Shown here: positions 1 to 64,000 of the stretch, in pieces
Numbering within the stretch: position 1 is the stretch's first letter
Layout: each line of letters opens with the position of its first letter
NCBI GenBank assembly: GCA_026224825.1
Contig: JAMFRO010000098.1
Coordinates: forward strand, 1 to 64,000
Source: a bacterium
GTDB taxonomy: Bacteria; Pseudomonadota; Alphaproteobacteria; Acetobacterales; Acetobacteraceae
Direction of reading: 5' to 3'
Length of the DNA: 64,000 nucleotides
Notes under the pieces: generated by a model
Told to the model about the DNA's origin: nothing
The model's database searches: none
What the model saw: the letters and a program-made list of their open reading frames with translations, nothing else
Translations under genes and position numbers: made by a program

Positions 1-32
1 ACGGGATCGGTGTGCAACGGCGGGTGGGTTAG
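1..32 (+). CDS. ntrC: C-terminal end of probable nitrogen regulator NtrC (partial)
   Basis: Only the last nine sense codons and a TAG stop (30-32) are inside the window; the frame reads GIGVQRRVG then stop. The call rests on position: in many alphaproteobacteria ntrBC lie directly upstream of ntrYX on the same strand, and NtrC proteins end with a Fis-type helix-turn-helix followed by a short tail containing a Leu-Gly-Ile motif. The visible residues fit such a tail but are too few to prove it. The stop codon lies at the outer edge of the large palindrome that separates it from ntrY. Confidence 0.4.
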   Translation, partial: GIGVQRRVG

Positions 33-276
33 GTATGGTTCGGGGGGTGTTAGAGAAAAAGGCCAGGGCTCTGCCCTGGACCCGCCAAGGGCCGAAGGGC
101 CCTTGGATCCCACCCGGGTCTTGGAAATGGATGCCCTCGAGATCACGTAGTTGGATAGCCCGTGCAGGGCATCCCTTTCCAAGACCCGAAGTAGTGGGGG
201 TCTGGGGCCTCAGGCCCCAGCGGGTCCAGGGCAGAGCCCTGGCCTTTTTCCTTAACACCCCCCGGAACCAAGCCTA
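33..276. repeat. Large nested palindromic element, copy 1
   Basis: The whole 244-bp gap between the upstream gene and ntrY is one nested palindrome. Outer arms 31-86 and 220-275 pair over about 56 bp with only five or so differences. Each arm contains a self-complementary core, GGCCAGGGCTCTGCCCTGG on the left, bordered outward by a run of A (left) or T (right), so each end looks like a terminator pointing out of the element. Inside are a left hairpin (85-106, CCAAGGGC...GCCCTTGG), a central hairpin (116-187) and a right hairpin (202-220). Folded as one strand it would be a four-way, cloverleaf-like structure. Two related copies lie at 44425-44658 and 60260-60470. Confidence 0.85.
116..187. 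repeat. Central hairpin of palindromic element copy 1
   Basis: Arms 116-137 (beginning GGGTCTTGGAAATGG) and 166-187 pair over 22 bp with one mismatch around a 28-nt loop. This centre is unrelated to the centres of copies 2 and 3, although the surrounding arms are the same family. It has no T-run and so is not a terminator by itself. Confidence 0.8.
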
Positions 277-2493
277 ATGCCTCCCGCCGATGACACACCG
301 CCCCGCTCGGGGTTTTCTCGCGTAGCGGATGTGCTGCTGGGGCGGGTGGCGACGTTGCTGGTGGCGTCGGCGGCGTTGCTTTTGGGGATTGCTTCGTTTG
401 CGGTGCTTGCCGGGCGGGTGAAATTGTCGATTCATTCCGGCACCGCCATTGGTATGATTGTCGCGGATTCCGCCGCTTTGCTGTGGCTGACGGTGGTGCT
501 GGCGGGGCGTGTGACGCGGGTTTTGCTGGAGCGCCGGCGCGGGGCGGCGGGGGCGCGGCTGCATGTACGGCTGATGATTTTGTTTGGCGGCGTGGCGGCG
601 GTGCCGGCCATATTGGTGGCGATTTTCGCAATCGTGTTCTTCAACTTCGGCATTCAAACCTGGTTCAACCAGCGTGTGCAGACGGCGCTGGATGAGAGCA
701 ACCAGGTCGCCCAGGGGTATTTGCAGGAGCATAACAACGAGATCCGGCTGGACGCGCTGACGATGGCGAATGATCTATCGCAGAACGGCACGGCATTCTT
801 CGGCAACCCCAATGAGTTCGTCTCCTATCTGGTCACCCAGGCCTCGGTGCGCGGGCTGACGCAGGCGATCATCTGGAACCCGGATAACGACGAGATCGTG
901 GCCCAGGCCGGGTTGTTCACGGGCATGGGGGCGGATATTCCGCAGGACCCCCGCACCCTCGCGCAGGCGCAGACCGGCCAGGTGCCGGTGTACAGCCCGC
1001 CGGGCAGCACGGTGGAGCAGGCGGTCATCAAGCTGGATACCAACCAGCCGTTGATGCTGATGGTGGAAAAGCCGATCGACCCCGGGATTCTCGCCCATGT
1101 GAACAAGACGCAGGAGGCGGTGGCCGAGTATCAGCGCCTGTCCAAAAACCGCGCCGGGCTGGAGGTTTCCTTCGCCCTCATCATCGCGGTGCTTGCCCTT
1201 ATCGTCCTCTCGGCGCTCATCGCCTTTGGCCTGGTCATCGCCAACCAGATCGCCAAGCCCATCGGACATTTGATGCTCGCCGCCGAGCGGGTGCGCGGCG
1301 GCGACCTCACCGCGCGTGTGCCGGAAAAGGCCACGGGCGATGAGATGGCGGGCTTATCGCGCGCCTTCAACCGCATGACCGCCCAGTTGGCCGCCCAGCG
1401 CGGCGAGCTGCTGGATGTGAACAACCAGCTCGACGAGCGCCGCCGGTTTACGGAAACCGTGCTGGCTGGTGTGTCCGCCGGCGTTATCGGGCTGGACGCC
1501 AAGGGCCGCATCGAACTCCCCAACCGTGCGGCTTCGGAGTTGCTCCGGCTCGACCTCGTGCCCCAGATTGGCCAGAATCTGGCCGAGATAGCGCCTGAAT
1601 TCGCAGCCCATATTGCTGCTGTAATGGCCAACCCTGAGCGGCCGGCGGTGGCGCAGATCGAGCATGGCAGGGCCATGGCCAAGCGCATGCTGCTGGTGCG
1701 GATCGGGGCGGAGATGAAATCGGATGTGCCTGATGGGTTTATCGTGACGTTTGACGATGTGACGGAGCTACTGGCAGCCCAGCGCAAGGCCGCCTGGGCG
1801 GATGTCGCACGGCGCATCGCGCATGAGATTAAAAACCCGCTCACCCCCATCCAGCTCTCCGCCGAGCGGCTGAAGCGCCGCTTCGCCAAGGAGATCACCT
1901 CGGACCCCGAGGGTTTCACGCAATGCGCGGACACCATCGTGCGGCATGTGGGAGACATCGGCCGCATGGTGGACGAGTTCTCCACCTTCGCCCGCATGCC
2001 CGCCCCGCAGATGCGCCCGGAATCGCTGGAAGTGATCGCCCGCGAGGCCATGGTGCTGCAACGCGTGGCGCATCCCGCCATCAAATGGGAAGTCATCATC
2101 GACGCCCCGCTCACCGCCGTATGCGACCGCCGGCTCATCGGCCAGGCGCTCACCAACCTCCTGCAAAATGCCACCGATGCAGTGGGCATGCGCGAAGGTG
2201 CCTCACATGTAACGCTCCAGCTCACCAGCAAACATGGCATGGCCCAGCTTACCGTCACCGACGACGGCATCGGCCTGCCGGACACCGACCATGAGCGGCT
2301 GATGGAGCCTTATGTCACGCATAAGCCGAAAGGCACCGGGCTTGGCCTTGCCATTGTCGCCAAGATCATGGAGGACCATGGGGGCAGACTGGAATTGCAA
2401 CCGGCCCCCGGCGGCACCGGTGCCGAGGTTTCACTCCATCTGCCCTTAACACAGGTAGCAGCGCGCGCGTTAAAGGAGTTGCCTGAAGTATGA
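277..2493 (+). CDS. ntrY: Nitrogen-regulation sensor histidine kinase NtrY
   Basis: Membrane sensor kinase that phosphorylates NtrX in the nitrogen/redox NtrYX system. The 738-residue protein has hydrophobic segments at about 20-45, 55-75 and 90-125, a periplasmic region, another membrane segment near 300-325, a HAMP linker, a PAS-like domain at about 395-490, and a kinase core. The phospho-acceptor His is near residue 515 in RIAHEIKNPLTPIQ. The ATPase domain has the N-box LTNLLQNATDAV and the G-box DDGIGLPD, then GTGLGLAIV. Length and order match NtrY. Its last four bases overlap the ntrX start (ATGA), so the two are translationally coupled. The start ATG directly follows the inverted arm of the palindromic element. 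Confidence 0.95.
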   Translation: MPPADDTPPRSGFSRVADVLLGRVATLLVASAALLLGIASFAVLAGRVKLSIHSGTAIGMIVADSAALLWLTVVLAGRVTRVLLERRRGAAGARLHVRLMILFGGVAAVPAILVAIFAIVFFNFGIQTWFNQRVQTALDESNQVAQGYLQEHNNEIRLDALTMANDLSQNGTAFFGNPNEFVSYLVTQASVRGLTQAIIWNPDNDEIVAQAGLFTGMGADIPQDPRTLAQAQTGQVPVYSPPGSTVEQAVIKLDTNQPLMLMVEKPIDPGILAHVNKTQEAVAEYQRLSKNRAGLEVSFALIIAVLALIVLSALIAFGLVIANQIAKPIGHLMLAAERVRGGDLTARVPEKATGDEMAGLSRAFNRMTAQLAAQRGELLDVNNQLDERRRFTETVLAGVSAGVIGLDAKGRIELPNRAASELLRLDLVPQIGQNLAEIAPEFAAHIAAVMANPERPAVAQIEHGRAMAKRMLLVRIGAEMKSDVPDGFIVTFDDVTELLAAQRKAAWADVARRIAHEIKNPLTPIQLSAERLKRRFAKEITSDPEGFTQCADTIVRHVGDIGRMVDEFSTFARMPAPQMRPESLEVIAREAMVLQRVAHPAIKWEVIIDAPLTAVCDRRLIGQALTNLLQNATDAVGMREGASHVTLQLTSKHGMAQLTVTDDGIGLPDTDHERLMEPYVTHKPKGTGLGLAIVAKIMEDHGGRLELQPAPGGTGAEVSLHLPLTQVAARALKELPEV

Positions 2494-3884
2494 CCGAGAT
2501 ATTGATCGTCGATGACGAGCCGGATATCCGCCTGCTCGTTGAAGCGATTCTCAAGGATGAAGGCTACGAGGCCCGCAGCGCCGGCAACTCCGACGAGGCT
2601 CTGGCCGCCTACCGCCTGCGCCGCCCCAACCTGGTCATCCTCGATGTCTGGCTCCAGGGCTCCAAACTCGACGGCATCGGCATATTGGAAGCCTTGCACC
2701 AGGAGCAGCCGCGCGTACCGGTGGTGATGATCTCCGGCCACGGCACCATCGAGACCGCGGTCGCCGCCATCCAGCGCGGCGCGTATGATTTCATCGAGAA
2801 GCCGTTCAACTCAGACCGTCTGTTGCTGGTCGTCAAACGCGCTTTGGAAAACGCCAAGCTCCAGGCCGAGAATGCCGAGCTGCGCCTGCGCGTCGGCACC
2901 GAGATGGAGCTGACCGGCGACGGCAGCGGCATCTGCTCACTGCGTAGTGCGGTGGAAAAAGTCGCCCCCACCGGCTCGCGCGTGCTCATCTCCGGCGCCC
3001 CCGGTTCCGGCAAGGAGACCGTGGCGCGCATGATCCACACCCGCTCGCGCCGCGCCGAGGGCCCGTTCGTGGCGATGAACTGCGCTTTATTCGCCCCGGA
3101 AAAATTCGAGACCGAACTCTTCGGCGTGGAGCCCGGCGCCGAAGGCCCCGGCTCGCCACGCCGCATCGGCGTACTGGAACGCGCGCACGGCGGCACCTTG
3201 TTGCTGGACGAGGTCTCCGAACTCCCGTTGGAAACCCAGGGCCGCATCGCCCGCGTCCTCCAGGACCAAAGTTTTGAACGCGTAGGCGGCACCGCCCGCG
3301 TCAAAGTGGACATCCGCGTGCTCGCCACCACCGCCAAAGACCTGCCCGCCGCCATCACCGACGGCAAATTCCGCGAAGACCTCTACTACCGCCTCGCCGT
3401 GGTCCCGCTCCGCGTGCCCTCGCTGAAAGAACGCCGCGAGGACATCCCCGCCCTCGCCGAAAGCTTCCTGAAACACGCGGCAGAGGTCTCCGGCCTGCCC
3501 GCCCGCGGCCTGGCCTCAGACGCCATCGCCGCCCTCCAGGCCCACGACTGGCCCGGCAACGTCCGCCAGCTCCGCAACGTCATGGACTGGCTCATGATCA
3601 TGCGCTCGGGCGAATGCGACGAGCTGTTCCACGCCGAACACCTCCCCACCGAACTCGCCGCCCACGCCCCCCGCGCCCTCTCCATCGACCCGCAAGCGGA
3701 TCTCATGGCACTCCCCTTGCGCGAAGCCCGCGACGTGTTCGAGACGCAGTATCTCCAGGCGCAGCTTCTAAGGTTCGGCGGCAACATCTCGCGTACGGCG
3801 AATTTTGTGGGCATGGAGCGCTCCGCGCTGCACCGTAAGCTCAAGCAATTGGGTATCGGCGCTGAGGATAAAGTTGGGGTTTAA
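2490..3884 (+). CDS. ntrX: Sigma-54-family response regulator NtrX
   Basis: Response regulator paired with NtrY. The receiver domain occupies about residues 1-120 with Asp52 as phospho-acceptor (LVILDVWLQG). An AAA+ domain follows, with Walker A GAPGSGKE and Walker B GGTLLLDEVSELP. The C-terminal Fis-like helix-turn-helix covers about 425-455 (NISRTANFVGMERSALHRKL). The sigma-54-contacting GAFTGA loop is not there: the stretch after ELFG reads VEPGAEGPGSPRRIGVLE. The same loss is known in other alphaproteobacterial NtrX proteins, which act without sigma-54 activation. ntrX is convergent with glmU across a 217-bp gap filled with palindromes. Confidence 0.95.
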   Translation: MTEILIVDDEPDIRLLVEAILKDEGYEARSAGNSDEALAAYRLRRPNLVILDVWLQGSKLDGIGILEALHQEQPRVPVVMISGHGTIETAVAAIQRGAYDFIEKPFNSDRLLLVVKRALENAKLQAENAELRLRVGTEMELTGDGSGICSLRSAVEKVAPTGSRVLISGAPGSGKETVARMIHTRSRRAEGPFVAMNCALFAPEKFETELFGVEPGAEGPGSPRRIGVLERAHGGTLLLDEVSELPLETQGRIARVLQDQSFERVGGTARVKVDIRVLATTAKDLPAAITDGKFREDLYYRLAVVPLRVPSLKERREDIPALAESFLKHAAEVSGLPARGLASDAIAALQAHDWPGNVRQLRNVMDWLMIMRSGECDELFHAEHLPTELAAHAPRALSIDPQADLMALPLREARDVFETQYLQAQLLRFGGNISRTANFVGMERSALHRKLKQLGIGAEDKVGV

Positions 3885-3891
3885 GCAGTAC

Positions 3892-3910
3892 CTTTTTGTG
3901 AACAAAAAAG
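3892..3910 (+). terminator. Weak hairpin downstream of ntrX
   Basis: CTTTTTGTGAACAAAAAAG is a self-complementary 19-mer that starts 8 bp after the ntrX stop. It is AU-rich and lacks a downstream T-run on the plus strand, so termination activity is only possible. Confidence 0.3.
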
Positions 3911-3915
3911 CCTGT

Positions 3916-3932
3916 CCCGGACTTGATCCGGG
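3916..3932. repeat. Short palindrome CCCGGACTTGATCCGGG
   Basis: A perfect 6-bp-arm palindrome in the gap between the convergent genes ntrX and glmU. It resembles short repeats common in alphaproteobacterial intergenic DNA. An A-run, not a T-run, follows on the plus strand. Confidence 0.5.
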
Positions 3933-3980
3933 AGTACCCAAAAAAACTTTATAAATTGGGCCACGGGCTCCTCAACTCCC

Positions 3981-4062
3981 CGTCATTGCGAGCGCAGCGA
4001 AGCAACCCATCTTGTCTGCAACATCCCGAAAGATGGGTTGCTTCGCTGCGCTCGCAATGACG
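3981..4062. repeat. REP-like palindrome (CGTCATTGCGAGCG family), complete copy
   Basis: Two perfectly complementary 32-bp arms (3981-4012 and 4031-4062) flank an 18-nt loop. The arms begin CGTCATTGCGAGCG and end in AGCAACCCATCT. The same family recurs at 51939-52023 and as a half-site at 52335-52367. Here it sits between the convergent ends of ntrX and glmU, a usual position for such elements. Confidence 0.9.
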
Positions 4063-4101
4063 GCTTTGGATAATGAGGGGAGTCGGGGGTAAAGCCCCCC
4101 A

Positions 4102-5382
4102 TCACTTCCGCGGCTTATTCACCTGCCGCCCGCGCCCGAAGGCCCGCATGCTTGCCGGCACGTCCTCGGTAATAATCGAACCGGCGGTGACAAACGCATC
4201 ATCCCCAACCGAAACCGGCGCCACCAGCACGGCATTGGAGCCAACGAACGCCCGCGCCCCAATCTTCGTGCGGTGCTTGTTCTTGCCATCGTAATTGCCG
4301 GTAATGGCACCAGCCCCAATATTGCTGCCGGCCCCAATCTCGGCATCGCCAATATAGGTAAGGTGATTCGCCTTCACCCCCGCCCCCAATGTCGCGGCCT
4401 TCACCTCGACAAAATTCCCAACATGCGCACCCGCACCAATATCCGCCCCCGGCCGCAACCGCGCATAAGGCCCGATCAACGCACCCCCATGCACCACACA
4501 ACCCTCAAGATGCGAAAACGCCTTGATCTCCGCCCCAGCTTCCACAGTCACACCGGGCCCAAACACCACGTACGGCCCAACGGACACATCCTCGCCCAGC
4601 ACCGTATCAGCGGAGAAAAACACCGTCTCCGGCGCCTGCAGCCCCACACCGGCTTCCAACGCCGCCGCGCGCGCGGCAGCCTGAAACAAAGCCTCCGCCT
4701 GCGCCAGTTCAGCGCGCGAATTCACACCCAGGCATTCCGCATAAGGCGCATCGAGTGCCGCCACATTTATCCCACCCGCCCGCGCAATCGCAACGATATC
4801 GGTGAGATAAAACTCCCCCTTCACATTATCATTGCCCACATCAGCCAGCCAGCCGGCCATATCCGCACCCAGCGCGATCAACCCGCCCGCATTGCAGAAA
4901 GTAATGGCCCGCTCTTCATCCTTCGCATCGGCATATTCCACGATGCGCGAAACAAACCCATCCTCGATCACCAGCCGCCCATACTTGCCCGGCTCCGGCG
5001 GTGTCATACCAAGCAGCACCAGCCCGGCATCGCGCGCCGCCAGCCGGTCCTTCAACGCCTGCATGGTGGCAACCGAAACCAGCGGGTTATCAGCGTAAAA
5101 CACCGCCACCGGCCCCTCGCCAAACTTCTCTTCAGCCTGGCGCGCGGCATGCGCCGTACCCAGCCGCTCATGCTGCACCACCACCTCATGCGGTGCGGCC
5201 AACTTCTCCAGCAGCGGCATATCCGGCCCCACCACCACCACCACCCGCCCAAACACCTGCTCAGCGGCACGTATCAGATGCACCAGCATCTCCCGCCCGG
5301 CAATTTTATGCGCCGCCTTGGGAAGTGCGGACTTCATCCGCGTGCCCAGCCCCGCCGCGATGATAACCGCCAAGCTCTGCAT
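4102..5382 (-). CDS. glmU: Bifunctional UDP-GlcNAc pyrophosphorylase / glucosamine-1-phosphate acetyltransferase
   Basis: Cytoplasmic enzyme that makes UDP-GlcNAc for peptidoglycan and lipopolysaccharide: it acetylates glucosamine-1-P, then uridylylates GlcNAc-1-P. The N-terminal uridylyltransferase carries the signature LAVIIAAGLGTRMKSALPK. The C-terminal half is a left-handed beta-helix of hexapeptide repeats ending in the acetyltransferase region (HLTYIGDAEIGAGSNIGAG). The start at 5382 is preferred because the family begins MQ-SLAVIIAAG; an in-frame ATG lies five codons upstream at 5397, overlapping the next gene. At 426 residues it is somewhat shorter than the usual 450-460. It directly follows tyrC on the same strand. 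Confidence 0.95.
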   Translation of the reverse strand: MQSLAVIIAAGLGTRMKSALPKAAHKIAGREMLVHLIRAAEQVFGRVVVVVGPDMPLLEKLAAPHEVVVQHERLGTAHAARQAEEKFGEGPVAVFYADNPLVSVATMQALKDRLAARDAGLVLLGMTPPEPGKYGRLVIEDGFVSRIVEYADAKDEERAITFCNAGGLIALGADMAGWLADVGNDNVKGEFYLTDIVAIARAGGINVAALDAPYAECLGVNSRAELAQAEALFQAAARAAALEAGVGLQAPETVFFSADTVLGEDVSVGPYVVFGPGVTVEAGAEIKAFSHLEGCVVHGGALIGPYARLRPGADIGAGAHVGNFVEVKAATLGAGVKANHLTYIGDAEIGAGSNIGAGAITGNYDGKNKHRTKIGARAFVGSNAVLVAPVSVGDDAFVTAGSIITEDVPASMRAFGRGRQVNKPRK

Positions 5383-5393
5383 GTTTTCGCTCC

Positions 5394-6281
5394 TCAAGCC
5401 TGCTTGATATCGATCAAGCTCTTACGGATTTTCCGGCTGCGGTTGATCTTGTCTTCGATATAACCGGTATCGCCCCAGCGCACGGCGCGCGCCATGGCCT
5501 GCGCATCCTCGGAGAAGCGCGAGAACATTTCCAGCAGCGCGTCTTTATTGTTGAGGAATGTGTCGCGCCACATCACGGGGTCCGATGCCGCGATGCGTGT
5601 GAAATCGCGGAAACCGGAGGCCGCAAATTGCAGCACCTCCTCGCGCATTTCATCGGCCAGATCATCCGCCGTGCCGCAAATCGTAAATGCGATCAGATGC
5701 GGCAGATGGCTGACGATGGCGACGACACGATCATGATGCGCCGTCGTCATTTTCGCTGTACGCGCGCCCAACGCCGCCCAGAACGCCTCGATCTTTTGTA
5801 CCGCCGCCGCGTCAGCATTCTCGGCCGGGGTCAGCAGACACCAGCGGCCCTTGAACAAATCCGCCAGCCCGGCATCGGGGCCGGAAAACTCCGTGCCCGC
5901 CAGCGGATGGGCGGGCACAAACTGCACGCCCTCCGGCACGAACGGGCTAACATCGCGCCAGACGGATTGTTTGGTCGAACCGACATCGGAGAGAACGCAG
6001 CCTGGCATCAGATACGGCGCAATGGCCTCGGCAATGGTGGCGAAACTGCCCACCGGCGTGCAGAGGATCACGCCATCCGCATCCCACACCGCCTCGCTCG
6101 GGTCGGCAAAATATTCCGTGCCCAGCTCCAGTTCCTTCGCGCGCGCCAGATGCGCCGGGCTGGTGTCGGCAATCACCAGCGTTTCCACCGTGCCGGGCAC
6201 TGTCTGCAACGCCCGCGCAATGGAGGCCCCAATATGCCCGATGCCGATAATCACCAGCCGCTTAAACAAAACCTCAGCCAT
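5394..6281 (-). CDS. tyrC: Prephenate/arogenate (cyclohexadienyl) dehydrogenase
   Basis: NAD(P)-dependent dehydrogenase of tyrosine biosynthesis, converting prephenate or arogenate. The N-terminal Rossmann motif is [16 protein letters not shown]. The [12 protein letters not shown] motif and the central HLPHLIAF helix contain the active-site histidines of the family. Length (295) is typical of a stand-alone TyrA without an ACT domain. The start overlaps the hisC stop by 8 bp, so chorismate mutase, hisC and tyrC form one operon covering the chorismate-to-aromatic branch. Confidence 0.92.
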
Positions 6282-7359
6282 GAGCGAAATCTGTCAGCGC
6301 CTCGGCCACCCGGCCGCACTCCTCATCCGTACCGATGGTGATGCGCAAAAACGCAGGCAGCCCGTAGGAAGCCACCCGCCGCACGATAATCCCGCGCGAC
6401 TTCAAAAACCCATCCGCCGCAATGGCGCGCTCAGCCGTCACAAAATTCACCAGCACAAAATTCGCGGCGGACGGAAGCACATCCAGCCCCGCCTGCGCCA
6501 GCCGCTCACTCAACCGCCGCTTGGCCTGTGCATTATGCGCCCGCCCGCGCTCAATCCACCCCGGCTCGGCCAAGGCAGCCACACCCGCCGCCGCCGCGAA
6601 ACCATTCACCGGAAACGGCGGCCGCACACGGTGCAGCACATCGGCCACGGCCGCAGGCATGTAGCCCCAGCCCAGCCGTGCCCCGCCCATGCCGAAAATC
6701 TTGGAGAAGGTACGGGTCATCACCGTATTCTCACCCGCATCCACCAGTTTCACACCGGGATCGTAATCCGGGTCTTCCACATATTCCGCATAAGCCGCAT
6801 CGATGATCAGCAGCACATCCTCCGGCAACCCCGCGCGCAACCGCTCCATCTCACTCTGGCTCAGCAATGTGCCCGTGGGGTTGTTCGGATTGGCCACGCA
6901 GACGATCTTCGTCGCCGGCGTCACCAGCGCCAGCATCGCGTCCACATCCGTGGTCAGATTCTTCTCAGCCGCCTTGCGCACCTCGCAGCCGGAAATCTTC
7001 GCGCTGATCTCATAAATCGAGAATCCATGCACGCTCATGATCAACTCATCGCCCGGCCCGGCATAGGATTGGATGAGCTGGATGAGAATCTCACCCGAGC
7101 CATTGCCGCAGACGATCCGCGCCGGATCGAGCCCGAATTTCTGCCCCAAAGCCGCGCGCAGCCCCGCCACACCGCCATCCGGGTACAGATGCATTTTGGC
7201 GGCCGCCCCAGCCATGGCGGCAATGGCGCCGGGCGGTGCGCCCAAAGCCCCCTCATTGGAGGAAAGCTTCAGCGGCTCTTCAAACCCCGCCAGCTTCGAC
7301 TCACCCCCAACATAGGAGGCAACGGAAAAAATCTCCGGGCGTGGTTCAGGCGCGCTCAC
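6274..7359 (-). CDS. hisC: Histidinol-phosphate aminotransferase
   Basis: PLP-dependent class I/II aminotransferase of histidine synthesis. In this operon it may also transaminate aromatic keto acids, since HisC next to tyrC and chorismate mutase is common and HisC/aromatic aminotransferase activities overlap. The PLP lysine lies in [16 protein letters not shown]. Other family marks are NPNNPTGT and the terminal arginine region [12 protein letters not shown]. At 361 residues it is of normal length. Its start overlaps the upstream stop by 4 bp (ATGA) and its end overlaps tyrC by 8 bp. Confidence 0.93.
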
Positions 7360-8240
7360 GCCCCCTCTCCCACCGGCACCGCATAGCCACCGATCACGAT
7401 GGGCGGCCGCTCCAGCCCGGCAATCGCCGCGAGCCGTGGATCATCCTCCGCCACCAGCCCCTCAACCTCGACCAGCGCGCTGATCTGATTATCCCCGGCC
7501 AGGCGGCGCACCCAGAGCGAGCCCGGCTCGAACCCGGCCTCCTTCACCTGCGTCACCAGCCTGGTGCGCGACATCTCGGCACTGGCCTGCAGCGCGATAA
7601 GCCCACGGTCCGCCCCGCTCGCATCCGGCGGCACAGCGGCCACCACATAGGCATCGCCCTGCGGCAGCCCCTCGGCGCGTTTGGTCCAGAAGGGTATGCG
7701 CGCAATCACATACAGCCGCGCATGGCCGGAGCCGGTCAGCATCGGCCACCAGCCGCTCTTGCCGTCTTCATCCTCACCCAACGGCGGCAGCACGGCCAAT
7801 TGCGCCCCGCCATCGCGGGTTAAATCCGCCAGCGTCTGCGCCGGGTTATGGTGGCGCCGCACCGGTGTCAGCGGCCCAAAATGCTCGCGCGCCAGGGCCA
7901 GCCGCGTCTCCCCGCCCTCGCCATCGCACACCGCCATGGTCTGCCCGCCCTCGATGATCAGCGCCGCCCCGAACATCTCGCGCCAGAACCGCACGATGGC
8001 CTGGCGCGGCATCGCCCCCGCATGGCGGGCCAACAACCGGCGCAGAATAATGGCCTCGCGCCCGGGGCGGATTTTTGTCCCCTTCTTGCCCCCGTCCGTG
8101 GCCACCTCCTCCACCACCTTGGCCCGCTGCATCAGCAGGTCATGAATCTGGTTGTCGATCGCATCGAGCTGGGTGCGCAGCTCAGCCAGCCGGCTGGCCG
8201 GGGTTACGGTCGGGGAGGCGGAGGGGGATACATTGTTCAT
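7356..8240 (-). CDS. Chorismate mutase (AroQ type) with C-terminal extension
   Basis: The N-terminal ~90 residues are an AroQ chorismate mutase domain ([20 protein letters not shown]), which rearranges chorismate to prephenate. The remaining ~190 residues resemble the prephenate-dehydratase/ACT-like extension seen in alphaproteobacterial mutases of this length. I cannot identify an intact dehydratase motif, so phenylalanine-branch activity is not claimed. The reading frame stays open to 9137, but that part is antisense to metX. The start at 8240 follows from the domain boundary and gives a 294-residue protein. It is first in the mutase-hisC-tyrC operon and is divergent from metX. Confidence 0.85.
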
Positions 8241-8261
8241 CGCCCGTCCTGTTACCCTAAT
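8233..8261 (+). promoter_or_regulatory. Candidate sigma-70 promoter for metX
   Basis: TTGTTC (8233-8238) and CCTAAT (8256-8261) are spaced by 17 bp in the divergent gap between the chorismate mutase gene and metX. Each hexamer has two mismatches to consensus. The -35 overlaps the mutase start codon. This is a motif-level suggestion only. Confidence 0.3.
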
Positions 8262-8277
8262 TGCCCCCCCCGAGCCA

Positions 8278-8317
8278 AGCGGCGCAAGCCGCTCAGTCTT
8301 TAAATGGCGAAGCGGCT
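8278..8317 (+). promoter_or_regulatory. metX: Leader with mutually exclusive hairpins before metX
   Basis: AGCGGC (8278-8283) can pair with GCCGCT (8288-8293) around a GCAA tetraloop-like turn. The same GCCGCT segment, extended to AGCCGCT (8287-8293), can instead pair perfectly with AGCGGCT (8311-8317). Two alternative folds in a methionine-gene leader could act as a switch or attenuator. I do not see the conserved core of a SAM-II riboswitch, so no ligand is proposed. Confidence 0.3.
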
Positions 8318-8384
8318 GTATGAGGCTGCCAACGCACCAAAGGGTTGCACGGCCGGGGCGGCCAGCGCATATCCTGGGGCAGCC

Positions 8385-9542
8385 ATGGACCAGAGCCCAA
8401 CCCTCGCCGAAATTCAGCACCAGAGCGTCACTTTCCCCGGCGGTCTGACCCTCGATTGCGGCCGGCGCCTGCTGGAAGTCACCGTCGCCTATCGCACCTA
8501 CGGCACGCTGAACGCGGCAAAATCCAACGCCATATTGCTCTGCCACGCCCTCACCCTGGACCAGTATGCGGCCGAGCAGAACCCGGTCACGGGCAAGCCC
8601 GGCTGGTGGGACATCATGGTAGGCCCCGGCAAGCCCATCGATACGGAGCGTTATTTCGTCATCTGCAGCAATGTGCTGGGCGGCTGCATGGGCACCACCG
8701 GCCCGCGCAGCCCCAACGATGACGGCTCCGGCCAGCCCCACTCCGGCCAACCATGGGGCACGGAATTCCCCCAGGTGACCGTCCCGGACATGGTGCGCGC
8801 GCAAAAACTGCTCATCGACCATCTCGGCATCTCGCGCCTGTTCGCCGTCATCGGCGGTTCCATGGGCGGCATGCAGGTGCTGGCCTGGGCGGCCCTGTAC
8901 CCGGCGCAGGTCTTCGCCGCCGTGCCGGTCGCCACCGCCTCCTATCATTCCGCGCAGAACATCGCCTTCCACGAGATCGGCCGCCAGGCCATCGCCGCCG
9001 ATCCGTATTTCTACGCCGGGCGGTACTGGAGCGAGGGCGTGCGCCCCGAGCGCGGCCTGGCCGTGGCGCGCATGACCGCGCACATCACCTATGTCTCGGA
9101 AGAAGCCCTGGCCCGCAAATTCGGCCGCAAACTGCAAAACGCCGAGGGGTTATCAGCACTCGGCGACCAGTTCGCGGTGGAGAGCTACCTGCAATACCAG
9201 GGCTCGTCCTTCGTGCAGCGTTTCGATGCCAATTCCTACCTCACCATCACCCGCGCGATGGATCTGTTCGACCTCGCCGCCGACCATAACGGCGTGCTCT
9301 CCGCCGCGTTCAAAGGCACCAAAACCCGCTTCCTGCTGGTGAGTTTTTCCTCGGACTGGCTGTTCCCCACCGCCCAGTCCCGCGCCATCGCCCGCGCGTT
9401 AAATCACGTCGCCGCCAACGTCTCCTTCGTCGAGGTGCAGTCGGACAAAGGCCACGACGCCTTCCTGCTGGACGAGCCGGATTTTCATCACACCCTGCGC
9501 GGGTTCCTGGCAGGCTGCGCCGAGCACGCAGGGCTGGTGTAA
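8385..9542 (+). CDS. metX: Homoserine O-acetyltransferase
   Basis: Transfers an acyl group to homoserine as the first committed step of methionine synthesis. The alpha/beta-hydrolase fold is clear: oxyanion/HGxG-like region near LLCHAL, nucleophile Ser in [13 protein letters not shown], catalytic Asp in FSSDWLFPT and His in KGHDAFLLD. The start at 8385 (MDQSPTLAE) gives 385 residues, normal for the family; an in-frame ATG at 8304 would add 27 unrelated residues and swallow the leader hairpins. The stop is directly followed by the ATG of a DUF805 gene, then metW. Whether the acyl donor is acetyl- or succinyl-CoA cannot be told here. Confidence 0.92.
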
Positions 9543-9947
9543 ATGTCCTGGGGGCAGTTTTTCTTCTCGCCGTATGGGCGGGTGCGGCGCCGGGATTACT
9601 GGCTGCGCTGCGTGCTGGTATTTTTTGCGGTGATGCTCCTGGCGCTGGTTTTACTGCCGCCCGCCCCGTTGCCGCCGCCCTTTGCGCAGGAGCACCCTAT
9701 CGCGGCTTTTCTCGGGCAATATTTTCCCGAGGTCATGCTCGGCATCATTCTGTTGTTCAACGTGCTGTTTGTCTTTGTCGGCATCAAGCGTTGCCATGAC
9801 CTCAACCTGTCTGGCTGGTTCCTTCTGCTGTACTTCATTCCCTGGATCGGCAATCTGATCATATTCGTCATGCTCGGTTTCATAGCTGGCACACCCAGCC
9901 CCAATCGCTTTGGTCCCGACCCCAAACAGCGGGCTGAAACGGCATGA
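9543..9947 (+). CDS. DUF805 family inner-membrane protein
   Basis: A 134-residue membrane protein of unknown function. It has the DUF805 hallmarks: an aromatic N-terminus followed by GRVRRRDYWLR, several hydrophobic helices at about 20-45, 60-85 and 95-125, and the KRCHDLNLSGWFLLL motif with the tail FGPDPK. The ATG starts on the base after the metX stop and the end overlaps metW by 4 bp, so it is embedded in the met operon and probably co-translated. The link to methionine metabolism is by position only. Confidence 0.85.
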   Translation: MSWGQFFFSPYGRVRRRDYWLRCVLVFFAVMLLALVLLPPAPLPPPFAQEHPIAAFLGQYFPEVMLGIILLFNVLFVFVGIKRCHDLNLSGWFLLLYFIPWIGNLIIFVMLGFIAGTPSPNRFGPDPKQRAETA

Positions 9948-10564
9948 ACGCCCTCCCCAAAAAAATCCGCGTCGATCTTGAACTGATCGCCGAACTCGTC
10001 GCCCCCGGCTCGCGCGTGCTGGACATCGGCTGCGCCGACGGCACGCTCATCGAGCATCTGTTCCGCGAAAAACAATGCGACGCGCGCGGCGTGGAGCTGG
10101 ACATGCAGGAGGTGCAGCGCGCCGTCGCCCACGGCCTGCCGGTGATGCAGGGCGATGCCGATACCGAGCTGGTCACCTACCCGGACAACGCCTTCGACTA
10201 CATCATCCTCTCACGCACCTTGCAGGCGGTGGAAAAACCGCGCGAGGTACTGCGCCAGATGCTGCGCATCGGCACCCACGCCATCGTCAGCTTTCCCAAT
10301 TTCGGCCATTGGTCCCTGCGCCTGCAACTCCTCACCAAAGGCCGCATGCCGATGACCGCCGGCTGGAACCGCATGTGGTTCGAAACCCCCAACATCCACC
10401 CCTGCACCATCAGCGATTTCTTCGCCCTCTGCGAGCAGGACGGCTACATCGTCGAAAACTGGCTGGCCGCCGACGAACAAGGTGCCCGCACCCCCTGGCG
10501 CCGCTCCCGCAAACTCGCCAACCTGTTCGGCGAGCAGGGCCTGTTCCTGCTCCGCAAGGCCTGA
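9944..10564 (+). CDS. metW: Methionine biosynthesis protein MetW
   Basis: Class I SAM-binding fold protein that in many proteobacteria partners MetX. The nucleotide-binding motif VLDIGCADGTLIEHL lies near residues 25-40, and the family motifs FDYIILSRTLQAV and SFPNFGHWSLRLQLL are present. Length (206) is normal. The start ATG overlaps the DUF805 stop (ATGA). metX and metW are usually adjacent; here they are separated by the DUF805 gene. Confidence 0.92.
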   Translation: MNALPKKIRVDLELIAELVAPGSRVLDIGCADGTLIEHLFREKQCDARGVELDMQEVQRAVAHGLPVMQGDADTELVTYPDNAFDYIILSRTLQAVEKPREVLRQMLRIGTHAIVSFPNFGHWSLRLQLLTKGRMPMTAGWNRMWFETPNIHPCTISDFFALCEQDGYIVENWLAADEQGARTPWRRSRKLANLFGEQGLFLLRKA

Positions 10565-10645
10565 GCCCCGGCATCACCTTGCAAGACCGGATCGTTCTGA
10601 TAGGCTCACCCCCAATTGCCTATGAGCAGAAAGAGGAACAAAAAA

Positions 10646-11047
10646 ATGCCGAATAATCAGGTGCACGTCGCGGTCATGCTGCTGTGGACGAGCGTGGCGC
10701 TGGGCGTGATGAATCTGGCCGTGCATGGCTGGCTCAACTACCAGGCCACCGGCCAGTTCAATGCCACCTCGCCGCTCATCATCTCCGCCGCAATTTTCAT
10801 TTTCGTGCAGGCACGGCTCATCCTGCGGCTGCATTCCGGCAATGCCGCGGTGCGCACGCGGCTGCTGTTCATTACGGTGCTTCGCATCGTCGTGCTGGCC
10901 CCCAGCCTGCACCTGCTCTACGCCATCACCCCCGCTCTGGTGCTGCTGCCGGTCATCTCGGCTGCATTGCAGGCCGTGGCGCTGGGGCTGGTGTTCTTTC
11001 CGCCGGGCAGCGCCTATTTTGCCAAGCCGGCAACAGCGCGGCCATAA
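10646..11047 (+). CDS. Small membrane protein of unknown function
   Basis: A 133-residue protein with about four hydrophobic helices (roughly residues 8-27, 40-58, 75-93 and 98-118) and no recognised catalytic motif. The start at 10646 is chosen because AGAAAGAGGAAC lies a suitable distance upstream; ATG 10622 is an alternative. It lies 80 bp after metW on the same strand. Its last 95 bp are antisense to the end of the convergent GT87-like gene, a long tail-to-tail overlap; one of the two ends may therefore be shorter in reality. Confidence 0.6.
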   Translation: MPNNQVHVAVMLLWTSVALGVMNLAVHGWLNYQATGQFNATSPLIISAAIFIFVQARLILRLHSGNAAVRTRLLFITVLRIVVLAPSLHLLYAITPALVLLPVISAALQAVALGLVFFPPGSAYFAKPATARP

Positions 11048-12164
11048 GCAGCAGCGGCGTCGGCAGCACGCCGCACCGCGCCACGAACACCGGCACGAAA
11101 GCCGGCGCCACCCAGAGCCAGGCCAGCCCTGCATTGCGCCAGCTTTCCCCAGGGCGGGCCAGCAACGGCAGCACGGCGCAATACATCGCCATATCGCCGG
11201 TAAAACCATAGGGGCTGGCGAGCAGGGTTAAAATCACAGTGGCGGGCAGCGCGTTTTTGTCCCCCACCCGCCACAACCGCCAGTCCAGCACCGCACAGCC
11301 CAGGCTAACCGCACCTTGCCCCAGGTAAGCCGCCGCCAGCGAGGCATGCAGGCTGCGCAGCATCCAGAACACCGAACTGCCCATGGCCTCGTACCGGCCG
11401 GGGAATGGCTGCTCCAGCAGCCCCCGCATCGCCGCCCGCCCCGGCCCTATATAGGCGCGCCAGCACGCCGCACCGCCCACCCCCCAGGAGAGTGCCAGCA
11501 GCAGCGCCAGCACCACCACCCCCGCCACCAGCACCCGCCAACGCCTTGTTGCCACCACCACCACCGGCACCAGCAACGCATATTGCGGCTTGATGGCGAG
11601 CAGCCCCAGCGCCGCCCCGGCCCGCACCCGCGCGGAGGCCAGCCCGTAAATCAGCAACGCCCCGCACAACATGCCAAACTGGCCGAGATACAGCGTCCAC
11701 ATCGCGGACCAGGAGCAAAGCCCGGCGGCCACGCATAGAAACGGCAGCCCCGCCGCCCGCAACAGCCGCACGGAAAGCAAAACCACCACCACCGAAACGG
11801 CATAATACCCCGCCGCCAGCGGCAGGAGCGAAAAACCCCAGGCCGGAAGCAACATCACCGGCGGATACACAAAATTCCACCACCCGGTTTTATACGGCAG
11901 AATCTGCCCCGCCAGCATGGCGTAATGCGGCCCATACAGCGCCGCCGCCTGCCCATGCCGGAGCAAAACCCCCGCCACCCAGAACATCGCGTAATCGCAA
12001 TATCCCGTGGTGCAATAGGGGTCGGCAAAGCCCAGCCCATGCCCCGCATAAACCACGGCCCGCACAAATTGCGCCTTCACCCCCAGGGCAAACAGCAGCG
12101 CCCCCACCAGCCCCGCCGCCACCAGGGCGCCTTGCGCACAAATCCGGGAAACACGCGATGCCAT
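10953..12164 (-). CDS. GT87/DUF2029-type membrane glycosyltransferase-like protein
   Basis: A 403-residue polytopic membrane protein with about ten hydrophobic helices. An acidic/aromatic first periplasmic loop (GFADPYCTTGYCDYAMFWVAG) and FVYPPVMLLPAW resemble the lipid-linked-sugar mannosyltransferase fold of family GT87. The substrate is unknown. The proline- and arginine-rich tail after about residue 370 is antisense to the neighbouring plus-strand gene. It follows the ABC-transporter ATPase gene on the same strand after a 55-bp gap with two short direct repeats. Confidence 0.7.
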   Translation of the reverse strand: MASRVSRICAQGALVAAGLVGALLFALGVKAQFVRAVVYAGHGLGFADPYCTTGYCDYAMFWVAGVLLRHGQAAALYGPHYAMLAGQILPYKTGWWNFVYPPVMLLPAWGFSLLPLAAGYYAVSVVVVLLSVRLLRAAGLPFLCVAAGLCSWSAMWTLYLGQFGMLCGALLIYGLASARVRAGAALGLLAIKPQYALLVPVVVVATRRWRVLVAGVVVLALLLALSWGVGGAACWRAYIGPGRAAMRGLLEQPFPGRYEAMGSSVFWMLRSLHASLAAAYLGQGAVSLGCAVLDWRLWRVGDKNALPATVILTLLASPYGFTGDMAMYCAVLPLLARPGESWRNAGLAWLWVAPAFVPVFVARCGVLPTPLLLMAALLPAWQNRRCPAERTPAPAPRPAMQPR

Positions 12165-12166
12165 GC

Positions 12167-12232
12167 CCCAGACTTAACACCAATACTTAACACCACCACA
12201 ACCTATAATTGCAAGTTGGCTATAATTGCAAC
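12167..12232 (-). repeat. Short direct repeats between ABC ATPase gene end and GT87-like gene
   Basis: Read on the minus strand, TTGCAATTATAG occurs twice with 5 bp between. The first copy is the end of the ATPase gene itself (Leu-Gln-Leu-stop) and the second is non-coding. Two copies of TGGTGTTAAGT follow before the next start. The first TTGCAA and the later TATAGG are 18 bp apart, so the duplication may have made a promoter for the downstream gene. Confidence 0.6.
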
Positions 12233-13944
12233 CGAGGCGCCGCCTCTATCAATTGCCTGGTATAATCCTCACGCGGCCCCGCCAGCAGCGCCGCCGTCGC
12301 CCCCGCCTCAATGATCCGCCCCTCGCGCAGCACCGCAATCCGGTCCGCCAGAAAACTCACCACCGCCAGATCATGGCTGATCAACAGGCAGGAGAGCCCG
12401 CGTTTGCGCGCCAGCTCCCGCAACAAATTCAGCAGCAGCGCCTGGGTGGAAACATCCAGCGCCGAGGTCGGCTCATCCAGCACCAGCAGCGCCGGCCCCC
12501 CCGCCAGCGCCCGCGCAATGGCAACACGCTGCGCCTGCCCGCCGGACACACCACCCGGATATAAATCCATCAACGCCGCACTCAGCCCCACATCGCCCAG
12601 CAGCGCCTCCGCCTGCGCCAGCGCCGCCCCCCGCGCCACCCCGGCCAGCCGCAACGGCTCGGCAATAACCTCGCCAATCCGCAACCCCGGATTCAAACTC
12701 TCGCGCGGGTCCTGAAACACCACTTGAATCTGCCGCCGCGCCCGGTGCCGGGCGGTCAGCGCCTGCCCCTGCAAAACCACCTCGCCGGCATAAGGCAGCA
12801 TCTGCAAAATCGCCCGCCCCAGCGTGGATTTTCCAGACCCGCTCTCCCCCACAACCCCCAGGCACTCCCCCTGCCCTATGCGCAGCGACACATCCGCCAC
12901 CACCACCGCCTTGCCATACCGCACGGATAAATTCCGTACCTCCAGCAACGGCGCAAATGTTTTTGCGACACTCTCCACCACCACAGCCGCCGCACGCGGC
13001 ACATCCCGCAGCGGATACAGGCAAGCCACAATCGTCCCCGCCTCCACCGGCGGCGGATAGGCTTTTTCACACGCGGCCTGCACATAAGCGCAACGCGGCG
13101 CAAACCGGCACCCGGGCGGCCGTGCCTCAGGCTCCGGCAACTGCCCCGGAATATTCGCCAGCCGGCCCTGCCCCAACCAGGCCACCGCACCCCGCAAAGC
13201 CTCGCCATAAGGGTGCCGCGGCTGCGCGAAAAAATCCGCAGCCCGCCCCCATTCCACACTGCGCCCGGCATACAGCACATGCACCGCATCCGCCTGCTCC
13301 GCCACCACCGAGAGATCATGCGTCACAAACAGCACCGCCAGATTCATCTCCCGCCGCAGCCGCGCGATAAGCCCCAGAATCTGCCGCGCGATCACCGGAT
13401 CCAGCCCCGTCGTCGGCTCATCCGCGATGAGAAGTTTCGGCTCGCACGCCAGCGCCATCGCAATCATCACCCGCTGGCGCATGCCCCCGGAAAACTGGTG
13501 CGGGAAATTTTTCGCCCGCGCCGCAGCCTCAGGAATGCCAACCTCCGCCAACAGCGCCACCGCTTTTGCCCACGCGGCAGCACGGCTACCGCCCTTATGC
13601 ACACGCCAGGCCTCACCAATCTGCGATCCCACCGTGCGTGTGGGGTTCAATGCCGCCAGCGGGTCCTGAAACACCATCCCCGCCACACCGCCCCGCAACT
13701 GCCGCAGCCGCGCCTCAGTCACCACCTCGCCACCCAGCAAAATCTCGCCCGTAATCCTGGCCCCCGCCGGCAACAGCCGCAGGATGGAAAGTGCGGCAAC
13801 ACTCTTGCCCGAGCCGCTCTCCCCCACCAGCGCCAGCATCTCCCCCGCCGCTATAGTGAGATTAAAATGCTCCAGCACCGCCACATCGCGCCCGCCACGC
13901 GGCAGCGTCACGGTCACATCGCGCATCTCCAGCACGGGCGTCAT
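12220..13944 (-). CDS. Dual ATP-binding protein of a peptide/nickel-type ABC transporter
   Basis: A 574-residue protein with two complete ABC ATPase domains in tandem, as in YejF or a DppD-DppF fusion. Each half has a Walker A (GESGSGKSVAAL and GESGSGKSTLGR), a signature (FSGGMRQRV and VSGGQAQRV) and a Walker B with DEPTTGLDP or DEPTSALDV. The first half ends with the oligopeptide-transporter cysteine motif CRFAPRCAYVQAAC. The start at 13944 overlaps the permease stop by 4 bp; the frame is open further upstream but without domain support. It energises import by the two permeases encoded just upstream. Confidence 0.9.
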   Translation of the reverse strand: MTPVLEMRDVTVTLPRGGRDVAVLEHFNLTIAAGEMLALVGESGSGKSVAALSILRLLPAGARITGEILLGGEVVTEARLRQLRGGVAGMVFQDPLAALNPTRTVGSQIGEAWRVHKGGSRAAAWAKAVALLAEVGIPEAAARAKNFPHQFSGGMRQRVMIAMALACEPKLLIADEPTTGLDPVIARQILGLIARLRREMNLAVLFVTHDLSVVAEQADAVHVLYAGRSVEWGRAADFFAQPRHPYGEALRGAVAWLGQGRLANIPGQLPEPEARPPGCRFAPRCAYVQAACEKAYPPPVEAGTIVACLYPLRDVPRAAAVVVESVAKTFAPLLEVRNLSVRYGKAVVVADVSLRIGQGECLGVVGESGSGKSTLGRAILQMLPYAGEVVLQGQALTARHRARRQIQVVFQDPRESLNPGLRIGEVIAEPLRLAGVARGAALAQAEALLGDVGLSAALMDLYPGGVSGGQAQRVAIARALAGGPALLVLDEPTSALDVSTQALLLNLLRELARKRGLSCLLISHDLAVVSFLADRIAVLREGRIIEAGATAALLAGPREDYTRQLIEAAPRLQL

Positions 13945-14753
13945 CGCCGCAACACCCCGCGCCCCACCCCGCGCCCCAGCAGGGAGGCCGCCAGCAGCGA
14001 GGCAAACACCAGCAGCCCCGGCGGCAGCAGCAGCCACCACGGCGCCAGCGCAATGATATCCAGTGCCGACTGCAGCAAACTCCCCCAGCTCACCTGCGGC
14101 GGCTGCACCCCCAGCCCCAGAAAACTCAAAGCCGAGAGTGCAAAAATCGTATCCCCCACCAAAAATGTGCCATTCACCACCAGCACCGGGGCGATCACCC
14201 GCAGCAGATGCACCCGCGCCAGATAAAACGGCCCCGCCCCCGCCTGCTGCGCCGCGAGGATAAAATCCCGCCTCCGCTGCGCAAAAACCTCATTGCGCAC
14301 CAGCCGCGCCAACCCCGGCCAGGTAATAAACCCCAGCAGCAGCACCAGCATGGTATTGCTGAGCCCGTTCCTGGCCAGTGCCGCGAAAAAAATCAGCAGC
14401 ACCAGGCTGGGCAAAGCCAGAAACACATCCAGCAGCCGCATCAATATTTTATCCAGCCAGCCCGGCCCCAACCCCGCCAGCAGCCCGTACGCAAGCCCAG
14501 TAACAAAGGCCAGCACCGCCGCCGGCAGTGCCACCTCCAGCGTCGCCTGCCCACCCGCCAGCAACAGCGCCAACCCATCGCGCCCCAACTCATCCGTACC
14601 CAGCGGAAACGCCCAGTCCGGTGCCTGCAACGCATGCGCGGGGTGGATGGTGTAAGGGTCAGCCCGGTACAGAAACCTCCCCGCAAAACTGAACGCCAGC
14701 ACAAACCCGCCCAACCCCAGCCCGGCGATCAGGCTCGCGCGCCGCTCACTCAT
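13941..14753 (-). CDS. ABC transporter permease, DppC/YejE type
   Basis: A 270-residue inner-membrane permease with about six helices. The binding-protein-dependent transport (EAA) loop lies around AAQQAGAGPFYLARVHLLRV. PLGTDELGRDGLALLL near the N-terminus is the family motif in the first periplasmic loop. The start at 14753 (MSERRAS) overlaps the upstream permease stop by 8 bp. It forms the channel with the DppB-type permease. Confidence 0.9.
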   Translation of the reverse strand: MSERRASLIAGLGLGGFVLAFSFAGRFLYRADPYTIHPAHALQAPDWAFPLGTDELGRDGLALLLAGGQATLEVALPAAVLAFVTGLAYGLLAGLGPGWLDKILMRLLDVFLALPSLVLLIFFAALARNGLSNTMLVLLLGFITWPGLARLVRNEVFAQRRRDFILAAQQAGAGPFYLARVHLLRVIAPVLVVNGTFLVGDTIFALSALSFLGLGVQPPQVSWGSLLQSALDIIALAPWWLLLPPGLLVFASLLAASLLGRGVGRGVLRR

Positions 14754-15693
14754 AATCCGCCCTCGGGTCGAGCAGCCCATTCACCACATCCGCCAGCAAA
14801 TTCCCCAGCACCGTCAGCAACCCGATCAGCAGCACAATAGCAATCAGCACCGGGTAATCCCGCCCCAAAGCCGAGCGCCACAACAGCCAGCCCAACCCAG
14901 GATAGTTGAACACGGATTCCACCAGCACCCCGCCGGTAAAAATATACGGGAAGGAGAGCCCCAGCATCGTCACCAGCGGCCGCAACGCATTGCGCAGCAC
15001 ATGGGTGAATAAAATCCCCGCAAACCCCACGCCTTTCGCGCGCGCGGTGCGCACATAATCCTTCGCTAATTCCTCATGCACCGCCTCGCCAAAATAGCGC
15101 GACAGCATCGGCACCGTCAGCAACATAACCGTAACAACCGGCAGCACCAGATGCGCCGCATAAGTACCAACACCAGGATGCGCCAGCCGTGGATTGCCAA
15201 TGCCGCTCGCCGGCAACCAATGCAGCCATACGCCAAAACACAGCACCAAAATGGCCGCGGTAAAAAACGGCGGCGTGGCATAAAATACCAGTTGGAACGC
15301 GCCGATAACGCGCGCAGGCCAGCGCCCATGCCACACGCCCTGCGCCAGCCCCAGTAAAATCGCCAGCCCCGTGCTCAAACAAATCGCAATGGTATAAAAC
15401 ACCAGCGTGTTGATCTCATAATTCCACAACAGCGCACCCACCGGCCGGTTGAGCAGATAGGAATAGCCGAGATTCCCTTGCAGTAAATGCCCCCACCATA
15501 TGCCGTATTGCACCAGCAGCGGCGCGCTCAACCCCAGCCTGGCATTCAGCGCCGCCACCGATCCAGGCGTCGCCTTCTGCCCCAATATCGAAAACGCCGG
15601 CCCGCCCGGTGTGAGATGCGCCAGGAAAAACACCAACGTCACCAGCAGCAAAATCGAAACAGCACTGCCCAGCAGCCGGCGCAACAGCCTCAC
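14746..15693 (-). CDS. ABC transporter permease, DppB/YejB type
   Basis: A permease of 315 residues with the N-terminal membrane segment and FFLAHLTPGGPAFSILG motif typical of DppB/OppB, followed by five more helices and an EAA loop at DYVRTARAKGVGFAGILF. The GTG at 15693 is chosen as start because it overlaps the binding-protein stop TGA in the common GTGA arrangement and leaves the usual R-rich N-terminus; a TTG six codons upstream is the alternative. Confidence 0.88.
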   Translation of the reverse strand: MRLLRRLLGSAVSILLLVTLVFFLAHLTPGGPAFSILGQKATPGSVAALNARLGLSAPLLVQYGIWWGHLLQGNLGYSYLLNRPVGALLWNYEINTLVFYTIAICLSTGLAILLGLAQGVWHGRWPARVIGAFQLVFYATPPFFTAAILVLCFGVWLHWLPASGIGNPRLAHPGVGTYAAHLVLPVVTVMLLTVPMLSRYFGEAVHEELAKDYVRTARAKGVGFAGILFTHVLRNALRPLVTMLGLSFPYIFTGGVLVESVFNYPGLGWLLWRSALGRDYPVLIAIVLLIGLLTVLGNLLADVVNGLLDPRADYE

Positions 15694-17303
15694 GGCGCGC
15701 TGCCGTCGCAAAACAATTTCTCCGGCGCCCAGGCCCCCAGCGGATTCAAAAAATCCTGCACCCCATGCAGCCCCTTGCGCACCAGCACGGAATAACGCTC
15801 ATTCGGCAAAAAGATCACCGGCTGCTGCGTGCTGGCAAAATCCTGATACGCAAACAACCCGCCCATCCCCGGCTCATCCGTACTCTGCGTAATGAACTTG
15901 TCCATATCGGCATTCGCATAGCCATTATTATTCAGCGCCGCCCCTTGCGCGAACAACGCCTCCCCACTCGGATAAGCCCCCAGACTCATGCCTATGAGAA
16001 TCGCCTGCCATTCCTGGGGCTGCCCCACCATCGCCGCCAGCATCTGGTTGAACTCCATCTGCCGCACCTGCATGGCAACACCCACCGCCGCCAGATCCTG
16101 CTGGATGCTCTCGGCCATCTCAATCCGCAACCCAGAGCCCGCCGGGATCAGCAACGTAAACGCCAGTTGCTGCCCGTTTTTCCGCAAAACCCCATCCGCC
16201 CCCGGCGCAAACCCCGCAGCCGCCAGCAGCGTCCTTGCCTTCGCCGGGTCATACCCCACAGCAAACTGCCCCGCTTTGGCCGCCGGCGATAAAAACGTGG
16301 TTGGATAAGGCGGCACCGGCCCATACACCGGCTCACCCAGCCCATGCATCGCCAGATCCACAATCCGCTGCTGGTCAATCGCATCCGCCAGCGCCTGGCG
16401 CACCCGCACATCGCCGAAAAACAGCGTGGTCTTATTCGCCATATTCGGGATCAGCTCATGCCAGCTATAGCTCGGCGGCAAACTCACCACCGCATCGCCC
16501 GGCAATGTCAGCGCCTTGGCATATAAATCAAACGGGACATTGCTCATATCGAGATCCCCCGCCTGCACCGCCTGCAACTCCTGCCCCTCGGCATTCTCAA
16601 ACTTCAGCACAAACCGCGAGAAATGCATCGCAGCACCGCCATACAGCGGGTTCGGCACAAACACCGCATCGATGCCTATGTTCAGCTCCCGCACCAGCAG
16701 CGGCCCATCCCCCACTTTAAAAAACGCAGGCTCACTCTGCGCCTGCCAGATCTCATCCGTGGTATAATGTTGCCAAACATGTTCCGGCATCGGTGTAAGC
16801 TGCGTCAGCCCATTCAGGATAAACCATTGCGGATTCACCGCCCGTTTCAGCACCACATGAATATGCGCCGCATCCGGTGCGGTCAGGCTCGCCACGATAT
16901 CCGGCATACCGCCCCCGCCGTAACCGGCATAGCTCTCGCCAAACGCCTTAATAATCCCAAACGTGTACACTATATCCGCCGAGGTCACCGGCACCCCATC
17001 GGACCAGACCCAAGGCCGCAGCGTCACATCATAGGTTTTGCCATCCGCCGAGGCGCTCACGGCACTGGCAATGCTGCGCTGGTAATCAATTTCATGAAAC
17101 CGGTTTACCCAGAGCAGTGATTCAAAAATCAGCCCCGCCGCCTCCTGGTTATACAGCGAGCTGGTCAGCAGCGGGTTCAGCGAGGTCACATCCGCCCCCG
17201 GCCCAATGCCGAGCCCCGGCGGAATCACAATACTCCCGCAATCCTGCGCCACTGCTGGCGCCGCACAAAACAGCAAACCGGCCAGGGCTAAAAACCGAAG
17301 CAA
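15690..17303 (-). CDS. Periplasmic substrate-binding protein of a peptide-type ABC transporter (SBP family 5)
   Basis: A 537-residue family 5 solute-binding protein. It has an N-terminal signal peptide ending near AAPAVAQ and the family's typical openings: DVTSLNPLLTSSLYNQEAAGLIFE, a Trp-Ser-Asp-Gly motif with PVTSADIVYTF, and the C-terminal ADMDKFITQ region. The start codon is TTG, on the first base after the TAG stop of the hemY gene. The ligand is not evident. E. coli DppA of the same family carries dipeptides and also heme or 5-aminolevulinate, which makes the position after hem genes suggestive. Confidence 0.88.
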   Translation of the reverse strand: MLRFLALAGLLFCAAPAVAQDCGSIVIPPGLGIGPGADVTSLNPLLTSSLYNQEAAGLIFESLLWVNRFHEIDYQRSIASAVSASADGKTYDVTLRPWVWSDGVPVTSADIVYTFGIIKAFGESYAGYGGGGMPDIVASLTAPDAAHIHVVLKRAVNPQWFILNGLTQLTPMPEHVWQHYTTDEIWQAQSEPAFFKVGDGPLLVRELNIGIDAVFVPNPLYGGAAMHFSRFVLKFENAEGQELQAVQAGDLDMSNVPFDLYAKALTLPGDAVVSLPPSYSWHELIPNMANKTTLFFGDVRVRQALADAIDQQRIVDLAMHGLGEPVYGPVPPYPTTFLSPAAKAGQFAVGYDPAKARTLLAAAGFAPGADGVLRKNGQQLAFTLLIPAGSGLRIEMAESIQQDLAAVGVAMQVRQMEFNQMLAAMVGQPQEWQAILIGMSLGAYPSGEALFAQGAALNNNGYANADMDKFITQSTDEPGMGGLFAYQDFASTQQPVIFLPNERYSVLVRKGLHGVQDFLNPLGAWAPEKLFCDGSAP

Positions 17304-18521
17304 CTAAACCAGAGCCGTGCCGGGCGCGCGCCAATGCAGCGTGCCGGGCTTCTCACAGGCAGGGCAGATTGCGGCCCACTGCGCCGTAGCATTATGGCAG
17401 GCATCGCACAGCCAGGCGCTGCGCCCCCCGCTTCGCCCTGTGCCACGCGGCTTACCCTCCAGCGCATCCAGAATCCCCTGCGCCCGTCCATCATCCAGCC
17501 CGGTGGCAATGGCCGCCGTGGCATGCCGCCTGGCCTCCGCCGAGAGCCCGGCATCGAGCGCCGTCTGCGCCAGCACCAGCTCGGATTCCACATGGCCGGG
17601 GTTCACCGCCACCAGTTCCAGCGCATCCTGCGCCCGCTCCAGCGGCGTCGCCCCCGGCACAAACCAGGCCGCCGCCAACAGCGGATTCGGCGCGCCCCGC
17701 CACGCCCCCAGCACCGCCTTACGCGCGGCCCGGTTCTTGCCCAGCGCCCGGAACGCCGCAGCCGCCGCCACCACGGCCGGCGCAAAATCCGGCACGGCCT
17801 TCGTGGCAATCTTCGCATAGCGCAACGCATCACGCGGGTTGTCGGCCTGCCCCCCCGCCGCCACGGCCAGTGCCGCCACCTCGTTCTTCTCGCGCGTCAG
17901 CCCCAGTGCGGTGCTATAATCCCGCGCCTTCAGCGCCAATGTCAGCCTCTGCGCCCGGGTCCAGGCAGCTCCCGGATACGCATCCTCGGCATTGGCCGCA
18001 TGGCGCCGCGCCGCCTCATGGTCGGCCTCACCCAGGCTCGCATCCAGCAACCCGCGGTGGCCGAGAAACCGCATCTCCTTATGCGCCGCCAGCGTCTTAA
18101 ACGCGGCTTTCGCGCCCGCCACATCACCGGAGAGTTTCGCCGCCTCGGCGCGCAGCAGCACCGCCAACGGGCTCTCACCCAGATATTTACCCGCCCTCTT
18201 GGCCTCGGCCCTGGCCGCCGCGGCATCGCCCGCCGCAATCGCCACCAGCCCGCGCTGCGTCGCCACCTCACCCGCCGCCTGGCGTTTCGCCCCACGCCAC
18301 GCCGCAACACTTTTCGGCGCCCGGTAAACCGAGCCCAGCACCCGCAACACCACCGTAAACAGCAGCGCTATGATAAACAGCAGCAAAACTGCCGCCGGCG
18401 TAGAGGTGGTGATGACATAATCCCCGGCATGCGCCGTCACATCACCCGGCATCCCGCCGATCCACCAGGCCAGCGCCAGCAGCAGCGCCAGCAGGAGTAA
18501 AAATTTCGCCGCGTTCAGCAT
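17304..18521 (-). CDS. hemY: HemY-like TPR membrane protein with C-terminal zinc ribbon
   Basis: This is the HemY of hem operons, a TPR scaffold and not the oxidase of the same name. Two N-terminal membrane segments (about 5-22 and 42-65) precede helical repeats of about 85-365. The last 35 residues form a ribbon: two CxxC pairs in WLCDACHN and ICPACEKP. Membrane anchor, TPRs and a rubredoxin-like tail together also describe the LPS-assembly protein LapB. The gene follows the Mic60-like gene with a one-base stop/start overlap, and its stop abuts the binding-protein start. Its exact function in alphaproteobacteria is not established. Confidence 0.82.
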   Translation of the reverse strand: MLNAAKFLLLLALLLALAWWIGGMPGDVTAHAGDYVITTSTPAAVLLLFIIALLFTVVLRVLGSVYRAPKSVAAWRGAKRQAAGEVATQRGLVAIAAGDAAAARAEAKRAGKYLGESPLAVLLRAEAAKLSGDVAGAKAAFKTLAAHKEMRFLGHRGLLDASLGEADHEAARRHAANAEDAYPGAAWTRAQRLTLALKARDYSTALGLTREKNEVAALAVAAGGQADNPRDALRYAKIATKAVPDFAPAVVAAAAAFRALGKNRAARKAVLGAWRGAPNPLLAAAWFVPGATPLERAQDALELVAVNPGHVESELVLAQTALDAGLSAEARRHATAAIATGLDDGRAQGILDALEGKPRGTGRSGGRSAWLCDACHNATAQWAAICPACEKPGTLHWRAPGTALV

Positions 18522-19390
18522 CAGCTACCCTGCGCCCAGTTACCTTGCGCCAGAGCAACAAGTGCGGCGCGTGCCGCCAGCAATTGCTGCGCCTGGCCCA
18601 GCCAGCCGCCCATCGCCAATTTCGCGCCCTGCGGCAAATCCTGCAACGCCGCCACCGCCCCTGCGAGGTCACCATTCGCGAGCGCTGCCTGCGCCGTATT
18701 CAAAGCCGCCGCCGCTGGGGGCCCAAACACCACCTGCGATCCATTGCTGACGGTAATCATCCCCTCCAGCCGCAGCCGCACCCGCGCCCAGAACCCGCCC
18801 TTGCCGTCACCGGACAGGCTGGCTTCCTCCGCTGCCCGCGCGGCACCGGCAAACCCCTCCCGCAACTGCGCCTCGGTGGGCGGTGCGGTCCCAGCAAACT
18901 GCGCCAAAGCCGGCGGCGCGCCGGGGATTTGCCCGAGCGGCTGCCCGGCATCCAGCGCCAGCCGCGCCGTGCCCAGCGCGTTGAGCAATGTCATCCGCTT
19001 GGTCAAATTCCCCAAATCCGCCGCATTGGCCTGCAGCACCGAGAGCGTGCCATGGTCACTCGCCGCCTGTGTTTGAACAGCGTTCACCTGCGCCGCCAGC
19101 GCCAGATATTTCTGCCCCAGATCCGCCTGCACCGTCACGCTATCCGCCGCCGGCGCGGCGCGGGACTGCGCCGCCTGAACATCGTTCATCTGCGCCCGCA
19201 GCACGGCCAGATCGGTCGCATCCGCATGATGCGCCTGGGCGCCGTACCATAAATACAACTCGCCCCCGGCCAGGACCAAAAACCCCAACACAAACGCCAC
19301 CGGCCAGAGCGAGCGGCGCGGCACCACCACCACCACCGGCACCGGTGCTGGTGCGGGCAGTGCCTTAACCTCTGTTTCGGTCTCGCTCAT
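18521..19390 (-). CDS. Mitofilin/Mic60-like membrane protein (COG4223 type)
   Basis: A 289-residue protein with a proline-rich cytoplasmic start, one membrane anchor at about 28-50, an alanine/glutamine-rich region likely to be helical or coiled (about 55-135), and a C-terminal mitofilin-like domain. Alphaproteobacterial Mic60 shapes intracytoplasmic or cristae-like membranes and is typically encoded between hemD and hemY, as here. Identification relies on this architecture and synteny. The overlap with the hemD stop (4 bp) indicates coupled translation. Confidence 0.75.
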   Translation of the reverse strand: MSETETEVKALPAPAPVPVVVVVPRRSLWPVAFVLGFLVLAGGELYLWYGAQAHHADATDLAVLRAQMNDVQAAQSRAAPAADSVTVQADLGQKYLALAAQVNAVQTQAASDHGTLSVLQANAADLGNLTKRMTLLNALGTARLALDAGQPLGQIPGAPPALAQFAGTAPPTEAQLREGFAGAARAAEEASLSGDGKGGFWARVRLRLEGMITVSNGSQVVFGPPAAAALNTAQAALANGDLAGAVAALQDLPQGAKLAMGGWLGQAQQLLAARAALVALAQGNWAQGS

Positions 19391-20055
19391 ACCAGCAACG
19401 CCATCAAATCCGCCTCCGTTGGCGCCAGTGCGACATGGATTCGCGCCCAGGGCAAGCCTTCGAGCCCCTGCGCCACATTACCACTCAGCACATAGGCCTG
19501 CATCCCCGCCGTTCCAGGCGGGTTCAGCCGCGCAAACGCCCGCGCCGTCTCGGCCGAGTAGAACAAAGCCGCGTCCACCGCCCCCCCAGCCAGCGCATCA
19601 CGCACCTCATCCGGCAGGCTCTGCAATTTCGTCACGGTGTAAACCTTGCGCCGGACCACGCTGATGCCAGCCGCCCGCAGGCCAGCAAACAACGCCAGCC
19701 CATGCCGCTCCCCCACCGCCAGCACATGCAGCCCCGGCAGCCGCCGCGCCACCACCAGCCGGGTCAAATCCTGCGCATCCCCCGCCGCACTTTCCACCCG
19801 GGTAAACCCCGCCTCGCGCAGCCTTGCCGCCGTGGCATCGCCCACGCAGAACACCGGCACATTATGCAGCCGGGCGGGAAGTGCCGGTACCGCCTGCCCG
19901 CTCGTCACCACCAGAGCGGCCAGATGCTCCGGCAAACGCGGCGTGGTGGTTTTTACGGAAAGGCAGGGGAGGCGCAAAACCTCATGGCCGCAAGCTTCCA
20001 GGCGTTTGGCGGTGGCACTTGCCCCCGGCTCCGGCCTGGTCACGAGCAGTTTCAC
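19387..20055 (-). CDS. hemD: Uroporphyrinogen-III synthase
   Basis: Cyclises hydroxymethylbilane to uroporphyrinogen III, the branch point of heme and corrin synthesis. The 222-residue protein starts MKLLVTRPEPGA, a clear HemD beginning. It continues with ALVVTSGQAVPAL and the C-terminal VDAALFYSAETARAF and ALAPTEADLMALL stretches. HemD is poorly conserved, so the adjacent hemC adds weight. The start overlaps the hemC stop by 4 bp. Confidence 0.88.
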   Translation of the reverse strand: MKLLVTRPEPGASATAKRLEACGHEVLRLPCLSVKTTTPRLPEHLAALVVTSGQAVPALPARLHNVPVFCVGDATAARLREAGFTRVESAAGDAQDLTRLVVARRLPGLHVLAVGERHGLALFAGLRAAGISVVRRKVYTVTKLQSLPDEVRDALAGGAVDAALFYSAETARAFARLNPPGTAGMQAYVLSGNVAQGLEGLPWARIHVALAPTEADLMALLV

Positions 20056-21026
20056 GGCGCGAAGATGTCCGCCGGCGAATCCAGCTTCAGCTCGCGCCCC
20101 AATTCGCGCCCGAGCGCCGCGGCATCCGCCACCGGGCCCAAAGCACTGCGCTGGAGCAAAAACGTACCATCCGCCCGCGCCACCAGCCCGGTGAGATGCA
20201 AACTCCCATCCTCCATCAGCCGCGCATAGCCACCAATCGGCGTGCGGCAGGAGCCGTCGAGTGCCAGCAGCAGCGCCCGCTCGGCCGTGGCCACCGCCTT
20301 CGCCTCCGGGTCCTCTATGGCCGCCAGCAGCTCGTGCAGCTTCACATCATCGGTACGCACGGTAATGCCCACGATCCCCTGGCAGGCCGAGGGCACCATC
20401 TGCTCGGTGCTCAGCACCACACTGGCCTTATCCGCCAGCCCCAGCCGCCGCAAACCGGCATAGGCCAGCAGCGTGGCATCTATCTCGCGGTTTTCCACCT
20501 TGGCCAGCCGCGTGCCCACATTGCCGCGCAGCAGCGAAAAATTCAGGTCCGGCCGCGCGTATTTCAACTGCGCCTGGCGCCGCACGCTGGCCGAGCCGAT
20601 GTTCGCACCATTGGCCAGCGCCCCATACGGGTCCGCCGGGTCCACAGCCGTGCCGGGCGGCAGTATAAGAACATCCCGCGCATCCTCGCGCTTCAACGTA
20701 CAAGCCAGCGCAATGCCCTCCGGCAGCACCGTCTCTAAATCCTTGAGGCTATGCACGGCAAAATCGATCCGCCGCGCCGCCAGCGCCTCATGGATCTCCT
20801 TGGCGAACAAGCCTTTCCCGCCAATCTCCGCCAGCGGCCGGTTCTGCACCGTATCGCCCGTGGTGGTGATGATATGCTCGGCAAACACCTCCGACCGCCC
20901 CAGCGCCGGGCAGGCCGCGCGCAGCAGCTCCAAAAACGTCGCCGTCTGCTGGCGCGCCAGCGGCGAGCCACGGGTCCCTACTTTTAGGGGAAGGCCATGC
21001 GTATGCGGGGGAGTTACTGTTTTCAC
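20052..21026 (-). CDS. hemC: Porphobilinogen deaminase (hydroxymethylbilane synthase)
   Basis: Condenses four porphobilinogens into hydroxymethylbilane. Diagnostic motifs are LKVGTRGSPLARQQT at the N-terminus, the catalytic ALKDLET-like stretch AVHSLKDLET with its Asp, and the dipyrromethane-anchoring Cys near residue 260 in ALDGSCRTPIGGYA. Length (324) is normal. The start is GTG at 21026, only 23 bp from the divergent tsaD ATG. It is the first gene of the hemC-hemD-Mic60-hemY-ABC run. Confidence 0.95.
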   Translation of the reverse strand: MKTVTPPHTHGLPLKVGTRGSPLARQQTATFLELLRAACPALGRSEVFAEHIITTTGDTVQNRPLAEIGGKGLFAKEIHEALAARRIDFAVHSLKDLETVLPEGIALACTLKREDARDVLILPPGTAVDPADPYGALANGANIGSASVRRQAQLKYARPDLNFSLLRGNVGTRLAKVENREIDATLLAYAGLRRLGLADKASVVLSTEQMVPSACQGIVGITVRTDDVKLHELLAAIEDPEAKAVATAERALLLALDGSCRTPIGGYARLMEDGSLHLTGLVARADGTFLLQRSALGPVADAAALGRELGRELKLDSPADIFAP

Positions 21027-21049
21027 GAGGGTGATCTAAAGCGGGTCGC

Positions 21050-22219
21050 ATGGAAAGAAAAGATGGCCCTGTTCTCGGCATTGAAAGCTCCTGCGACGAA
21101 ACCGCCGCAGCGATCCTGGCCGCCGATGGCTCCATCCTGGCCGAGCGCGTGCTGAGCCAGATCGCCGACCACGCGGCCTTCGGCGGTGTGGTGCCGGAAA
21201 TCGCCGCCCGCGCCCATCTCACCGCTTTGGATGCCATGGTGAAAGACACTTTGCGCGAAGCCGGGCTGGAATTCACCGATCTCGCCGCCATCGCCGCCAC
21301 CGCCGGGCCGGGGCTCATCGGCGGGCTGCTGGTCGGCACCGGCTATGCCAAGGGTGCGGCCATCGCTTCGGGCGTGCCCTATCTCGCCATCAACCATCTG
21401 GAAGCGCACGGCCTCACCGCCCGCCTGCCCGGCATGGCCCCCACCCAGCCCGCATTCCCTTATTTGCTCCTGCTCCTGTCCGGCGGCCACAGCCAATGCG
21501 TCGCGGTGGAGGGTGTGGGATGCTACCGCCTGCTCGGCACCACGCTGGACGACGCCGTGGGCGAGGCCTTCGACAAATCCGCCAAACTCCTCGGCCTGGC
21601 ATACCCCGGCGGCCCGGCCCTGGAAGCCATCGCCCGCGAGGGCGATGCCAGCGCCGTCCACCTGCCGCGCCCGCTGCTGCACCGCGCGGGGTGTGATTTC
21701 TCGTTCTCCGGGCTAAAAACCGCCGTGGCCCAACTCATCGCCACCGAACCCCCCGGCCCGCTATCCCGTAGCCGCGCCGCCAACATCGCCGCCAGTTTTC
21801 AAGCCGCCGTCACGAACATACTGGGCGACCGCCTGGAACATGCCCTGGCCATGTGCCCGGATGCCTCCGCCATCATCATCGCCGGTGGCGTGGCCGCCAA
21901 CACCGCCATCCGCACCCGTTTGGCGCAAGTCGCGGCAGCAGCGGGCAAACCCCTCATCGCCCCGCCCCTGCGCCTGTGCACCGACAACGCCGTGATGGTC
22001 GCCTGGGCCGGGCTGGAGCGGCTGAACGCCGGGTTTTCCTCTACCCTCGACGCCCCCTGCAAACCGCGCTGGCCTTTGGAGGCTATTTCGAACTCCCCCA
22101 CCCTCCCGTCATCCCCGTCACCCCCGTCATCCCCGCGAAAGCGGGGATCTCTGGCGCCCTCGGCCATGGGAGCGAGAGATCCCCGCTTTCGCGGGGATGA
22201 CGGGGAGGCCCCGGCATGA
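21050..22219 (+). CDS. tsaD: tRNA threonylcarbamoyladenosine synthesis protein TsaD, with repeat-encoded C-terminus
   Basis: Universal ASKHA-fold enzyme that transfers the threonylcarbamoyl group to A37 of ANN-decoding tRNAs, with TsaB and TsaE. Conserved marks are VLGIESSCDETAAAIL, the metal motif HLEAH in INHLEAHGLTARL, LLSGGHSQC, and LCTDNAVMVAWAGLE near the end. The normal protein ends close to PRWPLEAI. Here the frame runs on for about 40 residues through a palindromic repeat (22123-22204), giving a Ser/Pro-rich then PRKRG...RGDDGEAPA tail. The stop overlaps the rlmJ ATG by 4 bp. Confidence 0.95.
   Translation: MERKDGPVLGIESSCDETAAAILAADGSILAERVLSQIADHAAFGGVVPEIAARAHLTALDAMVKDTLREAGLEFTDLAAIAATAGPGLIGGLLVGTGYAKGAAIASGVPYLAINHLEAHGLTARLPGMAPTQPAFPYLLLLLSGGHSQCVAVEGVGCYRLLGTTLDDAVGEAFDKSAKLLGLAYPGGPALEAIAREGDASAVHLPRPLLHRAGCDFSFSGLKTAVAQLIATEPPGPLSRSRAANIAASFQAAVTNILGDRLEHALAMCPDASAIIIAGGVAANTAIRTRLAQVAAAAGKPLIAPPLRLCTDNAVMVAWAGLERLNAGFSSTLDAPCKPRWPLEAISNSPTLPSSPSPPSSPRKRGSLAPSAMGARDPRFRGDDGEAPA
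22123..22204. repeat. Palindromic repeat (CCGTCATCCCCGCG family) inside the tsaD reading frame
   Basis: Perfect 30-bp inverted arms (22123-22152 and 22175-22204), beginning CCCGTCATCCCCGCGAAAGC, flank a 22-nt loop. The element lies wholly within the tsaD frame and ends 11 bp before the rlmJ start. Related copies are at 27731-27812, 37864-37907 and a half-site near 51881-51898. Confidence 0.9.
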
Positions 22220-23025
22220 ACTACCGCCACATCTACCACGCCGGCAATTTCGCGGATGTGATGAAGCACGCGCTGCTCATAAAACTCATCCGCGCCATGC
22301 AGCGCAAAGACAAACCCTTCCTCCTCCTCGACACGCATGCCGGCATCGGCACCTACGACGTGCTGTCCGACGAAGCGCAGCGCACCGGCGAATGGCGCGA
22401 GGGCATCGGCAAGCTCCTCGGCGCCGCCCCCGAAGCGCTGGCTGAATATGTCGCTCTGGTCGAGCAGCTCGGCATCTACCCCGGCTCCCCCGCCATCGCC
22501 GCTGCCCTGCTGCGCCCGCAGGACCGGCTGGTGGCCTGCGAGCTGCACCCCGAGGATGCCGCCTTGCTCCGCCGCAACATGCGCGGCACCAACACATTCG
22601 TACACGAGCGCGACGGCTACGAGGCGCTGGCCGCCTTTCTCCCCCCGCCGGAAAAACGCGCGCTGGTCCTCATCGACCCGCCGTTTGAGAAGACCGACGA
22701 GTTCGCCACGCTGACCAAAACCCTGTTCGCCGCCTGGAGCAAATTCCCCGGCGGCGTGTACGTCGCCTGGTACCCCATCAAACACCGCGCCCCCGTCCGC
22801 GCCTTTTTCGAGAGCATAAAGTTCACGCCCATCCGCGATGTCATCTCGGTGGAATTCCTGCGCCGCCCGGACACCAATCCGGTCGGCCTCAACGGCGCCG
22901 GCCTGCTCATCATCAACCCGCCCTTCGGGTTTGAGGCCGATGCCGCCCCCATCCTCGCGGCTTGCGAAGCATCCTTCGGCGAGCCAGGCTGTGCCGCAAT
23001 GGTGGAGAGGCTGATCAATGAATAA
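22216..23025 (+). CDS. rlmJ: 23S rRNA (adenine-2030-N6) methyltransferase RlmJ
   Basis: Methylates A2030 in 23S rRNA. The start MNYRHIYHAGNFADVMKHA is diagnostic for this family, as is the catalytic tetrapeptide in VLIDPPFEK, with the SAM pocket around LLDTHAGIGTYD. Length (269) is normal. The ATG overlaps the tsaD stop and the 3' end overlaps gpsA by 8 bp. Confidence 0.93.
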   Translation: MNYRHIYHAGNFADVMKHALLIKLIRAMQRKDKPFLLLDTHAGIGTYDVLSDEAQRTGEWREGIGKLLGAAPEALAEYVALVEQLGIYPGSPAIAAALLRPQDRLVACELHPEDAALLRRNMRGTNTFVHERDGYEALAAFLPPPEKRALVLIDPPFEKTDEFATLTKTLFAAWSKFPGGVYVAWYPIKHRAPVRAFFESIKFTPIRDVISVEFLRRPDTNPVGLNGAGLLIINPPFGFEADAAPILAACEASFGEPGCAAMVERLINE

Positions 23026-23974
23026 CAACCATATCGCCGTCATCGGCGCGGGCGCCTGGGGCACCGCCCTCGCCATCCTCTTCGCCCGCGCCGGCAAGGA
23101 TGTGACGTTATGGGCCCGCGACAAAACGCGCGCCGATTCCATGCGCGCCACCCGCCACACCCCGCGCCTGCCGGATGCCGTGCTGCCCGCCAGCCTCACC
23201 ATCACCCATAAAATCCCCGAGGCAGACATACTGCTCCTCGCCGTGCCCATGCAGCATCTGCGGCAAATCCTGCCGCTCCTGCCCCTTAGCCCCCCCGTGC
23301 TGCTCTGCTGCAAAGGCCTGGAGCGCGACACGCTGCTCCTCCCCCCCGAGCTGGTGGCAAACCGCCCCGCCGCCATGCTCACCGGCCCCAATTTCGCCCA
23401 TGAGGTCGCCGCCGGCCTGCCCGCCGCCGCCGTGCTGGCCATGCCGGATGCCACCCAGCGTGCCGCCCTCATGGAGGCCCTGCACACCAGCACATTGCGC
23501 CTCTACGGCAGCCCGGACATCATCGGCGCCGCTCTGGGCGGTGCCGCCAAAAACGTCATCGCCATCGCCGCCGGCGTGGTCATGGGGGCAGGCTTCGGCG
23601 AGAACGCCCGCGCCGCCCTCATCACCCGGGGCCTGGCCGAAATCGCCCGCCTCGCCACCGCTTTGGGCGGCAAGAGTGAAACCATCTCCGGCCTCTCCGG
23701 CCTGGGCGATCTGCTGCTCACCTGCACCGGCACCTCCAGCCGCAATTTTTCCCTGGGGTTGGCTTTGGGCCAGGGCCAAAGCCTGGAGCACATCCTGGGT
23801 GCCCGCACCGAAGTCACCGAAGGTGTCGCCACCGCCCCCGCTTTGCTCGCCCGTGCCCAAGCGGCGGGCACCGACATGCCCATTACCGAGGCGGTGACAA
23901 ATCTGCTCGCCGGGCGCAGGAATATCCCGCAAACCATGGCCGCCCTCATGGGCCGCGCGCTCAAGGATGAATAA
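23018..23974 (+). CDS. gpsA: Glycerol-3-phosphate dehydrogenase [NAD(P)+]
   Basis: Reduces dihydroxyacetone phosphate to sn-glycerol-3-phosphate for phospholipid synthesis. The Rossmann motif is VIGAGAWGTALAIL. The catalytic Lys lies in GGAAKNVIAIAAGV, and the substrate-binding LSGLGDLLLTCTGTSSRNF is intact. It overlaps rlmJ upstream and the next gene by 8 bp. tsaD-gpsA clustering is common in proteobacteria. Confidence 0.95.
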   Translation: MNNNHIAVIGAGAWGTALAILFARAGKDVTLWARDKTRADSMRATRHTPRLPDAVLPASLTITHKIPEADILLLAVPMQHLRQILPLLPLSPPVLLCCKGLERDTLLLPPELVANRPAAMLTGPNFAHEVAAGLPAAAVLAMPDATQRAALMEALHTSTLRLYGSPDIIGAALGGAAKNVIAIAAGVVMGAGFGENARAALITRGLAEIARLATALGGKSETISGLSGLGDLLLTCTGTSSRNFSLGLALGQGQSLEHILGARTEVTEGVATAPALLARAQAAGTDMPITEAVTNLLAGRRNIPQTMAALMGRALKDE

Positions 23975-24398
23975 GATGAGCATCACCGGCGGCTGCCTGT
24001 GCGGCGCCGTGCGCTACGAGATTTCCGCGCCGCCCATCATGTCCCGCATGTGCTACTGCCGCGTGTGCCAATATCTCGCCTGCGGCAATGCGGCCGTGAA
24101 CGCCGCTTTCCCCACCACCGCCGTCACCCTCACCGGCACGCTCAAAGACTACGTCTCCACCGCCGATAGTGGCACCGAGATGCACCGCCGCTTCTGCCCC
24201 GAATGTGGCGTGCACCTCACCACCGCCGCCATCACCCGCCCCGAAATCCTCATGATCCGTGTCGGCACGCTCGACGACCCCAGCCTCGTCACCCCCACCG
24301 CCGCCATATGGGTGGACAGCGCCCCGCGCTGGGCCTGTATCGACCCCTCCATCGAGCAGATCGCCGGCCAGCCCGCGCCGTTGAAGACAAAAACCTAA
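23967..24398 (+). CDS. GFA-family (glutathione-dependent formaldehyde-activating-like) zinc protein
   Basis: A 143-residue GFA/CENP-V fold protein. Zinc-binding cysteines are visible in GGCLCGAVRYE, CYCRVCQ and FCPECGVHL, the standard arrangement of the family. The start could be 23967 or the ATG three codons later (23976), since the domain begins SITGGCLCG. The substrate is unknown; most members are annotated by homology with a formaldehyde-glutathione enzyme but have not been shown to act on it. Confidence 0.85.
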   Translation: MNKMSITGGCLCGAVRYEISAPPIMSRMCYCRVCQYLACGNAAVNAAFPTTAVTLTGTLKDYVSTADSGTEMHRRFCPECGVHLTTAAITRPEILMIRVGTLDDPSLVTPTAAIWVDSAPRWACIDPSIEQIAGQPAPLKTKT

Positions 24399-24435
24399 GA
24401 TTGCAAAAATTTAATCATACGCTACCATAGGGCGC

Positions 24436-25824
24436 ATGCGGCTCATCGGGTTTTTAGCATTTGCCGCCATCGTGCTCACCGCCATCGCCTGGCTCCGCGC
24501 CCCGGAATATGACGAAGCCTATTCCATCTTCCTCACCGCCGGCCACGCCCGCCCTGCCTGGCCTACGGGCATTTTTACCGCCGCATCGGTCCGCGCCCTC
24601 TACACCGGCCACGCAAGCTTCGCCCAAATCGCGCATGATCTCCGCCAAGGCGACGTCCACCCGCCCCTTTATTTCTGGGGATTAGACATTTGGCGCGGCA
24701 TTGCGGGCCCGAGCTGGTTCGCCGCCCGGCTGTTATCCGTTCTCTTCAGCCTCACCGGGCTGTATCTCCTCGCCCGCCTGGCCAAGGCAGCGGATATCCC
24801 CGTCTATCCCGCATTATTCCTCACGCTGCTTTCCTACGGCTTCGCCTATACCGGCATCGTCGCGCGCGGTTTTGCCTTGGCGCAGTTGTGCAACATCGCC
24901 GGGGTGTATTTGCTCTTCCTGGCGTTGCCGCAAAAACGCTGGCGCCTCGCTTTGGCCGCCGCTTTAGCCGCCGGGGCCGCCTTCGGGGCCGCCTGTTTCA
25001 CCAATTACCTTGCCGTCTTCACCGGCGGCGCGGCTCTGCTCTGGCTGTTGCTCACCCGCCCCCGGCTCATGCCCGCCGCTTTGGCCGGGTTTCTGCCGCT
25101 TCTGCCCGCCTGCGCCTGGTTCTTCCTGGCCCAGCGCCACACCCGCACCGGCCAGTTCGCGGTTTTTGCGCCCGCCCATGCTTTAGGCTTGCTGGCCAAG
25201 GATTCCGGCGCCGCCATCTTCGGCGGCCTGCCCCTCTACGCTGGACGGTTCAGCACCCCCGTAACCTTGGCTTTGGCCGTTTTGCTCCTCATCTGCCTGG
25301 GCTGTGCCTTGCACCGCCGCCACCCTCACGCCCGGCTCTTCGCACTCCTCACCATCGCCCCGCCCTGCGGCCTGTTCGCTCTGGGCCTCATCTTCGGCAA
25401 CACACCCATCGAGATCCGCTACCTCGCCTTCTCGACGCCCTTCCTGGCGCTGCTCCTCGCTCCAGCCGCCCTGGCCCCAGCACTGCCGCGCGTGCCTCTG
25501 GCCATCATGCTCGCCACACAGACCGCCGCCATCGTGGGCTTAGCCATCGCCCCCGCCACCATGCAGCCCCAGGCCCGCGCCGCGCATCAAGCCGCCGCCT
25601 ACCCCAACGCGCTGGTCGAACTCCCCTACGGCAATGACGGCGTCGGCATCCCCGGCCCCTTCATCGCCACCGCCCCGGACAACATGCGGATAAAACTTCT
25701 GCACCCCGGCGCCGTCGCGCAAACACAGGCGATCGTCGTCACCCTCGCCATAGATAACGAGAGCCGGGAGATTGCTTTGGAAACAGGATGTCCGTTGGGT
25801 GTGGCGTTATGCCGGCCCCGTTAG
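24436..25824 (+). CDS. GT-C fold membrane glycosyltransferase (PMT/ArnT-like)
   Basis: A 462-residue polytopic protein with about ten to eleven hydrophobic helices. The first periplasmic loop has the Asp-Glu pair EYDEAYS, and a later DVHPPLYFWGL motif matches the loop of PMT/ArnT-type enzymes that use polyprenyl-linked sugars. A short soluble C-terminal domain follows from about residue 385. The acceptor is unknown. It begins 37 bp after the GFA gene on the same strand and ends tail-to-tail with the DUF4149 gene. Confidence 0.75.
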   Translation: MRLIGFLAFAAIVLTAIAWLRAPEYDEAYSIFLTAGHARPAWPTGIFTAASVRALYTGHASFAQIAHDLRQGDVHPPLYFWGLDIWRGIAGPSWFAARLLSVLFSLTGLYLLARLAKAADIPVYPALFLTLLSYGFAYTGIVARGFALAQLCNIAGVYLLFLALPQKRWRLALAAALAAGAAFGAACFTNYLAVFTGGAALLWLLLTRPRLMPAALAGFLPLLPACAWFFLAQRHTRTGQFAVFAPAHALGLLAKDSGAAIFGGLPLYAGRFSTPVTLALAVLLLICLGCALHRRHPHARLFALLTIAPPCGLFALGLIFGNTPIEIRYLAFSTPFLALLLAPAALAPALPRVPLAIMLATQTAAIVGLAIAPATMQPQARAAHQAAAYPNALVELPYGNDGVGIPGPFIATAPDNMRIKLLHPGAVAQTQAIVVTLAIDNESREIALETGCPLGVALCRPR

Positions 25825-25914
25825 GCCCAGCGGAACAAATTTATGGCCGGGGCGAGGAAATGCCCGTTTAACCGAACAAGGAAATGTTGTGAAAGTTGGG
25901 GAAGGTTAGGCGGG

Positions 25915-26331
25915 CTACTTAAGCCACGCCCCCACTCTAACGAGCAGCATCGCCGCCGCCGCCAGCTCGCCGCCGTTCAGCCACACGGCAAGCCGGTGCG
26001 CTTTCGCAAACCCGGCCGTGTCACCCGCCGCCCGCAGCGCATCCAACGCCGGCAACTGGTCCTGCCACAACCACCCGGTCACCCCGATCATCGCCAGCGG
26101 CACCAGCAACGTCAGCCATTCCTTGCGCAGCAGAAACCCTACAGCCACCACCCCGGCACTGCCGGCGCAAAAACCATAATACCAGGGGAAAGCGGTGCGG
26201 ATGAACGGCCCCGCCACATCAAGCGGCAGGTGTAAAAACACCAGCGGCGCCATCACCGCGCCGAAAAACAGCATGCCGCCGCCCAGGGCAGCGAGCCCCA
26301 GAACGGCGATCACACCACCCCAAACCCGCAT
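25915..26331 (-). CDS. DUF4149-like small membrane protein
   Basis: A 138-residue protein with four hydrophobic helices (about 5-28, 45-66, 72-90 and 112-134) and the pattern GGGMLFFGAVMAPLVFLHLP near the first loop, as in DUF4149 proteins. The start at 26331 shares its A with the TGA stop of ahcY (TGATG), so translation is probably coupled. The frame extends further upstream, but that part is antisense-free shadow of ahcY. Function is unknown. Confidence 0.75.
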   Translation of the reverse strand: MRVWGGVIAVLGLAALGGGMLFFGAVMAPLVFLHLPLDVAGPFIRTAFPWYYGFCAGSAGVVAVGFLLRKEWLTLLVPLAMIGVTGWLWQDQLPALDALRAAGDTAGFAKAHRLAVWLNGGELAAAAMLLVRVGAWLK

Positions 26332-27641
26332 CAATAGCGGTACAGCTCGTGCTTGAACGGCCCCTGCTGCGACAGGCCGAGATAATCCGCCTGTTTCGTC
26401 GTCAACTGCGTCAGCTTGGCGCCAACCTTGGCCAGATGCAGTGCCGCAACTTTCTCGTCCAGATGACGCGGCAGCACGTAGACCTGCTTCTCGTATTTGC
26501 CCTCGGGCGCGGTCCACAGCTCGATCTGCGCCAGCACCTGGTTGGTGAAGCTGGCGGACATCACAAAGCTCGGATGCCCCGTGGCATTGCCAAGGTTCAC
26601 CAGCCGCCCTTCGGACAGCACGATGAGCCGCTTGCCATCCGGATACACCACCTCATCCACCTGCGGCTTCACATTTTCCCATTTGTAATTGCGCAGGGAT
26701 TCAATCTGAATCTCGCTATCAAAATGTCCGATGTTGCACACGATCGCCCGGTGCTTCATCGCGCGCATATGGTCGGCGGTGATCACATCCACATTGCCCG
26801 TGGCGGTGACGAAGATATCGCCGCGCGGTGCGGCATCTTCCATCGTCACGACCTCATAACCTTCCATCGCCGCCTGCAACGCGCAGATCGGATCGACCTC
26901 GGTCACCAGCACGCGGCAGCCGGCATTGCGCAAGGATGCGGAGGAGCCCTTGCCCACATCGCCAAACCCGGCGACCACGGCGACCTTGCCGGACATCATC
27001 ACATCGGTACCCCGGCGGATGCCATCCACCAGGCTCTCACGGCAGCCATACAGATTATCAAACTTCGACTTGGTCATCGAATCATTCACATTGATCGCCG
27101 GCACCGCCAGCGTCCCGGCCTTGGCCATCTCCCACAGGCGATGCACGCCGGTGGTGGTTTCCTCGGAAATGCCTTTGATCCCCTCCAGAAGTGCGGGGTA
27201 TTTGTCGTGCACCAGCTTGGTCACGTCGCCGCCATCGTCCAGGATCATGTTCGGCACCCAGCCGTCCGGCCCGCGCAACGTCTGCTCGATGCACCACCAG
27301 AACTCGTCCTCGGTCATGCCCTTCCAGGCAAACACCGGCGTACCCGCCGCCGCCACGGCTGCCGCCGCCTGGTCTTGCGTCGAGAAAATATTGCAGGACG
27401 ACCAGCGCACGGAGGCGCCAAGTGCCGTCAGCGTCTCGATCAGCACGGCGGTCTGGATCGTCATATGCAGCGAGCCGACGATGCGCGCGCCCTTCAGCGG
27501 CTGGCTCTTGCCGAATTCGGACCGGAGCGCCATCAGCCCCGGCATCTCATCCTCAGCCATGGCGATCTCCTTACGGCCCCAGGCCGCCAGCGAGATATCC
27601 TTGACCTTATAGTCCTCCAGCGCCGCGTTCACATCCGCCAT
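26331..27641 (-). CDS. ahcY: S-adenosylhomocysteine hydrolase
   Basis: Cleaves S-adenosylhomocysteine to adenosine and homocysteine, clearing the by-product of SAM methylations and feeding methionine recycling. The NAD site is [16 protein letters not shown]. Other marks are [27 protein letters not shown] and the C-terminal tail FKHELYRY, in which Lys and Tyr contact NAD. At 436 residues it is of the bacterial type. The start at 27641 has GGAG at a good distance; a TTG five codons upstream is less likely. A palindromic repeat lies upstream. Confidence 0.96.
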
Positions 27642-27730
27642 GTTCTGCTCCTGCAAATTGTCCCGCCTCCCATATTCGTTTGGGGCGCGGCTGCCAACTG
27701 CCGGCGGCGCAGGGGCTGACTCTCGCCCAC

Positions 27731-27812
27731 CCCGTCATTCCCGCGAAAGCGGGAATCTGTCGCTCCCGGGACACGGGTGGGAGCAGATTCCCGCTTTCGC
27801 GGGAATGACGGG
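27731..27812. repeat. Palindromic repeat (CCCGTCATTCCCGCG family) upstream of ahcY
   Basis: Perfect 29-bp inverted arms (27731-27759 and 27784-27812) flank a 24-nt loop. It lies between the ahcY start and the end of the cytochrome c gene, both on the minus strand, and would form a strong hairpin in a read-through transcript. Confidence 0.9.
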
Positions 27813-27828
27813 TGTTGGCGCAGCCCGT

Positions 27829-28158
27829 TTAAGGTTTCGGCAGCCCGGACAAATACGCCGCCACGGCCTGGGCTTCGGCCGGGCTCAGCGCCTGCGCGAT
27901 GGATTGCATCAGCGGCGTGCCGCCCTGCCCCTTGGCCATATTGGCCAGATCCGCCGTGATCACCCCCGCCGGCAGCCCGGCCAGCGCCGGCGCCCCGGTG
28001 GCCGGGTTGCCCGCCCCGTTCGCGCCATGGCAGGCGGCGCAGGGCAAAGCCCCATTAGAGTTTCCGTGCAGCACGATGTCGCGCCCATCCGGATCAGCCC
28101 CGTCAGGCGCTGCCCAGGCCAGCCCCGGCAGGAGGAGCAAAAGGAGCAAAAACCTCAC
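27829..28158 (-). CDS. Small single-heme c-type cytochrome
   Basis: A 109-residue exported protein. A leucine-rich signal peptide (about 1-17) ends at LAWA. One heme-binding motif CAACH lies near residue 39, and a C-terminal Met ligand is likely in MAKGQGGTPLM, as in class I cytochromes c. The start is GTG at 28158, overlapping the TGA of the copper chaperone gene by 4 bp (GTGA). Co-expression with a copper chaperone suggests a role in the respiratory chain or cytochrome oxidase assembly. Confidence 0.82.
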   Translation of the reverse strand: MRFLLLLLLLPGLAWAAPDGADPDGRDIVLHGNSNGALPCAACHGANGAGNPATGAPALAGLPAGVITADLANMAKGQGGTPLMQSIAQALSPAEAQAVAAYLSGLPKP

Positions 28159-28586
28159 GGCGCCCCGGCCGGGCCATATACCGGCATGTTCACCGCCAGC
28201 GTGGACCCATCGCCAAAATCCAGCGTCACGGCGAGTGTCTCGCCAATTTTCATCTTCGGCGCCATGCACATCAAATGATACCCGCCCTCCACCAGCTCCG
28301 CCTGGCCATGCGCCGGCACGGGCACGCTCGCCACCGGCATCATCATCGCCGTGCCGCCCATGTTCATGCTCTGGTGCAGCATCAGCGAGGCGCATGCCGC
28401 GGCACGCGCCCCGGTCAGCACCGCCGGGTAATCGCTGTTGTTCACCAGCACCAGATACCCCCCCGCCGGCAGGCCGGGCAGCAGATAGCGCATCCAGGCC
28501 TGCTGCACGGTCACATCCCCGGCCTGGGCCGCCAGTGCCGGCACCGGTGCCAGACCCAGAAACATCGCCAGCCATAATCCGCGCAT
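28155..28586 (-). CDS. PCuAC-family periplasmic copper chaperone
   Basis: A 143-residue periplasmic protein that binds Cu(I) and delivers it to the CuA centre of cytochrome oxidase. A signal peptide precedes AQAGDVTV. Copper ligands of the family are visible as the Met/His cluster SLMLHQSMNMGG and the later GGYHLMCM. The start at 28586 gives a proper signal sequence; the frame is open upstream but runs over the folB leader. It is coupled to the cytochrome c gene. Confidence 0.85.
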   Translation of the reverse strand: MRGLWLAMFLGLAPVPALAAQAGDVTVQQAWMRYLLPGLPAGGYLVLVNNSDYPAVLTGARAAACASLMLHQSMNMGGTAMMMPVASVPVPAHGQAELVEGGYHLMCMAPKMKIGETLAVTLDFGDGSTLAVNMPVYGPAGAP

Positions 28587-28692
28587 ACCTGCCCCCATTT
28601 CACCGGATTTACGCTCATTCCGGGGCCCCGGAAAGCATTTCCGCACCGCAGCACAATTGCCAAGCCCCCTGCTACGGAGCAAAAGAACGGCC

Positions 28693-29103
28693 ATGGAATC
28701 CCCGGCCTTCGCCGACATCACCCAAGCCACCCGCCGCATGTTCATCCGCGACCTCACAATCGCGGCCTCCATCGGCGTGTACTCGCACGAGCATGAAGCC
28801 CGCCAGCGTGTGCGGATTAATGTTGAGCTGGCGGTGCTGGACGCCGGCGCGCAGAATATCTCCCGCGCCGCGGTGGGTGCCGACGACCTTGCCCGGGTCG
28901 TCGATTACGAGGTCATCGTCAACAACATCCGCGCCATTGCCACCACCGGGCACATCCAACTGGTGGAAACCCTGGCCGAGCGCCTGGCCGAATCCTGCCT
29001 GGCCGACGCCCGCATCCGCCGCGTTTTGGTGCGGGTGGAGAAACTCGACGTGTTCGCCGATGCCGCCGCGGTGGGTGTGGAAATCGAGCGCCGGAACAAC
29101 TAG
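28693..29103 (+). CDS. folB: Dihydroneopterin aldolase
   Basis: Folate-pathway enzyme converting dihydroneopterin to hydroxymethyl-dihydropterin and glycolaldehyde. The fold starts RRMFIRDLTIAASIGVYSHE, with the Glu of the YSHE pocket. VDYEVIVNNIRAIA and the HIQLVETLAERLAE helix, containing the pterin-anchoring Glu, follow. The start at 28693 is preceded by GGAGC and gives 136 residues, slightly longer than the usual ~120. folE of the same pathway is 9 kb away. Confidence 0.88.
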   Translation: MESPAFADITQATRRMFIRDLTIAASIGVYSHEHEARQRVRINVELAVLDAGAQNISRAAVGADDLARVVDYEVIVNNIRAIATTGHIQLVETLAERLAESCLADARIRRVLVRVEKLDVFADAAAVGVEIERRNN

Positions 29104-29320
29104 TTGTCCACCCTGCGGATTCGAGCAGAGTCAAAGGGTTTTATCGGGTGGTTACCGCGATTGCATGGCAGCCTTGCGCCAATGTTTTATAATAAAGTCA
29201 ATGGGTTGACACCTATAAAAGTGAGACTCACGAAAAGTTTAGCGATCTGGGTATCTTATAGGCCAGGGCTTCAAACTACCTGGCTTTCCACAGAGTTATC
29301 CACAAGCCTAGGGCCGTACT
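29104..29320 (+). promoter_or_regulatory. AT-richer intergenic region with GANTC sites and DnaA-like boxes before uvrC
   Basis: This 217-bp gap between folB and uvrC is lower in GC than its surroundings. It contains three GANTC sites (29118-29122, 29128-29132, 29225-29229), the last inside the palindrome GTGAGACTCAC (29221-29231). A perfect DnaA-box consensus TTATCCACA lies at 29296-29304, with weaker look-alikes at 29104 and 29284. TTGACA occurs near 29207 but has no good -10 partner. It may hold the uvrC promoter under cell-cycle methylation control. Confidence 0.4.
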
Positions 29321-31189
29321 ATGGATAGTCCGGCCACCCAAGGCGTGCATGTCATCGAGGCTGCATTGGCCACCATGCCCAGCAACTCCGGCGTGTACCG
29401 CATGCTCGATGCCAAGGGCGAGGCGCTATATGTCGGCAAGGCCCGCAACCTTAAAAAACGCGTCACCAACTACACCCAGCTCGCCCGCCTGCCCGAGCGC
29501 CTGCGCCGCATGGTGGCCGCCACGGTAGCCATGGAGATCATCACCACCCATACCGAGGTTGAGGCTTTGCTGCTGGAAGCAAACCTTATCAAGAGGTTAA
29601 AGCCACGTTACAATATACTACTCCGCGACGATAAATCCTTCCCCTGGCTGGTGCTGAGCGCCGACCACCCCTACCCGCAACTGGCCAAGCATCGCGGCGC
29701 GCAGGCCCGTAAAGGCTCCTATTTCGGCCCCTTCGCCTCGGCCGGCACCGTCAACCAAAGCGTGCAAACGCTGCAGCGCGTGTTTCTGCTGCGCACCTGC
29801 GCGGACACGGTTTTCGCCAACCGCACCCGGCCCTGCCTGCTGTTCCAGATCAAGCGTTGCAGCGCACCATGCGTCGGCCGCATCTCCGCGCCGGATTACG
29901 CCGTGCTGGTGGAGCAGGCCAAATCTTTCCTCTCAGGCAAATCCGGCCTGCTGCAGAAGGAGATGGCCGCCACCATGCAGGAGGCCTCGGACCGGCTGGA
30001 TTTCGAGCAGGCCGCCGCGATCCGCGACCGGATAAAAGGCCTCACCTTCGTGCAGGGCAGCGAGATCATCAACCCCGCCAGCCTGGCCGAGGCCGATGTC
30101 ATCGCCGTGCACCAGGAGGCGGGTCAGGCCTGCGTGCAGGTGTTTTTCATCAGGGGCGGGCGCAATAACGGCAACCGCAGTTTTTACCCCGCCAATACCA
30201 GCGGCGATGAGCCGGGCGCGGTGCTGGCCGCCTTCATCGCCCAGTTTTACGACGACAAGCCGCCGCCGCCGGTTTTACTCCTCAACCACGAGGCGGATGA
30301 AGCCGCATTGCTCAGCGAAGCGTTGAGCCTGAAAGCCGAGCGCAAGGTCACGCTCCTGGTGCCCCAGCGGGGCGAAAAATACGATGTGGTGCAGCACGCC
30401 GCCACCAATGCCCGCGAGGCGCTGGAGCGCAAACTCGCCGAAGCCGCAGGCCAGGGTAAGCTGCTCGCCGCCGTGGCGGAGCTGTTCAGCCTGCCCGAGA
30501 CGCCAAAGCGCATCGAGACTTACGACAACTCCCACATCATGGGCACCAATGCTTATGGCGTGATGGTGGTGGCCGGGCCGGAAGGTTACATCAAATCCGC
30601 CTACCGCAAATTCAGCATCAAAAGCGCCATCACCCCCGGCGATGATTTCGGCATGATGCGCGAAGTACTGCTCCGCCGCTTCGGCCGCAGCCTGGCCGAA
30701 GACCCGGAGCGCGCCTCCGAAAACTGGCCCGATCTGCTGCTCATCGATGGCGGCGCCGGCCAGCTCTCCGCCGTGCAAGGCATCATGACCGAGCTGGGGC
30801 TGGAGGACATCCCTTTGGTTGCCATCGCCAAGGGCCCGGACCGCAATGCCGGGCGGGAATGGTTCCACATGGCAGGGCGCGAGACCTTCCAGCTCCCGCC
30901 GCGCGACCCGGTGCTGTATTTCCTGCAACGCCTGCGCGACGAGGCGCATCGCTTCGCCATCACCACCCACCGCGCCGGGCGCAGCAAAAAACTCGTCACC
31001 TCGGAGTTGGATGAAGTGCCCGGCATAGGTGCCGCCCGCAAAAAAGCTCTACTCGGGCATTTTGGCGCGGCGCGTGAGGTGAAAAACGCCGGATTGAAGG
31101 ATCTGGAGGCCGTCGCCGGCATCAACCGCGCCACCGCCCGCGCCGTCTATGCGTTTTTTCATCCAGGGGTACGCTTGCCGCAGGAATAA
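29321..31189 (+). CDS. uvrC: Excinuclease ABC subunit C
   Basis: Nuclease of nucleotide-excision repair that makes the 3' and 5' incisions around a lesion bound by UvrB. Domain order is complete: GIY-YIG at about 16-95 ([21 protein letters not shown]), a cysteine-bearing region, the UVR helix pair near 205-240, an RNase H-like endonuclease core from about 380 ([33 protein letters not shown]), and two helix-hairpin-helix motifs at the end ([17 protein letters not shown]). Length (622) is normal. It begins after the GANTC/DnaA-box region. Confidence 0.97.
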
Positions 31190-31288
31190 GCGCACCCAGA
31201 CGCACTACATACGGTTATGTGATTGTTTTCGCCCTAATGCCGCCATGGTCCAAAGGCTTAAATGAGATTGTTACATGAAGGAATGCGT

Positions 31289-32866
31289 ATGGACCGGGAT
31301 TTTTGGGCGGAACTGATAGCAAGTGCCGCCGCCACGCCAGCGCTGAAATCGTTGTTTTCCACCGGCCCGGACCGTTTCCACGAGTTTTCCGCCAGTTTCG
31401 GCGATCTGCTCCTGGATTATTCCAAAACCAGCATCACCGCCCCCAGCCGGGCGCTGCTGCTGGAGCTGGCCCGCCATGCGCAGGTGGAAGCCAAGCGCGA
31501 TGCCATGTTCCGGGGTGAAAAAATCAACAACACCGAGAACCGCGCCGCTTTGCATACGGCGCTGCGCGCCCCGCGCGATGCAAAAGTGTTCGTCGATGGC
31601 GAGAACGTCATCCCCGAAGTGCATGAAACCCTGGACCGGCTGTTCGCCTTCGCCGAGGGCATACGCGCCGGTTCCATCGCCACGGCGGACGGCCGGCCCT
31701 TCACCGATGTGGTGAACATCGGCATCGGCGGCTCCGACCTCGGCCCGGTGATGGCCACATTGGCCCTGGCCCCGTATCACGACGGCCCGCGCCTGCATTT
31801 CTGCGCCAATGTCGATGCCGCACATCTCACGGATATTCTCAAACCCCTCGACCCCGCCCGCACATTGTTCATCGTCGCCTCCAAAACCTTTACCACCGTG
31901 GAGACGATGACCAATGCAAGATCCGCCCGGCACTGGATTGTGGCGGCATTGGGCGAGGACGCGGTGAACGCGCATTTCGCCGCTGTCTCCTCCGCCGTGG
32001 ACAAGGCCGCCGCCTTCGGCATCCCTGCAGAGCGTACCTTCGGATTCTGGGACTGGGTCGGCGGCCGCTACTCCGTCTGGTCGGCCATCGGCCTGCCGGT
32101 GATGATCGCCATCGGGCCCGAAAACTTCCGCGCATTCCTCGCCGGCGCGCATGCAATGGACGAGCATTTCCGCACCGCGACCCTGGATAAAAACCTGCCG
32201 GTGCTGCTGGCGCTTGTCGGCATATGGCACCGCAACGCCTGCCTGTACCCGGCGCGCGCCATACTGCCCTACGAGCAGCGCCTCTCGCGCCTGCCGGCCT
32301 ATCTGCAGCAGCTCGACATGGAATCCAACGGCAAGAGCCGCGCGCGCGACGGCTCACCGCATATCTACCCCTCCACCGGCCCGCTGGTGTTCGGCGAGCC
32401 GGGCACCAACGGCCAGCATGCCTTCTACCAGCTCATCCACCAGGGCACGGACGTGATCCCCTGCGAATTCCTCATCGCAGCCGAGGGCCATGAGCCGGAT
32501 ATGCGCGAACACCACGAGCTGCTCATCGCCAACTGCCTGGCGCAGGCCCGGGCGTTGATGATCGGCCGGACGCTGGAAGAGGCGGATTTCAACCCGCACC
32601 GCGTGTTCATGGGCAACCGCCCGAGCATCACTCTGGCCTTCCGCAAGCTCACGCCGCATGCGCTGGGCCGGCTCATCGCACTGTACGAGCACCGGATTTT
32701 CACGGAAGCCGCGATCTGGAACATCAACCCGTTCGACCAATGGGGTGTGGAACTGGGCAAGGAACTGGCCACCAAACTGCTCCCCGCCGTGCAAGGCAAA
32801 GCCACGCCCGAAGCCGACAGCTCAACCACCGGCCTGTTGGCCTATCTGCACAGGACGAAAAGCTGA
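31289..32866 (+). CDS. pgi: Glucose-6-phosphate isomerase
   Basis: Interconverts glucose-6-P and fructose-6-P. Signatures are [16 protein letters not shown], the phosphosugar loop [32 protein letters not shown] and the active-site segment [19 protein letters not shown]. The start at 31289 is supported by AAGGA six bases upstream; ATGs at 31262 and 31283 are less well placed. The protein is then 525 residues, as expected for the bacterial form. Confidence 0.96.
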
Positions 32867-32869
32867 AGC

Positions 32870-33247
32870 TTAAATCCCGGCGGCTATGCGTTTGCGATGC
32901 AGCGCCTCGACCCGGCCGAGCAAATCAGCAAAACTGAAGGGTTTCTCGATATAATCATCCCCCCCGCTTTCCAGCCCCTTCATCCAGTTGCACAAGCCGC
33001 CCATGCCGGAGAGGATCAGCGCCGGGGTTTCGATGCTCGCCCCGCGCAGGTCGCGCAGCAGATTGGCGCCGTCTATCCCGCCGGGGAGCTGGCGGTCGAA
33101 GATCATCACATCGAAACGGGCGCCCAAAGCGGCCTGCATGCCGCTGGCGCCGTCCGCCGCATGGGTGACGTCATGGTTCGCACCGGCCAGCCCGTCTCGT
33201 ACCAGCCTGGCGATCGCCTCGTCATCCTCGATCAGAAGAATCCGCAT
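32870..33247 (-). CDS. Single-domain response regulator (receiver only)
   Basis: A 125-residue protein consisting of one receiver domain: acidic pair EDD at 7-9, phospho-acceptor Asp51 in IFDRQLPGG, and the conserved Lys near 100 in YIEKPFSF. The start of the sequence resembles OmpR-type regulators, but no DNA-binding domain follows and the stop is intact. It is encoded divergently from a small histidine kinase, probably its partner. The start at 33247 fits the domain; the frame continues upstream without support. Confidence 0.85.
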   Translation of the reverse strand: MRILLIEDDEAIARLVRDGLAGANHDVTHAADGASGMQAALGARFDVMIFDRQLPGGIDGANLLRDLRGASIETPALILSGMGGLCNWMKGLESGGDDYIEKPFSFADLLGRVEALHRKRIAAGI

Positions 33248-33300
33248 GTTGCCAAACTCCGTTTTCCGGCAAACACTGGCATAAACGCCACGCGATAACC

Positions 33301-33337
33301 ATAATGCCGGGAGAGCAACCATAACACACCGGCATAT
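33301..33337. promoter_or_regulatory. Imperfect inverted repeat in a divergent two-component promoter region
   Basis: ATAATGCCGG (33301-33310) and CCGGCATAT (33329-33337) are complementary over about eight bases with an 18-bp gap. They lie between the receiver gene and the divergent kinase gene. The position suggests an operator for shared control, but no known family motif is recognised. Confidence 0.3.
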
Positions 33338-33376
33338 GTGCTTGAACAAGAGGAAAATTATATTTGTGGTAATGGA

Positions 33377-34057
33377 ATGGACATAACCGGCCCCACGGCT
33401 GCACCGGGTGGTGCGCCCGCTGCCGCGGTGCGGGATTTCGCTGTCCAGGATTTCGCGGCCAGGGTGGCGCACGACCTCAATAACCTGCTCACCGGCATCC
33501 TCGGCAATCTGGAGCTGCTGCAATTACGCGTGGCGCGCAACAATGTCCCCGGCCTCGATTCCTATCTCGACGGCGCCAACAGCGCCGGTACACGCGCCGT
33601 GGCCTTTACCGCACGGCTGATGACCTATTCCGGCCACGGCGGCAGCCCGCCCCAACACGTGCCGGTGGATGCGGTGCTGGCCAAATTCATCCCCCAGGCC
33701 GCCTGCACCCTGGCCGCCGGCACCGCCGGGCTGCTGTGCGATCCCGCGCAACTGGAGCTGGCCGTGGCCGAACTCCTCGAAAACGCCAAGTCAGCCGGCG
33801 GCGCAACCTCCCTCAGCTCCACCGTAACCGGCGAGACGATCGTCATCACCATACGCGACACCGGCCACGGCATGGCCCCCGAAACCCTGGCCCGCGCCCA
33901 GGAACCCTTCTTCACCACCGCCAACAACGGCACCGGCCGCGGCCTCGGCCTGGCCATCGCGGCGCGGGTGGTGCGCGAGCTCGGCGGCAGCCTGAGCATC
34001 GACTCCCAACCGGGCGCGGGGTGTACCGTTACGCTGGTGGTGCCGCGGGCGCCATGA
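33377..34057 (+). CDS. Small soluble histidine kinase
   Basis: A 226-residue kinase with no sensor or membrane segment. The phospho-acceptor is in RVAHDLNNLLTGILGNLELL. The ATPase domain has LELAVAELLENAKSAGG (N-box), IRDTGHGMAPETL (G1), and GTGRGLGLAIAARV (G2). It is of the compact type fused to receivers in hybrid kinases, so the divergent receiver may be its substrate. The N-terminal alanine/proline-rich 30 residues are probably disordered. The last 29 bp overlap the convergent hydrolase gene. Confidence 0.85.
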   Translation: MDITGPTAAPGGAPAAAVRDFAVQDFAARVAHDLNNLLTGILGNLELLQLRVARNNVPGLDSYLDGANSAGTRAVAFTARLMTYSGHGGSPPQHVPVDAVLAKFIPQAACTLAAGTAGLLCDPAQLELAVAELLENAKSAGGATSLSSTVTGETIVITIRDTGHGMAPETLARAQEPFFTTANNGTGRGLGLAIAARVVRELGGSLSIDSQPGAGCTVTLVVPRAP

Positions 34058-34652
34058 GGTGCTGCTCGATCAGCCCTGCAACCTCCCGTACATGGGTTTG
34101 GGCGAGGTCGTGATCGCCGCCGGGGATGACATGCAGCCGCGCATCCGGCAGCAGCGCGCATAGGCGCCGGCCGACGGCAAGCGGGCTGATCGGATCATGA
34201 TCGCCCCACAACAGGAGCGTGGGTGCGGTGACCAAAGCCAGCCGGGCGGACAGATCCTCGCGGGTATCGCCGATCCAGCGGGCGGCATGCGGATAGGCCT
34301 GGTAATAGTCTGAACGCCAATCCACCCCGCCGAGATCTCCTACAGGCACGCCGGCGGAAGTCACGGCCAGGACCAGGCGCCGTAGTTTGTCCGGCGCGGC
34401 CAATGCCGCTTTTATCGCGACCAGCCCGCCCATCGACTGCGCCACGATGTTCACCGGCTCGTCCATGTGGCGGATAACCAGCGTGACCAGATCGTTGAAC
34501 GCTGTGACCTCCGGCACGGGCGGCTCATCGCCCAGGCCGGGCCAGGCCAGAAACACGCTGTCCAACGCGGTGCGTGCCGCCACGGGCCGCCAGAAAGATG
34601 CACTACCGCCCGCGCCCGGCAAAAACAGGGTTTTGGTCCTGATCCTGATCAT
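34029..34652 (-). CDS. Alpha/beta-fold hydrolase
   Basis: A 207-residue hydrolase-fold protein. It has the oxyanion motif FLPGAGGSASFW, nucleophile Ser in VAQSMGGLVAI, an acidic residue in LLWGDHDPISP, and a His in IPGGDHDLAQTH. This looks like a complete Ser-Asp-His triad. The substrate is unknown; BioH-like or esterase roles are equally possible. It lies between the kinase gene (29-bp tail overlap) and tRNA-Gln. Confidence 0.8.
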   Translation of the reverse strand: MIRIRTKTLFLPGAGGSASFWRPVAARTALDSVFLAWPGLGDEPPVPEVTAFNDLVTLVIRHMDEPVNIVAQSMGGLVAIKAALAAPDKLRRLVLAVTSAGVPVGDLGGVDWRSDYYQAYPHAARWIGDTREDLSARLALVTAPTLLLWGDHDPISPLAVGRRLCALLPDARLHVIPGGDHDLAQTHVREVAGLIEQHLMAPAAPPA

Positions 34653-34670
34653 AGGGGCCTTCCTTGGAAA

Positions 34671-34745
34671 TGGCTGGGACGGGAGGATTCGAACCTCCGC
34701 ATGGTGGAATCAAAATCCACTGCCTTACCGCTTGGCGACGTCCCA
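34671..34745 (-). tRNA. tRNA-Gln (anticodon TTG)
   Basis: On the minus strand the 75-nt sequence begins TGGGACGTCGCCAAGCGG, has the anticodon stem-loop TGGA-TTTTGAT-TCCA with anticodon TTG, and the T arm GGAGG-TTCGAAT-CCTCC. The acceptor stem TGGGACG/CGTCCCA closes it, followed by discriminator G and encoded CCA at 34673-34671. All four arms pair. It lies between ispE and the hydrolase gene. Confidence 0.95.
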
Positions 34746-34759
34746 ATACACGCGGGCTC

Positions 34760-35635
34760 TCATAAGCGTTTCTGCTCCGGCTGGTAAAGCCCCCCGCCCC
34801 AGCACCACCAGGATTCGGGAATTTCGTCTACCGCCATAGCGGCCTGTGTCGGCGTGTCGAAAATGGCGAAGCAGGTCGCCCCTGACCCGCTCATCCGGGC
34901 AAGTTTTGCGCCAGGCAGGGCCGCCAGCACGGATAAAACCTCGCCAATCACGGGCGCGATGCCGATAGCAGCCTCCTGCAGATCATTGGTACAGCGTGCG
35001 AGATCCTTCACCATCGCATCCACATCCACCCAAGCTTCCGGCAACACGGGGGCGGCCGTAAACCCGCCCTGGCGCGCCTTGAACACAGCGGGTGTGGGCA
35101 CCGCCACGCCGGGGTTCACCAGTACCATGCCAAACTCCGGCAGCGCCGGGGCCGGGGCCAAAATCTCGCCGATGCCCTGCATGCGCGCCGGGCGCGAAGC
35201 CAGGCACACCGGCACATCCGCCCCCAGTTGCAGCGCGAGCGCGGGCAGATCCGCCTCCACACCCCAGAGCCCGGACAAAACCCGCAATGCCGCCGCCGCA
35301 TCGGCCGAGCCGCCGCCGATGCCTGAGGCCACCGGCAAATTCTTTTCCAGCGTCAGCGCGGCACCGCGCCCCGGTGCCAGCAGTTTTGCCGCGCGCAGCA
35401 GCAGATTATCGTCCTCGGCCCGCAGCACCGCGCCAAATTCCCCGGAAATCTCCAGGCTCAGCGCCTCGGCCGGCGCGGCCTCAACAAAATCCCCGGCCTC
35501 CGGAAACACCGCCAGGCTGTCGAGCAGATGGTACCCATCCGCGCGCTTGCCGGTGACATGCAAGTATAAATTCACCTTAGCCGGCGCGAAGCGGGCCGGC
35601 GCGAAGCGGGCCGGCGCGAAACGCGAAAAACTCAC
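34760..35635 (-). CDS. ispE: 4-diphosphocytidyl-2-C-methyl-D-erythritol kinase
   Basis: GHMP kinase of the non-mevalonate isoprenoid pathway. The substrate/ATP motifs are FAPAKVNLYLHVTGKRADGYH, LPVASGIGGGSADAAAAL and the C-terminal ARMSGSGATCFAIF. The start is GTG at 35635, overlapping the TPR gene's TGA (GTGA), which gives 291 residues. The N-terminus is unusual: a 15-bp unit occurs three times (35580-35624), so the protein reads RFAPA three times before the conserved KVNLYL. Confidence 0.93.
   Translation of the reverse strand: MSFSRFAPARFAPARFAPAKVNLYLHVTGKRADGYHLLDSLAVFPEAGDFVEAAPAEALSLEISGEFGAVLRAEDDNLLLRAAKLLAPGRGAALTLEKNLPVASGIGGGSADAAAALRVLSGLWGVEADLPALALQLGADVPVCLASRPARMQGIGEILAPAPALPEFGMVLVNPGVAVPTPAVFKARQGGFTAAPVLPEAWVDVDAMVKDLARCTNDLQEAAIGIAPVIGEVLSVLAALPGAKLARMSGSGATCFAIFDTPTQAAMAVDEIPESWWCWGGGLYQPEQKRL
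35580..35624. repeat. Three tandem 15-bp units in the 5' end of ispE
   Basis: Units at 35580-35594, 35595-35609 and 35610-35624; the first two are identical (GCCGGCGCGAAGCGG on the plus strand) and the third differs at two positions. The unit length is a multiple of three and keeps the frame. Confidence 0.9.
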
Positions 35636-37329
35636 GGAGCGGCGGTCCCGAAATGTTCCGTGATCTTGCCCTGCAATTCCGCCTTCAATTTCGCATCCGG
35701 GTGCAGCGAGAGGGCGCGCTGCCATTGGTAATCCGCCTGCAACGGCCGCCCCGCCTGCCAGAAGGCATCGCCCAGATGGCCGTTCACCTCGGCATCATCG
35801 GCGGAGAGCTGCACCGCCTGGGTGAGCAAGGTGATGGCCTGCTTCGTATTGCCCAGTTTCATCTCCACATAGCCCAGAGAATCAATCACCGCCCCGTCAT
35901 TCGGGTCCAGCGCCACGGCTTTCGCCAGCATATCCTTGGCCTGGGGCAGATTCTGCCCATGCACCGCCCAGCTATAGGCCATGTAGTTGAGCACATAGGG
36001 CTGGCTGGGGGAGAGTTGCAGCGCCATCTGCATATCCGGCTGGGCTTTGTCCCAATGGCCGAGCTGGTCCTCGCAAATGCCACGGTAAAAAAACAGCGTC
36101 CAGGCGCCGGGCGGCGGGTTCGGCCCGAGTGCTGCAATAGCCTGGGTGTAATAGGGGATGGCCGCCTCGAACTGGCTGCCTTCACGCAGCGTATCGGCAA
36201 TGCTGCTCAGCAGCGTCGGGTCATGCGGCGCGTTCACGAGCAGGCCGGTCAGCAGCGCCACAGCCTCATCCGTACGGTTGAGTGCCGCCAGCAGATTGGC
36301 CTGCTGGATCGCCGCCGGGGCATAGAGCGGGTCGGTTTTCGCAACCGGCGCCAGAGTATCCAGCGCATTCTGCATCTGCACCGGGGTAGGCGGGGTTGCC
36401 GTGTTATCGGCCCCGGTCTGGGTATCGGCCAGCAGCAGCCGCGCGGCGGTTAGGTCCGGCCGCAACTGCAAGGCAAAGCGCAGGAAGGCGATGCGCAGCA
36501 GTGCCGCCTGCGGCTGGGTGAGCGAGCCGGCGAGGGTTAAATACGCCTCGGCCATGCCATCCGTGGCGCTGCCGATCACCGGCTTGTTCAACTGCATCTG
36601 CATCGCCGGCAGGGCGATGGCGAGGTCCGGGTGCACCGCCATCAGCGCCGAGAGCTCGGCCATGGCCTGGCCGTTCTGCCCCTGGCGCGTATCCCAGCTC
36701 GCCAATATCTGCGCCATGCGCAAATTGGGCTGGCTGCCGTCCACCGCGCCATATAATTGGGCCGCGTTCTTGGTATCGCCGGCGGCATCCGCGATAAGTG
36801 CCGCGTTCAGCACATATACCGCGCCGAAATTGCCGTTGTTGAAATACGGCCCGAGCCCGTTCAGCGCCGCCTGCTCATTGCCCTGGCCGTATTGCGCCCA
36901 GGCGATCAGCAGCGGCTTGATCAGCCCGGTGAGGTCATCCTGCGGCAGAGAGGTGAAATCCGCCTGCGCCGTGGCGAAATCCCCGGTGCTGGCGGCATGG
37001 TTGCCGAGCAGCATGGTGCCCAGCACGTTATGCGGCTGGCGCGATGCCAGCGCGGTGGTGCCGGCATCGCCCGAGAGCACCCCGGCCATGAAGCCCTCGG
37101 AGATCAACTGCGCATTATCCGGTGCGGCATGCAGCGCGATGCGGTAATATCTGGCGGCCTGGGCGGGGTCGCCGGTATCATCGGCATAGCGCGCCGCCAG
37201 ATAGGCGCCGTAGCCGGAGCTGGGCTGGCCTGAGCCCCCTATGGCGTTGAGCGGCCCGGCGGCACAGGCCGAGAGCAGGATACACAAAGCGGCGGCGCCG
37301 CGGCGCCCGGTCAGCGGAATCAGCTTCAT
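35632..37329 (-). CDS. TPR-repeat outer-membrane lipoprotein
   Basis: A 565-residue lipoprotein. The lipobox LLSACA near residues 16-21 places the lipidated Cys at about 20. Many tetratricopeptide repeats follow, for example ARYYRIALHAAPDNAQL, NVLGTMLLGNHAAS and the C-terminal VEMKLGNTKQAITLLTQAV. The start at 37329 gives the signal sequence MKLIPLTGRRGAAALCILL; the open frame further upstream is not supported. It is translationally coupled to ispE, an arrangement common in alphaproteobacteria, though its role is not known. Its 5' region is close to the divergent apaG. Confidence 0.85.
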   Translation of the reverse strand: MKLIPLTGRRGAAALCILLSACAAGPLNAIGGSGQPSSGYGAYLAARYADDTGDPAQAARYYRIALHAAPDNAQLISEGFMAGVLSGDAGTTALASRQPHNVLGTMLLGNHAASTGDFATAQADFTSLPQDDLTGLIKPLLIAWAQYGQGNEQAALNGLGPYFNNGNFGAVYVLNAALIADAAGDTKNAAQLYGAVDGSQPNLRMAQILASWDTRQGQNGQAMAELSALMAVHPDLAIALPAMQMQLNKPVIGSATDGMAEAYLTLAGSLTQPQAALLRIAFLRFALQLRPDLTAARLLLADTQTGADNTATPPTPVQMQNALDTLAPVAKTDPLYAPAAIQQANLLAALNRTDEAVALLTGLLVNAPHDPTLLSSIADTLREGSQFEAAIPYYTQAIAALGPNPPPGAWTLFFYRGICEDQLGHWDKAQPDMQMALQLSPSQPYVLNYMAYSWAVHGQNLPQAKDMLAKAVALDPNDGAVIDSLGYVEMKLGNTKQAITLLTQAVQLSADDAEVNGHLGDAFWQAGRPLQADYQWQRALSLHPDAKLKAELQGKITEHFGTAAP

Positions 37330-37414
37330 ACCCCAAGCTGTAGCAGCGGATTCGTCCTCCGCAAAACTTGCGGCCCGCTTGTGGCTGTATGTGCATTGCG
37401 ATAGCGTCATCCGC

Positions 37415-37819
37415 ATGCCGCAAGCTTTCGAGGCCGTTACACAAGACATCACCGTACGCGTTCAGGTGTTCTACCTGGCGGAGCAATCCGTGCCGGAATC
37501 GGCTGATTATAAATGGGCCTATCAGGTCACCATCATCAATGCCGGGCACGGCACGGTGCAATTGCTGCGCCGTACTTGGCACATCACCGATGCCCAGGGG
37601 CGGGTGCAGCATGTGCATGGCGAGGGTGTGGTGGGCCAGCAGCCGGTGCTGCGCCCCGGCGAGCAATATGAATACACCTCCGGCACACCGCTCGGCACGC
37701 CCTCGGGCTTCATGACCGGCCAGTATCACATGCAGGCGCTGCCCTCAGGCGATGCGTTCGACATCGAGATACCAGCCTTCAGCCTGGACAGCCCGTTCCA
37801 GAATACGAGCCTGCACTAA
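37415..37819 (+). CDS. apaG: ApaG (CorD) fibronectin-III-like protein
   Basis: A 134-residue protein of the DUF525 fold. It opens with EAVTQDITVRVQVFYLAEQS, then WAYQVTIINAGHGTVQLLRRTWHITDA, the GEGVVGQQPVLRPGE motif and YTSGTPLGTPSGFMTGQY. ApaG is linked to divalent cation resistance and diadenosine tetraphosphate metabolism by operon context in enterobacteria; its molecular function is unclear. The start at 37415 matches the usual family N-terminus and is divergent from the TPR gene. Confidence 0.93.
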   Translation: MPQAFEAVTQDITVRVQVFYLAEQSVPESADYKWAYQVTIINAGHGTVQLLRRTWHITDAQGRVQHVHGEGVVGQQPVLRPGEQYEYTSGTPLGTPSGFMTGQYHMQALPSGDAFDIEIPAFSLDSPFQNTSLH

Positions 37820-38064
37820 GAGCCCGTTTCAAAAGCCCTACACACGCCCCCATCATCCCCGCGCCCCCTCCCGTCATCCCCGCCTGCGCGGGGATGACGG
37901 GAGGGGGCCGGGATCACGTCTAAAACAGGCTCTGCACCATCCCCGGAGCAGCGTTTTTTACAGATCTCGAATACCCCCGCGAATTCCTGGGTTGCGGGAT
38001 TTGCCCCTTGCTCATATCTGTACCCTTGGGTTCTGTTGGCCCGCAGCTTTAGGGAGACGCCTCG
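37820..38064. repeat. Intergenic palindromes between apaG and folE
   Basis: The gap holds a member of the CCGTCATCCCCGC family with perfect 20-bp arms (37864-37883 and 37888-37907) and a 4-nt loop. It is bracketed by a second imperfect inverted repeat: AGAGCCCGTTTC (from 37819) and the complementary AAAACAGGCTCT (37921-37932). The remaining 130 bp before folE shows no other clear structure except the ribosome binding site AGGGAGA at about 38051-38057. Confidence 0.75.
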
Positions 38065-38727
38065 TTGAATATTCACACACCCGCCGGGAAGCTCGCCAAG
38101 GCCGGCAGCAAGAAATCCGCCGCCAAAGCCGCGGCCGCCAAAAAGCCGAGCCGGGCCGAGGCCGAGGCCGCCATCCGCGTGCTGCTGCTCTGGGCCGGTG
38201 ACGACCCGGAGCGCGAGGGCCTGCGCGACACGCCCGCCCGTGTCGCCCGCTCCTACGAGGAGTTTTTCCAAGGCTACGGGGAAGATCCCGAGGCCCTGCT
38301 GGCCCGCACCTTCGAGGAAACCGAGGGCTACGATGAAATGGTCGTGCTGCGCGACATCCGCCTCGAGAGCCATTGCGAGCATCATATGGTGCCCATCATC
38401 GGCCGCGTGCATGTGGCGTATATGCCCGGCACCCGCGTGGTCGGCATCTCCAAACTGGCCCGGGTGGTGGATGCCTACGCCCGCCGCTTCCAGATCCAGG
38501 AAAAACTGACGGCGCAAATAGCCAACACCATCCAGGAGGTGCTGCAGCCGCGCGGTGTCGCCGTGGTCATCGAGGCCAACCACCAGTGCATGTCCACCCG
38601 CGGCGTGCATAAGCCGGGTGCCTCGATGGTGACGAGCCGTATGCTGGGCGCCTTCCGCGATGACCCCTCCACGCGGAAAGAGTTTCTCTCCATGATCTCG
38701 CCGCGCTCCTGCACCTCGGCGGATTAA
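38065..38727 (+). CDS. folE: GTP cyclohydrolase I
   Basis: Zinc enzyme that opens GTP to dihydroneopterin triphosphate, the first step of folate synthesis. Zinc and catalytic residues are visible in [20 protein letters not shown] and in [14 protein letters not shown], with [17 protein letters not shown] in between. The start is TTG at 38065, placed by AGGGAGA eight bases upstream. The first 30 residues are a lysine/alanine-rich extension before the conserved domain. Length is 220. Confidence 0.94.
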
Positions 38728-38746
38728 GGCCGCATGGGCGGGAGAC

Positions 38747-39238
38747 ATGCTCATCCGCCCATTCCAACCCGCTGACGCGCCCGCTCTGGCAGCCTTGTTC
38801 CACGCATCGGTCCGCCAGGGCGGCAGCCGCGACTATTCAGCCGCGCAGGTTGCGGCATGGAGCCCTGCCCCGCCCGACCCGGCGAAATATATCCGCCAGG
38901 CCACAGGGCGCGTTTTTTTCGTCGCCGTGAATGAGGTGGCCGAGCCGGTCGGCTATGGAGTTCTCGAACCAAGTGGCCATATCGACCATCTTTATTGCCG
39001 CCCGGATGTCATCGGCACGGGCATCGGCGGGGCGCTGTGTGCGGAGCTTGAAAATGCCGCGCGGAAAAGCGGGATGCGCCTTCTGTTCACCGAAGCCAGC
39101 GAAGCCGCGCGCCGCCTGTTTGCGCGCCGGGGATTTACCGTCGAGCGCCGCAACGATTTCATCATCAACGGTGTCGCCATCCATAATTACCGGATGAGCA
39201 AGCCGCTCTGCCCCGCCCCTGGCATCCTGCCCGCATAA
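38747..39238 (+). CDS. GNAT-family N-acetyltransferase
   Basis: A 163-residue GNAT protein: IRPFQPADAPALAALFHAS at the start, the acetyl-CoA loop region around VIGTGIGGALCAELENAA (variant of R/Q-x-x-G-x-G/A), and FTEASEAARRLFARRGFTVERRNDF. It resembles YafP/ElaA-like small acetyltransferases, but the acceptor is unknown. It starts 19 bp after folE. Confidence 0.85.
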   Translation: MLIRPFQPADAPALAALFHASVRQGGSRDYSAAQVAAWSPAPPDPAKYIRQATGRVFFVAVNEVAEPVGYGVLEPSGHIDHLYCRPDVIGTGIGGALCAELENAARKSGMRLLFTEASEAARRLFARRGFTVERRNDFIINGVAIHNYRMSKPLCPAPGILPA

Positions 39239-39269
39239 GCAGTATTCCGCCGCGCAACAGGAGCCTTAA

Positions 39270-40301
39270 ATGCCGCAAGTCACCGCCGCCAGCCCGCCAA
39301 ACCGCCGCCTCGTGGCAGGCTGGTTGTTTCTCCTTGCGTTCATGATCTGGGTTATGGTCGGCATCGGCGGCTATACGCGCGACACCGGCTCGGGCCTCTC
39401 GATCATGGACTGGGCCCCGATCATGGGTGCCCTGCCGCCGCTGTCCGATGCCGCCTGGAACGCGGTTTTCGCCAAATACCAGACCATCTCGCAGTATAAA
39501 ATCCTGCACCAGGGCATGGATCTGGCCGGGTTCAAGCAACTGTTCTGGCCCGAATATATCCACCGCCTCTGGGGGCGGCTTATGGGCGCGGTGCTGCTGC
39601 TCCCCCTCATCGCCTTCGCCCTCACTGGCCGTATCGAAAAACGCCTCATCCCCTGGCTGGTGCTGCTGTTCATCCTGGGCGGGCTGCAAGGCGCCATCGG
39701 CTGGTTCATGGTTAGCTCGGGCTTCTTCCCCAACTCCGTCGCGGTCGAGCCCTGGCGCCTGTCCCTTCACTTCTTCGCCGCCATGTTCCTGCTGGGCGCG
39801 GTGCTGTGGACGGCGCTGAACGTGCAATCCCCCGAGCCCGCCCGCTACCCCGGGTGCAAAGGCATCAAACGCCTCACCATCGGCGCTCTGCATCTGCTCC
39901 TGCTCGCCATGTTCGGCGGCACCTTCGTCTCCGGCATACACGGCATCACCGCGTTTGACCCGGCGCATGGCATCGGCACCGGCCAGCCCCCGCCGCATTG
40001 GCCTTTCAGCGGCATTTTCACCGATACCGCCACCATCATCTTTGACCACCAGATGCTGGCCGTGCTGGCGACCATCCTCATCCTCTTCCTCACCGTGCAA
40101 ACCCTGCGCCGCAACGCTCCCACCCCGGTGCGCGATGCGGCGCTCATCGCCGGCGGGCTGGTGCTGCTGCAATTCATCCTCGGCTTCGCCGCCCTCATGT
40201 CCAAAATGCTCGGCCTCGGCGTGGTGCATCAGATGAACGCGGTGCTGCTGCTCAGCGCCCTGCTGCTCCTCACGCACCGGCTGCGCGGCGCCACCAAGTG
40301 A
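39270..40301 (+). CDS. ctaA: Heme A synthase (CtaA/COX15)
   Basis: Membrane enzyme that oxidises the C8 methyl of heme O to a formyl group, making heme A for aa3-type cytochrome oxidase. The 343-residue protein has about eight helices in two four-helix bundles. Catalytic Glu and first heme-ligand His are present in EYIHRLWGR; further His are in LSLHFFAAM, FDHQMLAV and VVHQMNAVL. GGYTRDTGSGLSIMDW is the typical N-terminal stretch. It overlaps its paralogue by 4 bp. Confidence 0.94.
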   Translation: MPQVTAASPPNRRLVAGWLFLLAFMIWVMVGIGGYTRDTGSGLSIMDWAPIMGALPPLSDAAWNAVFAKYQTISQYKILHQGMDLAGFKQLFWPEYIHRLWGRLMGAVLLLPLIAFALTGRIEKRLIPWLVLLFILGGLQGAIGWFMVSSGFFPNSVAVEPWRLSLHFFAAMFLLGAVLWTALNVQSPEPARYPGCKGIKRLTIGALHLLLLAMFGGTFVSGIHGITAFDPAHGIGTGQPPPHWPFSGIFTDTATIIFDHQMLAVLATILILFLTVQTLRRNAPTPVRDAALIAGGLVLLQFILGFAALMSKMLGLGVVHQMNAVLLLSALLLLTHRLRGATK

Positions 40302-41296
40302 AGCCCGACAAGGTACTGGGCAACTGGTGCCTGATGCTTGCGGCGATGGTGTTCGGCATGGTGGTGGGTGGCGGCCATGTCCGCACCATCGGCGCGGGAT
40401 TTTCGATAGAGGTCTGGCGCCCCGTCACCGGATTCATCCCGCCGATGAACGCCGCTGACTGGTCCACCCTCTTCGGCCTGTTCCAAAAAACCGCGCTCTA
40501 CCAATCTCACCCCATCACCCTGGCCCAGTACAAATCCCTGTTCTGGCCGATGTTCTTCGACCGCAACTGGGGCCGGCTGATGGCTGTGGCTTTTCTGCTC
40601 CCCTTTGCCTGGTTCACCGCCACCGGCCGCCTGCGCGGCCGTGCTCTGCTATGGATGGGCTCCATCTTCGCCCTCGGCGCGCTCCAGGCGTTTTACGGCT
40701 GGTACATGGTGCTCCAGGGCCTGCAACCCGGCGTGCTTTCCCCGCCGCCCGCCTGGGCCGCCCCGCATCTCCTCTCCGCCATGCTTATTTTTGCGGCTTT
40801 GCTCTGGACCGGCCTGGCTTTCCGCACCCCCCAGCCCGCGCCCGTGGAAAATGCCGCCCGCCTGCGGCACTGGACCAGTGCCAGCATCCTGCTCCTTTTC
40901 GCCACCATGGGCTTCGGCGCGCTCGTCGCCACCACCAACGCCATCACCGTCTATAACTCCTTCCCCACCATGGACGGTCACTGGCTCCCCCCCGCGATTT
41001 TTGCTCCCGGCCCCTTTTGGGCAAACCAGGCCACCGTCCAATTCTGCCACCGCCTGCTCGCCACCATCACGGCATTCGTGGTCCTCGCCACCGCCATCCT
41101 CGGCCTGCGCACAACCCTGCCCCCCGCCCTGCGGGACAATTTTCTGCTCCTGGCCGGGCTGGTCGCGTTGCAATATCTGCTGGGCATGACCACCATCGTG
41201 CTAGGCAGCAACAACCTCGGCTATATCCATGAGCTAACCGCCGTGCTGCTGTTCGCCACCGCCATCACCGCCCGCCACAAACTGCGCGGGACCTAA
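40298..41296 (+). CDS. Second CtaA/COX15-family protein lacking catalytic Glu and first His
   Basis: A 332-residue paralogue aligned along its whole length with the upstream CtaA: GGGHVRTIGAGFSIEVW matches GGYTRDTGSGLSIMDW, and the eight-helix layout is retained. In place of EYIHRLWGR it reads MFFDRNWGRL, so the Glu and the first heme-ligand His are both replaced. The other three His positions are kept (APHLLSAM, FCHRLLAT, YIHELTAV). It may be a non-catalytic partner or a heme-binding regulator. It is translationally coupled to ctaA through an ATGA-type overlap. Confidence 0.85.
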   Translation: MKPDKVLGNWCLMLAAMVFGMVVGGGHVRTIGAGFSIEVWRPVTGFIPPMNAADWSTLFGLFQKTALYQSHPITLAQYKSLFWPMFFDRNWGRLMAVAFLLPFAWFTATGRLRGRALLWMGSIFALGALQAFYGWYMVLQGLQPGVLSPPPAWAAPHLLSAMLIFAALLWTGLAFRTPQPAPVENAARLRHWTSASILLLFATMGFGALVATTNAITVYNSFPTMDGHWLPPAIFAPGPFWANQATVQFCHRLLATITAFVVLATAILGLRTTLPPALRDNFLLLAGLVALQYLLGMTTIVLGSNNLGYIHELTAVLLFATAITARHKLRGT

Positions 41297-41307
41297 GGAG
41301 CCACCCC

Positions 41308-42744
41308 ATGACCGAAGCCCTCACCACCGCCACCGAACTGTTCCACGGCGCTGCGGGGCTGGACCCGGATGCCGCCGTAAAACTCATCGCCCCGGCCCTC
41401 GACGGCACCGATGACGGCGAGCTTTTCCTCGAATACCGCGAATCCGAATCCATCTCGCTGGACGACGGCCGCATCCGCGCCGCCAGTTTCGACACCCGCC
41501 GCGGCTTCGGCCTGCGCGCCGTGCTGGGTGAGGCCGCTTATTTCGCCCATGCCGGCGAGATCAACACCGAATCCCTCGCCCGCGCGGCGGAGACCATCCG
41601 CGTCGCCAAATCCCGCGAGCTCTCGGTGGTTGCCGCCGGCCCCGCCGGAGCAAAAACCCCGCTCTACGCCGGGGTGAACCCGCTGGCCGAAGCGCCCTTC
41701 GCCACCCGCGCCGAGCTGCTGCAGCAAATCGACGCCTTCGCCCGCGCCGCCGACCCGCGCGTGGTGCAGGTGATGGCCAGCATCGCCGGTGAGTGGCAGG
41801 TGATCGAGATTCTTCGCGCCGACGCCAGCCGGGTCGCGGATATACGCCCCCTGGTCCGCCTCAACGTCTCGGTGGTGCTGGAACAGAACGGCCGCCGCGA
41901 ATCCGGCAGCCATGGCGCCGGCGGGCGCACCAGCTACAGCGCCGTCACCGGCACGGATTTCTGGCAGAACGCCGTGCGCGAGGCCATCCGCCAGGCCGAG
42001 GTCAACCTCGCCTCCATCCCCGCCCCCGCCGGGGAAATGGAAGTGGTTCTGGGCGCCGGCTGGCCCGGCATTCTGCTGCACGAGGCCATCGGCCATGGCC
42101 TGGAAGGCGATTTCAACCGCAAGCAGACCTCCGCCTTCTCCGGCCTCATGGGCAGCCGCGTGGCCAGCAAAGGCGTCACCGTCATCGACGACGGCACCAT
42201 CCCCGACCGCCGCGGCTCCCTCACCATCGACGACGAAGGCACCCCCACCTCGCGCACCACCCTCATCGAGGACGGCATTCTCGTCGGCTTCATCCAGGAC
42301 CGCCAGAACGCAAGGCTGATGAACATGCGCTCCACCGGCAACGGCCGCCGGCAGTCCTACGCCCATGCCCCCATGCCGCGCATGACCAACACCATCATGC
42401 TCGGCGGCGATGCCAGCCCGGAAGACATGATCAAATCCGTGAAGCGCGGGTTATATGCCGTGAACTTTGGCGGCGGCCAGGTCGACATCACCTCCGGCAA
42501 ATTCGTCTTCTCCGCCGCCGAGGCCTACCTCATCGAGGACGGCAAGATCGGCGCCCCGGTCAAAGGCGCCACCCTCATCGGCAACGGGCCCGACGCACTC
42601 ACCCGCGTGGAGATGATCGGCAATGACCTGGCGCTGGACCCCGGCATCGGCACCTGCGGCAAGAACGGCCAGGGCGTGCCGGTGGGCGTCGGCCAGCCCA
42701 CGATCAAACTCTCGGGTCTTACGGTTGGCGGTACCGCCGCCTAA
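41308..42744 (+). CDS. tldD: Metalloprotease TldD
   Basis: Subunit of the TldD/TldE zinc protease that degrades unfolded peptides and matures some modified peptides; TldE is not in the window. The HEAIGH motif (an HExxxH zinc site) is near residue 258, in LLHEAIGHGLEGDFNRKQ. The C-terminal GTCGKNGQGVPVGVGQPT stretch is characteristic. Length (478) is normal. It starts 11 bp after the second ctaA paralogue with AAGGAG upstream. Confidence 0.95.
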   Translation: MTEALTTATELFHGAAGLDPDAAVKLIAPALDGTDDGELFLEYRESESISLDDGRIRAASFDTRRGFGLRAVLGEAAYFAHAGEINTESLARAAETIRVAKSRELSVVAAGPAGAKTPLYAGVNPLAEAPFATRAELLQQIDAFARAADPRVVQVMASIAGEWQVIEILRADASRVADIRPLVRLNVSVVLEQNGRRESGSHGAGGRTSYSAVTGTDFWQNAVREAIRQAEVNLASIPAPAGEMEVVLGAGWPGILLHEAIGHGLEGDFNRKQTSAFSGLMGSRVASKGVTVIDDGTIPDRRGSLTIDDEGTPTSRTTLIEDGILVGFIQDRQNARLMNMRSTGNGRRQSYAHAPMPRMTNTIMLGGDASPEDMIKSVKRGLYAVNFGGGQVDITSGKFVFSAAEAYLIEDGKIGAPVKGATLIGNGPDALTRVEMIGNDLALDPGIGTCGKNGQGVPVGVGQPTIKLSGLTVGGTAA

Positions 42745-42844
42745 AACCATTGGCATGTCGGTTATTGCAGGCTTTGCCGGACCATGCTAGGCTCCGTGCA
42801 TAATCACCCGCCCATCATGGGCGCCGCCTGAAGGAGAGAACGCC

Positions 42845-44110
42845 ATGTCCGACACTAAAATCGCGGAACTCGCGACCGACGCCAAAAAATACTGGTCCGA
42901 CGGCGGCTATGCGCCGGGCGGCCTTCTGCGTGAGGTCGATTACGCCTCGCAATCCAACGGCCTGGACCCGATGTTCGCCGGCATCAAAATCGTCGATTGC
43001 GATACCCATGTGACCGAAGCGCCGGACATGTTCACCTCGCGCGCCCCGGCCAAGTTCAAAGGCAAGGTGCCTGAGGTCCGCCGCGTCAACGGCGTGGACC
43101 GCTGGTACGTCGGCGACCGTAATTTCGGCTCGCTCGGCGGCAATGTCATCCGCAAGGACAACAACAAGCTGCTCGGCCGCCTGGCGTTCCCCACCATCGA
43201 TGAAGGCCATACCGGCGCCTGGGACACCAAGGCCCGCCTGCAGTCCATGGATGACATGGGCGTGTATGCGCAGATCTGCTTCCAGAATTCCGGCGTCACC
43301 CAGGCCGGCTCGCTGATGGCCCTGGGCGATGACGAACTCGCCGTCACCATCATCAAAATCTATAACGACGCCGCCGCCGAGCGCCAGCAGGAATCCGGCC
43401 AGCGCCTGTTCACCATGGCGCATCTGCCGCTGTGGAACCAGGCCGAGTTGCTGGCCGAAGCCAAGCGCGCGCTGGACATCGGGCTCAAAGGCTTCGTGCT
43501 GCCCGACACCCCCGAACGTCTCGGCCTGCCCTCCTTCAACGAGGAATATTGGACGCCGTTCCTGGATCTGTGCGAACAATCCGGCGCGCCGCTCAACTTC
43601 CATCTGAATGCCGCCATCGACCCGAACACGCTGACCTGGAAGGGCTTCGAGTTCGAACAGACCCTCTCCGTCGTTGCCACCATGTACTCCATCGGTAACG
43701 CCGCCACACTCGGCAACTGGATCGTCTCCGGCCGTCTGGACCGCCACCCGAAGCTAAAGATCGGCCTGATCGAAAGCGGCATGGGCTGGGTGCCCTTCGC
43801 CGTCGAGGCGCTGGAACACCAGTTCGACGAAATGCTGGCCGGTAAGAAAGCGCTGCTGAAGCGCCGCCCCTGGCAGTATTTCCGCGACCATTTCTTCGTC
43901 ACCTTCTGGTTCGAAACCGTGGCGCCGAAACTGCTGCTGGAAACCATCGGCGAAGACAACGTGCTGTTCGAAACCGACTTCCCGCACCCGACCTCGCTCT
44001 ATCCGGGCGTGCAGGCGCATATCGTCGATGTGCTCGGCGGCTACTCGCCGGCAATCCAAAAGAAGGTGCTGCAAAGCAACGCAGCCCGCCTCTACAACCT
44101 GCCCTTCTAA
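42845..44110 (+). CDS. Amidohydrolase-family metal enzyme (ACMSD-like)
   Basis: A 421-residue TIM-barrel amidohydrolase of the Amidohydro_2/ACMSD-like group. Likely metal ligands are in KIVDCDTHVTEAP, the barrel His in LNFHLNAAI, and Asp/His in LFETDFPHPTSL. Such enzymes decarboxylate or hydrolyse aromatic or lactone substrates; the substrate here is unknown. A strong ribosome binding site, GAAGGAGAG, lies 5-13 bp before the ATG. The upstream gap has a weak promoter-like TTGCCG. A small gene follows at once. Confidence 0.85.
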   Translation: MSDTKIAELATDAKKYWSDGGYAPGGLLREVDYASQSNGLDPMFAGIKIVDCDTHVTEAPDMFTSRAPAKFKGKVPEVRRVNGVDRWYVGDRNFGSLGGNVIRKDNNKLLGRLAFPTIDEGHTGAWDTKARLQSMDDMGVYAQICFQNSGVTQAGSLMALGDDELAVTIIKIYNDAAAERQQESGQRLFTMAHLPLWNQAELLAEAKRALDIGLKGFVLPDTPERLGLPSFNEEYWTPFLDLCEQSGAPLNFHLNAAIDPNTLTWKGFEFEQTLSVVATMYSIGNAATLGNWIVSGRLDRHPKLKIGLIESGMGWVPFAVEALEHQFDEMLAGKKALLKRRPWQYFRDHFFVTFWFETVAPKLLLETIGEDNVLFETDFPHPTSLYPGVQAHIVDVLGGYSPAIQKKVLQSNAARLYNLPF

Positions 44111-44157
44111 GGGCAGGTTACTTCCGAAACGAAATGCGGCGGCCGAAGGAATGAACC

Positions 44158-44424
44158 ATGACTGACAAACCGGAAAATCAAACCGAAGCCGCCGCCGAAC
44201 GTATCGTCAAACTCGAAGAAGAACTCGAAGCCGGCGGCACCGCCGTACACGCCCAGGACGCCCTGGCCCTGGCCCGCGCCCGCCTGCACGAATGGGTGGA
44301 CAGCGTAACCGCCACAGTCATCTCCCCAGGCCTCGGCCGCGTAACCCTGATCCACGCCAACGGCCACCAATCCTCCATCACCTCCCCCGAACTGCCCTTC
44401 ACCCTGAGCAAGTCGGCCTCTTAG
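44158..44424 (+). CDS. Small conserved-looking protein of unknown function
   Basis: An 88-residue protein with an acidic, probably helical first half (AAERIVKLEEELEAGG) and a beta-rich second half with VISPGLGRVTLIHANG. No membrane segment or known motif is recognised. AAGGAATGAACC provides a ribosome binding site. It follows the amidohydrolase by 47 bp and its TAG stop forms the outer edge of palindromic element copy 2. Confidence 0.65.
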   Translation: MTDKPENQTEAAAERIVKLEEELEAGGTAVHAQDALALARARLHEWVDSVTATVISPGLGRVTLIHANGHQSSITSPELPFTLSKSAS

Positions 44425-44658
44425 GGCTGGGTGTTTGTGAGGAAAAAGGCCAGGGCTCTGCCCTGGACCCGCCAAGGGCCGAAGGGCCCTTGGATCCCGC
44501 TACTTAAGACTTAAAAAAGAGGCCTGCCACTTCGGTGTTTCAAACACCGGGGAGGCAGGCCTCTTTTTTAAGTCTTCAACTAATGGGGGTCTGGGGCCTC
44601 AGGCCCCAGCGGGGTCAGGGGCGGAGCCCCAGCCTTTTTCCTTACAAACACCCACCCC
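44425..44658. repeat. Large nested palindromic element, copy 2
   Basis: The element fills the whole gap between two convergent genes and its palindromy runs from one stop codon to the other: TAG on the plus strand (44422-44424) and TAG on the minus strand (44659-44657). The locus-specific outer arms pair as GGGTGTTTGT-(G/A)-AGGAAAAAGGC. The family part (44446-44490 and 44590-44635) matches copy 1, including the CCAAGGGC/GCCCTTGG hairpin and the right CTGGGGCCT/AGGCCCCAG hairpin. The right arm has diverged from the left at several places. The centre is a bidirectional terminator. Confidence 0.88.
44506..44576. terminator. Bidirectional intrinsic terminator, centre of element copy 2
   Basis: Arms 44506-44528 and 44554-44576 are perfectly complementary over 23 bp and include AAAAAAGAGGCCTGCC and its complement. 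GC-rich stem plus A-run before and T-run after make it a terminator in both directions, fitting its place between convergent genes. The loop holds a further hairpin, GGTGTTT-C-AAACACC. Confidence 0.85.
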
Positions 44659-46689
44659 CTAATTGCCGGCCAGCTCCAGGGTGACGGACAGGTGCCGGGG
44701 GTCGGCGAAGCGGTCGGGGACCCAGGTCTTGTTGGCCGAGATTGTTACGGTTGAGTGGGGTGGGATGTCGATGGGGATCACTGTGCTGCGTGTGACTGGG
44801 TAGGTATTTGTCTGGGTTCCGTTCGTTACGGACATTCGCAATGTGGGTGACGGTCTGGTCCATGCGCCCGAAAGGGTCACATGCACCGGTGATTGATGTG
44901 TTACGATGGTGATCTGCCGTCCCATCCAGTTATCTTTGGCGGGGCTCGGCCAGTAGTCACCGGTCATCGTATAATAATCGAGGCTCGCCGCCGGCGGTAC
45001 GGTGACGATGGTTACACCCGGCTCCACCCGCACGGGCCAGTGCAGCGCCAGGATCGCGGTGCTGAGGGCCGGCGGGGTGTTGGGGGCGAGCAGAATATAT
45101 TGCACGTGGTGGGTGACGCAGAGATCTTGCAGCGCGTTGATGGAGGCGGCATCGCCAAGCCCGTTGCGCAGTTCGGCGAAAGCCGGATCGGCTTTCTCGG
45201 TGGCGGGCACGAAGCCGACATAGCCGCCGGTCTGCTGGAAACTCATCCGTGCATTGAGCTGCCAGGCCATGCCGGGGCCCGCATCGGCAAAGGGCAGGAC
45301 CAGCACATTCGGCAGTTTGCCAAGCGTGGCTCTGACATTTTCCGCGGTGAGGAAAGGCGCTGAGGGCCATGCCCACCAGGATAATATGGACCGATTCGGA
45401 TACAAAACAATGCAGGCGGCCACGGCTAATCCGTAATTCACCCAGCGCCAGGGGCCGCGCGCCGTGGCCAGCGCCAGTGCCGCGGCAATGCCGGTGCTGA
45501 GGGCGATGTACATGGTGAAGCGTGAGGGCAGCAGCTCACCGATCAACGGCACATGCCGTGTCAGCTCCCAGGGCAGCAGCACGTGCGAGGACCGGAGGCC
45601 GATCTGCAAATGCGGTCCGAGGGTGAAAAGGATCAGCAGAAGTGTAACGAGCGCCAGGGGTTTTACATAGGGCTGGTGCCGGCGGGCGGCGAAAAACACC
45701 GCCACGAGCAGGATCAGCGGCAGGCCGAGATAAGCCCCTTGCTCGCTGGCATTGCCGTCGTATGTGCCAGAGATATTCAGCAGATAGGGTGTGCTGAAAT
45801 ATGTAACGATGGTGGGAAAGAAGAAATTCCGCGGGTCGGTGACATAGGCCTGCACGGCGTTGATCTGCGCCGGCACATCGGCGAAGCCTTTGGCCATATA
45901 GTACAGAAATGGCGATGCCAGTATTATGGTGATGACGGCGGTGACGGCGATGTCCTGCGCCAGGCGCCACATGCGGGCCCGCTCTTCGCCGGCTGCGAAG
46001 TGCAGAAACACCGCCCAGCTTACGGCACCGAACAGGCAGAGCGAGGCCAGGATTTCCGTGGCGATACCAAGCTCGGCGAGCAGGCAGGCGGTAAGGGCCG
46101 CGATAAAGCCGGGGGCGGACATATCGCCGCGAACCCGGCGGATGCAGAGCAACAGCACGACCGGCACCAGGCAAATGAAATCGAGATTGAAATGTCCCAG
46201 CAACTGGCCCAGCTCGTAGGAGGAAAACCCGTAGAGATAGCCGCCGAATAATGCCGCCAGCCAGTCATCCGTTACGTATTCGCAGAGCAGAAACGCGGTC
46301 CATGCGGCCAATGCGGGTGCGGCCAGCGTGAGCAGGTTGAAGCAGACGACCGGGCCGAAAAAATAGGTGACCGGCGCCATGACGAGAGCAGGGAAAGGGA
46401 CCGAGGTTGCCCAGGTGAGGTTGAAGCCATGCGGAACCCAGACCGCATTCGTTATGAATGGATTGAGCCCATGGTGGATGGCATAGGGCCACCAGTGCAG
46501 GAACCAGATAAAGCAGATCGGGTCCGGCCCCATGCCCCTGTAGGTCGTAGACCAGCTACCGTTCTGGCCGAACAGCACCAGCGACACGGCGGCATAAATG
46601 AGTAAAGCCGCGCCGCATGCGGCGGAACGAGAGAGGCCGCGTGCGGCCGGGCGGGGGAGAGTGAGACGAGTCATTCGCCCAACTAACAT
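44659..46689 (-). CDS. Polytopic membrane protein, GT-C glycosyltransferase-like
   Basis: A 676-residue protein with about twelve hydrophobic helices up to residue 450 and a soluble C-terminal domain from about 460. GMGPDPICFIWFLHWWPYAI in the first periplasmic loop and the overall layout resemble GT-C/YfhO-type membrane glycosyltransferases, but no confident family can be named. The beta-rich C-terminal part (about 590-676) looks like a carbohydrate-binding-type sandwich. The start may be 46689, overlapping the upstream gene by 7 bp, or ATG 46674. The stop sits at the edge of palindromic element copy 2. Confidence 0.65.
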   Translation of the reverse strand: MLVGRMTRLTLPRPAARGLSRSAACGAALLIYAAVSLVLFGQNGSWSTTYRGMGPDPICFIWFLHWWPYAIHHGLNPFITNAVWVPHGFNLTWATSVPFPALVMAPVTYFFGPVVCFNLLTLAAPALAAWTAFLLCEYVTDDWLAALFGGYLYGFSSYELGQLLGHFNLDFICLVPVVLLLCIRRVRGDMSAPGFIAALTACLLAELGIATEILASLCLFGAVSWAVFLHFAAGEERARMWRLAQDIAVTAVITIILASPFLYYMAKGFADVPAQINAVQAYVTDPRNFFFPTIVTYFSTPYLLNISGTYDGNASEQGAYLGLPLILLVAVFFAARRHQPYVKPLALVTLLLILFTLGPHLQIGLRSSHVLLPWELTRHVPLIGELLPSRFTMYIALSTGIAAALALATARGPWRWVNYGLAVAACIVLYPNRSILSWWAWPSAPFLTAENVRATLGKLPNVLVLPFADAGPGMAWQLNARMSFQQTGGYVGFVPATEKADPAFAELRNGLGDAASINALQDLCVTHHVQYILLAPNTPPALSTAILALHWPVRVEPGVTIVTVPPAASLDYYTMTGDYWPSPAKDNWMGRQITIVTHQSPVHVTLSGAWTRPSPTLRMSVTNGTQTNTYPVTRSTVIPIDIPPHSTVTISANKTWVPDRFADPRHLSVTLELAGN

Positions 46690-47351
46690 GCCAATGCCGC
46701 CAGCGCATCGGCCAATGTTCCGGGGGCCGATAAAAACGGACTATGCCCCGCCTCCAACGTGATCACCCGCCGCACCGGCCATTGCGCCTGCATTTTCCGC
46801 TGCGCAGCATGGCTGATGACCTGGTCCTGCGTGCATTCAATATAGTCGCGCGGCACGGTGCCAAAACGCTCGGCAGTCACCCGCAGCGGTGCTGTCAGCC
46901 CGAACAGAGGTTCAGCCTGCCACCGCGCTTGCGCGAAAGCCGCATCCTCGGCACTGCACCCGGTATAGAACAATGGTGCCGCATCCGCCGCCAGCGTGCA
47001 GGCACGCGCCTCCGGGTCCATCACGATGGGGAGCAGAATATCGTCCTGCGCCGCCGCCAGTACCGATTGCCCGCGTTTGAGCAAAAACCCGGCGCAGAAA
47101 ATAAGCCGCGCCACCCGCTCCGGCGCTGCCTCGGCCACGGCGGAAATAACCGCCCCGCCCCGGCTATGCCCCACCAGCACGGCGGGACCATCGCCCACGG
47201 CCTCCAACACCAGCGCCACCCATTCCGCCATCGAGCGTGCCGTTACGGGCAGGTCGGGTGCCACCACCTCATGCCCGGCGAGGTGCGGCAGCACCCGGTC
47301 CCAGCACCAGGCCCCATGCCACGCCCCATGCAGCAGAATCAGTTTCGCCAT
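46683..47351 (-). CDS. Alpha/beta-fold esterase-like hydrolase
   Basis: A 222-residue hydrolase. MAKLILLHGAWHGAWCWDRV is the classic opening of the plant-methylesterase/EstC-like group, with nucleophile Ser in VLVGHSRGGAVISAV, an acidic residue near CTQDQVIS and His in LEAGHSPFLS. A full triad is likely. The start at 47351 fits the domain. It is divergent from nrtR, with only 28 bp to the first possible nrtR start. Confidence 0.85.
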   Translation of the reverse strand: MAKLILLHGAWHGAWCWDRVLPHLAGHEVVAPDLPVTARSMAEWVALVLEAVGDGPAVLVGHSRGGAVISAVAEAAPERVARLIFCAGFLLKRGQSVLAAAQDDILLPIVMDPEARACTLAADAAPLFYTGCSAEDAAFAQARWQAEPLFGLTAPLRVTAERFGTVPRDYIECTQDQVISHAAQRKMQAQWPVRRVITLEAGHSPFLSAPGTLADALAALAC

Positions 47352-47379
47352 CGCGCTTGTCCTTCCCTCAGCCCGCCAA

Positions 47380-48279
47380 ATGCGCGAAAACCGTTCCATG
47401 GGCAATCAAGTGGTGGAAACCGAGCTGATCGCGGTGCTGGTCGCCGTGACCGATGGCGACCCGCGCGTGCTCACCATCGAGAACGGGTACGCTTTGCCCT
47501 CCGGCCCGCTGGAGCCCGGCCACCCCTCGCTGCAAACGGGCCTGCGCGCCTGGGTGGAGCGGCAGACGCACCATCCCATCGGTTACGTGGAGCAGCTTTA
47601 CACCTTCGCGGACCAGCAGCGTGGCGAGGCGCGCGGCATTTCCATCTCCTACCTGGCCCTGAGCCGGGAAGCCGCCGCGGAATACCCCAGTGCCTCCTGG
47701 CGAAGCTGGTACCATTACTTCCCCTGGGAGGACCAACGCGAGGACAACAAGTTTCCGGCCGATATGTACCGCAGCCTGACCGGCTGGGCCGCCGGGGATG
47801 TCGCCCGGCGCGCGCGCATCGCCGGGCTGTTTGGTGGCGAGGGCCGGGTGTGGAACGAGGAGCTGGTGCTGCAGCGCTATGAGCTGCTGTGGGAGGCAGG
47901 GCTGGTGCCCGAGGCCACCCGCAACGCGCTGGTGGCCGCAACGCCGGTGCCGGCCAAGGAGATGCTCAACGACCACCGCCGTATTCTCGCCACGGCGATT
48001 GCGCGGTTGCGGGCGAAGATTAAATATCGCCCAGTCGTTTTTGAGCTGCTGGCGCATGAATTCACGCTGCTGGAGTTGCAGCAGACCATGGAGGCGCTGG
48101 CCGGCCAAAGCCTGCATAAGCCCAATTTCCGGCGGTTTATCGAGGGCCAGGAGCTGGTGGAGGAGACCGGGCGGACCACCACGGGGCTGGCCGGGCGGCC
48201 GGCGAAACTCTTCCGCTTCCGCGCTTCGGTGCTGGAGGAGCGGGGGTTCACCGGCTCCAAGCTGCCCCTGGTGCGATAA
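47380..48279 (+). CDS. nrtR: NrtR-type Nudix transcriptional regulator of NAD synthesis
   Basis: Repressor with an N-terminal Nudix-like domain (about 10-160), used for sensing ADP-ribose or related NAD metabolites, and a C-terminal winged helix (about 215-299, with FTLLELQQTMEALAGQ and KPNFRRFI). The order and the motif YHYFPWEDQREDN fit the NrtR family. Its position directly before nadABC and two palindromes in the gap are strong support. The start may be ATG 47380 (299 residues) or 47398 (293). It is divergent from the esterase gene. Confidence 0.88.
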   Translation: MRENRSMGNQVVETELIAVLVAVTDGDPRVLTIENGYALPSGPLEPGHPSLQTGLRAWVERQTHHPIGYVEQLYTFADQQRGEARGISISYLALSREAAAEYPSASWRSWYHYFPWEDQREDNKFPADMYRSLTGWAAGDVARRARIAGLFGGEGRVWNEELVLQRYELLWEAGLVPEATRNALVAATPVPAKEMLNDHRRILATAIARLRAKIKYRPVVFELLAHEFTLLELQQTMEALAGQSLHKPNFRRFIEGQELVEETGRTTTGLAGRPAKLFRFRASVLEERGFTGSKLPLVR

Positions 48280-48292
48280 AAGCGCTTGCTTT

Positions 48293-48315
48293 GTTATACT
48301 CAGGGTGAGTATAAC
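48293..48315. promoter_or_regulatory. NrtR operator 1
   Basis: Perfect palindrome GTTATACTCA-N3-TGAGTATAAC, 13 bp after the nrtR stop. TTGCTT just upstream (48287-48292) and GTATAA (48309-48314) inside it could be the -35 and -10 of the nadABC promoter with a spacer of about 16-17 bp, so binding would block RNA polymerase. Confidence 0.8.
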
Positions 48316-48327
48316 CGGCGTCATGGA

Positions 48328-48350
48328 ATTATACTCAAGTTGAGTATAAC
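48328..48350. promoter_or_regulatory. NrtR operator 2
   Basis: Second palindrome ATTATACTCA-N3-TGAGTATAAC with one imperfect pair, centred 35 bp after operator 1 and ending 13 bp before the nadA start. Two near-identical sites suggest cooperative binding. Confidence 0.78.
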
Positions 48351-48363
48351 AAGGAATCTGACC

Positions 48364-49323
48364 ATGCCGCTTGATCTGTACGCCCGCGTCTCCCGTGTGA
48401 TCCCGCCCATCGAATGGGCCACCATGGCGGAGGATGCCGCGGCGATTATCGAGCTGAAGAAGCAGCGCCGCGCGGTGATATTGGCGCATAATTATCAGAC
48501 GCCGGAGATTTTCCATGGCGTGGCGGATATCGTGGGCGACAGCCTGGCGCTGGCGCGTGAGGCGGCCACGGCGGATGCGGATGTGATCCTGGTGGCCGGT
48601 GTGCATTTCATGGCCGAGACCGCCAAGTTGATGAACCCGGGCAAGATTGTGTTGATCCCGGATGCGCTGGCGGGGTGCTCGCTGGCGGAGAGCATTACCG
48701 CCGCCGATGTGGCGCTGCTGCGGCAGAAATATCCGGGGCGGCCGGTGGTGGCTTATGTGAATACCTCGGCCGAGGTGAAGGCGGCTTCCGATATCTGCTG
48801 CACTTCGGGCAATGCGAAGAAGGTGGTGGAGTCTCTGGGTGTGCCTGAGGTGATCATGCTGCCGGATGAGTTTCTGGCGCTGAATGTGGCGAAGGAAACT
48901 GACGTTAAGATTATCGCGTGGAAGGGGCATTGCGAGGTGCATGAGCTTTTCACGCCGGCGGAGATTCATGATCTGCGGGCGCGCCATCCGGGGGTGGTGA
49001 TTCTGGCGCATCCTGAATGCCCGCCGGAGGTGGTGGAGGTGGCGGATTTTTCCGGCTCCACGGCGGTGATGGCGGATTTTGTGCGGACGCAGAAGCCCGC
49101 GCGGGTGGCGTTGATTACGGAATGCTCGATGAGCGATAATATCGCGCAAGGGTCGCCTGAGACGGAGTTTGTGCGGCCGTGCAATCTGTGCCCGCATATG
49201 AAGCGGATTACTTTGAAAAACATAAGGCGTGCACTGGAAAACATGGAAACCGAGGTGCTGATTCCAGAGGCGCTGTTCGAGCCCGCGCGGCGCTCTGTTG
49301 AGCGCATGCTTGCCGTAAAATGA
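48364..49323 (+). CDS. nadA: Quinolinate synthase
   Basis: [4Fe-4S] enzyme that condenses iminoaspartate with dihydroxyacetone phosphate to quinolinate. Cluster cysteines are visible in PDALAGCSLAE, the region around DICCTSGNA, and RPCNLCPHMKRI. The early motif AVILAHNYQTPEIFHGVADIVGDS is characteristic. The start at 48364 has AAGGA upstream and follows operator 2; the frame open from 48286 covers the operators. 319 residues. It is first of nadABC. Confidence 0.95.
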   Translation: MPLDLYARVSRVIPPIEWATMAEDAAAIIELKKQRRAVILAHNYQTPEIFHGVADIVGDSLALAREAATADADVILVAGVHFMAETAKLMNPGKIVLIPDALAGCSLAESITAADVALLRQKYPGRPVVAYVNTSAEVKAASDICCTSGNAKKVVESLGVPEVIMLPDEFLALNVAKETDVKIIAWKGHCEVHELFTPAEIHDLRARHPGVVILAHPECPPEVVEVADFSGSTAVMADFVRTQKPARVALITECSMSDNIAQGSPETEFVRPCNLCPHMKRITLKNIRRALENMETEVLIPEALFEPARRSVERMLAVK

Positions 49324-49336
49324 TTACTTTCTCAAA

Positions 49337-50734
49337 ATGATAATCATCGGCGGCGGTGTTGCGGGGTTGATGGCGGCGCTGGCTGCTTCGCCCCGGCCTG
49401 TGACGCTGCTTAACCCTGGGCCGCTGGGCGCCGGGGCGGCGAGCGCGATGAGCCAGGGCGGGCTGGCGGCGGCACTTGGGGCTGATGATGGTGTGGCCCT
49501 GCATGTGGCCGATACGCTGGCGGCGGGGGCTGGGTTGTGCGAGCGCGCGGCAGTGGAGCGGATTATTGGCGCCGGGCCGAAGCTTGTGGAGACGCTGCTG
49601 CGGCTGGGCGTGCGGTTTGACCGGCATGGTGATGCTTTGGCCCTGGGGTTGGAGGCGGCGCATGCGCGGCCTAGGATTTTGCATGCCAATGGCGACCAGA
49701 CGGGCGCTGAGATTATGCGGGCGCTGATTGCGCGTGTGCAGGCGACGCCGAGCATTACGATTATGCAGGCGACGGCGCGAAAGATTGTGATTGGCGATAA
49801 TGGTGTTACCGGCGTGCTGGCGGTGCGCGGCGATGAGGTGGTGACCCTGCCTACGGACAATGTGCTGTTGGCGACGGGCGGGATTGGCGGGTTGTTCAGC
49901 CATACCACCAATCCGGAAGGGGCCATTGGCCATGGGTTGATGCTGGCGATGGATGCCGGGGCAGCACTCGCCGATTTGGAATTCATCCAGTTTCACCCAA
50001 CTGCTTTGGATGTGGCGGGGGCGTCTCTGCCGCTGATCTCCGAGGCGGTGCGCGGTGAGGGTGCCAGGTTTATCGATGAGACGGGCGCGTATTTCATGCA
50101 TGGTGGCGATCTGGCGCCGCGTGATGTGGTGGCGCGCGGTGTGTTCGCGCATGTGCAGGCGGGGCATGCGGTGTTTCTCGATGCGCGCGGGATTGGGGCG
50201 CGGTTTGCCACGCGGTTTCCCGCCATTGCGGCCATCTGTGCGCGGGCTGGGATTGACCCTGCCACGCAGCCGATACCGGTGCGGCCGGCGGCGCATTACC
50301 ATATGGGCGGCGTGGTTGTGGATGCATCTGGGCGCAGCAGCATCGAGGGGTTGTATGCCGCTGGTGAAGTGGCGCGCACGGGGCTGCATGGTGCGAACCG
50401 GCTGGCCAGTAATTCGCTGCTGGAGGCTGCGATTTGCGGCGAGGCGGCGGGGTTGGCGATGGCGGGGCTTGAGGCGAAGCGCCCGCGCGATGTGCGGGCA
50501 GGGCTGCCGCCGCTGCCGGATGCCGGGCCGGTGCGCAAGTTGATGTCGGCGCATCTGGGGGTGTTGCGCGATGCTGCCGGGATGGAGCTTGCGGTGCAGG
50601 CATTTGCCGGGATGGAGAGCAAAAATCCGGCGGCGGGTTTGGCGTTGCGGATTGCGTTGGCCGGGTTGGCGCGTAAAGAATCGGTGGGCGCGCATGCGCT
50701 TGCGGGCGGCAAACAGTTTTGTAGGGCGGCGTAA
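49337..50734 (+). CDS. nadB: L-aspartate oxidase (short form)
   Basis: FAD enzyme oxidising L-aspartate to iminoaspartate for NadA. The FAD-binding start is [18 protein letters not shown], followed by [21 protein letters not shown], the FAD motif [17 protein letters not shown] and the substrate region [12 protein letters not shown]. Near the end are [26 protein letters not shown]. The protein is 465 residues, about 50-70 shorter than typical NadB, and lacks most of the C-terminal helical domain. The stop shares its last A with the nadC ATG. Confidence 0.92.
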
Positions 50735-51585
50735 TGAATCTGGCACCACTTCCTCATATCATGATCGAACAGGCGGTGCGGGCCGCACTGCTGGAAGATT
50801 TGGGCCGCGCCGGGGATATTACCTCGGATTCGGTTATTCCCGCTGATACACAGGCGAAAGTGGCGATGGTGGCGCGCGAGCCGGGCGTGGTGGCGGGGCT
50901 GGATTTTGCGCGCTGTGCGTTTGCGCTGGTGGATCCGGCGATTGTGTTCACGCCGCTTCTGCGCGATGGGGCACGGCTGGTGCCGGGGGATGTGCTGGCG
51001 GAGATTACGGGGCCGGCGCGCGGGATTTTAACCGGTGAGCGCGTGGCGTTGAATTTTCTCGGGCATCTCTCAGGCATTGCGTCCGCCACGCGCGGGATTG
51101 CGGATGCGATTGCGCATACGGGCGCGAAGATTAGCTGTACGCGCAAGACGACGCCCGGCTTACGGTTTGCCGAGAAATACGCGGTGCGGGCTGGGGGCGG
51201 GACAAACCATCGTTTCGGGCTCGATGATGCGATTCTGATCAAGGATAATCACATCGCCATTGCCGGTGGTGTGGGTAAGGCGATTGAGGCGGCGCGGGCG
51301 GGTGTTGGGCATCTCGTGAAGATCGAGGTGGAGGTGGATACGCTGGACCAGCTCGATGAGGCGCTGTTGTATGCGCCGGATGCCGTGCTGCTGGATAATA
51401 TGACACCGGAGGTTTTGTGCGAGGCGGTGGCAAGGATCGGCGGGCGGGCGGTGGCCGAGGCCTCCGGGCGGATTAATGCGCAGACGGCGCCGGTGATTGC
51501 GGAGACGGGGGTGGATTTGATTTCCGCCGGCTGGCTCACGCATTCGGCGAAGGTGCTGGATATTGGGTTGGATTTTATGGGGTAG
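50734..51585 (+). CDS. nadC: Nicotinate-nucleotide pyrophosphorylase (quinolinate phosphoribosyltransferase)
   Basis: Converts quinolinate and PRPP to nicotinate mononucleotide, completing the nadABC branch. Conserved marks are [49 protein letters not shown] split over the PRPP site, ILIKDNHIA, and [11 protein letters not shown]. Length (283) is normal. TAATG overlap with nadB indicates translational coupling. Confidence 0.95.
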
Positions 51586-51599
51586 GGCGAGCTTTTCAG

Positions 51600-51881
51600 A
51601 TGCAGATCAAAACAAACTCTGAATTTATGCCTGTTCTTGCTGCGTAAATTGACCGTTGGTGCGAAAAGAGGTCCTTACGGCAACTTTCAATTCTATTGCC
51701 GGGATACTTTGCGTTTAACGGAATGACCGATGGTTGGCATGAATTGTACCAGAGCTTGAAACGGCTTCGGGTCTTAGGTCCAGACTCGTATGCAGCCTCG
51801 GATTGGAACATAATCGCCGATCTTTTGAACGCGATTGACCACATAGTCTCGGGTCAAAAGCCGGGGATTTGGAGAGAGTGA
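51600..51881 (+). pseudogene. Small ORF interrupted by an in-frame TAA
   Basis: From ATG 51600 the frame reads MQIKTNSEFMPVLAA, then TAA (51645-51647), and continues in the same frame with IDRWCEKRSLRQLSILLPGY and GMTDGWHELYQSLKRLRVLG to TGA at 51879-51881. Both parts look like one protein of about 93 residues with an ordinary composition, so a nonsense mutation is a simple explanation. Alternatively the second part is a real 61-residue gene using TTG 51696 or ATG 51723. No family is recognised. The surrounding 450 bp (51586-52038) contain no other gene, only palindromes. GC content is lower than in the neighbours. Confidence 0.45.
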
Positions 51882-51938
51882 GATTCCCGCTTTCGCGAGA
51901 GGACGATTTATTGGCTCAATTTTGTGGGCTATAACTTT

Positions 51939-52023
51939 GCCGTCATTGCGAGCGTAGCGAAGCAATCCATCTTTCGTGCCGCGCCACGGAGATGGATTGC
52001 TTCGCTACGCTCGCAATGACGGC
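51939..52023. repeat. REP-like palindrome (CGTCATTGCGAGCG family), complete copy
   Basis: Perfect 34-bp arms (51939-51972 and 51990-52023) flank a 17-nt loop. The arms match the copy at 3981-4062 except for a few bases (GCGTAGCGAAGCAATCC instead of GCGCAGCGAAGCAACCC). It ends 15 bp after... i.e. just downstream of the GIY-YIG gene's stop. A half-site of the CCCGC family lies nearby at 51881-51898. Confidence 0.9.
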
Positions 52024-52038
52024 TTTTGTTGGCGATCT

Positions 52039-52326
52039 TCACAGCAGCGCATCGTATAAATCGGTCCAATCTGGGTTTTGCTCCATGATCAGCCGGATTT
52101 TTGCTGCCCGGGAGCCGCCTTTGATTTGTTTTTCGCGCAGGATGGCGGATTCCATCGTTTCGTGAAGTTCCCACCAGACGAGGGTTTTCAGCCCGTATCG
52201 CGCGGTGAAACCACCGAGTTGTCCGTCTCGGTGCTGGCCAATTCTCTGGATCAGGTTGGAGGTCACGACTGTGTAGAGCGTGCCGTTTTTCTTGTTCGTT
52301 AAAATATAGACTGCTGGTTGTTTCAT
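52039..52326 (-). CDS. Stand-alone GIY-YIG nuclease-like protein with altered YIG motif
   Basis: A 95-residue protein of the small GIY-YIG endonuclease group. VYILTNKKNGTLYTVVTSNL aligns with the family start, in which the second motif is normally YIG; here it reads YTV. The catalytic Arg (LIQRIGQH) and the metal-binding Glu (MESAILREKQIK) are kept. The C-terminal NPDWTDLYD is typical. The gene is bracketed by members of one palindrome family (51939-52023 and 52335-52367), as if mobilised or maintained with them. It may be active on branched DNA, or be decaying. Confidence 0.8.
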   Translation of the reverse strand: MKQPAVYILTNKKNGTLYTVVTSNLIQRIGQHRDGQLGGFTARYGLKTLVWWELHETMESAILREKQIKGGSRAAKIRLIMEQNPDWTDLYDALL

Positions 52327-52334
52327 GGCCAGTA

Positions 52335-52367
52335 AGATGGATTGCTTCGCTTCGCTCGCAATGACGG
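52335..52367. repeat. REP-like palindrome family, half-site upstream of the GIY-YIG gene
   Basis: AGATGGATTGCTTCGC...CTCGCAATGACGG is one arm of the family present complete at 51939-52023. It begins 8 bp upstream of the GIY-YIG start codon and has no partner arm nearby. Confidence 0.8.
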
Positions 52368-52383
52368 TGGGGAGGGGTTTTGG

Positions 52384-53061
52384 TTACGACTCGTCCTGTA
52401 GTCTGTAGCCTACGCCTGGTTCTGTTGTGATTAGTTTTGCTGTGGCTTCGCCTAGATGTTTGCGGAGTTGGCCGATGTAGACGCGCAGATATGCTACGTC
52501 TTCGGTATGCGCAGGGCCCCAGAGGGCGGTGAGGATTTGGCGGTGCGTCAGTACGCGCCCACGGTTGCGGGCTAGCAGCAACAATAATGCGTGTTCGCGT
52601 TTGCTCAACGGTAAAATCTCGCCGTTGCGGCTGGCGTTTTGCGGGGTGATGTCTATGCCGCCGACATGCAACGTGGCGGCGGGGGGCTCGTTGGCACCGG
52701 CGCGGCGGAGGGCGGTGCGGATGCGGGCAATTAGCTCGCCGAGGGCGAAGGGTTTTTCCACGTAGTCGTCGGCGCCGTTGTCGAGGGCGGCGATTTTCTC
52801 GGCTTCGCGGTCGCGGGCGGAGAGGATGATCACCGGCACTTTGGAAAATTCGCGCAGGCGGCGCAGGACTTCGTGGCCGTCCATGTCTGGCAGGCCGAGA
52901 TCGAGGAGTAATAAATCCGGCGCCTGGGACGCGGCGATGCGCAGCGCCTCCTCGCCGCGTTCGGCACGCAGCGGCGTGTAACCGGCGGCTGCCAGCGCGG
53001 GGGAGAGGAAACGGTGGATTTGCGGTTCGTCGTCCACCACGAGGATGCGTCCGGAGATCAT
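52384..53061 (-). CDS. kdpE: Response regulator KdpE
   Basis: OmpR-type regulator of the kdp operon. The receiver has DDE at 10-12, phospho-acceptor Asp near 54 in LLLLDLGLPDMDG and Lys in YVEKPFAL. A winged-helix effector domain follows (about 130-225) with LLLLARNRGRVLTHRQIL and LRVYIGQLRKHLGE. The start overlaps the kdpD stop by 4 bp. The partner kinase is KdpD. Confidence 0.94.
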   Translation of the reverse strand: MISGRILVVDDEPQIHRFLSPALAAAGYTPLRAERGEEALRIAASQAPDLLLLDLGLPDMDGHEVLRRLREFSKVPVIILSARDREAEKIAALDNGADDYVEKPFALGELIARIRTALRRAGANEPPAATLHVGGIDITPQNASRNGEILPLSKREHALLLLLARNRGRVLTHRQILTALWGPAHTEDVAYLRVYIGQLRKHLGEATAKLITTEPGVGYRLQDES

Positions 53062-55682
53062 GCGGCGGGGAGGTCCAGTGTGATGATGGTGCCTGGCAGG
53101 CCGTCGGCGGGCAGGTCGAGACGGGGGCTTTGGGCGCGGATGTGGCCGCCCATGGCCTCCGCAAAGGCTTTGGCGATGGCGAGGCCGAGGCCGGTGCCTG
53201 GTGCCACGCGGTCGCCACGGCTGGCGCGGAAGAAACTGTCGAACACCAAATCCAGCTCGGCGCCGGGGATGCCGACGCCTTCATCGGCGACGCTGAGGGA
53301 GACGTTGATGCCGGCGCGGCGCGAGGAGATGGCGATGCGGCTGCCGGGGGGGGAATATTTGACGCCGTTGTCGAGTAAATTGACCAGGATCTGCTCCAGC
53401 AATGCCGGATCGGCGACGACATGGGCGGCGTCGGGTGCCAGATTGAGGCCGGTGTAGAGGGCGCCGGGGACGCGGGCGATGGCGGCTTCGGCCACGGCGG
53501 CGAGCGAGAGACGTTCGCGTTTGACGTCGATGGCACCGGATTCGACGCGCGCCATGTCGGTGATGTTGGCGAGGAATTTGCCCATGCGGGTGGTGTCCTC
53601 GGTGATGCTGGCGAGGAGGTCGGCGCGGGTGGCGGGGTCCAAAGCGTCGCCGGAGAGGCTGAGGGTTTCGGCGGCACCCCGGATGCCGGTGAGCGGGGTG
53701 CGCAGATCGTGGCTTAGGGAAGACAGCAGCGCGTTGCGGAGTTTCTGGCTGTCCTCATGCGCGACGGCGCGGGCGGTTTGCATGGAGAGGCGGGCGCGTT
53801 CCAGTGCCAGGGCGGTCTGGTCCGCCAAAGTGGTGAGGGTTTGCATGACCGGGGCGGCAGGAGCGGTGGCGACACGCGCGCCGAGTACGCCCACGGCCTC
53901 GCCATGGGCGTGCAAAGGCAGGAAGAGCCAGGGGACGGAGGGCAAGGTGGCGGTGCCGGTGCCGGTTTCAATGTCATGGGTCAGGCACCATTCGGCGGCG
54001 GCTGTGGCGGCTTCGTCCAGCATTGTGCCGGCGGGGTGGGCGGCTTCGGGGGTGAGGGCGTTGTTTTGCGCCAGGAGCAGGATGCCGGCCCCGGTGATGG
54101 CGGCGGTTTCCTCGGCGGCGGCGGCGAGAACGTCCGACAGGGTGGCGGCGCGGGAGAGGCGCTGGCCGAAGAGGGAGATGCGGCGCAGGGCCTCTACGCG
54201 GGCGGCGGCGGTGGCGGCCTCCTGGCGTACACGCCCGGCCAGAGTGCCGGTGAGCAGGCCGACCATGAGGAAGACCGCCAGGGCCACGAGGTCGCGCGGG
54301 TCCGCCACCGAGAAGGTGTAATAGGGGGGGAGGAAGAAGAAGTTCCAGAGCAGGAAGCCGGTGATGGCCGTGAAGAGCCCAGGGGCGCGGCCGGAGCGGC
54401 TGGCCATGGCGGCGATGAGGCCTGTGAAAATAAGGGCCATGGCCTCCTGCGGCAGGAGGTTGCGGATGCTGGCGCCGATGAGGGTGATGAGCCCAAGTAA
54501 AACGGTGGCCAGCAGGTAGGGGCCCCAGTCGCGCTGCACGGGGGGCGTTATGGTGCGGCTGGGGGTGGCGGCCGGTAGGGGCACGAAATGCAGGGTGTAG
54601 GCGAGAGCCTGGCGGGTGAGGGCCTCGGAAAAACGGCGGCCGAAGCGGCGGCCGCGAGCGGTGCGGCCGACGACGATATGGGTGATGTTGTGCGCGGCGG
54701 CGTAGTCCAGCACGGCGCGCACCATGTCCGGCGCGGATTGGGTGATGACCGCACCACCTAGCTGGATTGTGAGGTCGAGGGCGGCTTGCACCTTGGCGTT
54801 GTCGTCCGTGCGTTCGATGTGCAGGCTGGTGAGGGGCGCGCGCAAAGCTTCGGCCAGCCGGGCGGCGTGGCGGACCACGTTGGGCGCGGAATCGTCCGGG
54901 CCGATGAGGGCCAGCACTTTTTCCGCCACGGGCCAGGGGCCGGGGATGGCGGAGGAGCGCATGTAGCGCGTCACATCCTTGTCTATGCGCTGGGCGGTGC
55001 GGCGCAGGGCGATTTCGCGTAAGGCCCCGAGATTGCCCTCGCGGAAGAAGCCGTCCAGGGCGCGGGCGGCGACATCGGCGCGGTAGATATGGCCTTCCTG
55101 CAGGCGGGCGCGCAGCTCCGCCGGGGGCAGGTCGATCAGCTCGATCTCATCGGCCATGTCCAGCACGGTGTCCGGCACGGTCTCGGCCACGCGCACGCCG
55201 GTGATGCGGGCCACCTGGTCGTTAAGGCTCTCCAGATGCTGGACGTTGATGGTGGACCAGACATTTATGCCGGCCTCCAGCAGCTCCTGTACGTCCTGCC
55301 AGCGTTTGGCGTGGCGTTGGCCGGGGGCGTTGGTGTGGGCCAGCTCGTCGAGCAGCAGCAAAGCCGGGCGGCGTTTCAGGGCGCCGTCGAGGTCGAATTC
55401 CTCCAGCGTCTGGCCGCGATAGGGTACGGGAATGCGGGGGAGGATTTCGAGCTCACCGATGGCGTCCACCGTGCCGGCGCGGCCGTGGGTTTCGATGAGG
55501 CCGGCGACGACATCCACGCCGCGCGCGCGCTTGGCCTGGGCGGCGGTGAGCATCTCCCAGGTTTTACCCACGCCGGGGGCGGCGCCGAGGAAGATCTTTA
55601 AATGCCCGCGCCCTCCTTGGACCATGCTGGCCAGGAGGGCGTCGGGGTCCGGGCGGGTGACGTCCGGGGTTGGTTTTGCCAT
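53058..55682 (-). CDS. kdpD: Sensor histidine kinase KdpD
   Basis: Senses low potassium or turgor and phosphorylates KdpE. The 874-residue protein is complete. It has the N-terminal KdpD domain with Walker A GAAPGVGKTWEMLTA, a universal-stress-like domain at about 250-365, four membrane helices at about 385-490, a GAF-like domain at about 510-630, and the kinase core with His near residue 658 (SSLSHDLRTPLTGI). The ATPase boxes are LVNLLDNGVKYSPP and VADEGVGIPG, then GTGLGLAIAKAF. The gene lies between kdpC and kdpE. Confidence 0.95.
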   Translation of the reverse strand: MAKPTPDVTRPDPDALLASMVQGGRGHLKIFLGAAPGVGKTWEMLTAAQAKRARGVDVVAGLIETHGRAGTVDAIGELEILPRIPVPYRGQTLEEFDLDGALKRRPALLLLDELAHTNAPGQRHAKRWQDVQELLEAGINVWSTINVQHLESLNDQVARITGVRVAETVPDTVLDMADEIELIDLPPAELRARLQEGHIYRADVAARALDGFFREGNLGALREIALRRTAQRIDKDVTRYMRSSAIPGPWPVAEKVLALIGPDDSAPNVVRHAARLAEALRAPLTSLHIERTDDNAKVQAALDLTIQLGGAVITQSAPDMVRAVLDYAAAHNITHIVVGRTARGRRFGRRFSEALTRQALAYTLHFVPLPAATPSRTITPPVQRDWGPYLLATVLLGLITLIGASIRNLLPQEAMALIFTGLIAAMASRSGRAPGLFTAITGFLLWNFFFLPPYYTFSVADPRDLVALAVFLMVGLLTGTLAGRVRQEAATAAARVEALRRISLFGQRLSRAATLSDVLAAAAEETAAITGAGILLLAQNNALTPEAAHPAGTMLDEAATAAAEWCLTHDIETGTGTATLPSVPWLFLPLHAHGEAVGVLGARVATAPAAPVMQTLTTLADQTALALERARLSMQTARAVAHEDSQKLRNALLSSLSHDLRTPLTGIRGAAETLSLSGDALDPATRADLLASITEDTTRMGKFLANITDMARVESGAIDVKRERLSLAAVAEAAIARVPGALYTGLNLAPDAAHVVADPALLEQILVNLLDNGVKYSPPGSRIAISSRRAGINVSLSVADEGVGIPGAELDLVFDSFFRASRGDRVAPGTGLGLAIAKAFAEAMGGHIRAQSPRLDLPADGLPGTIITLDLPAA

Positions 55683-55688
55683 ACGGGA

Positions 55689-56264
55689 TTATTGGGCTGG
55701 CAACTGGTCCAAGGCAAGGTTGAGCTGCAGCACGTTGACGCGGTCGGTGCCGATGATGCCGAGGAAGGCATGCTGGGCGAGTTGGTCGACCACAGCGGTG
55801 ACACTGGCCTCAGGCAGATGGCGCGCGGCGGCCACGGCGGGCGCCTGGCGTAGGGCGTTATCGAGCGAGATGTCGGGGTCGAGGCCGGAGCCGGAGGCGG
55901 TGGCGGCGTCGGCCGGGACCGGGCCGGGGCCGAAGGCTTTGGTGTAGGCGGCGATGCGGCCCTGCACGGTGGTGAGGAGAGCGGCGCTGGTGGGGGCGAG
56001 GTTGGAAGCGCCCGAGGTGTTCTCGGTATAGGGGTTGGGGCTCAACGCCGAGGGACGGGGCTCAAAGTATTTGGCGCTGGTAAAATTCTGGCCGATGAGG
56101 CGCGAGCCGATGACCTGGCCGTTGCTTGTGATGAGCGAGCCATTGGCCTGCCAGGGCAAAGTGAGCTGCATGGCGCCGGTGAAGGCCTCAGGGAGCAGAA
56201 AACCCAGGAAGAGGCTGAAGAGGATGACCAGCGATAAAGCCGGGCGGAGTTCGCGGAGAATCAT
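55689..56264 (-). CDS. kdpC: Potassium-transporting ATPase subunit KdpC
   Basis: Accessory subunit of the KdpFABC pump. It has one N-terminal membrane segment (RPALSLVILFSLFLGFLL) and then the periplasmic domain, with SLITSNGQVIGSRLIGQNF and the C-terminal VNVLQLNLALDQL. The substitution pattern ARPSALSPNPYTENTSGASNLAPTS is typical. Length (191) is normal. It starts 13 bp after kdpB. Confidence 0.94.
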   Translation of the reverse strand: MILRELRPALSLVILFSLFLGFLLPEAFTGAMQLTLPWQANGSLITSNGQVIGSRLIGQNFTSAKYFEPRPSALSPNPYTENTSGASNLAPTSAALLTTVQGRIAAYTKAFGPGPVPADAATASGSGLDPDISLDNALRQAPAVAAARHLPEASVTAVVDQLAQHAFLGIIGTDRVNVLQLNLALDQLPAQ

Positions 56265-56277
56265 TGTTCTGATCCAG

Positions 56278-58311
56278 TTATGAAAAGACGTGAAAGAGGC
56301 TCAAACCCACGTCGATGAGTTTGATGCCGGCGAAGGGGGCGATGATGCCGCCGACGCCGTAGACGAGCAGGTTGCGCTTGAGCAAAGCCGCCGCACCGAT
56401 GGCGCGGAATTTGACGCCGCGCAGAGCGAGCGGCACCAGGGCGACGATGATCAGCGCGTTGAAGATGACGGCTGAGAGGATGGCGCTCTCGGGCGTGCGC
56501 AGATGCATGACGTTGAGGGCCGCGAGCTGCGGGTAGGTGCCCACGAAGATGGCCGGTAGGATGGCAAAATATTTCGAGATGTCGTTGGCGATGGAGAAGG
56601 TGGTGAGCGCGCCACGGGTGATGAGGAGCTGCTTGCCGATCTCCACGATCTCGATGAGTTTTGTCGGGTCGCTGTCGAGATCCACCATGTTGCCGGCTTC
56701 ACGCGCGGCTTGCGTGCCGGTTTGCATGGCCACACCTACGTCGGCCTGCGCCAGCGCGGGGGCGTCGTTGGTGCCGTCGCCGCACATGGCGACGAGGCGG
56801 CCTTCGGACTGAATCTTGCGTATGTAGTCCAGTTTGTTCTGCGGTGTGGCTTCGGCGATGTAGTCGTCCACACCGGCTTCGGCGGCGATGGCGGCGGCGG
56901 TGATGCGGTTGTCACCCGTGACCATGACCGTGCGGATGCCCATGGCGCGCAGGGCGGCGAAACGATCCTTGATGCCGGGTTTGACGATGTCCTTCAGCTC
57001 GATGGCACCGAGCAGGCGGCCGTTGGCGGAGACCGCCAGAGGTGTTGAGCCGGCGCGGGCGATGCGGGCGATGGAGTCGACGAAGGTTGCATCCGCCGTA
57101 CCCGAGAGGGAGGCGAGAACGGAGTCCACCGCGCCCTTGCGGTAGGATTTGCCGGCGAAGTCCACGCCGGACATGCGGGTGTTGGCCGAGAAGGGGATGA
57201 TTGTCGCGTCCGCCGGGCGCTCCGGTGCCAATTGGTAACGGTCGCGCGCCAAAGCCAGGATCGAGCGGCCTTCGGGTGTGTCGTCACCGAGGCTGGCATA
57301 GGCGCAGGCTTCGGCGAGGTCGCGCTCGTTGACGCCGGGCACGGGGTAAAAACCCGAGGCCATGCGGTTGCCGAAGGTGATGGTGCCGGTTTTGTCCAGC
57401 AGCAGCGCGTCCACATCGCCGGCAGCCTCGACCGCACGTCCTGAAGTCGCAACCACGTTGAAGCGCACCAGGCGGTCCATGCCGGCGATGCCGATGGCCG
57501 ATAGCAACCCGCCGATGGTGGTGGGGATGAGGCAGACCAGCAAAGCGGCCAGCACGGGGATGGAGAAGCGCGTGCCGGAATACTGGCCGAAGCCGACCAG
57601 CGTAACGACCGCGACGAGGAAGACGATGGTGAGACCGGCGAGCAATATGTTCAGCGCGATCTCATTGGGGGTTTTGCGGCGCTCGGCACCTTCCACCAGC
57701 GCGATCATACGGTCCAGAAAGGTGGAGCCGGCATCGGCGGTGATGCGAACCACCAGCCAGTCCGACACCACCTGCGTGCCGCCGGTGACGGCGGAACGGT
57801 CGCCACCGGCCTCGCGCACCACGGGGGCGGATTCGCCGGTGACCGCACTCTCATTCACGCTGGCGATGCCTTCGATGATTTCACCATCGGAAGGGACGAG
57901 ATCGCCGGTTTCCACCAGCACGATGTCGCCACGGCGCAGATCCGATGCGGCGGTGGGTTTGTAGAGGGCGCGGTCGCGCTGGTCGATCATGACCTTTGCC
58001 ATGGTGTCTGACCGGGCGCGGCGCAAGCTTTCAGCGCGGGCACGGCCACGGCCTTCGGCGACGGCTTCGGCGAAGGTGGCGAAGATGACCGTGAGCCAGA
58101 GCCAGGCGGCGATGGTGATGGGAAACCCCGCCGGGTGGTGGGTGACGACGGCCTCGATGCCCGTGGCCGTGACCAAAGCGGCCACGATTTCCGTAACGAA
58201 GATGACCGGATTGCGGGCGAGGGTGATGGGATTCAGTTTGAAGACGGAATCCACAGCCGCGCGGCGGATGATACGGGCATCAAACAGAGAGATGGTGTCT
58301 GCGCTTGCCAT
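56278..58311 (-). CDS. kdpB: Potassium-transporting P-type ATPase subunit KdpB
   Basis: Catalytic P-type ATPase subunit that drives K+ uptake through KdpA. The phosphorylated Asp is near residue 306 in [13 protein letters not shown]. The actuator motif is VTGESAPV, and the hinge is [21 protein letters not shown]. About seven membrane helices are visible. The start at 58311 ([10 protein letters not shown]) is chosen by domain extent, giving 677 residues; the open frame upstream runs over kdpA. It is directly preceded by kdpA. Confidence 0.95.
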
Positions 58312-58312
58312 G

Positions 58313-60007
58313 TTAAAAAGTCTTTCCGGTGTAGAGGAGGAAATGTTCGGCGATGGGGCCGAGGGTGTCGGCGGGCATGAACTGCAAGCCGCCAAGGATG
58401 ATGATGACGCCGATGAGCAGGAAGATGAACAGCGGGCCCGTGGTGGGGAAGGTACCGGCACTGGCCGGGAGTTTTGGTTTGGCGGCCAGGCTGCCCGCAA
58501 TCGCCAGTATGGGGATCATGAAGGCGAAACGGCCGAACAGCATGGCGGCACCCAGGCCGTAGTCGAGCAGAGGTGTGTCGGCGGTGAGGCCGGCGAAGGC
58601 GCTGCCGTTATTCTCCGTGGCGGAGGACCAGGCGTAGAGCATCTCGCTCAGGCCGTGCGGGCCGGCGTTTTCCAGCGAGCTGACACCGGAGGCGGTGACG
58701 AGGGAGAAGGCCGAACCCGAGAGAATGAAGAGGGTGAGGATCAGCACGCCGAGCATGGCGAGTTTGATCTCCTTGGCCTGCACTTTTTTGCCGAGATATT
58801 CCGGGGTTCTGCCGACCATCAGACCAGCAACGAATACCGCGAGAAGCGCGAAGACGATGATGGTGTAGAAGCCGGAGCCGACACCGCCGGGGGTGACTTC
58901 GCCGAGCTGCATCAGAAACATCGGGATGGCGCCGCCGAGCGGTGTGTAGCTATCCGTGAAACTGTCTACCGCACCGGTGGATGTGCCGGTGGCGGCGACG
59001 TTGAAGGTGGTGCTGGCGGGGATGCCGAAGCGCATCTCCTTGCCTTCCCAGTTGCCGTTGGCGGTGATGCCGGCGGCGATATGCTGCGGGTTGCCGGCGG
59101 CTTCAGCCGCGTAGGAACCGACGCAACCGAGGGCGAGGATGATGGCCATGGCGGCCATCAAAGCGCGGCCCTGGGCTTTGTCCTTCACCATATGGCCGAA
59201 GGTGATGGGCAGCGCGAAACCGATGACCAGGAGCAACCAGGTTTCGAAAAGATTGGTCCAGGCATTGGGGTTTTCGAAAGGATGGCCGGAGTTGGCGTTG
59301 AAGAAGCCGCCGCCGTTGGTGCCGAGTTCCTTTATGGCCTCCTGCAAGGCGGCGGGGCCGATGGCGAGCGTTTGCGCGCCCGCATTCAGCGTGTGAACGT
59401 CCACAGCCTGCGCAAAGGTTTGCGGCACGCCGGCGATGACCAGCAATGTTGCCGCAACAAGCGATACGGGGAGGAGCAGGTAGAGGGTGACGCGGGTGAG
59501 ATCGACATAGAAATTGCCGATGGTTTTCAGGCTGCCGGCGGTGAACGCACGCATGACGGCAGCAGCGGCGGCGATGCCGGCGGCGGCCGAGATGAACATG
59601 TGGACCACAAGCCCGAACACCTGCGCGCCGTTGGAGATTTGACCCTCCGGCACATAGGCCTGCCAATTGGTGTTGGTGGCGAAGCTGGCCGCGGTATTAA
59701 AGGCCAAACGCGGGGACATGCCGGCGATGTGCAGCGGATTCCACGGCAGGTAATATTGCAGCCGCAGCATGGCGTAGAGCAGCCCGAAATGAATGACGCT
59801 GAGCAGCAGCAGCGCAATGGCGTAGCCCTGCCATTGCATCGAGCGCGCCTCATCCACCCCGGCGAGGCGGTAGAAGCCGCGCTCCACCGGGCGGAGCCAG
59901 GTGACCCGGCCTTCGAAAATGGCGGCTATGTAGCGGCCGAGCGGAAACGCCGCGCCGAGCACGAGGGCAAATAAAAGGGCTATATAGAGCAGGCCTTGCG
60001 TTGTCAT
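58313..60007 (-). CDS. kdpA: Potassium-transporting ATPase subunit KdpA
   Basis: Channel-like K+-binding subunit with about ten membrane helices, related to Trk/Ktr proteins. One selectivity-filter loop is visible as [13 protein letters not shown], and another family motif is [16 protein letters not shown]. The protein is 564 residues, as expected. It starts 4 bp after the kdpF stop and ends one base before the kdpB ATG. Confidence 0.95.
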
Positions 60008-60011
60008 GGCG

Positions 60012-60098
60012 CTAAAAATCCTCGGGCCGCAGCAGGGCCCAGACGAGGTAGATGAGAAGGAGCGAAGATACGGCGCCGCCGGCGATGAGATCGAACAT
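60012..60098 (-). CDS. kdpF: Small Kdp subunit KdpF
   Basis: A 28-residue single-helix peptide: MFDLIAGGAVSSLLL at the start and the characteristic WALLRPEDF end. KdpF stabilises the KdpFABC complex. The ATG shares its A with the TGA stop of the micro-ORF before it (TGATG). It is too short for most gene callers. Confidence 0.88.
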   Translation of the reverse strand: MFDLIAGGAVSSLLLIYLVWALLRPEDF

Positions 60099-60181
60099 CA
60101 CACGCGCTCGCAGGCTGGAACGTAAAGAATAAGCAGAGCGAAAATAACGCCGCCTGCCAGAATAGAGATGAGATCACCCAT
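60098..60181 (-). CDS. Micro-ORF upstream of kdpF, one membrane helix
   Basis: A 27-residue peptide, MGDLISILAGGVIFALLIL followed by a short CERV tail, made up almost entirely of one hydrophobic helix. AAAGGAACC lies 7-8 bp upstream of its ATG, a good ribosome binding site, and its stop is coupled to the kdpF start. Similar tiny proteins precede kdpF in some other proteobacteria. It could be an extra Kdp subunit or a translational leader for kdpF. Confidence 0.65.
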   Translation of the reverse strand: MGDLISILAGGVIFALLILYVPACERV

Positions 60182-60259
60182 TGAGAGGTTCCTTTCAGTG
60201 CGCCGGTATGCGCCGCACGGCGTAAACCCGCGATGTGGAAACGGGGGCATGTGCATAAA

Positions 60260-60470
60260 GAACGTATAAAAAGGCCAGGGCTCTGCCGTCGTGCGAAGCA
60301 CGCCTCCGGCGTGACGACCCGCCAAGGGCCGAAAGGCCCTTGGATCCCGCTACTTAAGACTTAAAAAAGAGGCCTGCCACCACGGTGTTTGAAACACCTA
60401 GGAGGCAGGCCTCTTTTTTAAGTCTAACTAATGGGGGTCTGGGGCGGAGCCCCAGCCTTTTTATACGTTC
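60260..60470. repeat. Large nested palindromic element, copy 3
   Basis: The outer arms GAACGTATAAAAAGGC (60260-60275) and its exact complement (60455-60470) bound the element. The right arm contains the last two codons and stop of the ligase gene (Asn-Val-TAA). The left arm is therefore an inverted copy of that gene end in non-coding DNA. Inside, the family part is reduced: the right arm lacks about 25 bp relative to copies 1 and 2, and the left arm carries an extra GTCGTGCG...CGTGACGAC hairpin (60288-60318). The centre is a bidirectional terminator. It separates the kdp promoter from the upstream polyamine operon. Confidence 0.85.
60356..60425. terminator. Bidirectional intrinsic terminator, centre of element copy 3
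   Basis: Arms 60356-60378 and 60404-60425 pair over 22 bp with an A-run before and a T-run after the AGAGGCCTGCC stem. The arms are the same as in copy 2, while the loop differs (GGTGTTT-G-AAACACC). On the minus strand it would end the polyamine operon before kdp. Confidence 0.85.
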
Positions 60471-61810
60471 AATAGCAAATGCTCGCGTTCCCACGACGAG
60501 ATGACGCGCAGGTAGGTTTCGTACTCCAGGCGTTTTACGGCCACCAGTACGTCTACCAGTTTGTCGCCGAGGATTTCGCGGATGGGTTTGCTGTCGTTCA
60601 TCAAATCCAGCGCGTGGGAGAGTTCTCGGGGGAGCGTGTATTCGCCGGTGTAGGCGCTGCCGATTTGTTCTGTGGTGGGTTCTAGTTTTTCGACCATGCC
60701 AAGGTAGCCGCAGGCGAGTGTGGCGGCGAAGGCGAGGTAGGGGTTGGCGTCGGCGCCGGGCACGCGGTTTTCCACGCGCATGGCGGAGGCATCGCCGAAG
60801 GGCACGCGCAGGCCGCAGGTGCGGTTATCGTAACCCCATTGCAGGTTGATGGGGGCGTTGGAGAAGCGCGTCAGGCGGCGGTAGGAATTCACGTTGGGGG
60901 CGAAGATGGGCATGGTTGCGGGGATGTATTTTTGCAGGCCGGCGATGTAGCGGCGGAAGAGTTTGCTGGCTTTGCCGTCGGCGCCGGCGAAGAGGTTTTT
61001 GCCGGTTTCGGGGTCGACGATGCTCTGGTGCACATGCATGGCCGAGCCGGGTTCGCCGCCCATGGGTTTGGCCATGAAGGTGGCGTAGATGTTGTGGCGC
61101 AGGGCGACTTCGCGCACCGTGCGTTTGAACAGGAAGACCTGGTCGGCGAGTGCCAGCGGGTCGCCGTGCAGGAAGTTGATTTCCACCTGGGCGGCACCTT
61201 CCTCATGGATCAACGTGTCGAGATCCATCTCCTGCAGGTCGCAGAAATCGTACATTTCCTCGAACAGCGGGTCGAATTCGTTCACCGCGTCGATGGAGTA
61301 GCTCTGGCGCCCGGTTTCCTGCCGGCCGGAGCGGCCGACGGGGGGCACGAGCGGGTAGTCGGGGTCGGTGTTGCGGGCGACGAGGTAGAATTCAAGTTCC
61401 GGGGCCAGAACGGGTTTCCAGCCCTTGTCCTCGTAAAGCTTCAGCACGCTGCGCAACACTTGCCGAGGCGCCATCGGCACCGGCGTGCCGTTCGCGTATT
61501 GGCAATCATGGATGATCTGCGCCGTGGGTTCATGCGCCCAGGGCACCAGGCGGACGGTGGAGGCATCGGCGATCAGCTTGATGTCGATGATCGCGGGGTC
61601 GGAGAGCCTGTCCTCGGGGTCGTCCGGATATTCGCCGGTGACGGATTGGATGAAGATGGCTTCCGGCAGGCGGGGCGCGCCGCCCTGGAAGAATTTCTGC
61701 GCCGGCATGATCTTGCCGCGCGGGATGCCGGTTATATCCGGCACCATGCATTCCACTTCGGTGATTCGATGTTCGTCGAACCACTCTTTGAGGTCGATTT
61801 CTTTAGCCAT
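60461..61810 (-). CDS. Glutamine-synthetase-family ligase, probable gamma-glutamylpolyamine synthetase
   Basis: A 449-residue member of the glutamine synthetase fold, of the PuuA-like type rather than nitrogen-assimilating GlnA. Visible motifs are DITGIPRGKIMP, VLAPELEFYLVA, EGAAQVEINFLHGDPL, FMAKPMGGEPGSAMHVHQS (ATP/glutamate site) and DNRTCGLRVPFGDA. PuuA joins glutamate to putrescine as the first step of polyamine catabolism. The gene is last in an operon with a polyamine ABC transporter, which supports this role. Its stop is inside palindromic element copy 3. Confidence 0.82.
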   Translation of the reverse strand: MAKEIDLKEWFDEHRITEVECMVPDITGIPRGKIMPAQKFFQGGAPRLPEAIFIQSVTGEYPDDPEDRLSDPAIIDIKLIADASTVRLVPWAHEPTAQIIHDCQYANGTPVPMAPRQVLRSVLKLYEDKGWKPVLAPELEFYLVARNTDPDYPLVPPVGRSGRQETGRQSYSIDAVNEFDPLFEEMYDFCDLQEMDLDTLIHEEGAAQVEINFLHGDPLALADQVFLFKRTVREVALRHNIYATFMAKPMGGEPGSAMHVHQSIVDPETGKNLFAGADGKASKLFRRYIAGLQKYIPATMPIFAPNVNSYRRLTRFSNAPINLQWGYDNRTCGLRVPFGDASAMRVENRVPGADANPYLAFAATLACGYLGMVEKLEPTTEQIGSAYTGEYTLPRELSHALDLMNDSKPIREILGDKLVDVLVAVKRLEYETYLRVISSWEREHLLLNV

Positions 61811-61873
61811 TTTATCCTCGATTGGGGCGCGGCACCGTTGGGTGCCGCGCCGCCCGGTTTACGGAAGCGTGTT

Positions 61874-62938
61874 TTACTGGAGTACGCTGGTCCAGATCTG
61901 GTTGAAGAGTTTGAACTGCGCCCCGCGCAAGGGGGCGAGGAAGGTGAGGTTCTTCAGGTCGTCGTCATTCGGCACGATGAGGCGTGAGGCGAGAATGCCG
62001 GAGAGCTGTGGCTGCGAGGCCTGATTTGGGCTGGCGTAGGTGTTGTAGTTGGACAAAGCCGCGCCGACATTGGCATCGAGGATGTAGTTGATGAATTCGG
62101 CGGCGAGGTCCGGATGCGGCGCATGGGTGGGGATGGCCATGGTATCGACCCAGATTTCGGAGCCCTGGCTCGGCAGGTAATATTTCAGCTTGAGGCAGGT
62201 GCCGTCGGACTGGCAGGTCGCGACATCGCCGTTATAGGCCATGGAGACCGCGATCAGCCCGTCCTTCACCTGGCCGAGGCCTGGGGTTTCATCGACGAAA
62301 CCGGCGAAATTGGGCCGTTTCTTGGTCTGCACGATCAATTTGGCCGCGGCCAGCCATTGGCTTTCCTGGCTGCAGTTGAAGCCGTAGCCGAGATAGGCGC
62401 AGGCGGCGGCGATCTGGTCGCGCCCTTCGCCTTTGGGGATCACGAATGGGTAGTTGGGGTTGATCTTGGGATCGAACAGCACATCCCAGCCGGTGCCGGG
62501 GTTGGGCAGCTTCTTCGGGTCGTAGACGATGCCGGTGGTGCCCCATTGATAAGGGATCGAGTATTGGTCGTTGGGGTCGTATGCCGGGTTCTGGAATTTG
62601 GCGAAGAGATTCTTGAAATTCGGCACTTTGCCATGGTCCACCGGCTGCAGCAGGCCTTCATCCACCAGCTCGGGCACATAATAGGAGGAAGGCACCACGA
62701 CATCATATTGTGAGTCACCGCCGGCGCGCAGTTTCGCCTCCATTTCGGCATTGCTCTCGTAATCGGTCTCCACCACCGTACAGCCGCATTGCAGCTCGAA
62801 ACCGTCGATAATGCCCTCGGTGATGTAGCTGGACCAGATGAACAGGTTGAGCGTTGGCTGCGCGGCCTGGGCGGGCCGGGCTGTGGTACAGAGCCCCAGG
62901 GCCAGCGCCCCGGCGGCGATAAGGGGTAGTCTTTTCAT
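61874..62938 (-). CDS. Periplasmic polyamine-binding protein (PotD/PotF family)
   Basis: A 354-residue solute-binding protein with a signal peptide ending near RPAQA. LNLFIWSSYITEGIIDGFE and YDVVVPSSYYVPELVDEGLLQPVD are typical PotD/PotF stretches. The aromatic and acidic residues that grip polyamines include the Trp in IWSSY and the Asp in VDEGLL, but spermidine versus putrescine cannot be decided. It overlaps the upstream permease stop by 4 bp. Confidence 0.88.
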   Translation of the reverse strand: MKRLPLIAAGALALGLCTTARPAQAAQPTLNLFIWSSYITEGIIDGFELQCGCTVVETDYESNAEMEAKLRAGGDSQYDVVVPSSYYVPELVDEGLLQPVDHGKVPNFKNLFAKFQNPAYDPNDQYSIPYQWGTTGIVYDPKKLPNPGTGWDVLFDPKINPNYPFVIPKGEGRDQIAAACAYLGYGFNCSQESQWLAAAKLIVQTKKRPNFAGFVDETPGLGQVKDGLIAVSMAYNGDVATCQSDGTCLKLKYYLPSQGSEIWVDTMAIPTHAPHPDLAAEFINYILDANVGAALSNYNTYASPNQASQPQLSGILASRLIVPNDDDLKNLTFLAPLRGAQFKLFNQIWTSVLQ

Positions 62939-63774
62939 GTTATATTCCCTCTTGCTGCAAATTGGCTGCCGCGCTCGCGGTGCCGGGTGATGAAAAAATG
63001 GATCAGCGCCAGCGCGATGATGCTGCCGATCATCAGCGTGCCGATGGCGTTTACCTCGGGCGTGATGCCTTTGCGGGCGATGGCGGAGTAGATGTAGATC
63101 GGCAGCGTGACGCTGCCCGGGCCGGCGGTGAAGAAGCTGATGGTGAAATCGTCGATGGACAAAGTGATACCAAGCAGGAAGCCGCCGATGATGGCAGGCT
63201 GCACCACCGGGATGATGAGGTGGATGAAGCTCTTGATACCATCGGCGTAGAGATCATGCGAGGCGTCGAACAGATACGGGTCCAGCCCCGCCAGCCGGGC
63301 GAAGACGGTGAGGGTGACGTAGGGCACCTGGAAGGTGATATGGGCGATGATCATGGTCTGCAGCCCGGCGGCGAGCAGCCCGGTGTAGGTATGGACGAAG
63401 TTGAAGAAGATCAGCTCCGAGATGCCGAACACCAGGCTCGGCATGATGATGGGGGTGTAGATGATGAGGCTGGGGATATTGGCCAGCACGCCTTTGGCCC
63501 GGCGGTTGCGGAAGCGGCAGAGCCCGTAGCCGAGCAGCGTGCCGAGCATGGTGGAGATTGTGGCGGAGAAGAAGGCGAGCAGGAGCGAACGCTGCAGCGC
63601 GGTCAGCACCTCGGCATCGTGGAACAGCACGCCATAGGCATGCAGGGAATGGCCCATCTGGTTGGGTGCCGGGGCGAAGGAGTAATACGCCACCAGCGCC
63701 AGCGGCGTGTAGAGCAATATGTAAACCGGCCAGGAAATGCCGGAGAGCAGGTAGCGGACGGAACGCGGGATCAT
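62935..63774 (-). CDS. Polyamine ABC transporter permease, PotC/PotI type
   Basis: A 279-residue permease with six hydrophobic helices. The EAA-like loop is DASHDLYADGIKSFIHLIIPV, and the segment before it resembles PotC (IIAHITFQVPYVTLTVFARLAG). It overlaps the next upstream permease by 4 bp. With that protein it forms the membrane channel. Confidence 0.9.
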   Translation of the reverse strand: MIPRSVRYLLSGISWPVYILLYTPLALVAYYSFAPAPNQMGHSLHAYGVLFHDAEVLTALQRSLLLAFFSATISTMLGTLLGYGLCRFRNRRAKGVLANIPSLIIYTPIIMPSLVFGISELIFFNFVHTYTGLLAAGLQTMIIAHITFQVPYVTLTVFARLAGLDPYLFDASHDLYADGIKSFIHLIIPVVQPAIIGGFLLGITLSIDDFTISFFTAGPGSVTLPIYIYSAIARKGITPEVNAIGTLMIGSIIALALIHFFITRHRERGSQFAARGNIT

Positions 63775-64000
63775 ATCGCCGCCTCCTCCCCGCCGCCGAT
63801 TTTTTTGGTGAGAATCCTAAAGCCAATGAGTCCGAGCCCGGTGAGGACCAGCATGATGATGGTGAGTGCCGCGCCATAGGGCCAGTCCGGTGTCTCGGTG
63901 AACTGGTTGGCGATGAGCGAGCCGATCATCAGCGCTTTGTCGCCGCCCAGGAGCTGGGGCACGATGTAATCGCCGAAGGCGGGGATGGCGACGAAGATGA
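63771..64000 (-). CDS. Polyamine ABC transporter permease, PotB/PotH type (partial)
   Basis: Only the C-terminal 75 or so residues lie in the window. The frame is open through position 64000 and reads IFVAIPAFGDYIVPQLLGG, then a last membrane helix and a charged tail. AIPAFGDYIVP is typical of PotB/PotH permeases. The start and the ATPase gene expected for the system lie outside the window. Confidence 0.85.
   Translation of the reverse strand, partial: IFVAIPAFGDYIVPQLLGGDKALMIGSLIANQFTETPDWPYGAALTIIMLVLTGLGLIGFRILTKKIGGGEEAAI

Follow-up and report, generated by a model that had tools for sequence, protein, structure and literature searches.

Three nested palindromes and the family they represent

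The window, by which we mean the whole 64,000-nt stretch analysed (G000:C39:1-64000, from an assembly of 4.27 Mb in 108 contigs), contains three copies of a nested palindrome. In each, a pair of outer arms encloses a CCAAGGGCC hairpin and an inner palindrome, at the following positions.

37-63, plus strand: left outer arm of copy 1, GGTTCGGGGGGTGTTAGAGAAAAAGGC
85-106, no strand assigned: CCAAGGGCC hairpin of copy 1, the anchor of a 98-copy family
115-188, no strand assigned: inner palindrome of copy 1, CGGGTCTTGGAAA type (subfamily assigned by comparison), with 23-nt arms and 28 nt between them
242-269, minus strand: right outer arm of copy 1; an open frame begins at 277
44429-44450, plus strand: left outer arm of copy 2, GGGTGTTTGTGAGGAAAAAGGC
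44472-44493, no strand assigned: CCAAGGGCC hairpin of copy 2
44506-44576, no strand assigned: inner palindrome of copy 2, AAGACTTAAAAAAGAGGCCTGCC, whose tip is inverted in copy L024
44632-44653, minus strand: right outer arm of copy 2
60260-60275, plus strand: left outer arm of copy 3, GAACGTATAAAAAGGC, on the side of a kdpA-like gene
60322-60343, no strand assigned: CCAAGGGCC hairpin of copy 3
60357-60425, no strand assigned: inner palindrome of copy 3
60455-60470, minus strand: right outer arm of copy 3, in which 60461-60469 are the last codons (N, V, stop) of a glutamine-synthetase-like gene at 60461-61810

A sequence-only reading of this DNA had reported three copies with shared internal blocks, and these are present as it described them. 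A long open frame begins shortly downstream of copy 1, whose inner palindrome belongs to a different subfamily from those of copies 2 and 3; copy 3 lies between the glutamine-synthetase-like gene and kdp-like genes that are read in the same direction. Gene names given in this account (glutamine synthetase, kdp, FtsZ, bactofilin, nitronate monooxygenase, relA and acpS) are presumptive readings of the sequences. A second glutamine-synthetase-like gene, encoding a protein 91% identical to that beside copy 3, is present at G000:C2:2576-3913 and is either a paralog or a product of strain mixture. The window also carries other palindromic repeats of different sequence (CCGTCATTGCGAGCG..., CCCGTCATTCCCGCGAAAGCGGG...), at 3980-4063, 22122-22205, 27731-27812 and 51939-52367. 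An Rfam scan of the window returned a single match, a tRNA, and the repeat itself matched no RNA family.

The genome contains 98 hairpins of the form CCAAGGGCC-loop-GGCCCTTGG, and its reversed control contains none. An ATCCC tail accompanies 89 of these hairpins, from whose loci 79 distinct sequences were extracted, some of them at contig ends; a left edge could be placed in 70, both edges in 58, and 55 retained at least 70 nt on each side. Between its outer anchors the element measures approximately 150-250 bp, the arms being additional. By hand count at least 32 of the 89 copies lie at contig ends, within about 300 nt, so that the repeat seems to break assembly and the copy number may be a lower bound; the present assembly and that of G014, the relative in which the element is most abundant, are both fragmented. 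A 66-nt query found matches in 12 of 36 further genomes from the genus and in none of 24 outside it. Among the matches listed, a 33-nt core recurs exactly in metagenome-assembled genomes (MAGs) titled Acetobacteraceae, Rhodospirillales, Asaia, Rhodospirillum and others, some of which may be of the same genus.

On each side of 38 of 58 copies there is the end of an open frame at least 120 codons long (a hand count of frames rather than gene calls, some of them wrong), and stop codons often lie in or at the arms. At the junction of a relA-like and an acpS-like gene (L098), the element parts two genes that share a few bases in relatives, and TGAT stands on both sides of it, as a direct target-site duplication might; this is a single case read by eye.

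Pairing of arms and stems within copies

As the sequence-only reading had held, the outer stem of each window copy is specific to that copy and yet self-complementary. The anchored scores of each left arm with its own right arm are 31.0, 28.5 and 22.5 for copies 1, 2 and 3, against best scores of 15.5, 16.0 and 9.0 when the opposite arms of the 55 measured copies are tried. When the left flank was shuffled and the comparison limited to 32 nt beyond the anchor, the corresponding scores (22.5, 22.5 and 21.5) were reached by none of 5,000 shuffles in each case. The pairing of copy 1 includes one bulged base and a short mismatch, as read from the alignment, while all 16 positions pair in copy 3. 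Copy 2 shows weak same-side kinship with two other copies (19.5 with L108, 17.0 with L067); the arms of copy 3 are local and match those of no other copy.

The sequence-only reading had suggested that complementarity be followed past the common core throughout the genome. Among the 55 copies, left arms scored against reversed right arms average 23.5 within copies and 9.2 between them, and arms of the same side resemble one another across copies no better (9.1 and 9.5). An arm's own partner outscores all others in 42 of 55 comparisons from left to right and in 44 of 55 from right to left, and the observed sum of 1295 was reached in none of 20,000 permutations, the maximum of which was 649. Permutations and shuffles together rule out chance as the cause of the pairing. 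Dispersal of an element with fixed ends, followed by drift, would predict the reverse of this pattern, and an insertion sequence or MITE with fixed ends is rejected on the ground that the ends vary among copies in both sequence and length. The longest ungapped arms are those of L032 (51 nt, one mismatch) and L087 (44 nt, perfect). Many copies carry a longer arm of a common type, GGTTCTGAGGGCGGGGGTGTTCCACGGAAAAGGC, which indicates that such arms are partly element sequence. In 13 of the 55 copies the own partner is not the best match, and some of the copies whose arms match better elsewhere look recombined. The left arm of L026 scores 23.0 with the right arm of L029 and 8.5 with its own partner, which suggests exchange between copies.

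The same behaviour extends inward. Inner stems of 59 copies score 14.7 within and 3.7 between copies, against 8.1 for the same side between copies, and their sum of 869.5 compares with a maximum of 389 in 10,000 permutations. These stems vary as whole blocks, such as AAGACTTAAAAAAGAGG, AAGAATTGAAAAGGGCC and AAGGGTTTGAAAGGGG, and each block has its match on the opposite side. Tips between the stems occur in both orientations: 29 of 95 copy pairs (match at least 93%) align better when one tip is inverted, many of the pairs having tips so nearly symmetric that the orientations differ little. Clean inversions separate L025 from L026, L028 and L090 (forward 0.46-0.57, inverted 1.0) and L106 from L109 (forward 0.79, inverted 1.0).

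Such pairing might be expected if the element acted as a bidirectional terminator or another RNA hairpin, with selection keeping its stems paired by ordinary compensatory substitutions. Bidirectional intrinsic terminators between convergent genes consist of a hairpin with an A-run before it and a T-run after it. The element shares this arrangement, and relatives have ordinary terminators at some of the same sites; it differs in forming a dispersed family, in its variable inner palindromes and in arms that continue past the T-runs. The DNA fold is very stable (-99.2 kcal/mol against a shuffle mean of -42.8, z -13.4). Copy 2 has a GC-rich stem with a T-run on both strands, giving one terminator-like site per strand inside the element; with three such sites in its region, two of them within the element, the excess over shuffles is modest (mean 0.9, sd 1.3). 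Together with the frequency of frames ending on both sides, these features make a putative role in ending convergent transcription plausible. Paired changes in the inner stems are likewise what selection would leave, as in genome G034, where AAATAAAAAGGG and AAAGAAAAAGGG alternate on both sides. However, the outer arms extend beyond the T-runs, at some loci into codons, so that in copies 2 and 3 a terminated transcript would lack one side and selection acting on it would be blind to the pairing of both. Moreover, copies differ by blocks rather than by single pairs, their tips are inverted, and the same 33-nt hairpin core occurs without paired arms in the MAG CALMVO. As a general account, selection on the stems is therefore an unlikely one.

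Sites with and without the element in related genomes

The sequence-only reading had regarded empty orthologous loci already carrying the arms as evidence against copying of the flanks, and here the comparison divides. At 13 loci, judged by eye, an element-free relative lacks the arms that are present with the element: L067 (G014 and G033), L032 (G014), L093, L079 and L108 (all G033), L087 (G025 and G026), L007 (G021), L013 (G014), L015 (G016), L021 and L047 (both G018), L066 (G016) and L075, where the element-free genome is that of the window itself. L074 was left off this list, its arms being weak even with the element (11.0). On the other side, arms are present without the full element at four loci, around a short hairpin. 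At L010, in both G014 and G033, they flank a hairpin in a gap of 29-30 nt; at L006 in G014 a solo hairpin with long arms and no inner element lies in about 590 nt between genes; at L019 in G014 a similar solo has long arms, only its left gene being recognised; and L093 exists in three states, empty in G033, solo with arms in G014 and full in the genome of the window.

These solos are an argument that the element inserted into the loop of palindromes, such as local terminators, already standing at each site, the outer arms then being the old local stem. Other element-free sites also have palindromes of their own. Several of the 13 carry an ordinary terminator or a short stem: at L021 in G018 a stem extends about five pairs past the A-run, at L047 in G018 a five-pair hairpin stands between the stops, and at L108 in G033 GAAATAG ends both genes around a GC-rich stem. 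At L099 in G014 an unrelated 23-pair palindrome occupies the place of the element. Against this account stand the 13 loci without arms. In addition, a solo is the expected product of slippage between the repeat's own CCAGGGC copies, so that the solos may be deletion products and may predate or postdate the full form. Insertion into existing palindromes would, moreover, leave the paired inner palindromes and inverted tips unexplained, and we consider it improbable as the general origin of the arms, somewhat more so than selection. The long arms of L032 and L067, absent from element-free sites, must have come with the element or grown later.

Where arms reach into coding sequence, their relation to the flanking genes can be followed more closely. 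At L013 the right gene ends in ATG GAA GGG TAA, and the inverse stands on the left flank, matching at 18 of 18 nt including the shared end; in G014 the gene end is kept (ATG GAA GGC TGA), the left flank is unrelated and the inverted copy is missing. At L089 the right side matches the end of the left gene, TCCAAGGCCGCTTGA, and the final residues of that gene are conserved in G014 and G033. At L047 the matched codon tracts read TTTATCGCGTAGTTGGGGTAG and ATTATCGCGAAGCTGGGGTAG in G014 against TTCATCGCGTGATTGGGTAAGG and ATCATCGCGAGACTGGGATAAG in the genome of the window, a Lys/Arg codon (AAG/AGA) and the TAG/TGA stop of the opposite gene differing in parallel; element-free G018, distant at this locus (64-69% protein identity), has no matched tracts. 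The arms of L015 differ between the window's genome and G014, each pair being self-complementary and including the last codons of a bactofilin-like gene. The paired differences at L015 and L047 span several bases and may reflect single events; both comparisons are between species, no pair of close strains having been found. At copy 3 the gene end LLLNV-stop is found in all 11 relatives whose gene end was read, as well as in G014, G021 and G033. At this locus G014 carries a truncated half-element beside the glutamine-synthetase-like gene, and an additional gene precedes its kdp-like genes; its kdp side, which lacks ATACGTTC, therefore cannot serve as the ancestral state for copy 3.

Collectively, these loci bear on the proposal that flanking DNA is copied across the hairpin. 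Complementarity copy by copy, inverted tips, the paired differences at L015 and L047 and the gene-end copy of L013 that is missing in G014 all favour it; it goes too far in treating the outer arms as always derived from flanking DNA, given the common GGTTCTGAGGGCGGGGGTGTTCCACGGAAAAGGC type and the absence of the L032 and L067 arms from empty sites. Two systematic comparisons speak against it. Set against a relative, with L040 left out, arms of the window's genome matched better within than across genomes in 8 of 13 comparisons at 12 loci (Wilcoxon p 0.96, not significant), a test confounded by conserved codons, which dominate beyond short arms. Similarity measured in codons only, at convergent gene ends, was slightly higher with the element (6.78, n 27) than without it (5.82, n 22; one-sided p 0.045), in a sorting that counted three solos as element-free and one element-free site as carrying the element.

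Pairing within copies recurs in G014, where 14 copies average 17.0 within and 8.8 between, the own partner is best in 8 of 14, and none of 20,000 permutations reached the observed value; this set comprised hand-anchored loci with both arms on one contig, leaving out L156, L191, L200, L339 and the named JAMFRU loci. G007 (about 10 contigs), G020 and G034 (about 30 contigs) carry elements built to the same nested plan, with long arms and another outer hairpin, which speaks against an artefact of one assembly. Thus, although the window's genome and G014 are fragmented and many copies lie near contig ends, it is very improbable that an assembler folded back at the palindromes and wrote false inverted flanks, since the arms are imperfect, with mismatches and indels, and lie also deep inside contigs, and G007 and G034 repeat the architecture with other arm sequences.

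Results from MAGs sharing the 33-nt core are mixed. With the right edge searched freely and at most 14 copies per MAG, CALMVO shows no paired arms (5.9 within and 5.9 between; 2,497 of 5,000 permutations, 14 copies taken), CAIXDS gives a mean of 8.4 against 6.1 (5 of 5,000, 14 copies), and three JAMFRU (that is, G014) copies score 19-21. Under a right-edge rule fitted to the window's genome, by which 62 sequences were dropped, there was no signal in 10 copies of CAIXDS (3,840 of 20,000 permutations) or in 6 of CALMVO (13,726 of 20,000).

Further differences are seen between G014 and the genome of the window. The core is inverted at about 10 of 13 loci, by eye, which is no proof of copying, as independent insertion would look alike. 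In G014 a single element, its arms poorly matched (8.5), stands between an FtsZ-like gene and the left gene of L108, and the right gene of L108, near a contig end, has an arm resembling that of its old partner, which is found elsewhere (L214, L203). A rearrangement through two copies is the likely relation between L214/L203 in G014 and L007/L108 in the genome of the window, and in view of these swapped partners copies also seem to recombine with each other. At L156 (G014:C16), diverged inverted 3' ends of a nitronate-monooxygenase-like gene lie on both sides, running to the contig end, and represent either a pair of paralogs or a long inverted duplication.

Proposed template switching and related palindromic systems

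The reading that we favour, with a probability of roughly two in three, is that template switching in the nested, terminator-like palindrome keeps its halves complementary and that the copied tracts overshoot into the flanks. The palindrome would fold into a very stable hairpin, at which the nascent strand could fold back during replication and copy the opposite half, a process of quasipalindrome correction. Such a switch would sometimes invert the tip between the arms, and copying would sometimes pass the end of the repeat, placing on its far side an inverted version of one flank, in which the final codons of an adjacent gene may be included. Rewriting of a half from its counterpart, with overshoot, would account jointly for the arms, the inner stems, the tips and the codon tracts. 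The direction of each copying event is an inference, and so is the choice of replication template switching as the cause over recombination or selection. Tip inversion could also arise through recombination between arms, and part of what is seen may be due to selection acting on terminator stems or to insertion of the element at palindromes already in place.

The process as such is already known. Published signatures of template switching include multiple compensatory changes, stem extension and inverted loops (PMC8794818), and homogenization of arms and inversion of the spacer (PMC8604942). The present elements resemble products of quasipalindrome mutation, by which imperfect inverted repeats approach perfection, loops are inverted and stems lengthened (PMC7202029, PMC8604942, PMC8794818); the change of several bases at once, a further mark of that process, may be shared at L015 and L047. 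The cases treated in those reports, as far as consulted, are engineered lacZ sites, yeast genes and RNA genes. The elements described here, by contrast, form a family of about 98 copies scattered over one genome, and at some loci the copied tracts would extend into the ends of adjacent genes. No title or abstract listed in searches of the open-licence literature described template switching in this setting.

A second comparison is with REP and BIME sequences, which are also high-copy intergenic palindromes (PMC3733652, PMC2817692), a REP being a palindrome of 20-40 bp with a GTAG or CGTC tag at one end (PMC3733652). The element differs from these in being much longer and nested, in having no fixed ends and in the lack of a Y1_Tnp match. 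The genome of the window, in an assembly 94% complete, gave no match to Y1_Tnp (PF01797; 0 of 1), 5 of 14 control genomes being positive, and a RAYT-driven REP is rejected on this ground.

The persistence of long, near-perfect stems in the face of random mutation has been a question for many years. With about a hundred parallel copies in one genome, the majority carrying arms of their own, the rate of re-copying and the length of its tracts would become measurable by sequencing close strains, and unrelated convergent genes with matched coding ends could be misread by standard tests as being under selection. More tentatively, and with less than even confidence, we suggest that these dispersed palindromes act locally as copying devices that rewrite one of their halves as well as adjoining gene ends, that codons and stops of convergent genes may consequently co-evolve, and that recombination between copies together with re-copying might keep long, near-perfect hairpins in the genome without selection on their sequence.
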